Positions 1-45,372 of a stretch of DNA of 45,372 nucleotides are shown piece after piece; the stretch's first letter is position 1; every line of letters begins with the position of its first letter. The stretch lies in contig CAJCJH010000045.1 of assembly GCA_903970615.1 (NCBI GenBank), forward strand, positions 1-45,372, in the 5' to 3' direction. This stretch comes from Rhodospirillales bacterium. GTDB lineage: Bacteria > Pseudomonadota > Gammaproteobacteria > Nevskiales > Nevskiaceae. The notes beneath the pieces were generated by a model that had not been told where the DNA came from, ran no database searches, and worked only from the letters and a program-made list of their open reading frames with translations. Made by a program: the position numbers and the translations under genes.

Positions 1-514
1 CATCTTCCAGTACGCGAGCCGTTTGTGCTGCGCGGAACGCCTCCAGACGTTGTGCCAGCGCGGCGTCCTGCAAGGCAAGAATTGCGCACGCCAGCAAGCC
101 TGCATTGGCCGCTCCCGAAGTGCCGATCGCCAGCGTTGCGACCGGAACTCCCGCAGGCATTTGCACGATCGACAACAGCGAATCAAGACCATTCAGCGCT
201 TTCGATTGCACCGGAACGCCCAGCACCGGCAGCCGCGTTTTTGCGGCCACCATGCCGGGCAGATGCGCAGCACCGCCAGCACCGGCAATGATCACGCAGA
301 GACCGCGCTGAACAGCCTTGGACGCATAGTCAAACAGCAGGTCGGGTGTGCGATGCGCTGACACCACGCGGTTTTCGTAAGGCACGCCGAGTTCATCCAG
401 CTTGGCGGCGGCGTGCGCCATCGTTTCCCAATCCGAGCGTGAGCCCATGATGATACCGACGAGCGGAGTCGTCTTGCGCGATCGGGATTCGGCTGTGGGA
501 TGGGCTTTCTGCAC
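1..514 (-). CDS. purE: 5-(carboxyamino)imidazole ribonucleotide mutase PurE (3' end outside window)
   Basis: PurE moves the carboxylate of N5-CAIR to C4, giving CAIR, in cytosolic de novo purine synthesis. The reverse strand reads [14 protein letters not shown] near the N-terminus, then VVSAHRTPD and [14 protein letters not shown], the family's conserved nucleotide-binding and active-site segments with the SAHRTP histidine. It continues in frame to base 2, so the gene runs off the left edge. No ATG lies upstream of the MGSRSD methionine, and starting there would remove the first beta strand. GTG at 514 is therefore preferred; an in-frame TGA at 520-518 limits any further extension. purK would be expected downstream, outside the window. 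Family assignment is secure; the start is less so. Confidence 0.93.
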
Positions 515-696
515 TGCTCAGAACTTCGTCGGGTCGGAAAACGCCAGCGGAAAGCGGGTGATTATCTCATCGACGCCGAAAATAAGCACATTCTGCGAGA
601 TTATGGAATCACCGACGCGCGAGTGAACATTGGCGCGGCCGCGGAACTCGTTCGAGTTTTGAGCGCAATAAAACAAGCTCACGAACCTCGTCGCCA

Positions 697-1428
697 TCAA
701 GGCACCAGCAGATCGAACTCTGCCGAAAGCGTTGCCGAATAATGCAACTGACCAGCGGAAAAACCCATTTCGGTATTGCCGTCGGGCTCTTGAGCCAAGG
801 CCGCGACTTTCATCATCATCGGGCGCGGCGGCGACGGCGATTCGAAATCAACGCTGGCATTCAAGGTATGCACCGCGCCGAGTTTGACGTCCAGCGTATC
901 CGCCAGCACCTGCGCTTTCTCGCGCGCATCCGTCGCCGCCTTCGCCAGCGCTTGGCGTTGGTAATCCTCAGCCTTGGAGGATTCCAGCTGCGGATCGGAA
1001 ACACTATTGATGCCGGCATCGGTGGCACGCAGCAGGAAGTCGCCGATCTTGTCGAGATCGCGCACCACCACCTGCAGCCCGCGGCTGACGTGATAACCGA
1101 CAAATTTGCGGCCGTTCTTGCCGGAGTAATCGTATTCGGCGCGAATGCTCAAACCCGCGGTGGAAATATCTTCGTCCTTGGCACCCAGCGCATGCGCGCT
1201 GCCGAGATATTCACGCACGATGCGGTTGGCCTCGGTCTGCGCTGCACGCAGGTCCGGGCGAATCACTTCGACGCTCATCGCAAGCCGTGCGCGATCCGGC
1301 GTCGCCAGCACTTCGCCTCGACCATTGACGCTGACCGTGCGGCGATCCGGCGCGTTGTCCGCAATCGCAGCACCAATGCCGGTGCCGATGAAAATGAGCA
1401 GACCGCATCGAAGGAAAAATGCATTCAT
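697..1428 (-). CDS. SIMPL domain (DUF541) exported protein
   Basis: A 243-residue protein starting MNAFFLRCGLLIFIGTG, a signal peptide cleaved near residue 24 (AIADNA). The rest is one SIMPL/DUF541 domain: it opens with RTVSVNGRGEVLATPDRA and ends with a beta-rich segment and FDLLVP. SIMPL proteins are periplasmic or membrane-anchored and form oligomeric rings in some species, but their role is poorly defined; oxidative-stress links are reported for relatives. The frame is open 53 codons further upstream, but that part is low complexity and would bury the signal peptide, so 1428 is chosen. It lies upstream of purE on the same strand with a 182-bp gap, so co-transcription is possible but unproven. 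Confidence 0.85.
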   Translation of the reverse strand: MNAFFLRCGLLIFIGTGIGAAIADNAPDRRTVSVNGRGEVLATPDRARLAMSVEVIRPDLRAAQTEANRIVREYLGSAHALGAKDEDISTAGLSIRAEYDYSGKNGRKFVGYHVSRGLQVVVRDLDKIGDFLLRATDAGINSVSDPQLESSKAEDYQRQALAKAATDAREKAQVLADTLDVKLGAVHTLNASVDFESPSPPRPMMMKVAALAQEPDGNTEMGFSAGQLHYSATLSAEFDLLVP

Positions 1429-1639
1429 GGCAGGATCGTCGGGACGTTGTGGAAGCGGCATCCTGCAAGCATTCACCTCCGTCAGCAAGCCCAAGCCGCG
1501 CGCCGCCGCAGAGGTACAGCCCTGCAGCGACGGCGCCGCACGTTTAAGATCAGCAACCGGATGTATCGTTTCCGGATGAAACGTCATCCGACCTTATCCG
1601 ATCTTTAATCACGGCCCGAGCGCCCTTATCGTTCCCTCC

Positions 1640-2185
1640 ATGTACTCCGAACAAGTTGCCACGCTCACGCGCGATGTCGTGGGCACGCTGATTCCCGCCG
1701 GCACCAAGGTGGAACTGCCCGCAGGTGCCGAAGCGGTGATCACGCAAGCGCTTGGTGGCAGCTACACCGTGCAGGTGCAAGGCCATTTGTTCCGGCTCGA
1801 AGGCAAGGATGCCGACGCCATCGGGCGAGAGATCGATGCCGCGCCGGAACTCGCAGCGGATGCCAGCGAAGCCGAGGTCGAAGCGGCGGTATGGACGCAG
1901 CTGAAAACCTGCTACGACCCGGAAATTCCGATCAACATCGTCGACCTCGGCCTGATCTACGAATGCCGCCTCGAAGCTAACGCGGACAAACGCTGGAAAG
2001 CCCGCGTGAAAATGACCTTGACCGCGCCCGGCTGCGGCATGGGCGAAGTTCTGGTGGCGGACGTGAGGGACAAGGCGCTGCGCGTGCCCGGCGTCGGCGA
2101 AGCGGATGTCGAACTGGTTTTCGACCCGCCGTGGACGCGCGATATGATGAGCGAAGAAGCGCAGCTGCAAGCCGGTTTCATGTGA
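1640..2185 (+). CDS. sufT: Putative Fe-S cluster assembly protein SufT
   Basis: A 181-residue cytosolic protein. The N-terminal ~70 residues (TRDVVGTLIPAGTKVELPAG) form the beta-rich extension typical of long SufT. The C-terminal part is a DUF59/MIP18 domain with YDPEIPINIVDLGLIY at about 92-107 and a conserved cysteine in TAPGCGMG (C132). It ends near VELVFDPPWTRDMMS, the family's usual C-terminal signature. SufT works in maturation of Fe-S proteins, in some bacteria as an accessory to the SUF system. No other suf genes lie in the window, so it is separated from any SUF operon here. apaG follows after 13 bp on the same strand, suggesting co-transcription. Confidence 0.9.
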   Translation: MYSEQVATLTRDVVGTLIPAGTKVELPAGAEAVITQALGGSYTVQVQGHLFRLEGKDADAIGREIDAAPELAADASEAEVEAAVWTQLKTCYDPEIPINIVDLGLIYECRLEANADKRWKARVKMTLTAPGCGMGEVLVADVRDKALRVPGVGEADVELVFDPPWTRDMMSEEAQLQAGFM

Positions 2186-2198
2186 GCGCAAGGACTGC

Positions 2199-2582
2199 AT
2201 GAGCGAAACCGTCACCCGAGACGTCCGTATCAAAGTGCAGCCGCGCTATGTTGTCGAACAGAGCGATCCTGCGAATCAGCATTATTTATTCGCGTATCAC
2301 ATCAGCATCCGCAATCAGGGCAATGAGACTGTGCAGCTGATTTCGCGGCACTGGATCATCACCAACGGCGAAGGCCACACCGAGGAAGTGCGCGGCCCCG
2401 GCGTAGTCGGCTATCAGCCGACATTGAAACCCGGCGAGGAATTTCAGTACACCAGCGGCTGCCCGCTCACCACGCCGGTGGGAACGATGCACGGCAGCTT
2501 CCAGATGGTGACGGCCGAAGGCCAGAATTTCGACGCGATGATCGAACCGTTTCGACTGGCGATTCCGCGCGTTTTGAACTGA
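2199..2582 (+). CDS. apaG: ApaG domain protein (Co2+/Mg2+ efflux-associated)
   Basis: A 127-residue protein matching ApaG over its full length. Signatures are YLFAYHISIRNQGNETVQL, SRHWIITNGEGHTEEVRGPG and a central GYQPTLKPGEEFQYTSGCPL, ending in a short strand with FRLAIPRVLN. The fold is a fibronectin-III-like beta sandwich; the biochemical role is not settled, although mutants in enterobacteria affect Co2+ resistance. It often sits beside ksgA-apaH, but here its neighbour is sufT, 13 bp upstream. It converges on mutM with a 49-bp gap in which no clear terminator was seen. Confidence 0.95.
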   Translation: MSETVTRDVRIKVQPRYVVEQSDPANQHYLFAYHISIRNQGNETVQLISRHWIITNGEGHTEEVRGPGVVGYQPTLKPGEEFQYTSGCPLTTPVGTMHGSFQMVTAEGQNFDAMIEPFRLAIPRVLN

Positions 2583-2631
2583 AGCCGGCGACTGTTTCCT
2601 TGCAGCGCAGCGCTGGCTTAAGGTCGCCTGT

Positions 2632-3459
2632 TCAACGTTGGCACTCCGGGCAAAAAAAACTCGAACGCTGCCCGATGACGAGGCGGCGAATCGTCGCGCC
2701 GCAGACGCGGCAATCCGCGCCCTCGCGTCCATAGACCATCAAATCCTGCTGAAAATAGCCGGCCTCGCCTTTGGCGTTGGCGAAGTCCCGCAGCGTAGTA
2801 CCGCCGGCTTCGATGGCGATGCTCAGTACCTCCAATATCGCTTCAGCGAGTTTCAAATAACGTGCGCGGGTGACGCGACCCGCAGCCGTGCCGGGACGAA
2901 TGCCGGCGCGGAACAAGGCCTCGCTCGCATAAATGTTTCCGACGCCGACGACAACGCGGCCATCCATCACGAAATTCTTCACCGGCGCGCTGCGCCCGCG
3001 CGACATCAGGAATAGATACTCGCCGGAAAACTCCTCGCCGAACGGTTCCGGCCCCATGCCTTGAATCAACGGGTGCTCAGCCTGCGCTTGCGGCCACGGC
3101 AGCACGGCGCCGAAGCGGCGTGGATCGTGAAAGCGCAATCGCAGCATGTCGCCACGATCATCGGCCAGCTCGAAATCGACATGATCGTGTTTGCGCGGTG
3201 CAGCCGCATCGCTGACCACGAACAAACGCCCCGACATGCCGAGATGGATAATCAGCCGATCGCCGCCGAGATCGAAGATCAGATATTTGCCACGACGCGC
3301 CACCGCCTGGATGCGCTTGCCGCGCGCGTAGCTGGCAAAATCCGGCGGAATCGGCCAGCGCAGACGCGGCTCCCGCACGGTCACTGCGACGATGGTATGG
3401 TCCAATACCATCGTCGCCACGCCGCGACGGATGGTTTCAACTTCGGGCAGTTCGGGCAC
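2632..3459 (-). CDS. mutM: Bifunctional DNA-formamidopyrimidine glycosylase/AP lyase MutM
   Basis: MutM excises 8-oxoguanine and formamidopyrimidines and nicks the abasic site in base-excision repair. The 275-residue protein starts MPELPEVETIRRG, with the catalytic proline and glutamate at 2-3. The conserved lysine is in ARRGKYLIF (K58), followed by HLGMSGRL. The central helix-two-turn-helix region contains VGNIYASEALFRAGI. A C-terminal zinc finger has two CxxC pairs (CRVCG and CPEC). All catalytic elements are intact. Its start lies 4 bp after the stop of the DUF4340 gene, making it the last gene of the ABC-transporter operon above it. Confidence 0.97.
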   Translation of the reverse strand: MPELPEVETIRRGVATMVLDHTIVAVTVREPRLRWPIPPDFASYARGKRIQAVARRGKYLIFDLGGDRLIIHLGMSGRLFVVSDAAAPRKHDHVDFELADDRGDMLRLRFHDPRRFGAVLPWPQAQAEHPLIQGMGPEPFGEEFSGEYLFLMSRGRSAPVKNFVMDGRVVVGVGNIYASEALFRAGIRPGTAAGRVTRARYLKLAEAILEVLSIAIEAGGTTLRDFANAKGEAGYFQQDLMVYGREGADCRVCGATIRRLVIGQRSSFFCPECQR

Positions 3460-3463
3460 CGCG

Positions 3464-4402
3464 TCAGGGTGCCGGTTGCGTTCCGCTTTTGTCTACCGGC
3501 GTTGCGCCTGCAGCATCCGCCGCTTTATCGGCGCCCGGCAATGCCGGCAATTTCAACAGCTGATCGATCGCGGTTTTCGGCAGGTTGTAACGCAGCTGTA
3601 GATCGCTGCGCTCCAGCACCAGCTGCGGATCGCGCGCAGCAATCTGGAACGCCAGCGTGCTGCCGTCTTTCAGCGTGACCGTCGCCGTCTCGGGATTTTT
3701 AGCCGGCGTTTCCATCTTCGATACGCCCTGGTTCCAGATCGAACGGGCCTCGCGCCAGCCATCTGCGAATTTCTGCAGACGATCCGACGAAGCCGCGGTA
3801 TCGGCAGGCGATGAAGTCCAGCCAGGGCCAGTCGTCGCGCGCGTAACCACCAGACCGGGCACTTCGATCTTGGCGATCTCTGCGCCTTCCGGCAGCAGAC
3901 GCTTGGAAACCAGACCGGCATAACTGCCGTCGAGCGCGGTACCTTGCGGGTCGTCAATCAGCGCGATGTGGCCATCGGTTTTTACATAACGCTGATAGCG
4001 CAGCGGCTCGGTGCCGCCGAATTCCAGGGTCTGGCCATTCAAGGAGATTTGATACGCCGGAGGATCAAGCCCGAAATCCTTCAATTTCACCGCAGCCAGA
4101 TCGTCGATCGTCGAGCTTACTTTTGCGCTGGCCAGATCGGTTAACGACTTCACCTCGAACGGATCCGCCGCAATCGCAACCGGTGCGGTCAGCGACCAGG
4201 TACCGTTCTTCTTTTCGAGATCGACTTCCGGTTTATCGGGATGCCTGATCGCAATCTTGTCGACTGCATCGGGCGCGAGCGAGGTCAGCGGCTTCGACGC
4301 GGAGGCTGTATCCGCCGCCTTTTTCTGCGTCAGCAAAACGCCGCCAAGCATCAGCATTGCCAGCACGCCAAGGATCAGATTGAGCTGCTTGTGTTTCATC
4401 AT
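3464..4402 (-). CDS. DUF4340 domain-containing membrane-anchored protein
   Basis: A 312-residue protein with one N-terminal hydrophobic segment (about residues 8-25, LNLILGVLAMLMLGGVL) followed by a periplasmic part rich in beta strands. Repeated Asp/Leu-rich units such as SLAPDAVDKIAIRHPDKPEVDLEKK match DUF4340. Members usually sit beside GldG-like genes and are thought to be accessory parts of that ABC system; the exact function is unknown. Here it follows the GldG-like gene by 16 bp and precedes mutM by 4 bp. Two adjacent ATG codons (4402 and 4399) are possible starts; an upstream ATG in the same frame would add 31 Cys-rich residues overlapping the preceding gene and is less likely. Confidence 0.85.
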   Translation of the reverse strand: MMKHKQLNLILGVLAMLMLGGVLLTQKKAADTASASKPLTSLAPDAVDKIAIRHPDKPEVDLEKKNGTWSLTAPVAIAADPFEVKSLTDLASAKVSSTIDDLAAVKLKDFGLDPPAYQISLNGQTLEFGGTEPLRYQRYVKTDGHIALIDDPQGTALDGSYAGLVSKRLLPEGAEIAKIEVPGLVVTRATTGPGWTSSPADTAASSDRLQKFADGWREARSIWNQGVSKMETPAKNPETATVTLKDGSTLAFQIAARDPQLVLERSDLQLRYNLPKTAIDQLLKLPALPGADKAADAAGATPVDKSGTQPAP

Positions 4403-4418
4403 CGGTTCCCGACTGCGA

Positions 4419-5831
4419 TTACTTGCGCCGCCGCACCAGCCAGCGGGTGACGCCATAGCCGAGCAGCAGTGCGGGCAACACGAAGGTGTAGCCAAGGCCG
4501 ATCAGCCAGGTCGCCCAGCCGGGCAGGAACAGCTGCGAATCCGGCGCTTTCGGCACGTCGATATTCAGCTGCGCGTCGCGCGAGGCGAGCCATTGAATGA
4601 CGTTCAAGCCCAGCTGCTTGTTGCCCAGCGCCGGCAGATCGGCATCGCTGAGGAAATCGGAATCGCCAATCAGCACAACGCGCTGGGTACGCGTCGCTGC
4701 GGGCTTGGCGGCATCCGGCTTCGCCGCGGCGTCTGCCGAAGTTTCCGCAGCAGCCGGCGTCTTGATTTCGCGCGTCAACGTCAGGCCGAGCGTAAGCGGA
4801 CCAGGCTTGTCGCCGTCCTTTTCGTCGAACTTGATTTCGCCTTGCATCTTGCCGGTTTCGAGCCAGGCGTTTTCGTTCGTGGTCAACAGCGGCTGCACAT
4901 TCCAGCCGGCGGCTTTGGCGGCATCCTTGTTCCACTCCAGCGCGCGCGTCAGCGGATATGCGGTGATCTCGGTGAAGCCCTCGGTGACCGGATTCGGCGG
5001 ATAGTCGGTGGCCACATAAACGCCGGGGCTGCCGGTGCCGAGCGCCTGATAATCCGGGAAAACCGCAAAGCCGTTGAGCCAGGTGATGTCGAGCGTTTTC
5101 GCCAACGCATCCAGCCCGGTCGCTTGATCCGGATCGGTCAGCCACAGCAGATTGCCGCCGCCGGCCACCCAATCGTTGATGATCTTGATCTCGCCATCGA
5201 GCAGCTTCTGCGTCGGGCTGGCAATCACTAGCGCCGAAGCGTTGTCCGGAATTTTCGGCGTCTTCACCAGATTCAGCGGCTCGGCTTTCAGGCCCTTGTC
5301 CTTCAGCGCTGCGACGAACTGATCGAACGAAGTGTCCTTGCCATCCGCTTCCAGCGAGCGTTCGCCATGACCCTGCAGGAACACGATGAAATGCTCTTCG
5401 GAATCCGTCATCCGCTGCAGCGCAGCGGTGATCACCGGCTCGCTGAGCGAACGCAGATGCTCGCGCCGGCCCTGATATTCCAGCACCACTTCGCCCGGCT
5501 GCTGAACGTCATATTCCTTGACCTTGCCCGGCTCGCGCGAGGGATCGACGAACTCGACGCTCACATCGCTCTTGAAATGATGATAGCGATCGACCCATTG
5601 CTGCACGTCGGGTTTGGTTTCCGCGTTGGCGTAATCGAAGTCGACGAACTTGATCGGGCCGCTCAGCTGCTTGAGCAATTTCTGACTGCCGGCGGTGAGC
5701 GTATTGCGATGGTTCGCAGTCCAGTCGGCTTCGATCTTGTAATGCACCGAGAGCCAGCCGAGCAGGCCGATAACGATAGCGATCAGCAAGCCATTGACCA
5801 GCTGCTGCAACAACTTTTGTGATTTATTCAT
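4419..5831 (-). CDS. GldG-like ABC transporter auxiliary protein
   Basis: A 470-residue protein with an N-terminal transmembrane helix (LVNGLLIAIVIGLLGWLSVH, about 11-30), a long periplasmic domain, and a C-terminal transmembrane helix before VTRWLVRRRK. The periplasmic part contains VDFDYANAETKPDVQQWVD and FLQGHGERSLEADGKD, then NDWVAGGGNLLWLTDPD, which fits the ABC_transp_aux/GldG family. In Bacteroidetes GldG works with GldA and GldF in gliding motility, but proteobacterial relatives have no established function. An Ala-rich linker (ETSADAAAKPDAAKPAA) interrupts the domain. Chosen start is MNKSQKLLQ; 18 further upstream codons remain open but overlap the permease region. The neighbours support membership of a four-component ABC system. 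Confidence 0.86.
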   Translation of the reverse strand: MNKSQKLLQQLVNGLLIAIVIGLLGWLSVHYKIEADWTANHRNTLTAGSQKLLKQLSGPIKFVDFDYANAETKPDVQQWVDRYHHFKSDVSVEFVDPSREPGKVKEYDVQQPGEVVLEYQGRREHLRSLSEPVITAALQRMTDSEEHFIVFLQGHGERSLEADGKDTSFDQFVAALKDKGLKAEPLNLVKTPKIPDNASALVIASPTQKLLDGEIKIINDWVAGGGNLLWLTDPDQATGLDALAKTLDITWLNGFAVFPDYQALGTGSPGVYVATDYPPNPVTEGFTEITAYPLTRALEWNKDAAKAAGWNVQPLLTTNENAWLETGKMQGEIKFDEKDGDKPGPLTLGLTLTREIKTPAAAETSADAAAKPDAAKPAATRTQRVVLIGDSDFLSDADLPALGNKQLGLNVIQWLASRDAQLNIDVPKAPDSQLFLPGWATWLIGLGYTFVLPALLLGYGVTRWLVRRRK

Positions 5832-5850
5832 GGCGTTTGTCGTGCGCAGA

Positions 5851-6606
5851 TCAGTTGCGTTCCATGTCCAGCCGCAACACGGCAAGCCATAGGAAAAATG
5901 CGGTGAACAAAAGGTAATAGATGACGTCGGCGGAATTGAAAATACCGCGGCGCAGGCTCTCGAAATGGCCGATCAGCGAGAGGTACGAAAAAAACGCCGC
6001 GAACGGCACCGGCTGATTGCCGACAATCTGGATCAGCCACACCGCGAGCAGCAGGCCGAAGCCGCCGACTGCGGCGATAGTGGGTTCCTTGGTGAGTGTC
6101 GAAACGAATAGCCCGGCGGCGCCGAACGACATCATCATCAACAGTAAACCGAGCAGTCCGGCGGCGATACGGCCAACATCCAGATGCGTGCCGGACAGCA
6201 GCGTCAGCGGCATCAGCCCGAGCAAGGCGATGGTCGCCAGCATGAACGCAAACAGGCCGAAGAATTTGCCGAGCACGATTTCGATCAGCGAAGCCGGCGA
6301 AGACAGCAGCAAGGTCAGCGTTCCGCTTTTGCGCTCCTCGGAAAACATGCGCATCGTCAGCAGCGGCATCACCAGCAACAGGATGATGGTGGCAAAGCCG
6401 TAAAGGCCGCCGCCGATGTAATCCGCGACCCCCATAAACTGGCCGGACATCGACGCATTGCGAGCGTAGTCCACCAGCATGTTGATGAAGACGAAACCGA
6501 AGATAAGTTGCATCACCGCGAGCACCGCCCAGGCCAGCGGCGAGACGAAAATGCGGCGCGCTTCGGCGCTGGCGATGGTGCTGATGGTCGAAAACGGCGT
6601 GCTCAT
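5851..6606 (-). CDS. ABC transporter permease, GldF-like (ABC-2 type)
   Basis: A 251-residue integral membrane protein with about six hydrophobic segments, among them LAWAVLAVMQLIFGFVFIN, GFATIILLLVMPLLTM and VGGFGLLLAVWLIQIVG. The cytosolic motif RMFSEERKSGTLTLLLSSP is the coupling segment typical of ABC-2/GldF permeases. Its ATG overlaps the stop of the ATPase gene in an ATGA arrangement (6603-6606), implying translational coupling. The GldG-like gene follows 19 bp after its stop. The substrate is unknown; heme, drug or gliding functions cannot be told apart from sequence alone. Confidence 0.88.
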   Translation of the reverse strand: MSTPFSTISTIASAEARRIFVSPLAWAVLAVMQLIFGFVFINMLVDYARNASMSGQFMGVADYIGGGLYGFATIILLLVMPLLTMRMFSEERKSGTLTLLLSSPASLIEIVLGKFFGLFAFMLATIALLGLMPLTLLSGTHLDVGRIAAGLLGLLLMMMSFGAAGLFVSTLTKEPTIAAVGGFGLLLAVWLIQIVGNQPVPFAAFFSYLSLIGHFESLRRGIFNSADVIYYLLFTAFFLWLAVLRLDMERN

Positions 6607-7565
6607 GCGGCTTCCTTCAATGATTTTTCTGGCGATTCATGTACGGTGATTTCGCCGGAGGTGAGTTCGACGAACACTTCTTCCAGCGTCTTGCCTTCTG
6701 CGCGCAACTCGAATAAACCCCAATGATTGCTGGCAGCGGCGTCGGCCAGTACTTCGCGCGGATCGGCATCGGCAGCGACGCTCAGCCGCAAGAGTCCACT
6801 CGGCAGCGCCTGCACCTGGGTGACGCCGGCGATGTTTTTCAGCGCCGCTGCATCCGGTGCGCGCTTCAGGCCGAGAATGATGCTGCTGATCCGAGGCGTC
6901 TGATCCACCGCCTCGTTGTAAACCGCGCGACCTTTGTTGATGATCATCACGCGGCCGCAAACTGCCTGGATTTCCGGCAGGATGTGGCTCGATAAAATCA
7001 CGCTGTGCTGCTGCCCGAGCGTGGCGATCAGCGCGCGGATTTCGCGGATCTGGTTGGGATCAAGACCGACCGTGGGTTCATCCAGAATCACCACATTGGG
7101 CTGATGGATGATGGCCTGCGCGATGCCGACGCGCTGCTGATAACCCTTCGACAGATTGCCGATCAAACGCTCGGCGACATCGCTCAAACCGCAGGATTCT
7201 TTCGCGCGCTTCACCGCCGCGAAACGCTCGATCGCCGGCACGCCATGCAGGCCGGCGGCGTAGCGCAGGTATTCGTTGACGGTGAGTTCCGGATACACCG
7301 GCGGCTGCTCGGGCAGATAACCCAGATGCGCTTTCGCCGCTTTCGGATCTTCGGCGATATCGATGCCGTTGATCCGTACGCTGCCGCTGCTCGGTGCGAG
7401 GCAGCCCGCCAGCATTTTCAGCGTGGTCGATTTGCCGGCGCCGTTGGGACCGAGCAGGCCAAGAATTTCACCTTTGCGCAAAGTCAGATTGAGGCCGCCG
7501 ACGGCGGTGTTTGCGCCGTAGCGCCGTGACAGATCGCGCGCTTCGATCAGGGTTACGTTATCCAT
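6603..7565 (-). CDS. ABC transporter ATP-binding protein, GldA-like
   Basis: A 320-residue ATPase with Walker A GLLGPNGAGKSTT at about 35-47, Q-loop region GYLPEQPPVYPELTV, signature LSKGYQQRVGIAQA, Walker B VVILDEPTVGLDPNQ and switch histidine in VILSSHILPE. It ends in a ~100-residue C-terminal extension (LSVAADADPREVLADAAASN) as in GldA and other ABC-2 partners. It powers the permease encoded immediately downstream. Start ATG at 7565 gives MDNVTLIEARDLSRRYG. It is the first gene of the operon; the intergenic region upstream holds a 30-bp-inverted-repeat element, so its promoter must lie within 7566-7720 or beyond that element. Confidence 0.93.
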   Translation of the reverse strand: MDNVTLIEARDLSRRYGANTAVGGLNLTLRKGEILGLLGPNGAGKSTTLKMLAGCLAPSSGSVRINGIDIAEDPKAAKAHLGYLPEQPPVYPELTVNEYLRYAAGLHGVPAIERFAAVKRAKESCGLSDVAERLIGNLSKGYQQRVGIAQAIIHQPNVVILDEPTVGLDPNQIREIRALIATLGQQHSVILSSHILPEIQAVCGRVMIINKGRAVYNEAVDQTPRISSIILGLKRAPDAAALKNIAGVTQVQALPSGLLRLSVAADADPREVLADAAASNHWGLFELRAEGKTLEEVFVELTSGEITVHESPEKSLKEAA

Positions 7566-7717
7566 TTTAAGTTGAGCCGACCCGATGGTTTAAGTTTTGA
7601 GGAGAACCAGCGCACTTGGACTCAATCTTCAAACGCGAGTTCCGCGCGGCGCGATTTCGCGGCTAGTCTACGGATGAGCGTTGTGCCCGAAAGTAAGCTT
7701 GCTGTGAGCTTGGGTGT

Positions 7718-7993
7718 GGCCTGTTAACCCCGACTTTAATCGCTGCGGCGGAGATCATTTTTGATGGATGCAATGAGAGAAAAGCGGCGATGTTGGTTCC
7801 ATCGGCGCGATGAACCAAGCCGCAGCGGGCATCCAACTCACTATTGGGGGTTCCCGCCCCGAAGGGTTGCCGCCAAAAGCGCCCCCGCGGCGTTGCACCC
7901 CTTGCGAATAGAACGACTATTCGCGGCGGCGGGCGCCTTGCCGGGCACGCTTTTGACTCGCAACGCAGCAATCAAAGTAAGGGTTAACAGGCC
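7718..7993. mobile_element. MITE-like non-autonomous element with 30-bp imperfect terminal inverted repeats
   Basis: The left end (7718-7747, beginning GGCCTGTTAACC) and right end (7964-7993, ending GGTTAACAGGCC) are inverted copies matching at 26 of 30 positions. The 276-bp interior has no credible gene; ORFs on both strands end in similar AAIKV.VNRP peptides only because the repeat is translated. Inside is a perfect 8-bp hairpin at 7904-7924 (GCGAATAG / CTATTCGC, 5-nt loop). No target-site duplication was visible. The right end abuts the stop codon of the acyltransferase (7996-7994). It could be a MITE or a dispersed palindromic repeat; the bases between 7566 and 7717 show nothing else recognisable. 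Confidence 0.55.
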
Positions 7994-8890
7994 CTAAATA
8001 TCCCGATAAAAATCGACCGCGCCCGGCGGTTGCCGGCGATAGCGCTTGTAGCTCCACCAGTATTGCTGCGGCCAGCGCGCGATGCAGGTCTCCAGCGCCT
8101 GATTCAACACCCGCGTGCCGCGCTCGGGATCGGTGATTTCAGCTGGAACAACCTGCAGATGAAATCGAAAGCCACGCGCCCACGGCAGCCGTTCGGCCAC
8201 GATCAACCACACCGGTGCCTTTATTCTCGATGCGAGTTTGCCGACCAGATCCATTGTGTTGGCTGGCATGCCAAACAGCGGCGCGAAGCGCGTGCTGGAA
8301 GATTCCGGCGGATCGTGATCCGGCAAGATGCCGATCATCTCGCCGCGCCGCAATGCGCCAAGCAGTTCTTTCACGCCCGCAGCGCTGGTCGGCACCGGAC
8401 GCGCTTTGGGATTGCGCGCGCGGCCGCTCAGAATTACAGCATTGCTTGCGCCTTTTTGCGGTTTGTACAGCAGCGTAAGATCGTCGATCGCGGCAAGGAA
8501 TTGTCCGGCGATTTCCCAACTGCCGAGGTGCGGTGTGAGCAGGATTACGCCCTTGCCATCGGCCAGCAGTGCGCGCACTTGCGTTTGTGTATTTTCATCA
8601 TCGAGCCAGCGCCGCAAACGCCGCTGCGAGCCAAACCAGATCGCCGGCGCCTCGGCCACGGCTTTCGCGCTTTCGATCAAACTGCGCCGCGCAACGCGAT
8701 TGCGCTGCGCCTGCGGCCACTGCGGAAAACAGCGTTCGAGATGCAACTGCGTAATCCGCTTCAGCTTGTTCGGCAGCAGCCACAGCAGATTGCCGAGCAG
8801 CCAGCCGAAACCGTGCAGCACCGCCAAAGGCAGCGCACCGATTGCGATCAGCGTCCAGCGCAGTAAAGTTTGCATCCGCCCATTATTCAT
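7994..8890 (-). CDS. Lysophospholipid/lipid A acyltransferase, LpxL/HtrB family
   Basis: A 298-residue inner-membrane protein with an N-terminal hydrophobic anchor (WTLIAIGALPLAVLHGFGWL, about 12-31) and the family's catalytic HX4E motif in TPHLGSWEIAG (H121, E126). Later conserved segments are GEMIGILPDHDPP and a Phe/Met-rich substrate region before QQYWWSYKRYRRQPPG, which closes the LpxL fold. Family members add a secondary acyl chain to Kdo2-lipid IVA, though some act on other lipids (for example ornithine-lipid or aryl-polyene pathways). It is transcribed alone, divergent from dtd with 11 bp between start codons. Assignment to LpxL versus LpxM cannot be made from sequence by eye. Confidence 0.88.
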   Translation of the reverse strand: MNNGRMQTLLRWTLIAIGALPLAVLHGFGWLLGNLLWLLPNKLKRITQLHLERCFPQWPQAQRNRVARRSLIESAKAVAEAPAIWFGSQRRLRRWLDDENTQTQVRALLADGKGVILLTPHLGSWEIAGQFLAAIDDLTLLYKPQKGASNAVILSGRARNPKARPVPTSAAGVKELLGALRRGEMIGILPDHDPPESSSTRFAPLFGMPANTMDLVGKLASRIKAPVWLIVAERLPWARGFRFHLQVVPAEITDPERGTRVLNQALETCIARWPQQYWWSYKRYRRQPPGAVDFYRDI

Positions 8891-8901
8891 CAGCTCAGGC
8901 C

Positions 8902-9348
8902 ATGATCGGATTGCTCCAGCGCGTGCGTCATGCCGCAGTCGATGTCGAGCAGCAGCGCATCGCCGAAATCGGCGCCGGCCTGCTAGTGCTGGTGGGCGTG
9001 CAACCGCACGACACCGAAGCGAGTGCCGCGCGGCTGCTGCAAAGGCTGCTCGGCTATCGCGTGTTTGCGGATGACCAAGGCCGGATGAATCGCAGCCTGC
9101 GCGATCTCGCCGCGGATAACGCCGGCTTGCTGCTGGTGCCGCAATTCACCCTCGCCGCCGACACCCGCAGCGGCACACGTGCCAGCTTCACCTCGGCTGC
9201 TGATCCACAACTCGGGCGCCAGTTGTTCGAGTTTCTGGTGAGCGAAGCGCAACGCGCATGGCCGCGCGTCAGCAGCGGAAATTTCGGTGCGGACATGCAG
9301 GTCAGCCTGGTCAACGACGGCCCGGTGACGTTCTGGCTGCAAGTCTAG
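8902..9348 (+). CDS. dtd: D-aminoacyl-tRNA deacylase Dtd
   Basis: Dtd hydrolyses D-aminoacyl-tRNAs (and Gly-tRNAAla) in the cytosol, proofreading chirality. The 148-residue length is standard. It begins MIGLLQRVRHAAVDV, contains GYRVFADDQGRMNRSL, and ends NDGPVTFWLQV with the Gly-cisPro motif (G140-P141) that gives chiral selectivity. The other active-site motif, normally SQxxT, reads PQFTL here (P80, Q81, T83), so the serine is replaced by proline while Gln and Thr remain. The 88-residue open frame extends a further 20 codons upstream, but that overlaps the divergent acyltransferase start, so 8902 is preferred. The POT transporter gene follows after 92 bp. Confidence 0.95.
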   Translation: MIGLLQRVRHAAVDVEQQRIAEIGAGLLVLVGVQPHDTEASAARLLQRLLGYRVFADDQGRMNRSLRDLAADNAGLLLVPQFTLAADTRSGTRASFTSAADPQLGRQLFEFLVSEAQRAWPRVSSGNFGADMQVSLVNDGPVTFWLQV

Positions 9349-9440
9349 CCTTGCACCTGTAACCGCAGAAGACCGCGCCGCCGGCTCGCACGCTGCTTGC
9401 GTATGGCTTATGTTGCGCCCAATTCCAAATTTCCTTTGCC

Positions 9441-11255
9441 ATGAATTCAACTTCCATCAGCGCCGATAACACGGCGCGCATGCCGTCCGGCATTCCGTTC
9501 ATCGTCGTCAACGAGTTCGCCGAGCGGTTTTGCTATTACGGCGTCAACGCGATTCTCGTGCAGTACATGATCCAGTTCCTGCACTTCGGCGATGCGAAGG
9601 CGACCAGCTGGCAGGCCATGTTCAAGTCCGCCGCGTATTTTTTTCCGCTGCTGGGCGCGATGGTCTCGGACATCTTTCTGGCGAAGTTCAAAACCATCAT
9701 CTGGTTTTCGCTCGTCTACATCGCCGGCTGCACGCTGCTCGCGCTGGGCGGCACGGCGGAGACGCTGGTAATCGGCATGTTCCTGATGGCGTTCGGCACC
9801 GGCGGTATCAAGCCCTGTGTGTCCACCAACGTCGGCGACCAGTTCACTTCCGCCAACCAGCACCTGATCGAGCGGGCGTTTTCGTACTTCTATTTCTCGA
9901 TCAACCTCGGCTCGTCGATCTCCATCTACTTCTGCCCCGAGCTGCTCGATCGCCCGAACTACGGCCCGAAATGGGCGTTCGGCATGCCGGCGGTGATGAT
10001 GGCGCTTGCCACGCTCGTGTTCTGGATGGGCCGCAAGCAGTTCGCGGTAGTGCCTGCGGCGATGAAAAATCCGGGCCTCAAGCCGCTCGGCTTCATCGCG
10101 GTATTCATGGCGATGCTGGCGGTTTCGGTCGTGATCTTCAACATCACGCACAACTTCCTTTTCGCGCTGTTCACGATGCTGTTGCAGCTGGCGATCGCCG
10201 TCGTCGTCTGCCTGAAAACCGGCGTGCGCAAACGGCTGCCGATCGAGCTGGTGCAATGGCTGGAGCGTTCGTTTACGGGCGAAGGCCTGAGCGTGGTCGG
10301 CCGCCTGAGCCTGCTGTATCTGTTCATCGCCATTTTCTGGGCGCTGTGGGATCAGAGCAACGGCAACAGCTGGACGGTGCAGGCGCAGTCCGGGCTGATG
10401 GATAAGCACCTGTTCGGTTTCCTGGCTGGCGTGCCCGGCCTCGCCAATCTGGCGACTTACGAAATGCTGCCCGCGCAGCTGCAGGTAGTGAACGGTCTCT
10501 ACATTCTGGTGATGATTCCGATCTTCACCTTCGGCATTTATCCGCTGATCGGGCGCTTCGTGAGGATCACGCCGCTGCGCAAGATCGGCGTGGGTTTCTT
10601 CATTACCGCGGCTTCGTTCGTGATCGTCGCGTGGATCGAGCAGCGCATCCAGAACGGGCATGTCGTCAGTCTGTGGTGGCAGATCACGGCGTACGGCGTG
10701 CTGAGCGCTTCCGAAGTGCTGGTGTCGATCACCGGCCTCGAATACAGCTACAAGCAGGCGCCGCCGGTGATGAAGAGTTTCGTCATGAGCTTGTTCCTGC
10801 TCTCGACCAGCGTCGGCAACGCGCTCACGGCCACGGTGAACGATTTGATGGTGCGGCCGCTGCACGCGAGCCAGATCGAAACCGGCGCGGAGACCTGGGT
10901 GACGCTGGATAAAGTCGATGGCTTCGTCACCGGCCAGAAGATTGACCTCGCCGCAACCGCAGGCATCAAGACCACCGGCATCGACGGCAAGACCGAACCA
11001 CTGGAAGGCACCTACCTGATCGGCGAAATCGATACCGCTGCGCATCGCGTGAAATTGCTGGACAAGGTCGATCGCAAGTCCGTGGTCAGCGAGGGTGCGA
11101 CGGATGCGATGAAGGCGGAGGTTTCCACTTATGCGCTGGTCGGGCCGATGTATTTTCTGTTCTTTGCCGCGCTGATGGGCGGGATCGCCGTGCTGTTCAT
11201 CTTCTTCGCCATGCGCTTGAAGGAGCGCACTTACGTGCGCGAAGACGCCAACTGA
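9441..11255 (+). CDS. POT/PTR2 family peptide MFS transporter
   Basis: A 604-residue proton-coupled oligopeptide transporter of the inner membrane. The family motif ExxERFxYYG appears as [11 protein letters not shown] at about 25-35; PTR2 signatures follow in [18 protein letters not shown] and [11 protein letters not shown] typical 12-14 helix hydrophobicity pattern follows. It has an insertion of about 95 mostly polar residues between PTR helix '[14 protein letters not shown]' and the last helix ([19 protein letters not shown]), starting near 473. ttcA starts 4 bp after the stop, so the two are probably co-transcribed. The substrate is likely di/tripeptides, inferred from family only. Confidence 0.93.
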
Positions 11256-11259
11256 AACG

Positions 11260-12210
11260 ATGAACCCAGACCTCGAAACTGTGCAGACTAATTCCCTGCC
11301 GCGCGCGCGGCAGGAATCGAACAAGCGCATCAAGCGCCTGCGCCGGCAGGTCGGTCAGGCGATTCAGGATTTCCGCATGATCGCGTCCGGCGATCGGGTG
11401 ATGGTTTGTTTGTCTGGCGGAAAAGACAGCTACACCATGCTCGACATCTTGCTGTTGTTGCGCGAGTCCGCGCCGGTCGATTTCGAACTCGTCGCGGTCA
11501 ATCTGGATCAGAAGCAGCCGGATTTTCCGGCCGAAGTGCTGCCGCGTTATTGCGCGGAGCGCGGCGTCGAATTCCGCCAGATCGAGCAGGACACTTACTC
11601 GGTCGTCAAGCGTGTGATTCCAGAAGGCAAGACCATGTGCAGTCTGTGTTCGCGGCTGCGGCGCGGCGCGCTGTATCACTACGCCGAAGCGCATGGCTTC
11701 AACAAGATTGCGCTCGGCCATCACCGCGACGACATCGTCGAGACGTTCTTCCTGAACCTTTTTTTTGGCGGCAAGCTGAAAGCGATGCCGCCGAAATTGA
11801 AGTCGGACAACGGCAAGCACATCGTCATCCGGCCGCTGGCCTATGCGCGCGAAGCGGATATCGTCGAGCACGCGGAAATGCGCGGATTTCCGATCATTCC
11901 CTGTAATCTTTGCGGCTCGCAGGAACAGCTGCAGCGCAAGCAGGTGCGCCGCATGCTGGACGATTGGGAGCGCACGCATCCCGGCCGAACCGAAAATATT
12001 TTCGCCGCGATGCAGAACATCGAACCGAGCCAGCTGGCCGATCGTCAGCTATTCGATTTTGCCGGGCTGGATGGCATGGACGACGCTGCGTCCGATGCGG
12101 ATTGGCTGATCTCGCCGGCAACTCATCGCCCGTCGGAAACCCTGCCAGGATTCCGGCCAGACGCCCAGTCGGAAACCGAATCTGAAATTCAGGCTGAAAA
12201 TCCGCGATGA
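11260..12210 (+). CDS. ttcA: tRNA 2-thiocytidine(32) synthetase TtcA
   Basis: TtcA thiolates C32 of certain tRNAs using ATP and a [4Fe-4S] cluster. The PP-loop is SGGKDS at 52-57. The cluster cysteines appear as CSLC (C127, C130) and CNLC (C215, C218), and the middle holds [21 protein letters not shown]. All are intact. At 316 residues it is somewhat longer than usual because of a polar, acidic C-terminal tail after about residue 265. It is flanked by the POT gene 4 bp upstream and overlaps the TraB/GumN gene by 4 bp (ATGA) downstream, so the three likely form one transcript. Confidence 0.97.
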
Positions 12211-13187
12211 AGTTCTGGCATCACACATACGTCGGCGCAAAGCGCATGAAATGGCTGCTCGCCGTACTCGTTGTACTGCTGGCCGGTTCCGCCATCGCCG
12301 ACGCCAATGCGCCGTTCGCCTGGGAAATCCAGGGGCCGAAAACCCGGCAGTTCCTGCTCGGTTCGGTGCATCTGCTGCCGCAGGTCGAGAATCTGATTCC
12401 GCCCGGCATCGACGATCTTTACGAATCCGCCGAAGGCCTGATTTTTGAAACCGATCTCGGCGCCATCACCGCTCCGGAAGTGCAGGTCGGCATGATGACT
12501 TCGGCGCATTCGGCGCGTGGACTCAAGGCTGAGATCGGCGCACCGCTGTATGAAAAGCTGCAGAAATACATGAGCAGCCTCGGCATCAAGACCGACGCTT
12601 GCGCGCCGTTCAAGCCGTGGTTCTGCGCCTTGACGCTGGATGTGCTGAGCTATCAGCGCGCCGGATTCACTGGCGAAAATGGTCTCGACGAACAGCTTTA
12701 TGCCAGCGCACAGGACGATGGCAAACCGGTGCGCTGGTTCGAGCCGCCCGCCGCGCACATTGCGCTGTTCACGGAAATGCCGGACGCGGTGTCGCGGCAT
12801 CTGTTGCAATCGACGCTCGAAGAAAGCGCGAAAGATTCGGCCGCGGAGCCGCAGCAATTGCTCAAAGCCTGGCGCAAGGATGATTTCGCGGTAATCGAAA
12901 AACTGGTTGCGGATTTGAAGCGCGGTTATCCCGATCTTTACGAACATCTGCTGGCCGGCCGCAATCGCGCGTGGATGCCCAAGCTGATTCAGGCGATCGA
13001 TGGCAGCGATTCACAGTTGATCGTAGTCGGTGCCGCACACCTCGCCGGCCCGGATGGCCTGCTTGCCCTGCTGCGCGCGCGCGGCTACAAACTCACGCCG
13101 TACATCGCGCTGCCCGGCCCGCAACTCGAAACCCGAACCGCGCCCTGGCTGCAGAATGTGGAATTGCGCTCCGGCGCTGCCAGTTAG
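12207..13187 (+). CDS. TraB/GumN family protein
   Basis: Matches the TraB/GumN family (PF01963). After a hydrophobic export signal [20 protein letters not shown] it has [11 protein letters not shown], containing the first conserved GxxH, a central helical region, and the second motif [17 protein letters not shown] near the C-terminus, followed by a Pro-rich end. The family is related to Tiki-like metalloproteases, so a metal-dependent protease activity is possible but not shown. Start 12207 overlaps ttcA (ATGA) and gives 326 residues; ATG at 12246 would start exactly at the signal peptide (313 residues) and is a strong alternative. Location is expected to be periplasmic. Confidence 0.85.
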
Positions 13188-13217
13188 TTCGAGTTGGCCT
13201 CGCAACCAGTCTGCGGG

Positions 13218-14054
13218 TCAGTTGCTGGCGGGCGGATTGTTCTTGGCGAGATCCACCGACGACTGCTGCATCCCGTTCGAGATCGACAAGGTCAGCTGCG
13301 GCGCGGTTGAACCGCCCGGCCGGTAAATCAGCGGCGTGATGATCGCCTGACCGGCGAGGCCGGTGATCGTGCTGCTGCTGCAGGTTTCGGTGATACCGTT
13401 CAGCTGATAGGCGTTGTAGATCGGATTCACCACCGTAATCGTGCCGGTGTAACTGCAACCGGCGTTATCGCTGCCGGTGAGGTTGCCCGTGCTGTCGATC
13501 GTTAGCGAGGCAATCTGCGAAGCACCGGTAGCGGCGTTCGCGCTGGCAGCGCTGTAGCTGCCGGCGACGATCGCCAGCGAGCTCGGCTGTTCGTAAGGGT
13601 AAGACACGTAAGGCAGGTTATAGCTGCCGGTCTTGCCGCTGGCGAGCGTGTAGGTCAGCGCGATGGACGTGCCGCGCTGCAGGCTGACCTGTGCGGTGCC
13701 CGAGGAAATCAGCGCGCCGGTGGTTTCGTTGTATTGCGTGATGCTGCCGCTGAGTGCCAATGTATTCGCGGGTTCAGGCGTGCTTGGGGGTGTGTCGAGC
13801 GCGAACGAAAACAGGAAATTGCCCGGTCCGTCGATCAGGAAACCATGGCCGGTTTCGGTCACCAGCGTGTAAACCGCCGTGCCGCCAGTGCCGGAGAAAA
13901 ATTGCCCACCCAAGGGTTCGATCTGTGCACCATCGCCGCCGCAGCCGGCCAAAAGGCTCGCCGATGCGCCGAAGATCGAAGTCAACATCAAACGCAAATT
14001 TACAGGCATCATGAATTTTCGGCTCGCGGCAAGGCTGTGCTTGATATCGTTCAT
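13218..14054 (-). CDS. Predicted lipoprotein of unknown function
   Basis: I do not recognise the family. The N-terminus carries a lipoprotein signal with lipobox LLAGC (Cys38 from the first ATG), followed by GGDGAQ and a Ser/Thr/Gly-rich sequence of short beta strands such as VYTLVTETGHGFLIDGPGN and LTIDSTGNLTGSDNAG. ATG codons at 14012 and 14009 would give a more standard signal peptide with the Cys near residue 23, and either may be the real start. Composition suggests a beta-rich surface or periplasmic lipoprotein. It is divergent from tamA, with 63 bp between start codons, and converges on the TraB/GumN gene with 30 bp between stops. Confidence 0.7.
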   Translation of the reverse strand: MNDIKHSLAASRKFMMPVNLRLMLTSIFGASASLLAGCGGDGAQIEPLGGQFFSGTGGTAVYTLVTETGHGFLIDGPGNFLFSFALDTPPSTPEPANTLALSGSITQYNETTGALISSGTAQVSLQRGTSIALTYTLASGKTGSYNLPYVSYPYEQPSSLAIVAGSYSAASANAATGASQIASLTIDSTGNLTGSDNAGCSYTGTITVVNPIYNAYQLNGITETCSSSTITGLAGQAIITPLIYRPGGSTAPQLTLSISNGMQQSSVDLAKNNPPASN

Positions 14055-14117
14055 TTCGGTGGTTTAATCCTTGGGGTTGTCTCGCATGTCTGCGGTGATG
14101 AGCGTACTTGAATCCGC

Positions 14118-15881
14118 ATGCTGAGAAGTCTGTTTCTGGCTGCCTTGCTGTCGGCGCTGGTGCGGCCGGCATTTGCCGGTATCGATGTCCAGGTGCGCGG
14201 GCTGGGGCCCGATGAAGCAAGCAATGCCTATGCCCAGATCGACCTGCTCGATTACGCCAAGCGTGTCGACGCCGCACCGAAAGCGGAGCGCCAGGAGTAC
14301 GACGAGTCGGAAGTGCAGCGGCTGTTCCAGCTCGGCGAGCAGGACATCCGCACCGCCTTGCAGCCGTTCGGCTGGTACAACCCGGTCATCACTTCGGAGC
14401 TGCGCGGCGAGAAGCCCAAATGGACCGCGATCTATCAAGTCGATGCCGGCCCGGAAACGGATCTGACCGAAGTCGATGTCCAACTTGAGGGCGCCGGCCG
14501 CGACGAACCGGTGCTCGCAAAAACGCGGCAGCAGCTCAAGCTGCGCGTTGGTCAGCGGCTCAAGCACACCGATTACGACGATGCCAAGCAGAGCCTGATC
14601 GAAGCGGCATACGGCCTTGGCTATCTCGACGCGACGCTGACGCGGCATGAACTGAAAGTCGATATCGACAACAACCAGGCGCAGGCGCTGCTGACGCTCG
14701 ATACCGGCGTGCGCTATTACTTCGGCGCGGTCACCATCGAGCAGGATGGCAAGCTGAAGGATTCGGTGATCCGCCGCTATGTGACGATCCAGCCGGATCA
14801 GCCGTTCGATCCGGCGAAGCTGCTATCGACGCAGTTCGCCTTGAGCGACCTGGATTATTTCGACAGCGTCGAAGTCGATTCGCAGAAAGACAAGGCCGGT
14901 GCCGACAAGCGCATTCCGATCGTCATCCGCACCACGCCGAAGGCGCGCCGCGTCTACAAATATGGCCTGGGTTACGGCACCGATACCGGCGCGCGCGCGC
15001 TGGCCGGGATCGATTTCCGCCGCATCAATCCGGATGGCGACAAGATCAGTCTGGAGCTGCGGCCGTCGCAGAAAATCAGCACCGCGATCGCCGATTACAA
15101 GATTCCCTACGGCACCGTTCCGGGCGAAAATTTCGACATCACTGGCGAAGGCTTGCAGCAGGATTTTCAGGGCATTCAGGAACGTCTTTATTCGTTCGGC
15201 GGCGGCGTTTCCAGGCTTCGCGGCGCTTGGCAGCGCAAGCTTTATCTCACCTACACCAACGACACTTACACCTTGCCGGGCGAGCCTTCGCGCACCAGTT
15301 CGCTGATCACGCCGGGTGCGAGTATCAGCCGCACCGTCGCCAACGATCCGATCTATCCGCAGCGCGGCTGGTATGCGTTTCTCGATGTGCATGGTGCAAC
15401 CAGCGCCGATCAGATTTCCGACACCTCCTTCATCGAAGCGCTGCTGAAACTGCGCGGCGTTTACCCGCTCGGCCGCAAGCTGCGGCTGCTGGCGCGCGCG
15501 GACGAAGGTGCGGCCATCGTTTCCGGTTTCGACAACCTGCCGCCGTCGCAGCGCTTCTTCGCCGGCGGCGACGATAGCGTGCGCGGCTACAGCTATCGTT
15601 CGCTGGCGCCGAAAAATGCCTTCGGCGATACGGTCGGCGGCAAATATCTCACCACCGGCAGTCTGGAACTCGATTACGACGTCTATAAAACCTACGGCAT
15701 CGGCATCTTCGCCGACGCTGGCGGTGCAGACGATGTGCCGAACGTGCAGCTGCATGTCGGCGTCGGCGCGGGCCTGCGCTATCGCGCGCCGTTCGGCGCC
15801 ATCGCCATCGATCTGGCGCATCCGCTGGACAAGGATCAGTCGCCGGTTCGGCTGGATATCGGCGTGCGGGTCGGGATATGA
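14118..15881 (+). CDS. tamA: Autotransporter/outer-membrane assembly factor TamA
   Basis: TamA is the outer-membrane Omp85 subunit of the translocation and assembly module. The 587-residue protein has a signal peptide MLRSLFLAALLSALVRPAFA, about three POTRA domains (residues ~25-270, including VRYYFGAVTIEQDGKLKD), and a 16-strand barrel domain from about 275 that begins GLGYGTDTGARALAGI. The L6 loop Omp85 signature reads VRGYSYRSL. It ends with a strand finishing in LDIGVRVGI. The stop overlaps the tamB start in an ATGA arrangement. This pairing is the usual tamAB operon and supports the assignment. Confidence 0.95.
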   Translation: MLRSLFLAALLSALVRPAFAGIDVQVRGLGPDEASNAYAQIDLLDYAKRVDAAPKAERQEYDESEVQRLFQLGEQDIRTALQPFGWYNPVITSELRGEKPKWTAIYQVDAGPETDLTEVDVQLEGAGRDEPVLAKTRQQLKLRVGQRLKHTDYDDAKQSLIEAAYGLGYLDATLTRHELKVDIDNNQAQALLTLDTGVRYYFGAVTIEQDGKLKDSVIRRYVTIQPDQPFDPAKLLSTQFALSDLDYFDSVEVDSQKDKAGADKRIPIVIRTTPKARRVYKYGLGYGTDTGARALAGIDFRRINPDGDKISLELRPSQKISTAIADYKIPYGTVPGENFDITGEGLQQDFQGIQERLYSFGGGVSRLRGAWQRKLYLTYTNDTYTLPGEPSRTSSLITPGASISRTVANDPIYPQRGWYAFLDVHGATSADQISDTSFIEALLKLRGVYPLGRKLRLLARADEGAAIVSGFDNLPPSQRFFAGGDDSVRGYSYRSLAPKNAFGDTVGGKYLTTGSLELDYDVYKTYGIGIFADAGGADDVPNVQLHVGVGAGLRYRAPFGAIAIDLAHPLDKDQSPVRLDIGVRVGI

Positions 15882-18800
15882 ACGCCGCGCCGCCGAACGC
15901 TGCGCATCGCGCCGGTCGCCATATACGTAACGCCGTATTTGCTTTGCTGGCGCTGTTGCTGGTGATGATCGCCGCCGCGCTATTTGCGCTGCTCGATACC
16001 GACTCCGGCCTGCGCTTTGCTGCTCGAAATGTCACGCGCATCAGTCACGGCGCGATCACGCTTGGTGCGGCGCGCGGCCGCGTATTGGGCGGCGATTTCG
16101 AGCTGCAGGATTTCATTTATAGCGGCAGCGACGGCACTATGGTTGCGATCAAGCAAGTGCATCTGCGCTGGCATCCACGGGCCTTGCTGAACGGCCAGCT
16201 GTACGTCGAACACCTCGATGTCGATACGCTGAATGTCAGCCTGCCGGCGCCGCAACAAAAAACCGTCGCGCAGTCGCCGCCGCATTTGCCGACGCACTGG
16301 CCGCTGCAAATTTTGATCGACGATCTGAGCCTGCGCGGATTCAGCTTGCAACACGCGCAGTCAGCGCCATTCAGGCTCGACGACATCCAGTTTGCCGGCA
16401 GTTGGATCGGCGATCGCATCACCATCACGCGGCTTGCCAGCGGACTGCCCGCAACCGGCCCGCTGATGCTGACCGGCACTGCGACGATGACCAGCGATCA
16501 AGTGCAGATCGACACGCTGAAGCTCACTGCTGGCGCAGCCACGCTCGAAGCCAAAGGCGCATTCGGCGTTGGCGCCGGCCGCAGCGATCTCGCTCTGACG
16601 TTTGAAAACGCGCGCTATCCGCTGACCGGCACGGATGCGCCAATATTGAACGCGCTGCATGGTTCCGCCAGCTTCAAAGGCACGCTCGCGCAATTCGACT
16701 ACACGCTACAGGCCGAAGCTATCGCGCGCGATCAACCCATTCGCTTGACTGCACAAGGCAGCGGTACCGATCAACAGTTGCAGATTGCAGCGCTCGATCT
16801 GCATGCCGGCGCAAGCGACAAGGCCGGCGCCGTGCAGGCGAATGGAACGCTGGCCTGGGCGCCGGTTTTGCGCGCCGATCTCGATATCAACTTGAGCAAG
16901 CTCGATCCCGGCGTATTCTTCGCGGACCTGAACGGTCAGCTGAATGGCAAACTGCAAACGCACACCACGATGCAGGGCGATCAGCCGCAGATTGCATTTA
17001 CCGCCACGCTCACGCCATCAACGCTGCGCGGTCAACCGCTGCAACTCGCAGCACACGGCGTCAGCGAAATTCACCAGTTGCACCTGCAGGATTTGCTGCT
17101 GGAGATTGGCGGCGGCAGCCTTGCCGCGAGTGGCGATGTCGCCTGGCTGCCGCTGCTGAAAGTCGATGCGCAGGCGCAGTTGAAGCAGATCAATCCCGGC
17201 GCCTTTCTGCCGCAATGGCCGGGCGTTTTGAACGGCCAGATCAAGGCGACTACGCGAACGGTCGAGGGCGCGCCGGACATCACGCTCGATGCGAAGTTTG
17301 CCGATTCAAAGCTGCGCAACTATCCGCTGACGCTGTCGGCAAGCGGCGATATGCGCGATCGGCAAGTCACGCTGAAACAATTGCTGCTGCAGTCCGGCAG
17401 CAGCCAACTCAGCGCCAGCGGGCAGGTGACGCCGCCGTTCGCAGTCAGCGGAAAATTTTCCGGGCCGGATATCGCCGCGTTATATCCCGGACTTGGCGGC
17501 CAGCTCGACTTCGATTTTTCGCTGCAGGGCGCAATCGACGATCCGCATTTGGTCAGCCAAGGCAAAGGTATCGCGCTGCGCTTGCACGATAATCGTGTGG
17601 CGAATCTCGACTGGCACGCGGATCTTCAGCCGAGCACGGCATTGCAACTCGAAGTGGTAGCGACGAACGCCAGCGCAGCCGGAATTGCGATTCCGCAGCT
17701 CAAGCTCAGCGCCAGCGGCACCCAGCAGTATCATCATGTCGATTTCAGCGCGACTACCGAACGCGGCGATCTCAGCCTCGCGCTGCAAGGCGGCTTTGAT
17801 CGCAAGCGGCACGAATGGGGCGGCCAATGGCAGAGCGTGCGACTGGCGCCGCAAGGTCTGCCCGGCTGGTCGCTGGAAAAACCGGTGGGCCTGCTCGTCG
17901 GTGCACAACGCTTCAGTCTCGAACCGGCCTGCTTCGCCGCCGATGCCAACAACGGTCGCGCCTGCTTCAACCTGCAGCGCGCCGTCAGCGGGCCGGGTCT
18001 GCATCTGGCGGTGAATCTGGATGCCGTCGCGCTCGCCGGATTCCAGCCTTTGCTGCCGAAAGGCGTGGCGCTCGATGGCCGGCTCGATGGCAGCGGCGAG
18101 CTGGCCTGGATGGACGACAACATCCGCAATGCGCATGCCGAATTGCACTTGAGCGAAGCGCATATCAGCGCGCCGAAAACCCCGCCGCTGGAATTGCAGC
18201 CAAGCACGCTGACGCTCGATCAGCAGCCCGATGGCCAGCTCAAGGCGACGCTCGATCTGAAATCGCCGCAAGCGCAGATCGGCGCCGAACTGATCGCCGC
18301 ACAAGCTGCGGATTGGAAGGCGCGCGCGCTGTCCGGCCACCTGCAACTCGCGCTGCCGGATATCGCGTTCATCCAGCCGTATGTGCCGGAACTCAGCACC
18401 GCTGGCGGGCATGTCGATGGCGATCTAGGCTTTGCCGGCAGCCTCGGCGCGCCCAGGCTGAGCGGCCAGCTGGCGCTTAGCGAAGGCCATGCGCGGCTGG
18501 TAACGCCCGGCATCGAACTGACCGAAATACAGCTGAATTTGAGCGGCAACGGCGAAGGTCCGCTGAACCTGCAGGGCTCGATGAAATCCGGTGACGGCAC
18601 GCTGCAACTGGCCGGCACTTTCGATCCGGCGACGATACCGATGCGCGCCGATCTGAGTGTGAAGGGCGACAATTTCGTGGCGATGTCCACACCCAATGCG
18701 CATGTCTGGATCACGCCCGACCTGCATCTGCAGCGCGATGCCAACGGTGCCCGATTCGACGGCACGCTGACGGTGCCGAAAGCCGACATCACGCCGAAGG

Positions 18801-19876
18801 ATCTCGGCAGCAGCGGCGTTTCCGTCAGCCGCGATCAGGTCATCATCGTCGACGGCAAGCCGCAGGTTGCGGAAAGCGGCACGCCGCTACAGATTTATTC
18901 CAACGTGAATCTGGTGCTCGGCGACGCCGTGCGTTTCGACGGTTTCGGGCTGGTGACGCGCATCACCGGTGCGGTGAGGGTGAACGAACAACCGCTGCAC
19001 GATCCCACTGCCAAAGGCGAATTGCGGCTGATCGATGGTGCCTATAAAGCCTACGGTCAGGATTTGACGATCGAAGACGGCCGCCTGATTTTCGATGGCG
19101 GCGCGGTTACGCAGCCGGCGGTGGATATCACCGCGTCGCGTCATCCAGCCGACGATATCAAGGTCGGCGTGCATGTGCGCGGCAGCTTGAGCAAGCCGAT
19201 GCTGACGCTGCAATCCGAGCCTGCGATGTCGCGCGAACAGCAGCTTTCGTGGCTGGTGCTGGGCCGCGCGCTGGAACAGAATTCGACGCAGGATCGCAGT
19301 GCGATTTCGAGCGCGGCCTTGTCGCTCGGACTTTCCGGCGGCGATTTCATCGCCAACCGTCTGGCCAAGAAAGTCGGCATCGATTCGATCTCGGTCGGCT
19401 CGGCACCCGCAGGCGGTTCCGATGTCGCCGCCGATGCCAGCGCCATCGCCGGTTCGCAGGCCGCGCAAGGCGCCGGACTCGCGGCGAATTCAGCTGCCGC
19501 GCTCACGCTCGGAAAATATCTGACGCCGAAATTGTTCGTCAGTTATGGCGTGAGCCTGTTCGAGCCGGGGCAGACGTTCCGCATCCTTTACACGCTCGGC
19601 CACGGCTTCAAGGTGCAGGCCGAATCCGGCACCGCGAGCGGCGGCGATCTGCTCTACACCTACGAGCGCGGCAAGCCGAAAAAGCCGCCGATGCAGGGCA
19701 CCACACAAACCTCTGCGCAAACTGCTGCGGATGCGAAACCGTTGCCGACTGTGAAACCTGTCGAAACGATGCCCGTGCCGAATCCAGATGCGAGTACGGA
19801 TGCCGGGCCAGACCCAAATCCAACCGCAAACCCAGACGCAAACGCTACGGCAGAACCTGCTTCAACCACGCACTGA
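15878..19876 (+). CDS. tamB: Translocation and assembly module subunit TamB
   Basis: TamB is an inner-membrane-anchored AsmA-like bridge that works with TamA in outer-membrane protein assembly and glycerophospholipid transport. The 1332-residue protein has one N-terminal transmembrane helix (VFALLALLLVMIAAALFALL), then a long run of repeating beta-taco strands and a C-terminal DUF490/TamB domain (about 950-1265). Conserved pieces are DPTAKGELRLIDGAYKAYG and SREQQLSWLVLGRALEQ. After the last barrel-like strand (LLYTYERGK) there is a ~67-residue Pro/Asn/Asp/Ala-rich tail that is not typical. The ATGA overlap with tamA supports translational coupling. Its final 32 bp overlap the 3' end of the convergent esterase gene. 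Confidence 0.95.
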   Translation: MNAAPPNAAHRAGRHIRNAVFALLALLLVMIAAALFALLDTDSGLRFAARNVTRISHGAITLGAARGRVLGGDFELQDFIYSGSDGTMVAIKQVHLRWHPRALLNGQLYVEHLDVDTLNVSLPAPQQKTVAQSPPHLPTHWPLQILIDDLSLRGFSLQHAQSAPFRLDDIQFAGSWIGDRITITRLASGLPATGPLMLTGTATMTSDQVQIDTLKLTAGAATLEAKGAFGVGAGRSDLALTFENARYPLTGTDAPILNALHGSASFKGTLAQFDYTLQAEAIARDQPIRLTAQGSGTDQQLQIAALDLHAGASDKAGAVQANGTLAWAPVLRADLDINLSKLDPGVFFADLNGQLNGKLQTHTTMQGDQPQIAFTATLTPSTLRGQPLQLAAHGVSEIHQLHLQDLLLEIGGGSLAASGDVAWLPLLKVDAQAQLKQINPGAFLPQWPGVLNGQIKATTRTVEGAPDITLDAKFADSKLRNYPLTLSASGDMRDRQVTLKQLLLQSGSSQLSASGQVTPPFAVSGKFSGPDIAALYPGLGGQLDFDFSLQGAIDDPHLVSQGKGIALRLHDNRVANLDWHADLQPSTALQLEVVATNASAAGIAIPQLKLSASGTQQYHHVDFSATTERGDLSLALQGGFDRKRHEWGGQWQSVRLAPQGLPGWSLEKPVGLLVGAQRFSLEPACFAADANNGRACFNLQRAVSGPGLHLAVNLDAVALAGFQPLLPKGVALDGRLDGSGELAWMDDNIRNAHAELHLSEAHISAPKTPPLELQPSTLTLDQQPDGQLKATLDLKSPQAQIGAELIAAQAADWKARALSGHLQLALPDIAFIQPYVPELSTAGGHVDGDLGFAGSLGAPRLSGQLALSEGHARLVTPGIELTEIQLNLSGNGEGPLNLQGSMKSGDGTLQLAGTFDPATIPMRADLSVKGDNFVAMSTPNAHVWITPDLHLQRDANGARFDGTLTVPKADITPKDLGSSGVSVSRDQVIIVDGKPQVAESGTPLQIYSNVNLVLGDAVRFDGFGLVTRITGAVRVNEQPLHDPTAKGELRLIDGAYKAYGQDLTIEDGRLIFDGGAVTQPAVDITASRHPADDIKVGVHVRGSLSKPMLTLQSEPAMSREQQLSWLVLGRALEQNSTQDRSAISSAALSLGLSGGDFIANRLAKKVGIDSISVGSAPAGGSDVAADASAIAGSQAAQGAGLAANSAAALTLGKYLTPKLFVSYGVSLFEPGQTFRILYTLGHGFKVQAESGTASGGDLLYTYERGKPKKPPMQGTTQTSAQTAADAKPLPTVKPVETMPVPNPDASTDAGPDPNPTANPDANATAEPASTTH

Positions 19877-20525
19877 TCGCCTGGATTTCTTCGAGGCAGA
19901 CCTGGTGCTGCATCGGGTATTCGCGCCAGTCGATGGTATACCCGAGCGAGCGCAGCAGGTCGCGCGATTGCGTGCCCAGCGATAAGGCCAGCACCGGATC
20001 ATAAGTACCGTGGCACATCAGGATCGGCACATCGGCGTTCGCCGCGCTGCGTTCGGCGGCGAGCTGCGCATGCAGCGGCAAATAGGTGGATAGCGGCAGC
20101 AGTCCGGCGAGGCGTTGCGGATAGCGCAGGCCGGTGTGCAGCGTGATCGCGCCGCCCTGCGAAAAGCCGGCGATCACGATCCGATTCGCCGGAATGCCGG
20201 CACCGATTTCGGTCTGGATCAAACCGCGGATCAGCTGCTCGGAGTCGCGGATGCCAGCTTCGTCCTGCCGATCCATCCGCGTCAAACTCGGAATGTCGTA
20301 CCAGCCGCGCATCGGCAGGTTGTTGTTGATCGTGATCGGCCGCACCGGCGCGTGCGGAAAAATGAACCGGATGCCGTGATCAGCGCCAAGCCCCAGTTCG
20401 TCGATGATCGGCACGAAGTCATTGCCATCCGCGCCAAGGCCATGCAGCCAGACCACGCTCGCGTTGTGCTTGCCGGGCGACGTCAGGACTACCGCCGTCT
20501 CGCTGCGCTGAAGTTTTGAAGACAT
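19845..20525 (-). CDS. Carboxylesterase / phospholipase-carboxylesterase family alpha/beta hydrolase
   Basis: A 226-residue serine hydrolase of the carboxylesterase/lysophospholipase type (Est/YpfH-like). The oxyanion segment is VVWLHGLGADGNDF, the nucleophile elbow GFSQGG (S122), the acid D176 in GTYDPVL, and the histidine H207 in YPMQHQVCLEE. The triad is complete and length is standard. Start ATG at 20525 is preferred; ATG at 20543 is a close alternative. It overlaps the end of tamB tail-to-tail by 32 bp and is divergent from lptM. The natural substrate is not known; small esters or acyl-thioesters are typical. Confidence 0.88.
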   Translation of the reverse strand: MSSKLQRSETAVVLTSPGKHNASVVWLHGLGADGNDFVPIIDELGLGADHGIRFIFPHAPVRPITINNNLPMRGWYDIPSLTRMDRQDEAGIRDSEQLIRGLIQTEIGAGIPANRIVIAGFSQGGAITLHTGLRYPQRLAGLLPLSTYLPLHAQLAAERSAANADVPILMCHGTYDPVLALSLGTQSRDLLRSLGYTIDWREYPMQHQVCLEEIQAISAWLKQVLP

Positions 20526-20635
20526 CTGGAATTTTGCCTGCATGAACGGGCAGTAAGTTTGAACTGTGCGGCGCAGGCGCGGCAAACCCGCAAACGCGAA
20601 AGCACAGCGCCTCGGCTGCTAGACTTCGCGCCGTC

Positions 20636-20977
20636 ATGCGCACGCAAAAATTCCTAATCCCCGCCGGGCTCGCCATCGCCGCAGTGCTGGCGCTGAGCGC
20701 CTGCGGTCAGGCCGGCCCGCTGTATCTGCCGGATAGCGAGTCCTCGCACAAGAACAAGGCGATCCGACGCGACAAACGCGCTGCCGCGCAAGGCCCCGCG
20801 CCGGACGCATCGCCTGCAGAAAATGATAATGGCAGTGCTGCGCCGGGCACCAATGGCCCCGCATCGCCGAAAGTCGACGCACCCACCGCGCCCGCTTCGG
20901 CCGCGAATCCCGCTGAGAATTCCGATGCGGATTTAGCGCCGAATCCAAGTTCCAATTCAACTCCCGCTTCACCCTAA
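20636..20977 (+). CDS. lptM: LPS translocon maturation lipoprotein LptM-like
   Basis: A 113-residue small lipoprotein with a lipobox LSAC (C23) followed by GQAGPLYLPD, the motif that defines LptM (YifL), which helps assembly of the LptDE LPS translocon in the outer membrane. The rest is a low-complexity Ala/Pro/Asn/Ser-rich tail and is probably unstructured. It is longer than the roughly 70-residue E. coli protein. lysA starts 16 bp downstream, the same gene order as lptM(yifL)-dapF/lysA loci of other Gammaproteobacteria. Function is inferred from this short motif and synteny. Confidence 0.83.
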   Translation: MRTQKFLIPAGLAIAAVLALSACGQAGPLYLPDSESSHKNKAIRRDKRAAAQGPAPDASPAENDNGSAAPGTNGPASPKVDAPTAPASAANPAENSDADLAPNPSSNSTPASP

Positions 20978-20993
20978 AAAGGCAGCACGTTCA

Positions 20994-22286
20994 GTGGATC
21001 ATTTCGCGTACCGTGACGGCGCGCTTTACGCCGAAGATGTCTCGCTTGCCGATATCGCCGCGCGCTTCGGCACGCCCACTTACGTCTATTCGCGCGCCAC
21101 GCTGACGCGCCATTACTGCGCGTTCGACGACGCGCTCGCGGGCCTCGATCATCGCGTTTGCTACGCGGTGAAGGCCAATTCCAATCTCGCTGTGCTACAA
21201 GTGCTGGCCCGGCTCGGCGCCAGCTTCGACATCGTTTCCGGCGGCGAACTCGCGCGCGTGCTGCGTGCTGGCGGCAGTGCTGACAAAATCGTGTTCTCCG
21301 GCGTCGGCAAGCGCGCGGACGAAATCGTGCAGGCGCTCGAAGCGGATCAAGGCCACGGCATTTTCTGCTTCAACGTCGAATCAGAATCCGAACTGCGCAG
21401 CCTCAGCGCGCTCGCCGCCGCGCGCGGAAAGCAGGTGCGCATCGCGCTTCGCGTGAATCCGGATGTCGATGCGAAAACGCATCCCTATATTTCCACCGGA
21501 TTGAAGGACAACAAGTTCGGTATCGAGATCAGCGAGGCTGAACGCCTGTATTTGCTGGCATCCACGCTGCCCGGCATCGACGTGCACGGCGTGGCGTGCC
21601 ATATCGGTTCGCAGTTGTGCGAGCTTTCGCCGCTACTTGATGCGCTCGATCGCGTGCTGGCTTTGATCGATAAGCTCAGCCTCCGCGGTATTCATTTGCA
21701 ACATGTTGATGTCGGCGGCGGCCTCGGCGTGCGTTATCGGGATGAAACGCCACCCGCGCCAGCCGAGTGGGCGGCCGCGATCAAACCAAAACTCGCCGGT
21801 CGCAAGCTCACGCTGATGACCGAGCCCGGCCGCGCCATCGCCGGTAATGCCGGCGTGCTGCTGACGCGTGTCGAACTGCTGAAGCCGACCGCGCATAAAA
21901 ACTTCGCCGTGATCGACGCCGCGATGAACGATCTGATCCGGCCTTCGTTTTACGATGCCTGGCACGACGTGGTGCCTGTGCAGCAGCCCGCACAACATCC
22001 GGCGCGGCGGATCAGCGCGGAAGGCGTTTCGATCAAAACCTGGGATCTGGTCGGCCCGGTCTGCGAAACCGGCGACTGGCTTGCGCGCGAACGCGAACTC
22101 GGGCTCAGCGAAAACGATCTGCTGGCCTTCCGCACCGCCGGCGCTTACGGTTTCACCATGAGCAGCAACTACAACACGCGCGCGCGCGCCGCCGAAGTGC
22201 TGGTCGATGGCCGCGTTGCACATCTGGTGCGCGCCCGCGAGACGCTGGAAGACCTTTGGCGCGGCGAAACGCTGCTGGACGCCTGA
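20994..22286 (+). CDS. lysA: Diaminopimelate decarboxylase LysA
   Basis: LysA decarboxylates meso-diaminopimelate to L-lysine using PLP, the last step of lysine synthesis. The 430-residue fold-type III enzyme has its PLP lysine in CYAVKANSN (K60), HIGSQLCEL, a glycine-rich HVDVGGGLGVRY, and the PLP-phosphate segment TEPGRAIAGNAGVL. The C-terminal barrel carries GPVCETGDWLA and GAYGFTMSSNYNTR, the substrate-binding signature. The start is GTG at 20994, with an A-rich AAAAAGG about 13 bp upstream as a possible Shine-Dalgarno. It lies 16 bp downstream of lptM and 30 bp upstream of polA. Confidence 0.96.
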   Translation: MDHFAYRDGALYAEDVSLADIAARFGTPTYVYSRATLTRHYCAFDDALAGLDHRVCYAVKANSNLAVLQVLARLGASFDIVSGGELARVLRAGGSADKIVFSGVGKRADEIVQALEADQGHGIFCFNVESESELRSLSALAAARGKQVRIALRVNPDVDAKTHPYISTGLKDNKFGIEISEAERLYLLASTLPGIDVHGVACHIGSQLCELSPLLDALDRVLALIDKLSLRGIHLQHVDVGGGLGVRYRDETPPAPAEWAAAIKPKLAGRKLTLMTEPGRAIAGNAGVLLTRVELLKPTAHKNFAVIDAAMNDLIRPSFYDAWHDVVPVQQPAQHPARRISAEGVSIKTWDLVGPVCETGDWLARERELGLSENDLLAFRTAGAYGFTMSSNYNTRARAAEVLVDGRVAHLVRARETLEDLWRGETLLDA

Positions 22287-22316
22287 AGCGATGAGCCACG
22301 TCGATGAGCCAGATCA

Positions 22317-25142
22317 ATGAATGAGTCCGCGCCATCGACCGTCATCCTGATCGATGCTTCCGGCTGGCTGTTCCGCGCGTATCACGCGCTGCCGCCGCTG
22401 AACACTTCCCGCGGCGAGCCGACCGGCGCGATTTTCGGCATGAGCAACATGATCCGGCGGCTTTGCAAGGAATATCAGCCGCAGCGCATCGCGGTGATTT
22501 TCGACGCGCCCGGCCGCACGTTTCGTGACGATATTTTTGCCGAGTACAAGGCCAATCGGGATGCAACGCCAGCCGATTTGTCGGCGCAATATTCCGGCCT
22601 GGTCGAACTGATCGAAGCACTCGGGTTGCCGTTGCTGGCAGTCGCCGGCGTCGAGGCTGATGACGTCATCGGCACGCTGGCCACACAGGCCCAGGCCGAA
22701 GGCGCGGAAGTGCTGATCGTCACCAGCGACAAGGACATGGCGCAGCTGGTGACGCCGCGCGTGCATCTGCTCGACACGATGAAAAACCGCCGGCTCGATC
22801 CGGCCGGCGTGGTCGAGAAATGGGGCGTGCCGCCGGAGCGAATCATCGAATATCTGGCACTGGTTGGCGATACCTCGGACAATATTCCCGGCGTGCCCTT
22901 GGTCGGCCCGAAGACGGCTGCGAAATGGCTCAATGAATACGGCGATCTGGAGCAATTGATCGCGCGCTCGGATGAGATAAAAGGCAAGGCTGGCGAAAAC
23001 CTGCGCGCCAGCCTGGGCCAGATTCCGATGGCGAAGGATCTGGCGACGATCCGCTGCGATGTGGAACTGCCGATGTCGCTGGACGCACTCGTGCCGAGCG
23101 CGCCGGATCGTCCGCGTTTGCTCGCGCTCTATCGCCGCTTTGAATTCCATCGTCTGGCGGATGAACTCGGCGATGTTGAAGAATCTTCCGCCCAGACTGC
23201 GAAGACCGAAAAACTCGAAGGTGTAGCTGCGAATGAAATTTCTGGCGCTAACGCAAACCAAACATCAACGCCAATTCCCGCAAGCGATTCGCCTCGCACG
23301 CAAGCCACATTGGTGCTCGACGATGCCGCGCTCGACGCACTCGTTGCACAACTCGAAGCCGCCGAACTGATTTCCGCCGACACCGAAACCGATAGCCTCG
23401 ATGCGATGCAGGCACGCTTGGTTGGGCTGTCATTCGCGGTGGAAGCCGGTCGCGGCTGGTATGTGCCGGTGGCGCATGATTATCTCGGCGTGCCGCCGCA
23501 GCTTGCGCTCGATCATGTGCTGGCGCGGCTCAAGCCGGTGCTGGAAAACCCGCGCAAAGCGAAGGTCGGCCAGCATGCAAAGTACGACATCAACGTGCTC
23601 GCCAATCACGGCGTGATGCTGCGTGGCCTGGCGTTCGACACCATGCTCGAAAGCTATGTGCTCGATGCCGCCGGCCAGCGGCACGACATGGATACGCTCG
23701 CGGAAAAGCATCTGAACCATCGTACGATTCACTTCGCTGACGTCGCCGGCAAGGGCAAAACGCAGCTCACGTTCAATCAGGTGGCGCTCGATAAAGCCGC
23801 CGAATATTCCGCCGAGGATGCGGACATCACGCTGCGTTTGCATCAGGCTTTATATCCGCGCGTTTGCGAAATCGATGCGCTGAAAAACGTATTTGAAACG
23901 CTGGAAATGCCGCTGGTGCCGGTGCTCGCGAAGATGGAACGCAACGGCGTGTGCGTGGATGGCAAGCTGCTCGCGCGCATCAGCGGCGAGCTGGCCGCGC
24001 GCATGGATGAACTGCAAAAGGAAGTCTGGCAACAGGCCGGCACCGAGTTCAATCTCGGCTCGCCGAAGCAGTTGCAGGCGATCCTTTACGACCAGCTCAA
24101 GCTGCCCGTGCTGGGCCGCACGCCGAAGGGCGACCCTTCGACCGCCGAAGATGTGCTCGAAGATCTCGCCGCACAACATCCGCTGCCGAAACTGCTGCTC
24201 GAATGGCGCGGCTTGTCGAAGCTGCGCTCGACTTACGCGGACAATCTGCCGAAACAGATCAATCCGAAAACCGGCCGCATCCACACTTCGTATCACCAGG
24301 CCGTCGCGGCGACCGGGCGCTTGTCGTCGTCCGACCCCAATCTGCAAAATATTCCGGTGCGTACCGCCGAGGGCCGGCGCATTCGTCAGGCGTTTATCGC
24401 AGCGCCCGGCAAGGCGCTGCTGTCGATCGATTATTCGCAGATCGAGTTGCGATTGATGGCGCATTTTTCCGGCGACGAGCGCTTGCAGGATGCGTTTCAG
24501 CGCGGGCTGGATATTCATCAGGCAACGGCGGCGGAAGTCTGGGGCTTATCGCCGGACAAGGTCAGCAGCGAGCAACGCCGTGCTGCGAAAGCGGTGAATT
24601 TCGGCTTGATTTACGGCATTTCGGCGTTCGGGCTGGCGCGCAACATCAACATTTCGCGCAGCGAAGCGCAGGACACCATCGATCGCTTTTTCGCGCGCTA
24701 TCCCGGCGTCAAACGCTTCATGGATGGCACGCGCGAACAGGCGCGTCAGCGCGGTTATGTCGAAACGCTGTTCGGCCGCCGGCTGTATCTGCCGAACATT
24801 CTCGCGCGCAACGGCGCGCAGCGGCAGTACGCCGAGCGCACCGCGATCAATGCGCCGCTTCAAGGTACGGCGGCCGACCTGATCAAGCTGGCGATGATCC
24901 AGCTGGCCGGCTGGCTGGCGCAAAACGCGCCCGGCGTGCAGATGATCATGCAAGTGCATGACGAACTGGTTTTCGAGGGCGCCGAAATCGAGTTGCAAAA
25001 GCTGGCGCCGCAAATCGCCGGGCAGATGTGCAAGGTGAGATCGCTGGCGGTGCCGCTGGTGGCGGATTGGGGCATCGGCGCTAACTGGGATGCGGCGCAT
25101 CACGCCACCGGGCATGTCAGCAGTGACGCTTCGCGCGACTGA
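22317..25142 (+). CDS. polA: DNA polymerase I
   Basis: PolA fills gaps in repair and removes Okazaki primers. The 941-residue protein has the 5' nuclease at about 1-290 (LIDASGWLFRAYHALPP, TSDKDMAQLV), an Ala/Thr-rich linker near 295-330, a 3'-5' exonuclease domain at about 330-520 and the polymerase at about 540-941. The proofreading residues look intact: DTETD, QHAKYDINVL and YSAEDAD. Polymerase motifs A (SIDYSQIELRL), B (RRAAKAVNFGLIYG) and C (MQVHDELVFE) are present. It begins 30 bp after lysA. It is followed by a candidate terminator and the sRNA locus. Confidence 0.97.
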   Translation: MNESAPSTVILIDASGWLFRAYHALPPLNTSRGEPTGAIFGMSNMIRRLCKEYQPQRIAVIFDAPGRTFRDDIFAEYKANRDATPADLSAQYSGLVELIEALGLPLLAVAGVEADDVIGTLATQAQAEGAEVLIVTSDKDMAQLVTPRVHLLDTMKNRRLDPAGVVEKWGVPPERIIEYLALVGDTSDNIPGVPLVGPKTAAKWLNEYGDLEQLIARSDEIKGKAGENLRASLGQIPMAKDLATIRCDVELPMSLDALVPSAPDRPRLLALYRRFEFHRLADELGDVEESSAQTAKTEKLEGVAANEISGANANQTSTPIPASDSPRTQATLVLDDAALDALVAQLEAAELISADTETDSLDAMQARLVGLSFAVEAGRGWYVPVAHDYLGVPPQLALDHVLARLKPVLENPRKAKVGQHAKYDINVLANHGVMLRGLAFDTMLESYVLDAAGQRHDMDTLAEKHLNHRTIHFADVAGKGKTQLTFNQVALDKAAEYSAEDADITLRLHQALYPRVCEIDALKNVFETLEMPLVPVLAKMERNGVCVDGKLLARISGELAARMDELQKEVWQQAGTEFNLGSPKQLQAILYDQLKLPVLGRTPKGDPSTAEDVLEDLAAQHPLPKLLLEWRGLSKLRSTYADNLPKQINPKTGRIHTSYHQAVAATGRLSSSDPNLQNIPVRTAEGRRIRQAFIAAPGKALLSIDYSQIELRLMAHFSGDERLQDAFQRGLDIHQATAAEVWGLSPDKVSSEQRRAAKAVNFGLIYGISAFGLARNINISRSEAQDTIDRFFARYPGVKRFMDGTREQARQRGYVETLFGRRLYLPNILARNGAQRQYAERTAINAPLQGTAADLIKLAMIQLAGWLAQNAPGVQMIMQVHDELVFEGAEIELQKLAPQIAGQMCKVRSLAVPLVADWGIGANWDAAHHATGHVSSDASRD

Positions 25143-25234
25143 AGCCGAACCGGGTCGAGCCTGAGCCGATCGAAACTCCGTTCGGCGGCGGACAAAATGT
25201 TCGCAAATTTTTGATCGAAGATGATCGCTTTATT

Positions 25235-25256
25235 TTCAGCGGCTTGCTGAATTTTT
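25235..25256 (+). terminator. Candidate intrinsic terminator downstream of polA
   Basis: A 6-bp perfect stem TTCAGC / GCTGAA with a 5-nt loop (25235-25251) is followed directly by TTTTT (25252-25256). It lies 93 bp after the polA stop in a T-rich stretch. The stem is short, so termination may be partial. Confidence 0.4.
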
Positions 25257-25310
25257 GGGCTTTTCGGCAGGTTTTTGGCCGGCTGCCGCCAGAAAATGTT
25301 GCGATGCAGT

Positions 25311-25338
25311 GGAACTAAGTCGGCGGGAACGTATCTGA
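25311..25338 (+). promoter_or_regulatory. Candidate ECF (RpoE/AlgU-type) promoter
   Basis: GGAACT at 25311-25316 and TCTGA at 25334-25338 are 17 bp apart, equal to the RpoE/AlgU consensus GGAACTT-N16-TCTGA apart from the seventh -35 base (A instead of T). Start would fall near 25344-25347. It sits immediately upstream of a structured, terminator-ended non-coding segment and faces away from polA, so it has its own transcription unit to drive. Confidence 0.5.
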
Positions 25339-25343
25339 TATTA

Positions 25344-25460
25344 CGAATGGTGACTCCCTTTCCCGTTCATCCGCCTTCACTCCCTGGGCGGATTCATCCG
25401 GCATCCCCCAAGCCGGAACTCGTTGCCCGATGGGTTTCCCCGACCCGTCGGGCATTTTTT
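25344..25460 (+). ncRNA. Candidate small RNA with C-rich loops (Spot 42/ErsA position, sX13-like architecture)
   Basis: Between the ECF-type promoter and a strong intrinsic terminator lies a roughly 115-nt segment with no ORF. It starts with a pyrimidine-rich leader (GGTGACTCCCTTTCCCG). Hairpin 1 pairs ATCCGCC (25369-25375) with GGCGGAT (25387-25393), leaving a loop containing CACTCCCT. Hairpin 2 pairs TCCGGC (25397-25402) with GCCGGA (25412-25417), with loop ATCCCCCAA. The terminator stem follows. The polA-engB interval carries Spot 42 in enterobacteria and ErsA in Pseudomonas, and I recall that the Xanthomonas sRNA sX13 (about 115 nt, C-rich loops) also lies next to polA. C-rich unpaired loops could pair with G-rich ribosome-binding regions. 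Homology was not tested. Confidence 0.65.
25424..25460 (+). terminator. Strong rho-independent terminator of the candidate sRNA
   Basis: Arms TGCCCGATGGGT (25424-25435) and ACCCGTCGGGCA (25443-25454) pair over 12 positions with one G-U/mismatch, leaving a 7-nt loop TTCCCCG, then six T (25455-25460). This is the strongest hairpin-plus-T-run seen in the intergenic sequences of the window. Confidence 0.85.
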
Positions 25461-25635
25461 ATGTCGGGTCCAAGCGAAATTCAACGCATTCGAGTTGAGC
25501 GGCGCTGATGGCAAGATCGGCCTGCGAAGCGACCGCGCTGCTAAATTTTCCAAACCGCCGACGGCTGCAGACGCGCGGCTGACAGCAGCTAACAACTCTG
25601 CGTTACACATCTCGCGACATGCGATAAAACCGCAA

Positions 25636-26298
25636 TCAGTTTCCCACTTCAGCGGATTCCACATCACCAGTCGGCGTTTGCGCCAGCCACTGATCGACCG
25701 TCGCACGCACCGTTTCCAGCCCCAGACCACTCTCGGATGAAAACGCCTGCACGCCAGCGCTGAAGTCGCGCGCGCGCAAGGTTGCTTCGACTTCGCGGGT
25801 TGCATTTTTGGTTGCGCCAAAGCCGAGCTTGTCGGCTTTAGTCAACAAGATATGCGTGGCGCAATTACGGCTGCGCGCCCATTCCAGCATCTGCCAGTCG
25901 AGATCGGTGAGCGGACGGCGGATATCCATCACCACCACCACGCCGCGCAGGTTCGGCCGATGCTCCATGAAGCCGCCGACCAGATTGCCCCAGGCGCGCT
26001 TCACCTCCAGCGGTGCCTGCGCGAAGCCATAGCCCGGCAGATCGACCAGCCGATGGCCTGACGGCAGCGAAAACAGGTTGATGAGTTGCGTGCGCCCCGG
26101 CGTCTTGCTGACCCGCGCCAGCGCGCGCTGGTCGCAGATTTTATTCAGCGCGCTGGATTTGCCCGCATTCGAGCGGCCGACGAACGCCGCCTCGCCCGCA
26201 TGATCTTTCGGCAGTTGCGCCAGCCGCGCGGCGGACAGCACGAATTGCGCCTGGCGAAACGGATTGAAGACGGGCGGCGGGGTAACGGCGGAGTTCAT
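25636..26298 (-). CDS. engB: Ribosome biogenesis GTP-binding protein EngB (YihA/YsxC)
   Basis: EngB is an essential TrmE-Era-type GTPase needed for 50S subunit assembly. The 220-residue protein carries G1 GRSNAGKS (41-48), G2 region TPGRTQLINLF, G3 DLPGYG (86-91) and G4 TKADKL (153-158), and the G5-like FSSESGLGL. It has the short N-terminal segment with FRQAQFVLSAARLAQLP typical of the family. ATG at 26298 is preferred because 34 further upstream codons would extend the protein well beyond the usual N-terminus. It is convergent with the sRNA locus and divergent from the cytochrome c4 gene (151 bp between starts). Confidence 0.95.
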   Translation of the reverse strand: MNSAVTPPPVFNPFRQAQFVLSAARLAQLPKDHAGEAAFVGRSNAGKSSALNKICDQRALARVSKTPGRTQLINLFSLPSGHRLVDLPGYGFAQAPLEVKRAWGNLVGGFMEHRPNLRGVVVVMDIRRPLTDLDWQMLEWARSRNCATHILLTKADKLGFGATKNATREVEATLRARDFSAGVQAFSSESGLGLETVRATVDQWLAQTPTGDVESAEVGN

Positions 26299-26449
26299 TT
26301 CAGGCGCTGGCTGCACCGGCTTTGAGGATGATTTTTCGGGCACAAGGATGGAGCCATCGTGTAATATTTGGCGGTCCTCGACGGACCGAATCCATTCCAA
26401 TTGTGCGCCGAACGCGAAGGATGCGTTACGGTTTCTCGGAGCCTAAGTA

Positions 26450-27175
26450 ATGAAGCGCGTCGTTATCGCACTTGCCCTCCTGCTTGCGCCGCTGATCGCC
26501 AGCGCCGAAAGCGATGCGCCAGCCGCCGCCGCCGCCAGCGCCAAGCTGGACCCATTCACCGGCGCAGACCCGGCTGCCGGTGCGTCGAAAGCGGCGGTTT
26601 GCTACGCCTGTCATGGTCCGGGCGGCAATGGCGGCGTCAATCCGGCCTGGCCCAAGCTGGCAGGCCAGCATTCTTCCTATATTTACGAGCAGCTCAGCGC
26701 GTTCAAGTGCGGAACCTTGCCGGCGGATCAGCGCACGGCGGCCAAGTGCAGCGATGTTCGTGTGAATGCGATTATGGCCGGCCAGGTCGCCAATTTATCG
26801 GACGACGATATGCGTGCGCTCGGCGCCTACTTCGCCACCCAGAAACCGGTGCCCGGTCTCGGCGATAAAGCGACTGCCGCGCTTGGCGACAAACTCTATC
26901 GCGCCGGCGACGCCAGCCGCGGCCTGCCGGCTTGTGCGGCTTGTCATGGTCCCAGCGGCGCGGGCAACTCGGCCGCACAATTCCCGCGTGTCAGTGGTCA
27001 GAACACAATTTACGTGGCCACCGAGTTGAAGGACTATCGCACCTGCGCCGCCAACAATTTCCAGAATTGCGATCGCGGTGGTGTCGGCAAGGCGCAGATG
27101 ATGTCGACGGTGGCCAGCAAGCTCACCGACGCCGAAATCGATGCGCTGGCCGCGTATCTCACCGGCCTGAACTGA
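26450..27175 (+). CDS. Di-heme cytochrome c4
   Basis: A 241-residue exported di-heme cytochrome. Signal peptide MKRVVIALALLLAPLIASA, then two cytochrome c domains with heme sites CYACH (51-55) and CAACH (162-166). Likely Met ligands lie in AIMAGQ and in the AQMMS stretch. Cytochrome c4 shuttles electrons in the periplasm, typically to cbb3 or related terminal oxidases. An unusual feature is an extra cysteine pair at the same place in each domain: C87/C100 and C199/C207, just before the Met ligand region. dsbA follows with 58 bp between, on the same strand, as in Pseudomonas and Xanthomonas. Confidence 0.93.
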   Translation: MKRVVIALALLLAPLIASAESDAPAAAAASAKLDPFTGADPAAGASKAAVCYACHGPGGNGGVNPAWPKLAGQHSSYIYEQLSAFKCGTLPADQRTAAKCSDVRVNAIMAGQVANLSDDDMRALGAYFATQKPVPGLGDKATAALGDKLYRAGDASRGLPACAACHGPSGAGNSAAQFPRVSGQNTIYVATELKDYRTCAANNFQNCDRGGVGKAQMMSTVASKLTDAEIDALAAYLTGLN

Positions 27176-27233
27176 TCGCGCGACGCCCTGAATCGAACGG
27201 ACTGAATTGCATCGAATCCAGAGGAGAATCCCC

Positions 27234-27875
27234 ATGCGCGTGTTCAAACCCCTGCTGTGGCTTGGCCTATCGATACTCGCGGCAACTGGCTCAGCGGCCA
27301 ACGATTCCGCCAGCGCCTACGAGCTGGGCAAGCAGTACAACCTCGTGCGCGAAGTGGCAACGCCGGTCGATCCGAAGCGCATTGCAGTCGAGGAATTCTT
27401 CTGCTTCTGCTGCCCGCATTGCTACGCGGTCGAGCCTTTGATCGAAGGCTGGCGCAAGAAAAAAGCGACTGATGTCGATTTCATTTACGTGCCGAATACG
27501 CTCGGCCGTCCCGACGGCGAAGTGCAGGCGCGCGCCTTTTACATCGCGCAGGCGCTCGGCGTGGAAGACAAGATTCACCAGCCGATGTTCCAGGCGATTC
27601 ACGATCAGCACATTCCGATGGGTTCGCTGAATACCGTGCGCGATCTGTTCGCCAGCGCCGCCGGCGTGAAGCCGGACGATTTCGATCAGCTTTCCAGCAG
27701 TTTCGTGGTCGATGGCAACCTGCGCAAAGCCGAAATAGAGGCGCGCGATTATGGTGTTTCCAGCACGCCGACGATCGTTGTCGGCGGCAAATATTCGGTC
27801 GCCGGCGGCTCGCCCGACCTGACCAAAATTCTCGATTTCCTGGTCGATAAAGTCCGCAAGGAACGGAAGTCGTAA
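27234..27875 (+). CDS. dsbA: Thiol:disulfide interchange protein DsbA
   Basis: Periplasmic oxidoreductase that introduces disulfides into exported proteins. Start ATG 27234 is preceded by GAGGAGA, a good ribosome-binding site, and gives a 213-residue protein with signal peptide (LLWLGLSILAATGSAA). The active site is CPHC at 60-63 and the cis-Pro loop is VSSTPTIVVGG. Unusually, two further cysteines precede the active site (C57 and C59), so the stretch reads FFCFCCPHCYAV. The long form (two-helix insertion with FYIAQALGVEDKIHQPMFQAIH) is typical of Pseudomonas/Xanthomonas-type DsbA1. Neighbouring cytochrome c4 needs reduced CxxCH before heme attachment, so the pairing is plausible functionally. 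Confidence 0.95.
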   Translation: MRVFKPLLWLGLSILAATGSAANDSASAYELGKQYNLVREVATPVDPKRIAVEEFFCFCCPHCYAVEPLIEGWRKKKATDVDFIYVPNTLGRPDGEVQARAFYIAQALGVEDKIHQPMFQAIHDQHIPMGSLNTVRDLFASAAGVKPDDFDQLSSSFVVDGNLRKAEIEARDYGVSSTPTIVVGGKYSVAGGSPDLTKILDFLVDKVRKERKS

Positions 27876-27897
27876 AACACCTGGCGATTAGAGACAG

Positions 27898-27929
27898 CCC
27901 CGGACGATCTGCAGATGTCCGGGGGTTTT
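27898..27929 (+). terminator. Intrinsic terminator after dsbA
   Basis: CCCCGGAC (27898-27905) pairs with GTCCGGGG (27917-27924), with an inner palindrome ATCTGCAGAT that extends the hairpin, followed by GTTTTGTTG. It lies 22 bp after the dsbA stop and ends the cytochrome c4-dsbA unit. Confidence 0.8.
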
Positions 27930-28056
27930 GTTGTTGAACCGCACATCACGGCCGCAGCAATGCGCCCTGATCCGACGCCATCAATCGGGAATGCCGCGCC
28001 TCGGCTCGCGGTCAAATCAAAAGACCCGGACTCTGCCGATAAGCCGGAGGAAACAC

Positions 28057-28371
28057 ATGGCCGCAAGCATCCCGAAATTCGACAATTTCGCTGTGTTTTA
28101 CCCGTTTTATTTGAGCGAACACTCCAATAGATTTTGTCGCCGTATGCATTTCATCGGCAGCACGCTGGTGTTGCTGACGCTGCTGTTTTCGATCGTGAGC
28201 GCACAGCCGGCGTATCTTTGGCTGCTGCCGGTTTTCGGCTATGGCTGCGCCTGGATCGGCCATTTCGTGTTTGAAAAAAACCGGCCCGCGACCTTCAAAG
28301 CGCCGTTGTACAGCCTGATCGGCGACTGGGTGATGTACCGCGATATGTGGCTCGGTCGCGTGACGTTTTGA
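28057..28371 (+). CDS. Mpo1-like (DUF962) membrane protein
   Basis: A 104-residue protein of the DUF962/Mpo1-like family. It contains FYPFYLSEHSNRFCRRMHFIGS, two hydrophobic helices (LVLLTLLFSIVSAQPAYLWL and LPVFGYGCAWIGHFVFEKN), and NRPATFKAPLYSLIGDWVMY, with the conserved histidines in SEH, MHF and GHF that suggest metal binding. The yeast homologue is a dioxygenase of fatty-acid alpha-oxidation; bacterial members are uncharacterised. ATG 28057 is preceded by CCGGAGG. It is a monocistronic unit between the dsbA terminator and mnmG, 83 bp before the latter. Confidence 0.85.
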   Translation: MAASIPKFDNFAVFYPFYLSEHSNRFCRRMHFIGSTLVLLTLLFSIVSAQPAYLWLLPVFGYGCAWIGHFVFEKNRPATFKAPLYSLIGDWVMYRDMWLGRVTF

Positions 28372-28454
28372 ACTCTGCTGCGCGCGTCGCGTCGCGGCGA
28401 AAGCGCTAAAATCCGCGCCGTATTTTCGATGCAATGGTTTTGCGGGATCACTCA

Positions 28455-30344
28455 ATGTCGCAACAGGAATTCGATGTCATCGTTATCGGCGGCGGCCACG
28501 CCGGCACCGAGGCTGCGCTGGCCGCGGCGCGCAGCGGCGTACGCACGCTTCTGCTGACGCAGAACATCGAAACGCTCGGCCAGATGTCGTGCAATCCGGC
28601 GATCGGCGGCATCGGCAAGGGTCATCTGGTGCGGGAGATCGACGCGCTCGGCGGCTTGATGGCACGCGCGGCCGATTGCGCCGGCATCCAGTTCCGCACG
28701 CTCAATGCCAGCAAAGGGCCGGCAGTGCGCGCCACGCGCGCGCAGGCGGATCGCATGCTCTACAAACAGGCCGTGCGTGAAGCGCTGGAAAAGCAACCGA
28801 ATTTAGCGCTATTCCAGCAGGAAGTGGATGATTTGATCGTCGCAGGCGAACAGGTGCGCGGTGTGGTCACGCGCATGGGTTTGCGTTTCCGCGCATCCGC
28901 AGTGGTGCTGACGGTCGGGACATTTCTCGCCGGGAAAATCCATATTGGTTTGGTGAATCATCAAGGCGGCCGCGCGGGTGATGCGCCGAGCAATACGCTG
29001 GCGGCGCGTCTGCGCGAGTTGAATCTGCGCATCGGCCGGCTGAAGACCGGCACACCACCGCGCATCGACGGCCGCACCATCGATTTCTCCGGATTGCAGG
29101 AACAGCCGGGCGATACGCCCACGCCGGTGTTTTCGTTCATGGGTTCGCGCGAAGAGCATCCGCGCCAGGTGCCGTGCTGGATCACGCACACCAACACGCG
29201 CACGCACGACATCATCCGCAGCGGCTTCGATCGTTCGCCGATGTTCACCGGCGTGATCGAAGGCACCGGGCCGCGCTATTGCCCGAGCGTGGAAGACAAG
29301 GTCAACCGCTTCGCCGACAAGACTTCGCACCAGATTTTCATCGAGCCGGAAGGCTTGAACACGCGCGAGATTTATCCGAACGGCATTTCCACTTCGCTGC
29401 CGTATGACGTGCAGGAAGCTTTCGTGCGCAGCATCAAGGGCTTCGAAAACGCGCGCATTACGCGGCCTGGTTATGCGATCGAATACGATTATTTCGATCC
29501 GCGCGATCTGCGTCGCTCGCTCGAAACGAAGGCTATTGCCGGGCTGTTTTTCGCTGGCCAGATCAACGGCACCACCGGCTACGAAGAAGCTGCCGCGCAG
29601 GGCTTGCTGGCGGGCATCAACGCGGCGAGGCTGGCGCGCGGCGAAGCCTCGTGGACGCCGCAGCGGCATGAAGCCTACATCGGCGTTCTGGTCGACGATT
29701 TGATCACGCGGGGCACCAACGAGCCGTATCGCATGTTCACCTCGCGCGCCGAGCATCGGCTGCTGCTGCGCGAAGACAATGCCGATCTGCGGCTGACGCC
29801 AATCGGCCATGAACTCGGCCTGGTGGATGATCTTCGCTGGCAGCTTTTCAGTGAAAAGCGCGAGGCGATCGAGCGCGAACATGCGCGGCTGGATTCGCTA
29901 TGGTTCAAGCCGTCCCAGCTGCAGAGCCCAGCAATTACAGCGATATTCGGCCCTGCGCCGGCGAGCAGCCGAACCTCCGCGCTGGATTTATTACGCCGGC
30001 CGGAAGGTAGCTACGCCGCTTTGCAGACGCTGGAGCTGGTGCCGCCGGCGATCGATCCACAGGTTGCCGAGCAGGTCGAAATCCGCGTGAAGTACGCCGG
30101 CTACATCGAACGTCAGCAGGGCGACATCGAACGCGCGCGGCGTTACGAGGAAGCACCGCTGCCGCTCGATCTTGACTACGCGAATGTCAGCGGTTTATCC
30201 AACGAAGTGCGACAGAAGCTGATGTCGCATCGGCCGGAAACGGTGGGTCAGGCGGCGCGAGTTTCCGGCATCACGCCGTCGGCGGTTTCGTTATTGCTGG
30301 TGCATTTGAAAAAAATCGGCTTGCTGCGCAAAAGCGCTGCTTGA
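28455..30344 (+). CDS. mnmG: tRNA uridine-5-carboxymethylaminomethyl(34) synthesis enzyme MnmG
   Basis: MnmG (GidA) with MnmE installs the cmnm5 group on wobble U34. The 629-residue protein begins with [16 protein letters not shown] (FAD site, GGGHAG at 12-17), has [14 protein letters not shown] and the catalytic cysteine region around VPCWITHTN, the tRNA-binding/NADH part [17 protein letters not shown], and C-terminal [30 protein letters not shown]. All signatures look intact. ATG 28455 is chosen; an in-frame ATG at 28434 would add seven residues. Unusually for bacteria of this group, rsmG, parA and parB do not follow directly on this strand: a parB lies 2 kb downstream on the other strand. 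Confidence 0.97.
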
Positions 30345-30425
30345 ACCGCCCGGCTTGCGGGCTTGAATCGGCGCCGTTAGCGGCGCGAGAAGCTGCTGGT
30401 TTGTATCGACGAAAAAATCGCGTCT

Positions 30426-30827
30426 TCAGCAGAGCGTGTTGATCGCGCGCAGCACATCCGAACGCGAAATCAGCCCGACCAGCTGGTCGCCCTGCACAAC
30501 CGGATAGCGCCGGTAGGATGCGCTGACGAACATGGCGGCCAGCTGCATCAGCGTGGCTTCCGGATCGACACTGACCACCTTGGTCGCCATGAACTGGCTT
30601 ACCGGCCCGGCGATGCAGGTGTCCTGCGAAGCGGTGAGTCCGATGGTGAGGCAGTCGCGTTCGGAAAGCATGCCGACCAGTTTGCCGGCGGCATCCAGCA
30701 CCGGCGCGCCGGCGATGCGATGCGTGACCAGCGCGTTGATCGCGGACATGACGTCCATATCCGGCGTAAAAGTCACCAGCTTGGTGCTCATGTATTCACG
30801 GACGCGCAGTGAGTCTAGCGTTGCCAT
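30426..30827 (-). CDS. CBS domain pair protein
   Basis: A 133-residue protein with two tandem CBS domains: first at about 8-65 (YMSTKLVTFTPDMDVMSAINAL to VGMLSERDCLT), second at about 73-130 (MATKVVSVDPEATLMQLAAMFV to LVGLISRSDVLRAI). CBS pairs bind adenosyl ligands such as AMP, ATP or SAM and usually regulate a partner; here it stands alone. ATG 30827 is preceded by GGAGGAG, which fixes the start. It is convergent with mnmG (81 bp between stops). Regulation of mnmG is possible but has no direct support. Confidence 0.9.
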   Translation of the reverse strand: MATLDSLRVREYMSTKLVTFTPDMDVMSAINALVTHRIAGAPVLDAAGKLVGMLSERDCLTIGLTASQDTCIAGPVSQFMATKVVSVDPEATLMQLAAMFVSASYRRYPVVQGDQLVGLISRSDVLRAINTLC

Positions 30828-30937
30828 CGCATCTCCTCCCACAAAACTCTTGCCGTTATCGCAGCGATTCCGACATTAGCGCGTCGCGCCGCTCAGCGCA
30901 AAGGTGTATCGGCTGAGGAATTTAAAGAAGATACATG

Positions 30938-31720
30938 CTAGACGCCGTCGCCGAGCAGATCGAATTGCGGGTTCGGCTCGTCGCTACCGGCTTTGGGCAG
31001 CACCGCATGCAAACCGGCGCCGTGTTCGCGCAGCCAGGCACGCCAGTTTTCAAAATCCGGCATCTGCCGGTTCACCAGATGCCAGAAGCGTTTTGAATGA
31101 TTCAGATGGCGCCGATGGCAAAGCTCGTGAATCACAACATAGCGCAGCACTTCGGTCGGCGCCAGGATCAGCCGCCAGTTCAAACTGATGAGCCCGGCCG
31201 GGGTGCAGCTGCCCCACAGCGAGCGCTGATCGGCGACGCGCGGACCTTCAAAATCAACGCCAAGCCTTGTGGCTTCGTCCTGCAGGATGTGCAGCGATTC
31301 GCGCCGCGCCAGTTCGCGCAAGCTGCGCCGCACCGCGGTGGCACGCGCCGCCGGGCTGGTTTGGGCGGGCGCGCAAAACAGCGTGATCGCTTCGTCGATG
31401 CGCACCAGCGGCCGCGCGCTGCGCGTCGGCACCAGCAGCAGCGGCATGCGCAGCCCGCGCAAGGGAATTCGATCGCGGCCATCCCAGCGCGGCGGCTGCG
31501 GTGCCGGCGCTTTGGGATGCTGCTGCCATTCGACGACCTTGCGCCGCACCCAGTCTTCGCGGCTGCGCAGAAAATCGTAAGCCGCGCGTTTGGGAACGGT
31601 GCGCGGGATCACCAGCAGCACGCGGCCATCGGGACGTACTTCGATGCGGATCGAGCGCGCCTGCGGGCTGATGCGCTCGACAACCTGCAGCGCTAGCAGC
31701 GCTGCTTCTGCGGACGGCAT
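30938..31720 (-). CDS. YgjP-like (DUF45) metallopeptidase-family protein
   Basis: A 260-residue protein of the YgjP/DUF45 family (M48-like zincin clan). The zinc motif is HELCHRRHLNHSKRFW (residues 198-213), with the HExxH histidines at 198 and 202 and a third ligand likely at H208. Upstream are SLWGSCTPAGLISLNWRLILAP, the family's conserved sheet. Function is unproven, although homologues are described as nucleotide/protein processing hydrolases. It is followed downstream on the same strand by a CBS protein and preceded by the lipocalin gene by 6 bp, so the two upstream genes may be co-transcribed. Confidence 0.87.
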   Translation of the reverse strand: MPSAEAALLALQVVERISPQARSIRIEVRPDGRVLLVIPRTVPKRAAYDFLRSREDWVRRKVVEWQQHPKAPAPQPPRWDGRDRIPLRGLRMPLLLVPTRSARPLVRIDEAITLFCAPAQTSPAARATAVRRSLRELARRESLHILQDEATRLGVDFEGPRVADQRSLWGSCTPAGLISLNWRLILAPTEVLRYVVIHELCHRRHLNHSKRFWHLVNRQMPDFENWRAWLREHGAGLHAVLPKAGSDEPNPQFDLLGDGV

Positions 31721-31726
31721 AAGAAA

Positions 31727-32329
31727 CTATTGTGGCGTCTGGAAACCGGGCTGACCCAGTTGTTCGGGAGTTTGCGGGACACGTTTGAAAGTGCTGATGT
31801 CGTAGCCCTGTGCGGCGAAATGTTGCAGTAAATCCTGGTACTTCGCGTCGCTCATCTGTGGCGAGCGGGCGAATATCCAGCCCCAGCTTTTATCCGGATA
31901 ACCGACCAGAGCGTACTGGTAATCGGCATCGACATAAATGATCGGGTAGCTGAAGTATATCGGCCAAAACGGCGACGCGCGCCACTTCGCATTGTGCGTG
32001 CCTTCGACCACGTAATCCTTCAGTGCGGCGCGAGTGAGTTCGCTATCGAAAGTTTTTTTGTGGCCAAAAAAAATGTCGTCGATATCGCCATCCGCGCGCT
32101 TGCTGTATTCGACATAACTGCCGACGAACCCGCGCTCGGCGAAGTACGGCACATTCGCGATGATGTACCAGCGGCCCATGTAGCGATCGAGATCGACATT
32201 CGGTGCAAGCTTCAATGGCGCATCTGCAATCGGCTCTGAAGGCGTGTGAGCACAGGCATCCAGAGTGATTGGTGCTATAGAAGTCAGCGCCAGCAACAGC
32301 GCACATTTCCTGCGATTTCCATTCAACAT
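31727..32329 (-). CDS. Lipocalin family protein (Blc-like outer-membrane lipoprotein)
   Basis: A 200-residue exported lipocalin. The N-terminus is a signal ending ITLDAC (C26), a lipoprotein-like site although not a perfect lipobox. The lipocalin core starts LDRYMGRWYIIANVPYFAE with the conserved GxW, then VGSYVEYSKRADGDIDDIFF, and continues to AALKDYVVEGTHNAKW and YQYALVGYPDKSWGWIFARSP. The latter block is a hallmark of Blc/apolipoprotein-D-like members, which bind lysophospholipids or fatty acids. It may be outer-membrane anchored. The YgjP-like gene starts 6 bp past its stop. ATG 32329 is preferred over the ATG seven codons upstream because it begins directly at the signal sequence. Confidence 0.88.
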   Translation of the reverse strand: MLNGNRRKCALLLALTSIAPITLDACAHTPSEPIADAPLKLAPNVDLDRYMGRWYIIANVPYFAERGFVGSYVEYSKRADGDIDDIFFGHKKTFDSELTRAALKDYVVEGTHNAKWRASPFWPIYFSYPIIYVDADYQYALVGYPDKSWGWIFARSPQMSDAKYQDLLQHFAAQGYDISTFKRVPQTPEQLGQPGFQTPQ

Positions 32330-32430
32330 GATCTGCTCCCTGATTCGCAATCGGCAATCTCAACCATGCCTTGAGCAACGGCGCAATGACGATTCCGGAT
32401 TCGATAACCCTAAGACTACGCATTGCAAGC

Positions 32431-33216
32431 TCAGTTCGGTTTGCAGCCGATCCGTTCAAGCAGACCATCGAGCTCATCGAGACTATGAAAGCGGATGCGC
32501 AGCTCGCCCTTGTTTTTTGCCAAAGCTTGAAACGCAACCGGATAGCCGAGCTGCTCCGATAACTGTTGCGCCAGCCGCGACCAGTCATCCGCACGCAAAG
32601 GCCTGGCAGGCTGCGGCACCGCTGCGGCGAGCCGGCGTTCCAGCGCGCGCACAGTCAGATTTTCGCGCACGCATACTGCGGCCCATTTCAACTGCGCGGC
32701 CACATCCAGCCCGGCCAGAATCTTGGCGTGACCGAGCGACAGCTCAGCCGAATCCACTAGTGCCCGCACCGGCGGCGCGAGCGACAGCAGGCGCAAAAAA
32801 TTGGTGACATAAGCGCGTGATTTGCCGATGCGGCTGCCGATCGCCTCGTGCGTCAGCGCGAAGGCTTCACCGAGCCGGCGCAGACCTTCCGCGGTCTCGA
32901 TCGGCGACAGCGATTCGCGTTGCAGGTTTTCGATCAGGCCGAGAATATGTGCGGCATCGTCGTCGAGATCGTCGCGGATCACCGCGGGCACTTCGTGCAA
33001 GCCGGCCAGTTGCGCGGCGCGCCAGCGGCGTTCGCCGGCGAGCAGTTCGTAAAAGCGTCCGCGGCGGCGCAGAACCAGCGGCTGGACGATGCCGGATTCG
33101 CGGATCGACGCCGCCAGTTCCGCCAGCCGTTCCGGTTCGAAGCGCTTGCGCGCCTGGGTCTCGCCGGGCTGGATCAGGTCCACCGGGATGCGGTGCACTT
33201 CGTCGGCGCGGCTCAT
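32431..33216 (-). CDS. parB: ParB/RepB/Spo0J family chromosome partition protein
   Basis: A 261-residue ParB: N-terminal CTP-binding domain with LIQPGETQARKRF and the GERRWRAA P-motif (61-68), ENLQRESLSPIETAEG, then the HTH region with GKSRAYVTNFLRLLSL and LSLGHAKILAGLD, the conserved chromosomal ParB signature. The C-terminal segment is short, so the dimerisation domain is on the small side. ParB loads on parS and spreads by CTP switching. No parA lies beside it and no palindromic parS consensus was seen by eye in the window. It is divergent from folE (72 bp between starts). It could be the chromosomal ParB separated from parA or a paralogue. Confidence 0.87.
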   Translation of the reverse strand: MSRADEVHRIPVDLIQPGETQARKRFEPERLAELAASIRESGIVQPLVLRRRGRFYELLAGERRWRAAQLAGLHEVPAVIRDDLDDDAAHILGLIENLQRESLSPIETAEGLRRLGEAFALTHEAIGSRIGKSRAYVTNFLRLLSLAPPVRALVDSAELSLGHAKILAGLDVAAQLKWAAVCVRENLTVRALERRLAAAVPQPARPLRADDWSRLAQQLSEQLGYPVAFQALAKNKGELRIRFHSLDELDGLLERIGCKPN

Positions 33217-33288
33217 CGGCAGACTTGAACCGGTTTATAGGGCATGCTGTGAAATAATCGGAACAAACCGGAACCAGTCGAGAATAAA

Positions 33289-33831
33289 GTGGAACAAGAG
33301 TATCGCGCCATTCTGCAGGCCGTGGGTGAAGATCCGGAACGCGAAGGTTTGTTGAGAACGCCGCACCGCGCCGCAAAAGCGATGGAGTTTCTGACGCAAG
33401 GCTATCGCCAGAATCTGCAGGATCTGGTCAACGACGCGCTGTTCGCCAGCAGTAACAACGAGATGGTGATCGTGCGCGATATCGAACTGTATTCGCTCTG
33501 CGAGCATCACCTGCTGCCCTTCATCGGCCGCGCGCACGTGGCGTATCTGCCGGCGGGGAAAGTGCTGGGACTGTCGAAGATTCCGCGCATCGTGGATATG
33601 TTCGCACGGCGTTTTCAGATCCAGGAAAAACTGACGCAGCAGATCGGTAATTGTATTCTCGAAGTCACCGGCGCACTCGGTGTTGCAGTAGTCGTCGAAG
33701 CGAAACATCTGTGCGCGATGATGCGTGGCGTGCAGAAGCAGAACTCGTCGATGACCACCTCGATGATGCTTGGCCGCTTCCGCGACGACCCGCGAACTCG
33801 TCAGGAATTTTTGACGCTCATCAAGAATTGA
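33289..33831 (+). CDS. folE: GTP cyclohydrolase I FolE
   Basis: FolE converts GTP to 7,8-dihydroneopterin triphosphate, the first step of folate/tetrahydropterin synthesis. The 180-residue protein has the zinc site [11 protein letters not shown] (C71, H74) and the second zinc cysteine in [14 protein letters not shown] (C142), with the RGVQK active-site signature intact. [22 protein letters not shown] is standard for the family. The start is GTG at 33289. Terminal residues TLIKN match the family end. It stands 72 bp from the divergent parB gene. Confidence 0.96.
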
Positions 33832-33963
33832 GAGCCATTCCTCGTAGCGCCGGCGTCCGAAGCGGGCTTGAAGCCGTATAATCGAGATACGCTTAGTAGT
33901 CAGAAACATGTGGGCTTGACGATCGCGCAATCTTTTCGTCTATCGCACAGGAGAGTTATCGAT

Positions 33964-34947
33964 ATGGGCAGTGCAGCGCCCTCCAGCAGTTTCGGAACGC
34001 CGGACCAGCTCGAAGTGCTGGTCTCGATGGAAGCGGCTGTCGTGCGCCTTACCGAAACGCATCAGGCCAGCCGGCGGCTGTGGTTCCCGAACGATTTGAC
34101 CTCGGCCGACGCTGAAGCCGGGTCCGAACTCGAAGCGGAACTGGCCGAACTGCGCGAAGCCGCACGCGGCTTGCCGGATGCCATGCGCGTTACGCTGGCG
34201 CTGAACCTGCTCACCGAAGAAGGGCTGCCGCATTTCCATCGGCTGATCGCAACGCATCTTGGCAATGAATCGCCGTGGGCCGAGTGGAACAATATGTGGA
34301 CGGCGGAAGAAGATCGCCACGGCTGCGCGCTGCGCGACTACGTGCGCGATGCACGCATCTTCAACATGGGCGCGCTCGAACGCATGCAGTATCGCTACAT
34401 CGAATGCGGCTTCAATCCGGATTGGCAGCGCGACCCTTATCGCCTGCTCGCGTACACCAGCATGCAGGAAAAAGCCACGCAGGTTGCGCACGCCAATGCC
34501 GGACGCACCTGCGGCAAACATGAGCCGCGAATCCAGCGCGTGCTGGCGCACATCGCCGGCGATGAGTCGCGGCACTATTCGTTTTACCGCAGCGCCTTCG
34601 CCGAAATCTTGGCGCGCGATACCAATCGCGCGCTGTTCTCGCTGCTGAAAGTAATGCCCGCGCTGGCGATGCCCGGCCACACCATGCCAGGCTACGATCA
34701 CATGTCGGAAGTGGTGCGCCGCGCCGGTGTTTATGGTCCGCGTCACTACCAGAAAATCGTCGAGGAACTGCTCGAATTCTGGAGGATCGGCGCGCTCGAA
34801 GGTCTCTCCGGCGAAGGCCGCGCGTCGCAAGACAAGCTGATGAAAATTCCGGCACGCCTGGCGCGCATGGCGGATTATCTGGACGCCAAAACCAATCCCC
34901 GCAACTTCAGTTTCGATTTCATCTACGATCGTGTCATCGAGATGTAA
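33964..34947 (+). CDS. Acyl-ACP desaturase (soluble di-iron, ferritin-like)
   Basis: A 327-residue soluble acyl-ACP desaturase. Di-iron ligands fit the ferritin-like pattern: E86 in LTEEGLPHF, E116 and H119 in WTAEEDRHG, E169 in MQEKATQ, and E201 and H204 in GDESRHYSFY. There is no membrane helix. Such enzymes introduce a cis double bond in an acyl-ACP chain; plant and actinobacterial members are best known. ATG 33964 follows AGGAGAGTTATCGAT, a good ribosome-binding site. A TATAAT at 33877-33882 could be the -10 of its promoter, though no clear -35 was found. The regiospecificity cannot be read by eye. It is convergent with acylphosphatase. Confidence 0.88.
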   Translation: MGSAAPSSSFGTPDQLEVLVSMEAAVVRLTETHQASRRLWFPNDLTSADAEAGSELEAELAELREAARGLPDAMRVTLALNLLTEEGLPHFHRLIATHLGNESPWAEWNNMWTAEEDRHGCALRDYVRDARIFNMGALERMQYRYIECGFNPDWQRDPYRLLAYTSMQEKATQVAHANAGRTCGKHEPRIQRVLAHIAGDESRHYSFYRSAFAEILARDTNRALFSLLKVMPALAMPGHTMPGYDHMSEVVRRAGVYGPRHYQKIVEELLEFWRIGALEGLSGEGRASQDKLMKIPARLARMADYLDAKTNPRNFSFDFIYDRVIEM

Positions 34948-34989
34948 TCCGGCCAGCAAGCCGTGCAGTCCGGCATCGCGCTCGCTGCT

Positions 34990-35316
34990 TCAGCGTTCGA
35001 TGCGAAAGCCTGTTTCCGAAGTTTGATTTCGCGTTCGATCAGCAGATGGGTCCGCGCCTGGGTCCGCGACTTCCTCCGGATTCGCCTCGATCCAGTCCAC
35101 ACGATCCACGCGCGCACTCGGCGGCCCTGCTTGCAACCATTGCTGAAAGAGGTTCAGTGCGTCCTCGCTGCCAAAAACCCAGCCCTCGACCCTGCCATCC
35201 GCACGATTCCGCACCCAGCCTCGCAGTTTCAGCGCGGTCGCTTGCCAACAAGTCGCTTGGCGGAATCCGACGCCCTGCACACGGCCTGCGACAATGAATC
35301 GGTATGATGTGGTCAT
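34990..35316 (-). CDS. Acylphosphatase
   Basis: A 108-residue protein beginning MTTSYRFIVAGRVQGVGFRQ, with catalytic Arg19 in the GRVQGVGFR signature and Asn37 in GWVRNRADG. The core ends near residue 89; the final ~15-20 residues (ADPGADPSADRTRNQT) are a low-complexity addition that normal 90-residue acylphosphatases lack. The enzyme hydrolyses acyl phosphates in the cytosol. Its ATG overlaps the start region of the divergent gene on the plus strand by two bases (35315-35316). Longer upstream reading frames are open but were rejected because the signature starts at this methionine. Confidence 0.88.
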   Translation of the reverse strand: MTTSYRFIVAGRVQGVGFRQATCWQATALKLRGWVRNRADGRVEGWVFGSEDALNLFQQWLQAGPPSARVDRVDWIEANPEEVADPGADPSADRTRNQTSETGFRIER

Positions 35317-36022
35317 GGGCCGAACGAAAGTGCTTGGCGTCAAAAAACGCCCGACGATTTTAAGCCGGTTGCAGCGCGGGCTTGCAGCCGTTCGCAGCGC
35401 GCGTTCCGGCGATTCGAGTTTGCCTGCGGCCGGTAAGCCGGAATATTTCGCATTTTCCGCCGAAATTCCCGGCTTATCCCAATCCAAACCGCTGTGGCGG
35501 ATCGCGGTCGAAATGAATACCCAGCCGCAAGGCGACGGCGAGCAGTTGAGCCTGCGCGTGCATTGGCAGGCGAATCTCAGCAGCGGCCTGGCCTTGGATG
35601 CCCCGCGTGCAGGCTCGGCGAATTCAAGCAGCAGCGTCATTGCAGCGCGCGTCGGCGATTTCATGCGTGCAGGTCTGTCGCAGCCGCTGGTGCGCCAGCT
35701 CGCTCAACCATTTTTGCAGCATGACTTCAGTTCCTGGATGGAAATCCGCGCATCATCGGCCGATCTGGCCGATGGCACGCGCGCCCTGCTGCCTCAACGC
35801 GAGCGGCTGCAAGCGCTGGGAGTCGAGCTGCCGGAAGGCGATGGTCCGATCACGCAAACCTGGGCCGCAACACCGGGATCGCAGCCGGGCTTCGCGCAAT
35901 TGTCGTTGCTGAGGCTCGACAAAAAACATCTGCCGCCAGCCTTGGCCACACTGCTCGGTTCACGCCCGTTCCAGCTGGCCGCAGCGATCGTCAATGTGAT
36001 CGAACCGAAATCCAAATCGTAA
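35315..36022 (+). CDS. Hypothetical protein (no family recognised)
   Basis: I do not recognise this gene. From ATG 35315 it encodes 235 residues: a basic N-terminus (RTKVLGVKKRPTILSRLQRG), then YFAFSAEIPGLSQSKPLWRI, a strand-rich middle with LRVHWQANLSSGL, and a C-terminal half without membrane segments or a signal peptide. An ATG at 35294 would add seven residues but overlap acyP by 23 bp. Codon usage and the terminator right after the stop support a real gene, but the start is uncertain and may even be further in (next ATG at 35514). No function is proposed. Confidence 0.6.
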   Translation: MGRTKVLGVKKRPTILSRLQRGLAAVRSARSGDSSLPAAGKPEYFAFSAEIPGLSQSKPLWRIAVEMNTQPQGDGEQLSLRVHWQANLSSGLALDAPRAGSANSSSSVIAARVGDFMRAGLSQPLVRQLAQPFLQHDFSSWMEIRASSADLADGTRALLPQRERLQALGVELPEGDGPITQTWAATPGSQPGFAQLSLLRLDKKHLPPALATLLGSRPFQLAAAIVNVIEPKSKS

Positions 36023-36038
36023 AGAAAGCCTTACGCAC

Positions 36039-36073
36039 AAAAAAGCCCGGACCAGCGCGGCCCGGGCTTTTTC
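36039..36073. terminator. Bidirectional intrinsic terminator
   Basis: AAAAAGCCCGG (36040-36050) pairs with CCGGGCTTTTT (36062-36072) around a GC-rich loop. A-runs on one side and T-runs on the other make it suitable for both the rightward hypothetical gene (stop 36022) and the leftward glycine-zipper gene (stop 36086). Confidence 0.85.
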
Positions 36074-36085
36074 GATTCGGCCTTT

Positions 36086-36634
36086 TTAGTTGGCGTAAGA
36101 CAAGGTGTTATCGCCGTTCACATGCACTTTGGTGCCAACGCCCAAGCCGTTCAGCTGGTCGACGGTGACTTCGCGTGTGCCGCCTGCTTCCATGTTGACG
36201 ACGACGTGATACACGTCCTTCGCGCGCACCTGCGATTCGACTTCACGGCCAGCGAACGCACCACCGACAGCGCCCAGCGCCATCATGGCGAACTTGCCGG
36301 ATTTCTTGCCGAACTGACCGCCTGCCGCGGCACCTGCGCCAGCGCCGCCCAAGGTTCCCAGTGCGGTGGCCTGGCCAGCAACCCGTTCTTCCTGCACTGA
36401 TACGATCGTGCCGCAATCTCCACAAACCGGCGGCGGGGGCGGTGCATATTCCGGTTCGCGCTCGACACGACGCTCCGGACGCGGGCGCGGTGCGGCGGCA
36501 GGTGCCGCGGCTGGCGGCGGCGCGACCGGTGTGGCGGTTTCTGCCGGTGGCGGCGGCGGTGCCTGCTGCGGGCCGCAAGCGCCCAGCGCGAGTGAGCCAA
36601 CGATGATCAATGACGAAAGCGTTTTCTTGAACAT
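36086..36634 (-). CDS. Glycine-zipper 2TM domain lipoprotein (SlyB/PcP-like)
   Basis: A 182-residue outer-membrane lipoprotein candidate. Signal MFKKTLSSLIIVGSLALGAC with lipobox LGAC (C20), then a Pro/Ala-rich linker (about 22-70), CGDCGTIVSVQEERVAG, and the glycine zipper domain ALGTLGGAGAGAAAGGQFG...ALGAVGGAFAGREVES. It ends in a small beta-rich domain YHVVVNMEAGGTREVTVDQ. Relatives include SlyB and Pal cross-reacting lipoproteins that stabilise the outer membrane. Convergent with the hypothetical gene across a shared terminator. It has a cysteine pair (CGDC) just before the zipper. Confidence 0.86.
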   Translation of the reverse strand: MFKKTLSSLIIVGSLALGACGPQQAPPPPPAETATPVAPPPAAAPAAAPRPRPERRVEREPEYAPPPPPVCGDCGTIVSVQEERVAGQATALGTLGGAGAGAAAGGQFGKKSGKFAMMALGAVGGAFAGREVESQVRAKDVYHVVVNMEAGGTREVTVDQLNGLGVGTKVHVNGDNTLSYAN

Positions 36635-36787
36635 TTGAAACTCCCTTTGACTCTGATTTAACCGACGAATGCAGGCTAGCATGCCAAGCTGAATTGCTGC
36701 TGTACGGCAACTTCGATCGCCACTTTGCCACACTTGCTCGACGAAAAGCGGGCGACTGCGCGCCAGCGTTGACCACATCGGATGCGC

Positions 36788-38386
<1,599 letters not shown>

Positions 38387-38570
38387 GCGTGGATGGGCGG
38401 CGAATTTCGCAAACGAAAATTGGCGAGGCAAACGCTCGCAGGTCGCAGAGTTTATTGAAGCGCAGGCCAAAAGTCCTGAAATAGCCTTCCGGCGTGACGC
38501 GAACAGCGCAGCGCATGCGAAGCGCGTTACGCTAGCATCGCCATGCCGACCCAAAGCTCGATGATTCGCC

Positions 38571-39485
38571 ATGCTTGATCGCCTCGGTGAAAATGTTTTT
38601 GCCGCCGTGCTCCGCGCGCATCAGCTGCACGCGCGCGTCACCGACAACATCACTTATTGCGGCAACTGGACCGACCGCGATGCGGCCACCGATCGCGGCC
38701 TGTTTCATCTGCTGGATAGCGGCAGTTGCTGGGTCGAAAGCGCCGTGCTGCCCGAGCCGCTGCGCTTGCAGGCAGGCGATCTCATCATGTTCCCGCATGG
38801 TCACGGCCACACGCTGTGCAATGCGCTGAGCCAGCCGATCGAAGCGGGTGCCGCGCCGGGCGCGACCATCATGCTGTGCGGCGAATTCACCTTCGCCACC
38901 GGTCGTCACAACCCGATTCTCGATGCGCTGCCGGATTGGTTCGTATTGCGCGCCGACAATGCCGACGCCGGCTTTCGCACGCTCGCGCAGTTGCTGGCAA
39001 CCGAATCCGGCAAAGGCAATTTCGGCAGCGAAGTGGTGCTGGATAAACTGGCCGATGCCTTCTTCGTCATGGCGTTGCGCAGCTACATCGAACGCGCCGA
39101 AAATCGGCGCGGACTGCTCGCTGCGATTTTCGACCCGCGCATGGCGCGCGCGCTGCACGTCATTCACACTCAGCCCGGCAAGCCTTGGACGGTGGCGTCG
39201 CTGGCGGAAGTCGCGCTGCAATCGCGTACCGCATTCGCACAGCAGTTCAGCGATCTGCTCGGCATCAGCCCGATCGACTATCTCACCCGCTGGCGCATGA
39301 CCGAAGCCGCCAGAACCTTGCGCGATCCGCGCCGCTCGGTCGCCGCTATTGCGGAACAGTTTGGCTATCAAACCGAAGCTGCTTTCCGCCGCGCCTTCAA
39401 AAAACTGCACGGCTTCGGGCCCGGCAAAATCCGCCGCGAAGCCGCCCATGCCGCCCAAAGTGAAACCGTGAATGAGGACGACTGA
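38571..39485 (+). CDS. AraC family transcriptional regulator with cupin domain
   Basis: A 304-residue regulator: N-terminal cupin-like ligand domain ([34 protein letters not shown]; about 1-115), a linker, and a C-terminal AraC double-HTH (about 190-290) with [39 protein letters not shown] and [20 protein letters not shown], the latter the strongly conserved second HTH. The ligand and target are unknown. Neighbours are prfC on the other strand and a tRNA gene after 71 bp. The short C-terminal tail after the HTH is not diagnostic. Confidence 0.92.
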
Positions 39486-39540
39486 AGCCGCGTTCTCCAG
39501 CCCGATGATTTACGCACTGCGCATGCATCCAACGCAGCTT

Positions 39541-39546
39541 TATACT
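39541..39546 (+). promoter_or_regulatory. Candidate -10 element of the tRNA promoter
   Basis: TATACT followed by the GC-rich discriminator TGCCGCGC, 10 bp before the tRNA 5' end. This is typical of stable-RNA promoters. No good -35 hexamer was found at the usual spacing, so confidence is limited. Confidence 0.4.
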
Positions 39547-39556
39547 TGCCGCGCAC

Positions 39557-39633
39557 GGGCCTATAGCTCAATTGGTTAGAGCAGAAGACTCATAATCTTT
39601 TGGTTCCAGGTTCAAGTCCTGGTGGGCCCACCA
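39557..39633 (+). tRNA. tRNA with CAU anticodon, probably tRNA-Ile2 (lysidine-type), possibly tRNA-Met
   Basis: A 77-nt cloverleaf from GGGCCTATAGCTCA to the encoded CCA end. The acceptor GGGCCTA pairs with the 3' strand TGGGCCC apart from a T-G pair. D-loop TAGCTCAATTGGTTAGAGC, anticodon loop CTCATAA (anticodon 39591-39593) and T-loop GGTTCAAGTCC are all present. The acceptor has C4-G69 and C5-G68, and the anticodon stem GACT...AATC resembles tRNA-Ile2, which reads AUA after TilS modification of C34. Elongator Met is the alternative. Confidence 0.95.
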
Positions 39634-39671
39634 AATAACCCAAGACGACGAAAGCAAGCTAGCATCTGCTG

Positions 39672-40160
39672 ATGACCACGCTGCTTGCCAAACCGACCAA
39701 CAAGGTGCTGCGCGTCATCGCGGTTTTGAAGTTTCTGGAAACCGCAGCGGTGATTGCCGCGGGCTTGGCTGCGCTGAAGTTGCTCAATCCGGCAACGCTG
39801 GATGCGATTGCCGCCTGGAGCGAGGCACTGCCGGGGCAGCAGGAACAGCAGGTCGTGCAGCGCGTACTCGATCAACTCAGTGGTATCACTCAGCATGAAG
39901 TTCGGGCCTTAGGCGCAGGCGCTATTTTGTTTGCAGCGATTTTCTTGATGGAAGGCATCGGCCTGTGGCTGCAACGGCGTTGGGCAGAGTGGCTTTCGGT
40001 GGTGGCGACGGCCTTGTTCATTCCGCTGGAAATACTAGAGTTGTGCCGGCACGAATCAGCAACCAAAATCATCGCGCTGGTGGTGAATCTTCTGGTGGTC
40101 GGCTATCTGGTCGCCCGCATCGCGGCGGCGAGGCTTGAACACAAATTAAGCTCGCAATGA
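39672..40160 (+). CDS. DUF2127 domain-containing membrane protein
   Basis: A 162-residue protein with about four hydrophobic segments: VLRVIAVLKFLETAAVIAAGL, GAGAILFAAIFLMEGIGLWL, LSVVATALFIPLEILELC and KIIALVVNLLVVGYLVARI. The LEILEL and GLWLQRRWAEW elements match DUF2127. The function is unknown. It follows the tRNA by 38 bp and precedes the DUF2252 gene by 31 bp, so the two could be co-transcribed. Confidence 0.8.
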   Translation: MTTLLAKPTNKVLRVIAVLKFLETAAVIAAGLAALKLLNPATLDAIAAWSEALPGQQEQQVVQRVLDQLSGITQHEVRALGAGAILFAAIFLMEGIGLWLQRRWAEWLSVVATALFIPLEILELCRHESATKIIALVVNLLVVGYLVARIAAARLEHKLSSQ

Positions 40161-40191
40161 ATCCTGAAACCGGAAACAGATGCCTTGAGAA

Positions 40192-41538
40192 GTGATCGTT
40201 GAGAACGCTCATGAAAGAATCATGCTTTCAGGTGATATGCACAACATTCCAGCGGGAATTCATGCTGGCGATTCGCTCCGTGAATGCGACAGCGGTGCGC
40301 GCTGGCATCGTTCTCGGCTGCGATTCGTATACGCCGTCAAACAGCCGGTACAAGCCATGAGCCGCGATCTTGCCAAGCGGATCGAGAAAGCCAATCGCGG
40401 GCGCAGCGCCGCGCGGCTGCCGCTCAAATATGCGGCGATGCGCGAAAACGCTTTCCGCTTTTTTCGCGGCACTTGTCACCTGTTTTACGAGGATTTACCG
40501 CGTAAATCCGATTTAAATAAAGCGCCGCTGACGTGGATAACCGGCGATCTGCATCTGGAGAATTTTGGCAGCTTCAAGGGCGATGATGGTCAGGTCTATT
40601 TCGATCTGAATGATTTTGACGAAGCCGTGCTGGCGCCGTGTGCCTGGGAAATTGCACGAACCGTTACCAGCATTTATCTCGCCGCGGCCGAGATCGGCCT
40701 GACGGAAAAACAGGCTCGCGCGCTGGCGAAACATTTCGTCGAGGCTTATCGCGCTGCCTTGCAGGGCGGTAAGGCGGCGTGGATTGTTCAAGCTACGGCG
40801 AGCGGTCCGATCGGCCAATTGCTGGCCGCGGTGAGCGAGCGGGATCGCGTCGCATTTCTGGATCGCCGCACCGAGGTCGTCGGTAAACGCAGGCAGTTGC
40901 TGATCGATGGCAAGCATCTGCTGAAGGCCACGCCGGCCGAACGCGCCGAGGTCGACAAGACGATTCGTAAATTCGCCAGTAAACAAAGTGATCCGCAGTG
41001 GTTCGAGCCGCTCGATGTCGCGATCAGGATTGCCGGAACCGGCAGTCTGGGCGTCAACCGATATGTGATTCTGGTCCGCGGTAAAGGATCGCCCGATAAA
41101 AACCATCTGCTGGATTTGAAGGAAGCGCTGCCATCGTCGCTGCAACGGCGCCTGAAAGTGCCGCAGCCCGATTGGCCCGATCCAGCGCATCGCGTGGTCG
41201 AAATCCAGCAACGCATGCAGGCCGTTTCGCCTGCGCACTTGACTTCAATCCGTATGGGCAAGCGGCCCTATGTGTTGAAGGAATTGCAACCGATCGAGGA
41301 TCGTCTCGATCTCGCCGGATTGGACAAACCCGAAGCCTTCAAGCAAGCCCTGACCGGCATGGCCCAAACGGCGGCCTGGGCGCAGTTACGATCCAGCGGC
41401 AGACAAGGCTCTGCAATCGCCGATGAATTGATTCACTTCGGCGCGTCCAAAGGCTGGACGAAACCGCTGCTTGAATATGCAGAGCACTACAGTCGGAACG
41501 TAAAGGCCGACTGGGAGGCATTTTGCAAGCTGGCTTGA
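40192..41538 (+). CDS. DUF2252 family protein (kinase-like fold)
   Basis: A 448-residue cytosolic protein of the DUF2252 family. Its core motif WITGDLHLENFGSF...YFDLNDFDEA resembles the catalytic and metal-binding elements of aminoglycoside-phosphotransferase-like kinases (GDLHxxN and DFD). MRENAFRFFRGTCHLFYEDL precedes it and GTGSLGVNRYVILVRGKGS follows. The substrate is unknown. The start GTG 40192 is the longest option; ATG 40222 or ATG 40237 would shorten it by 10 or 15 residues. It is 31 bp downstream of the DUF2127 gene. Confidence 0.85.
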   Translation: MIVENAHERIMLSGDMHNIPAGIHAGDSLRECDSGARWHRSRLRFVYAVKQPVQAMSRDLAKRIEKANRGRSAARLPLKYAAMRENAFRFFRGTCHLFYEDLPRKSDLNKAPLTWITGDLHLENFGSFKGDDGQVYFDLNDFDEAVLAPCAWEIARTVTSIYLAAAEIGLTEKQARALAKHFVEAYRAALQGGKAAWIVQATASGPIGQLLAAVSERDRVAFLDRRTEVVGKRRQLLIDGKHLLKATPAERAEVDKTIRKFASKQSDPQWFEPLDVAIRIAGTGSLGVNRYVILVRGKGSPDKNHLLDLKEALPSSLQRRLKVPQPDWPDPAHRVVEIQQRMQAVSPAHLTSIRMGKRPYVLKELQPIEDRLDLAGLDKPEAFKQALTGMAQTAAWAQLRSSGRQGSAIADELIHFGASKGWTKPLLEYAEHYSRNVKADWEAFCKLA

Positions 41539-41616
41539 GCGTTCGGCCTCGACTCTGAAAACCACTGCGCTCGCTTATGCGACTCGCTCGCGGCGCACAG
41601 CAATTCTATTTCGAGT

Positions 41617-42780
41617 CTAAATCCGGGGGAATCGCCCGCCTTTATCGAGGATCGATTCGAATATTTTGGGAACCTCGAACACTGCTTGATTATTCAGCTG
41701 CGCGGCCTTGTGCCGAAATACCGACAACTGGTCGGTTTGCAGCATTTGATCGACGGCGTCGGCGATCTGTTTCTTGAATTTCTTGACCACCAGCCCGACG
41801 CCTTCCTGCTCGACCCAGATAGTGTTGTATTGCTCCTGCAACATGGTTTTCCGATTGCGTTCGAGGATTACCGGCAAGCCCATGTGCAGCGCTTCGCTGA
41901 TGCTGCCGGGACCTGGTTTGCCGATGAAGAAATCCGCCAGACGCATGTACGACTGGACTTCCGAAGTGAAACCCACCGCGTGGCAAGCCTTCAGGCCTTG
42001 CAGTTTGTGGCGCAGCTTCTCGTTGTGCCCGCACATGACGATGCTTTGTAGCTTTGAGTCGCAACCGCGCAGTGCTTTTACGATCTTGCCCGCGATGTTC
42101 GCGCTGTAGCCGCCGAACATGATGAGTGCCGTGGGAATGCCGGGCGCAAGCCCGAGCGCTTCGCGCGACAGCGGCTTCGATTTCTTCACCCGATCATAAA
42201 ATTGCGGCTTCAGGATCATTCCCGAAACCTGAAAGATCCGGTCTGCGGCGTAGCCCATCTCGCTAGCCTGTTGCGCCGCCGTTGCAGTTCCGCAGACGAC
42301 GTATTGATCCTGCGGTTCGAGCCAGAAATGCGGCGGACAATCGGCTAGGTCCGTCATCACGGTGATATAAGGCGTGGCCGGGCGCACGTCGCGCAGCGCG
42401 CAAAACATGGCGCGATTGAAATTCGGGATCAGCGAGACCACCAGATCAACCGGGTTCTTGCGCCAGTGCATGCGCAGGCGCTCCTCAATGGCGGGCGCCA
42501 GCAGTCGGATGCCTTGCTGCAAACCTCTCAACAGCGGCTCCGAAGCTTGCGTCCAGCCACGCTTCAGAATGGCGTTATAAATGTCCTGCGATTGATATTT
42601 CGAAAAGCGGTTAACCGGATCGACGGTTTGCAACAGTTCCTGCAGATTGACGATCGAAACCTGCCAATGCGGATGCGTTTGCGCCATCACCTGGAGCAGG
42701 GCGGTGGCGGCGCTGCGATGGCCGCCGCCGGCATCGAAAAAGAACAGCTCGACTACAGGACGATGCGGTCGCTTCGGCAT
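41617..42780 (-). CDS. MGDG synthase-like glycosyltransferase (GT28 family)
   Basis: A 387-residue processive glycosyltransferase of the MurG/MGDG-synthase type. The N-terminal GT-B half begins VVELFFFDAGGGHRSAATALL, with the conserved glycine-rich donor/acceptor loop GGGH; the C-terminal half has LIMFGGYSANIAGKIVKAL and the nucleotide-sugar signature IGKPGPGSISEALHMGLPVI. Members glycosylate diacylglycerol or other lipid acceptors at the membrane. It is transcribed away from the adhesin region, and its function in this organism is not known; a role in glycolipid synthesis is the best guess. Confidence 0.86.
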   Translation of the reverse strand: MPKRPHRPVVELFFFDAGGGHRSAATALLQVMAQTHPHWQVSIVNLQELLQTVDPVNRFSKYQSQDIYNAILKRGWTQASEPLLRGLQQGIRLLAPAIEERLRMHWRKNPVDLVVSLIPNFNRAMFCALRDVRPATPYITVMTDLADCPPHFWLEPQDQYVVCGTATAAQQASEMGYAADRIFQVSGMILKPQFYDRVKKSKPLSREALGLAPGIPTALIMFGGYSANIAGKIVKALRGCDSKLQSIVMCGHNEKLRHKLQGLKACHAVGFTSEVQSYMRLADFFIGKPGPGSISEALHMGLPVILERNRKTMLQEQYNTIWVEQEGVGLVVKKFKKQIADAVDQMLQTDQLSVFRHKAAQLNNQAVFEVPKIFESILDKGGRFPRI

Positions 42781-43458
42781 GAATTCCCTTGGTTGTATGG
42801 TTATTAGTGAATGTTGACGAGTTCTATCCGGCCACTTGGATTTTGAGCAACCTGAATCAGAATTCAGCTTGAAACGGGTCTAATCAGCTCTTTTCCGGCA
42901 AAGCGGGCCGAATTTTCAATTTGGACGCTCTATTTTCGGAAATTTTAGGCATTTGCAGCAGGCGCCAGGATATCCCGCTTTGAAGGGTCATACCGTTCAG
43001 TTGGTCCAGACCGTCCGTCCGTCGGATTGCAGGCGGACGACGATCAAGCAGATAGCCGCAAAAAGCATGACAGGCGCCACCATCGGTTTACCGACGAGCC
43101 TCCGAAGACGCGAATCGGTCCCGGTTTGAGTTCACTTGGCCGGCCGAGACACACCGATGAGAATTGCACAGCTGAAACCATGCCGATCGATCGAACAAAG
43201 TGCCCTGAATTGGCAGATAGTGACCTCAAAGGGCGAATAACTATTTGAGCTTGCGACTGATTCGGCGCGAAGGAATGTCAGTAGCATATGCGGCGGTGTT
43301 TCGGGAATCGATCGAGCCCGTGCTGCCGACGCCGATAGCACTGGACCGGAGGGCTTTTCGCATTCTTCGTAGCATCCAAGCTCTTCATATTAACTGGCCG
43401 CGCGAGCCAAAGCTTCGAAGTGATTGGCCCTGAGCCAAGTTAAGTCATGTAGTCTATT

Positions 43459-43486
43459 TTGACGCTAACATCTTTGATGCTAACAT
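43459..43486 (+). promoter_or_regulatory. Candidate sigma70-type promoter for the adhesin, overlapped by a direct repeat
   Basis: TTGACG (43459-43464), 16-bp spacer, TAACAT (43481-43486). GCTAACATC occurs twice, 15 bp apart; the second copy overlaps the -10, as an operator might. Transcription would start about 220 nt before the adhesin ATG. Confidence 0.3.
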
Positions 43487-43512
43487 CGAACCATCATCAT
43501 TTTTTCGGCGAA

Positions 43513-43679
43513 CTGTCCGGCAACGGACAGACTGATCGTTGCGGGCAAATGTAAGGTTGGGTCGAATCGAGTGGCATAGCCGTTGCTGCACGGGATGTCC
43601 TGCTCGAAAAAACCCTCAGCCGCCAGCTAGTCGAAATTTACCGGTGGAGCATTGCCGCGTCTGTGTTGCTGCACAGACG
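43513..43679 (+). other. Two perfect hairpins in the adhesin 5' leader
   Basis: Hairpin A: CTGTCCG (43513-43519), GCAA tetraloop, CGGACAG (43524-43530). Hairpin B: CGTCTGTG (43658-43665), six-nt loop TTGCTG, CACAGACG (43672-43679), ending 34 nt before the start codon. A leader with GNRA-capped and long perfect stems suggests post-transcriptional control. No known riboswitch consensus was recognised. Confidence 0.4.
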
Positions 43680-43713
43680 AGAATGCTTCACGCGCCGTTG
43701 CTTAAATAACTTC

Positions 43714-45372
43714 ATGGGACGTGAATCAGTGAAAGCCTACACCCTCAATGTCAACGATGCCTCAGGTTCGGTTCACACCATCAAGCTTCACAAAGGGGTG
43801 GATCAGCACGCGGCGGACAAGGTTCATGTACCCAAAGGCGCAAAAATCCAGCTCATCGATGATGAGACGCAACTGGCGCCAGATAATATCCGCGTCGAGC
43901 GGGTAGGCAACGACCTTTATGTTGCGTTCCCCGGCTCCGATATTTCCGCGCCGGACCTGATCCTGCAAGACTTCTATACGGACGACGGTGGATTCGCCTC
44001 GCTGGTCGGTCAGGCCGAGAACGGCTTCATCTACAACTACATACCGGAAAGTGGTGCCACTTCCGAATATCTCGGCAACCTCGCGCCGGCGTTCGATTCC
44101 GGGCAGGCCTTGGGCGGAGATGCCGTATCGGCGTTTGCTGCGCCGTTCGCCGAGGCGTTTGATGCCGCCGATGCAGCACTCATCGCGCTAGCCGTGGCCG
44201 GTGGCGCCATCGCCGCCGCCACGATTACCGGCGGAGCTGCGGATCACGGTCCTGCTGTGCCTTCCGCTCCTTCCGCGCCCACGGTGCAACTGGCTATTGC
44301 GTCCGATTCGGGCGTCAAAGGCGACAATCTAACCAACGTCAACACGCCCACGCTCACCGGCACCGGCGTTCCCGGCGACAAGATCACCGTCACTCTGCCT
44401 ACCGGCGAGATTCTGCAAACTACGGTAGACGCCAACGGCAATTGGTCCGCAACCCCGACACACGCCTTGCCGGATGGAGCCGACACCATCACGGTGACGC
44501 AAACCAGCCCCGCCGGCGTCACCAGCCCCGCCACGTCGTTGACGTTGACGATCGATACGATGCCGCCCGCCGCACCGCCTGCCCCGCACCTCGCGCCCAG
44601 CAGTGACACCGGCAGCAGCAACAGCGACGGCATCACCAAGAATTCCGATCCAACGATCGTCATCACCGCTCCCCCGGCCGGCGATACGCCAAGTTTGTAT
44701 GTTGATGGCGTCAAAGTCCCCGCGACGTTTAATCCGACCACCAACACACTGACGCCGACCACCCCGCTTGCGGATGGCCCGCATACCATCACCACCACGC
44801 TGACCGACCCCGCCGGCAACGAATCCGCGCAGTCGCCCGCGCAGTCGATCGTTATCGACACCGTTCCGCCTGCCGCTCCAGCCGCACCGCACATGACGCC
44901 GGCCACCGATACCGGCATCAGCAACAGCGACGGCATCACCAGCAATACAGATCCCTCATTCACCGTTACCGCGCCTGCGCCCGGCGACACCGTCAGCTTA
45001 TATGTCGACGGTGTCAAAGTCCCCGCGACGTTTGATCCGACAACCAACACGCTGACGCCGACCGCCCCGCTCGCGGCGGGTCCGCACACCATTACCAGCA
45101 CAGAAACAGATACCGCCGGCAATGAATCTGCGCAGTCGCCGGCTCTGCCCATCACGATCAACACCACTATTCCGGCAGCCATATCGGCACTGACGCACAG
45201 CAGCGGCAACGACACCGGCAGCAGCTCGACCGACAGCATCACCAGCGTCACCACGCCGGTGGTCAGCGGCATCACCGAAGCCAACGCCTTCGTCAGCACC
45301 GTCATCAACGGCGTCACCTACACCACCACGTCCAACAGCGCCGGCGCCTGGAGCATCACCACCAGTGCCCTG
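43714..45372 (+). CDS. Large repeat adhesin with BapA-type prefix domain (3' end outside window)
   Basis: An open frame of 553 codons from ATG 43714 (MGRESVKAYTLNVNDASG) to the right edge. GTG 43729 is an alternative start. Residues ~1-125 fit the BapA-like prefix: SGSVHTIKLHKGVDQ, NIRVERVGNDLYVAFPGSD, DLILQDFYTDDGGFASLVGQ and GFIYNYIPESGATSEYLGNL. A hydrophobic Ala-rich stretch follows (AALIALAVAGGAIAAATITG, about 153-172). From about 185 the protein is bacterial Ig-like repeats, including two near-identical 101-residue units. Such proteins are normally type I-secreted biofilm adhesins retained at the cell surface; the secretion genes would be downstream, outside the window. Confidence 0.82.
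   Translation, partial: MGRESVKAYTLNVNDASGSVHTIKLHKGVDQHAADKVHVPKGAKIQLIDDETQLAPDNIRVERVGNDLYVAFPGSDISAPDLILQDFYTDDGGFASLVGQAENGFIYNYIPESGATSEYLGNLAPAFDSGQALGGDAVSAFAAPFAEAFDAADAALIALAVAGGAIAAATITGGAADHGPAVPSAPSAPTVQLAIASDSGVKGDNLTNVNTPTLTGTGVPGDKITVTLPTGEILQTTVDANGNWSATPTHALPDGADTITVTQTSPAGVTSPATSLTLTIDTMPPAAPPAPHLAPSSDTGSSNSDGITKNSDPTIVITAPPAGDTPSLYVDGVKVPATFNPTTNTLTPTTPLADGPHTITTTLTDPAGNESAQSPAQSIVIDTVPPAAPAAPHMTPATDTGISNSDGITSNTDPSFTVTAPAPGDTVSLYVDGVKVPATFDPTTNTLTPTAPLAAGPHTITSTETDTAGNESAQSPALPITINTTIPAAISALTHSSGNDTGSSSTDSITSVTTPVVSGITEANAFVSTVINGVTYTTTSNSAGAWSITTSAL
44563..45168 (+). repeat. Two tandem 303-bp (101-residue) Ig-like repeat units in the adhesin
   Basis: Units 44563-44865 and 44866-45168 share strings such as LYVDGVKVPATF, PTTNTLTP and AGNESAQSP at identical spacing. 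DNA between them is also highly similar (for example GTCAAAGTCCCCGCGACGTT in both), which implies recent duplication or gene conversion. More divergent repeats flank both sides. Confidence 0.85.

Follow-up and report, generated by a model that had tools for sequence, protein, structure and literature searches.

By comparative evidence, the interval between polA and engB in the window (the whole stretch of 45,372 nucleotides that was analysed, from a genome of the order Nevskiales) carries a real, conserved and multi-copy small RNA (sRNA) gene. A gene with C-rich loops had been predicted at this place from the letters of the DNA, and conservation, covariation, copy number and a conserved promoter now back it: the gene elements that had been observed were confirmed, and the interpretation given to them was partly supported. 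The reading preferred here, with a probability of about 70%, is that of a stand-alone, trans-acting sRNA of about 116 nt which would belong to an old proteobacterial family, would be driven by a sigma factor of the RpoE type under envelope stress and would block Shine-Dalgarno (SD) regions by its loops. The original prediction had missed anti-hemB as the closest Rfam family, the ECF-type promoter, the first hairpin and the multi-copy nature of the gene.

Structure of the gene

The features of the locus are listed in Table 1. The flanking genes were polA and engB as predicted, and the EngB of the window had its nearest named relatives in a MAG labelled Nevskia sp., at 80% identity, and, at 75%, in an uncultured Sinobacteraceae MAG. 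Both names fall within the Nevskiaceae (order Nevskiales, Gammaproteobacteria) in the NCBI taxonomy. The putative 5' end of the sRNA was placed by the distance from the promoter, 6-7 nt past the -10 element, and the putative 3' end by the terminator. The stretch 25345-25460 was folded into four consecutive hairpins, the last of which is the terminator and all of which have C-rich loops, with a minimum free energy of -54.5 kcal/mol (z -6.75; 0 of 200 shuffled sequences folded as well), and the fold of all 150 nt from 25311 to 25460 had a z of -3.67.

Table 1. Features of the polA-engB locus, with positions counted in the window
Feature	Position	Strand	Basis
polA (context)	22317-25142	+	co-directional upstream neighbour; NF004397 DNA polymerase I, 1164.6 bits
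sigma-E (ECF)-type promoter: -35 GAACTA 25312-25317, spacer 16 nt, -10 TCTGA 25334-25338	25312-25338	+	motif
sRNA gene, ~116 nt (putative ends)	25345-25460	+	fold; model R1 match 25345-25460, 120.1 bits (this copy is itself among the 44 rows that make up R1)
hairpin 1, loop CUCCCUU (25354-25360)	25345-25368	+	fold; both-side changes in 6/8 pairs
hairpin 2, loop UCACUCCCU (25377-25385)	25369-25393	+	fold, covariation, CUCC in 109/118 aligned copies
hairpin 3, loop AUCCCCCAA (25403-25411)	25397-25417	+	fold, covariation, CCC in 110/118 aligned copies
Rho-independent terminator with loop UCCCC on a 13-pair stem (25424-25454), followed by six T	25424-25460	+	fold, covariation
engB/ysxC (context)	25636-26400	-	convergent downstream neighbour; TIGR03598, 213.6 bits

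The two hairpins with the loops UCACUCCCU and AUCCCCCAA were found where they had been predicted, and so was the terminator with its six T, the stem of which has 13 pairs instead of the 12 given before. The part that had been taken for a pyrimidine-rich leader is hairpin 1, a structure supported by covariation. The earlier statement that the interval contains no ORF does not hold literally, as a 77-aa TTG frame (25275-25508, + strand) and a 46-aa frame (25315-25455, - strand) cross the sRNA, and on either strand longer TTG frames reach into its 3' part; a peptide-coding reading was nevertheless disfavoured, because indels and compensatory stem changes are seen among the relatives.

Distribution and conservation

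BLAST matches to the sRNA were found in 40 of 61 genomes, the own genome being counted. A covariance model, R1, was built from 44 copies (46 minus two identical ones) and holds neither the promoter nor the neighbouring genes, being blind to synteny. It matched 83 of the 85 genomes of the order, with up to six matches per genome; all 72 genomes with at least 90% completeness and at most 5% contamination were matched, and the two genomes with no match are 79% and 81% complete, respectively. The genome of the window has four copies, one of them inside the window. Diverged copies lie near a peroxiredoxin gene (G000:C2:193-311), near a gene for an AbrB-type membrane protein (G000:C68:12862-12976, with no clear promoter) and near a ychF-type GTPase gene (G000:C126:7438-7546). 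Copies less than 1 kb apart are present in at least 29 genomes of the order; tandem copies have promoter motifs of their own.

Among 370 genomes of the class, 105 were matched by R1, five of these belonging to the order. The neighbourhoods of 108 loci were examined, four of them in the order and the other 104 spread over 100 genomes. PolA adjoined 61 of the 108, EngB 74, either one 86, both 49 and neither 22; outside the order, polA and/or engB adjoined 82 of 104 loci (in 82 of 100 genomes), and neither was found at the remaining 22. These counts are lower bounds, because the flanks searched reached about 1.5 kb at 29 loci and about 2.5 kb at the other 79, and some stopped at contig ends. The sRNA runs in the same direction as polA at 57 of 61 loci and opposite to engB at 71 of 74. 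A wider model, R2, comprises 118 copies (100 loci, a part of those in the class, were given to the alignment step behind A3 and R2) and matched 183 of 342 class genomes, from which R2 had itself been partly built. In a phylum sample of 199 genomes it matched 43, and 19 of these lay outside the class, with a best score of 37.0 bits, which was taken as the noise ceiling of R2 because its E-values are rough; an extension of the family beyond the class was rejected, the 19 matches being put at noise level.

The covarying stems and conserved loops that an alignment of relatives had been predicted to reveal were both found. Paired cells made up 94.0% of the alignment of 44 copies from the order and 92.7% of the alignment of 118 copies (25 rows from the order and 93 from outside), the latter having been fitted to R1 and being biased towards it; when the partner was slid by one column in the 118-copy alignment, pairing fell to 47-48%. 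Double changes, the excess of which over shuffles is inflated by kinship among the rows, were seen in 23 of 35 pairs (12.4 in shuffles) and 151 cells (38.8 in shuffles) of the smaller alignment, and in 34 of 34 pairs (28.1 in shuffles) and 1105 cells (336.6 in shuffles) of the larger one. Besides the loop motifs given in Table 1, the fuller CUCCCU stands in 93 of the 118 hairpin-2 loops and CCC in 90 of the 118 terminator loops; CUCC in hairpin 1 is confined to 14 of 118 copies, 11 of them from the order. Changing stems combined with constant loops are the pattern expected of an RNA that pairs through its loops. The copy in the window, which belongs to the rows defining the polA-engB CUCCC-loop family (R1 and R2), has the defining features of covarying hairpins, the CUCC loop of hairpin 2, the terminator and a promoter of the type GAACTT-N16-TC.

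It is very improbable that the region is a mere strong terminator for polA and engB, with hairpins that have no function in trans. The sRNA does lie at the 3' end of polA and close in a strong terminator, but it has a conserved promoter of its own and three covarying hairpins ahead of that terminator, its loops are kept while the stems change, extra copies occur elsewhere in the genome and the tandem copies of relatives carry their own promoter motifs.

Promoter

A promoter-like element is present, as predicted, but it is not of the sigma-70 kind: the search for a sigma-70 promoter gave no site, such a promoter was rejected for the sRNA of the window, and the element reads as the ECF/sigma-E-like GAACTA-N16-TCTGA. 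The consensus of RpoE is about GGAACTT at -35 and about TCAAA at -10 (PMC12153292). Judged by this likeness, the promoter would depend on an ECF sigma factor.

A strict motif, GAACTT (at most one mismatch)-N15-18-TCnnA, was set from the RpoE consensus and fixed after the upstream sequences of the same loci had already been inspected, and 85 nt around the start were scanned. The four order-level loci among the 108 were left out, and the unit of the test was the locus (104 in 100 genomes), not the independent lineage. The strict motif was found at 63 of these 104 loci, and its spacer was 16 nt in 56 of the 63. Control windows drawn from the same loci had it in 25 of 5332 cases (p 1e-97), and shuffled versions of the upstream sequences in 38 of 3120. 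With the -10 element relaxed to TC alone, 87 of the 104 loci matched, as against 113 of 5332 controls. Some copies lack the motif, for example those at L112, L113, L156 and L159.

GAACTW-N16-TCTRA occurs at two sites in the genome of the window, each preceding a copy of the sRNA, and the reversed control pattern occurs at 11. Of the 68 GAACTT-N16-TCTRA sites in 50 genomes with the family, at least 32 are placed 7-9 nt ahead of a listed sRNA copy; since the reversed control pattern has more sites, namely 88, it is the position of the motif and not its number that is telling. The promoter is not assignable to RpoE over another ECF sigma factor, because in the genome of the window the pattern GAACTW-N16-TCTRA marks nothing apart from two copies of the sRNA. 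The genome encodes RpoE (TIGR02939, 293.7 bits; cut-off 236.15) and Hfq (103.8 bits). The gene next after rpoE matches RseA_N weakly (21.7 bits; cut-off 24), and rseB comes after it. Autoregulation of rpoE was tried as a check on the motif and gave no site in the upstream stretch scanned. A second RseA_N-like anti-sigma protein is encoded at L061:1501-2217 (G000:C95; 25.5 and 27.2 bits in two scans), and no rpoE gene was identified among the ORFs of the stretch around it.

Relationship to known RNAs

By curated cut-offs, the copy in the window is a member of no Rfam family, since no match reached its cut-off when the sRNA interval was searched against all families. Across the window, a single Rfam match reached its gathering score, that of a tRNA gene at 39557-39630 (+ strand, 73.3 bits). 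The nearest family to the sRNA was anti-hemB (RF02837; 42.9 bits, E 8.7e-9, gathering score 49.5) and the second was sX13 (RF02232; 26.2 bits, cut-off 50). Spot 42, sX13 and ErsA had been named as the families to be looked for; sX13 was thus matched below its cut-off and ErsA (RF01719, gathering score 50) was not matched at E ≤ 10. RybB, MicA and MicL, the sigma-E sRNAs of E. coli, had no Rfam match in the interval at E ≤ 10 either, and their likeness to the sRNA would lie in the proposed mode of working as a repressing arm of the RpoE response.

Anti-hemB is Burkholderia RNA 7, the ncS04 of B. cenocepacia. Going by its name, it would act as an antisense RNA to hemB; this misfits the copy in the window, situated between polA and engB and overlapping neither. 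The window copy was aligned over the full length of the anti-hemB consensus (positions 1-81; CUCCCUG hairpin, second hairpin, terminator), with which it has in common a hairpin with CUCCCUGaGCGGG, the second hairpin and the terminator; the 81 positions of the Rfam model span hairpins 2 and 3 and the terminator, and hairpin 1 lies outside them. Twenty loci chosen out of L063-L091 (29 loci), 19 of the twenty from outside the order, were scanned with Rfam: all 20 matched anti-hemB (best E ≤ 1.3e-4) and four exceeded its cut-off. Weaker matches of the same loci were to sX13 (two), Pseudomon-1/ErsA (two), ar14 (one; L065, 31.3 bits) and ncS037 (one; L074, 34 bits), the last two with E of 0.05-0.08; because ar14 and ncS037 also match weakly, weak cross-matches between C-rich RNAs are uninformative on their own. 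At a relaxed threshold, the anti-hemB-type RNAs and the sRNA of the window form one family. In the passages of PMC5688073, ncS04 is listed as 105 nt and an ECF promoter is unmentioned.

The likeness to sX13 of the Xanthomonadaceae, raised in the original prediction, stood as regards the location downstream of polA and the C-rich loops on stable hairpins, and did not reach the Rfam cut-off at the window copy. R2 scored 36.8-39.0 bits at three true sX13 loci, the best listed match in each genome, and 34.7-36.5 bits at the second-best places of these genomes; as these places come close to the sX13 scores and the out-of-class noise (37.0 bits) reaches into them, the link leans on location as well as on score. 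The three loci are beside polA and have no clear GAACTT-N16-TC promoter; GAACCT-N16-GTCTTA stands upstream of the sX13-like relative L188. Among 342 class genomes, the sX13 model gave three places above its cut-off and 12 below, of which six are listed R1 loci, L188 was matched by R1 on its own and five were not matched. The kinship is weakly to moderately supported, and sX13 probably belongs to the same family as the sRNA of the window. The loop-dependent repression of G-rich mRNAs by sX13 is independent of Hfq, and this RNA has been described as restricted to the Xanthomonadaceae (PMC3771888).

ErsA agrees with the sRNA of the window in locus and promoter type and shows little likeness to it in sequence. 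The one genome above the cut-off of ErsA/Pseudomon-1 has its locus (L172) beside polA and behind GAACTT-N16-GTCATA, as regards place and motif type like the window copy; R1 gave no match there, and R2 gave 27.9 bits, below the out-of-class noise ceiling of 37.0. The 12 sub-cut-off places of the ErsA model in the 342 class genomes comprised eight R1 loci, three places matched by R2 (one with just 29.3 bits) and one matched by neither. ErsA, with a common locus and promoter type and little sequence in common, may be of the same family. It has 132 nt, its pairing is predicted to occur via an unstructured region (PMC5819304), and it represses algC and oprD (PMC8395346).

Spot 42 (spf of E. coli), which has 41% G+C, occupies the same polA-yihA(engB) interval in the same orientation, as had been pointed out, but R2 scored 23.0 bits at spf, and loci with neither polA nor engB in the same search scored 22.2-24.5. 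Homology was set aside at this noise-level score, and Spot 42 would be at most a possible relative of the sRNA of the window.

These comparisons bear on whether an sRNA of the same structure, with the same C-rich loops, might be transcribed by another ECF or the house-keeping sigma factor and serve carbon or central metabolism like Spot 42 instead of envelope stress. This is unlikely, with a small but real chance of being right. Spot 42, whose gene lies at this locus, has its role in carbon metabolism (PMC3771888), the upstream stretch of rpoE that was scanned has no motif, and in none of the seven conditions tabulated in PMC5688073 did ncS04 change significantly; against this, the motif is very near the RpoE consensus and has a 16-nt spacer in 56 of 63 strict matches across the class, no sigma-70-type site was found at the window copy, and the ErsA locus, with the same type of motif, belongs to an RNA that is dependent on sigma-22/AlgU (PMC5819304, PMC8395346).

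Proposed mode of action and targets

In the envelope-stress reading, the sRNA would be transcribed during envelope stress by an RpoE-type (sigma-E) ECF sigma factor, a rigid chain of hairpins would display the CUCCC/CCCCC loops, and these would pair with G-rich SD regions so that translation is blocked. The targets would most likely be abundant exported and outer-membrane proteins, any need for Hfq would be part of the same proposal, and the sRNA would be the counterpart of the RybB/MicA/MicL arm of E. coli and of ErsA of Pseudomonas. Pairing of loops with SD regions is plausible because the C-rich loops of sX13 repress G-rich mRNAs (PMC3771888) and in E. coli sigma-E sRNAs carry out the repression within the RpoE response (PMC8103513). 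The sRNA may be a global post-transcriptional regulator, as the original prediction had proposed.

Start sites were taken from ORF calls on a 629-kb sample of the genome, the window included, which gave 439 genes, or 422 with a changed filter. GGGAG, the complement of CUCCC, was found at 12 of the 439 start regions as against two upstream and two inside-gene windows, a concentration that in part reflects SD sequences generally. The loops paired more strongly with start regions (median -7.3) than elsewhere (-6.3 and -6.8); composition-shuffled loops bound the starts of the first 200 genes still better, with a mean of medians of -8.46 (sd 0.55) as against -7.10 for the real ones. The starts of 56 predicted exported proteins paired better than those of the other 366 (p 0.0035; 0.002, 0.0004 and 0.19 for loops 1, 2 and 3, respectively), and none of 100 shuffled loop sets reached this p; the ribosomal anti-SD showed the same trend at these starts (p 0.013). 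Enrichment of exported proteins was not significant among the top-ranked genes (p 0.11-0.37 in six cuts), so that the top-N tests lent no significance to this target class, nor among the starts bearing GGGAG (p 0.23). The target evidence for the CUCCC loops is only suggestive, with controls that speak partly against it.

Ten annotated candidates, picked by hand as a selection and not as a test, include a glycine-zipper lipoprotein, a lipocalin, a DUF481 protein (L257:2681-3520) and a DUF1302 protein, and also a reaction-centre protein, a dehydrogenase and a Rieske oxygenase. In the window, the lipocalin gene (31730-32329, - strand) and the gene for the glycine-zipper lipoprotein (36089-36634, - strand) have CAGGGAG and AAAGGGAGU at their starts, respectively, which are complementary to loops of the sRNA, and a sigma-E-like site lies at 32437 (- strand) ahead of the lipocalin gene. 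The start region of a 194-aa predicted membrane protein with no Pfam match (L280:4475-5056, - strand) holds AGGGAGUGAA, 10 nt that are perfectly complementary to the loop of hairpin 2 together with one base flanking it. The genome of the window also encodes a photosynthetic reaction-centre protein (L258:11520-12500, G000:C48; PF00124, 359.4 bits), which suggests a phototrophic member of the order.

The loops could also act as a sponge or decoy that titrates another RNA or a protein and leaves mRNAs alone. Rigid hairpins, repeated similar loops and tandem copies do resemble titrating RNAs, and the better binding of the start regions by composition-shuffled loops points the same way. Decoys of CsrA/RsmA, however, carry a GGA motif, and the loops here carry CUCCC. 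The frequency of GGGAG at starts (12/439 as against 2/439 and 2/439 in flanking windows, if partly a general SD effect) and the action of the similar sX13 on mRNAs (PMC3771888) also count against titration, which we regard as improbable.

Origin and significance

The sRNA of the window is half-known already as anti-hemB in Burkholderia. As far as the searches reach, the class-wide extent, the ECF-type promoter and the link to sX13 and ErsA are new. In the literature surveyed (listed titles and abstract starts, and passages, the passages being those of PMC5688073, PMC3521395, PMC3771888, PMC11722255, PMC5819304, PMC8395346, PMC12153292 and PMC8103513), neither a statement that anti-hemB, sX13 and ErsA form one family nor a description of an sRNA of this type in Nevskiales was found. 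The idea of a common locus is itself not new, because PMC3771888, in which the polA locus is common to sX13, Spot 42 and the alpha-r7 RNAs and a structural likeness to alpha-r7 is noted, and PMC8395346, in which ErsA is called a functional orthologue of Spot 42, already point to it.

Since the relatives occupy the same spot in many proteobacteria, one origin of several separately described RNAs is suggested, a reading that is weakened because the second-best places in sX13 genomes come close to the sX13 loci in score. Gammaproteobacteria in the GTDB sense include the former Betaproteobacteria. Tentatively, and with a chance that we put just short of even, an envelope-stress sRNA with CUCCC loops would have stood between polA and engB in an ancestor of the Gammaproteobacteria; anti-hemB, sX13 and ErsA would be its diverged descendants, Spot 42 might be a member from which promoter and loops were lost, and the order would have amplified tandem arrays and gained an extra CUCCC hairpin.

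Class-wide models, loci and a shared promoter motif are now at hand for the polA-engB sRNA family. If the envelope-stress reading is true, the sRNA branch of the response to envelope stress would be far older and more uniform than the trio of RybB, MicA and MicL implies.
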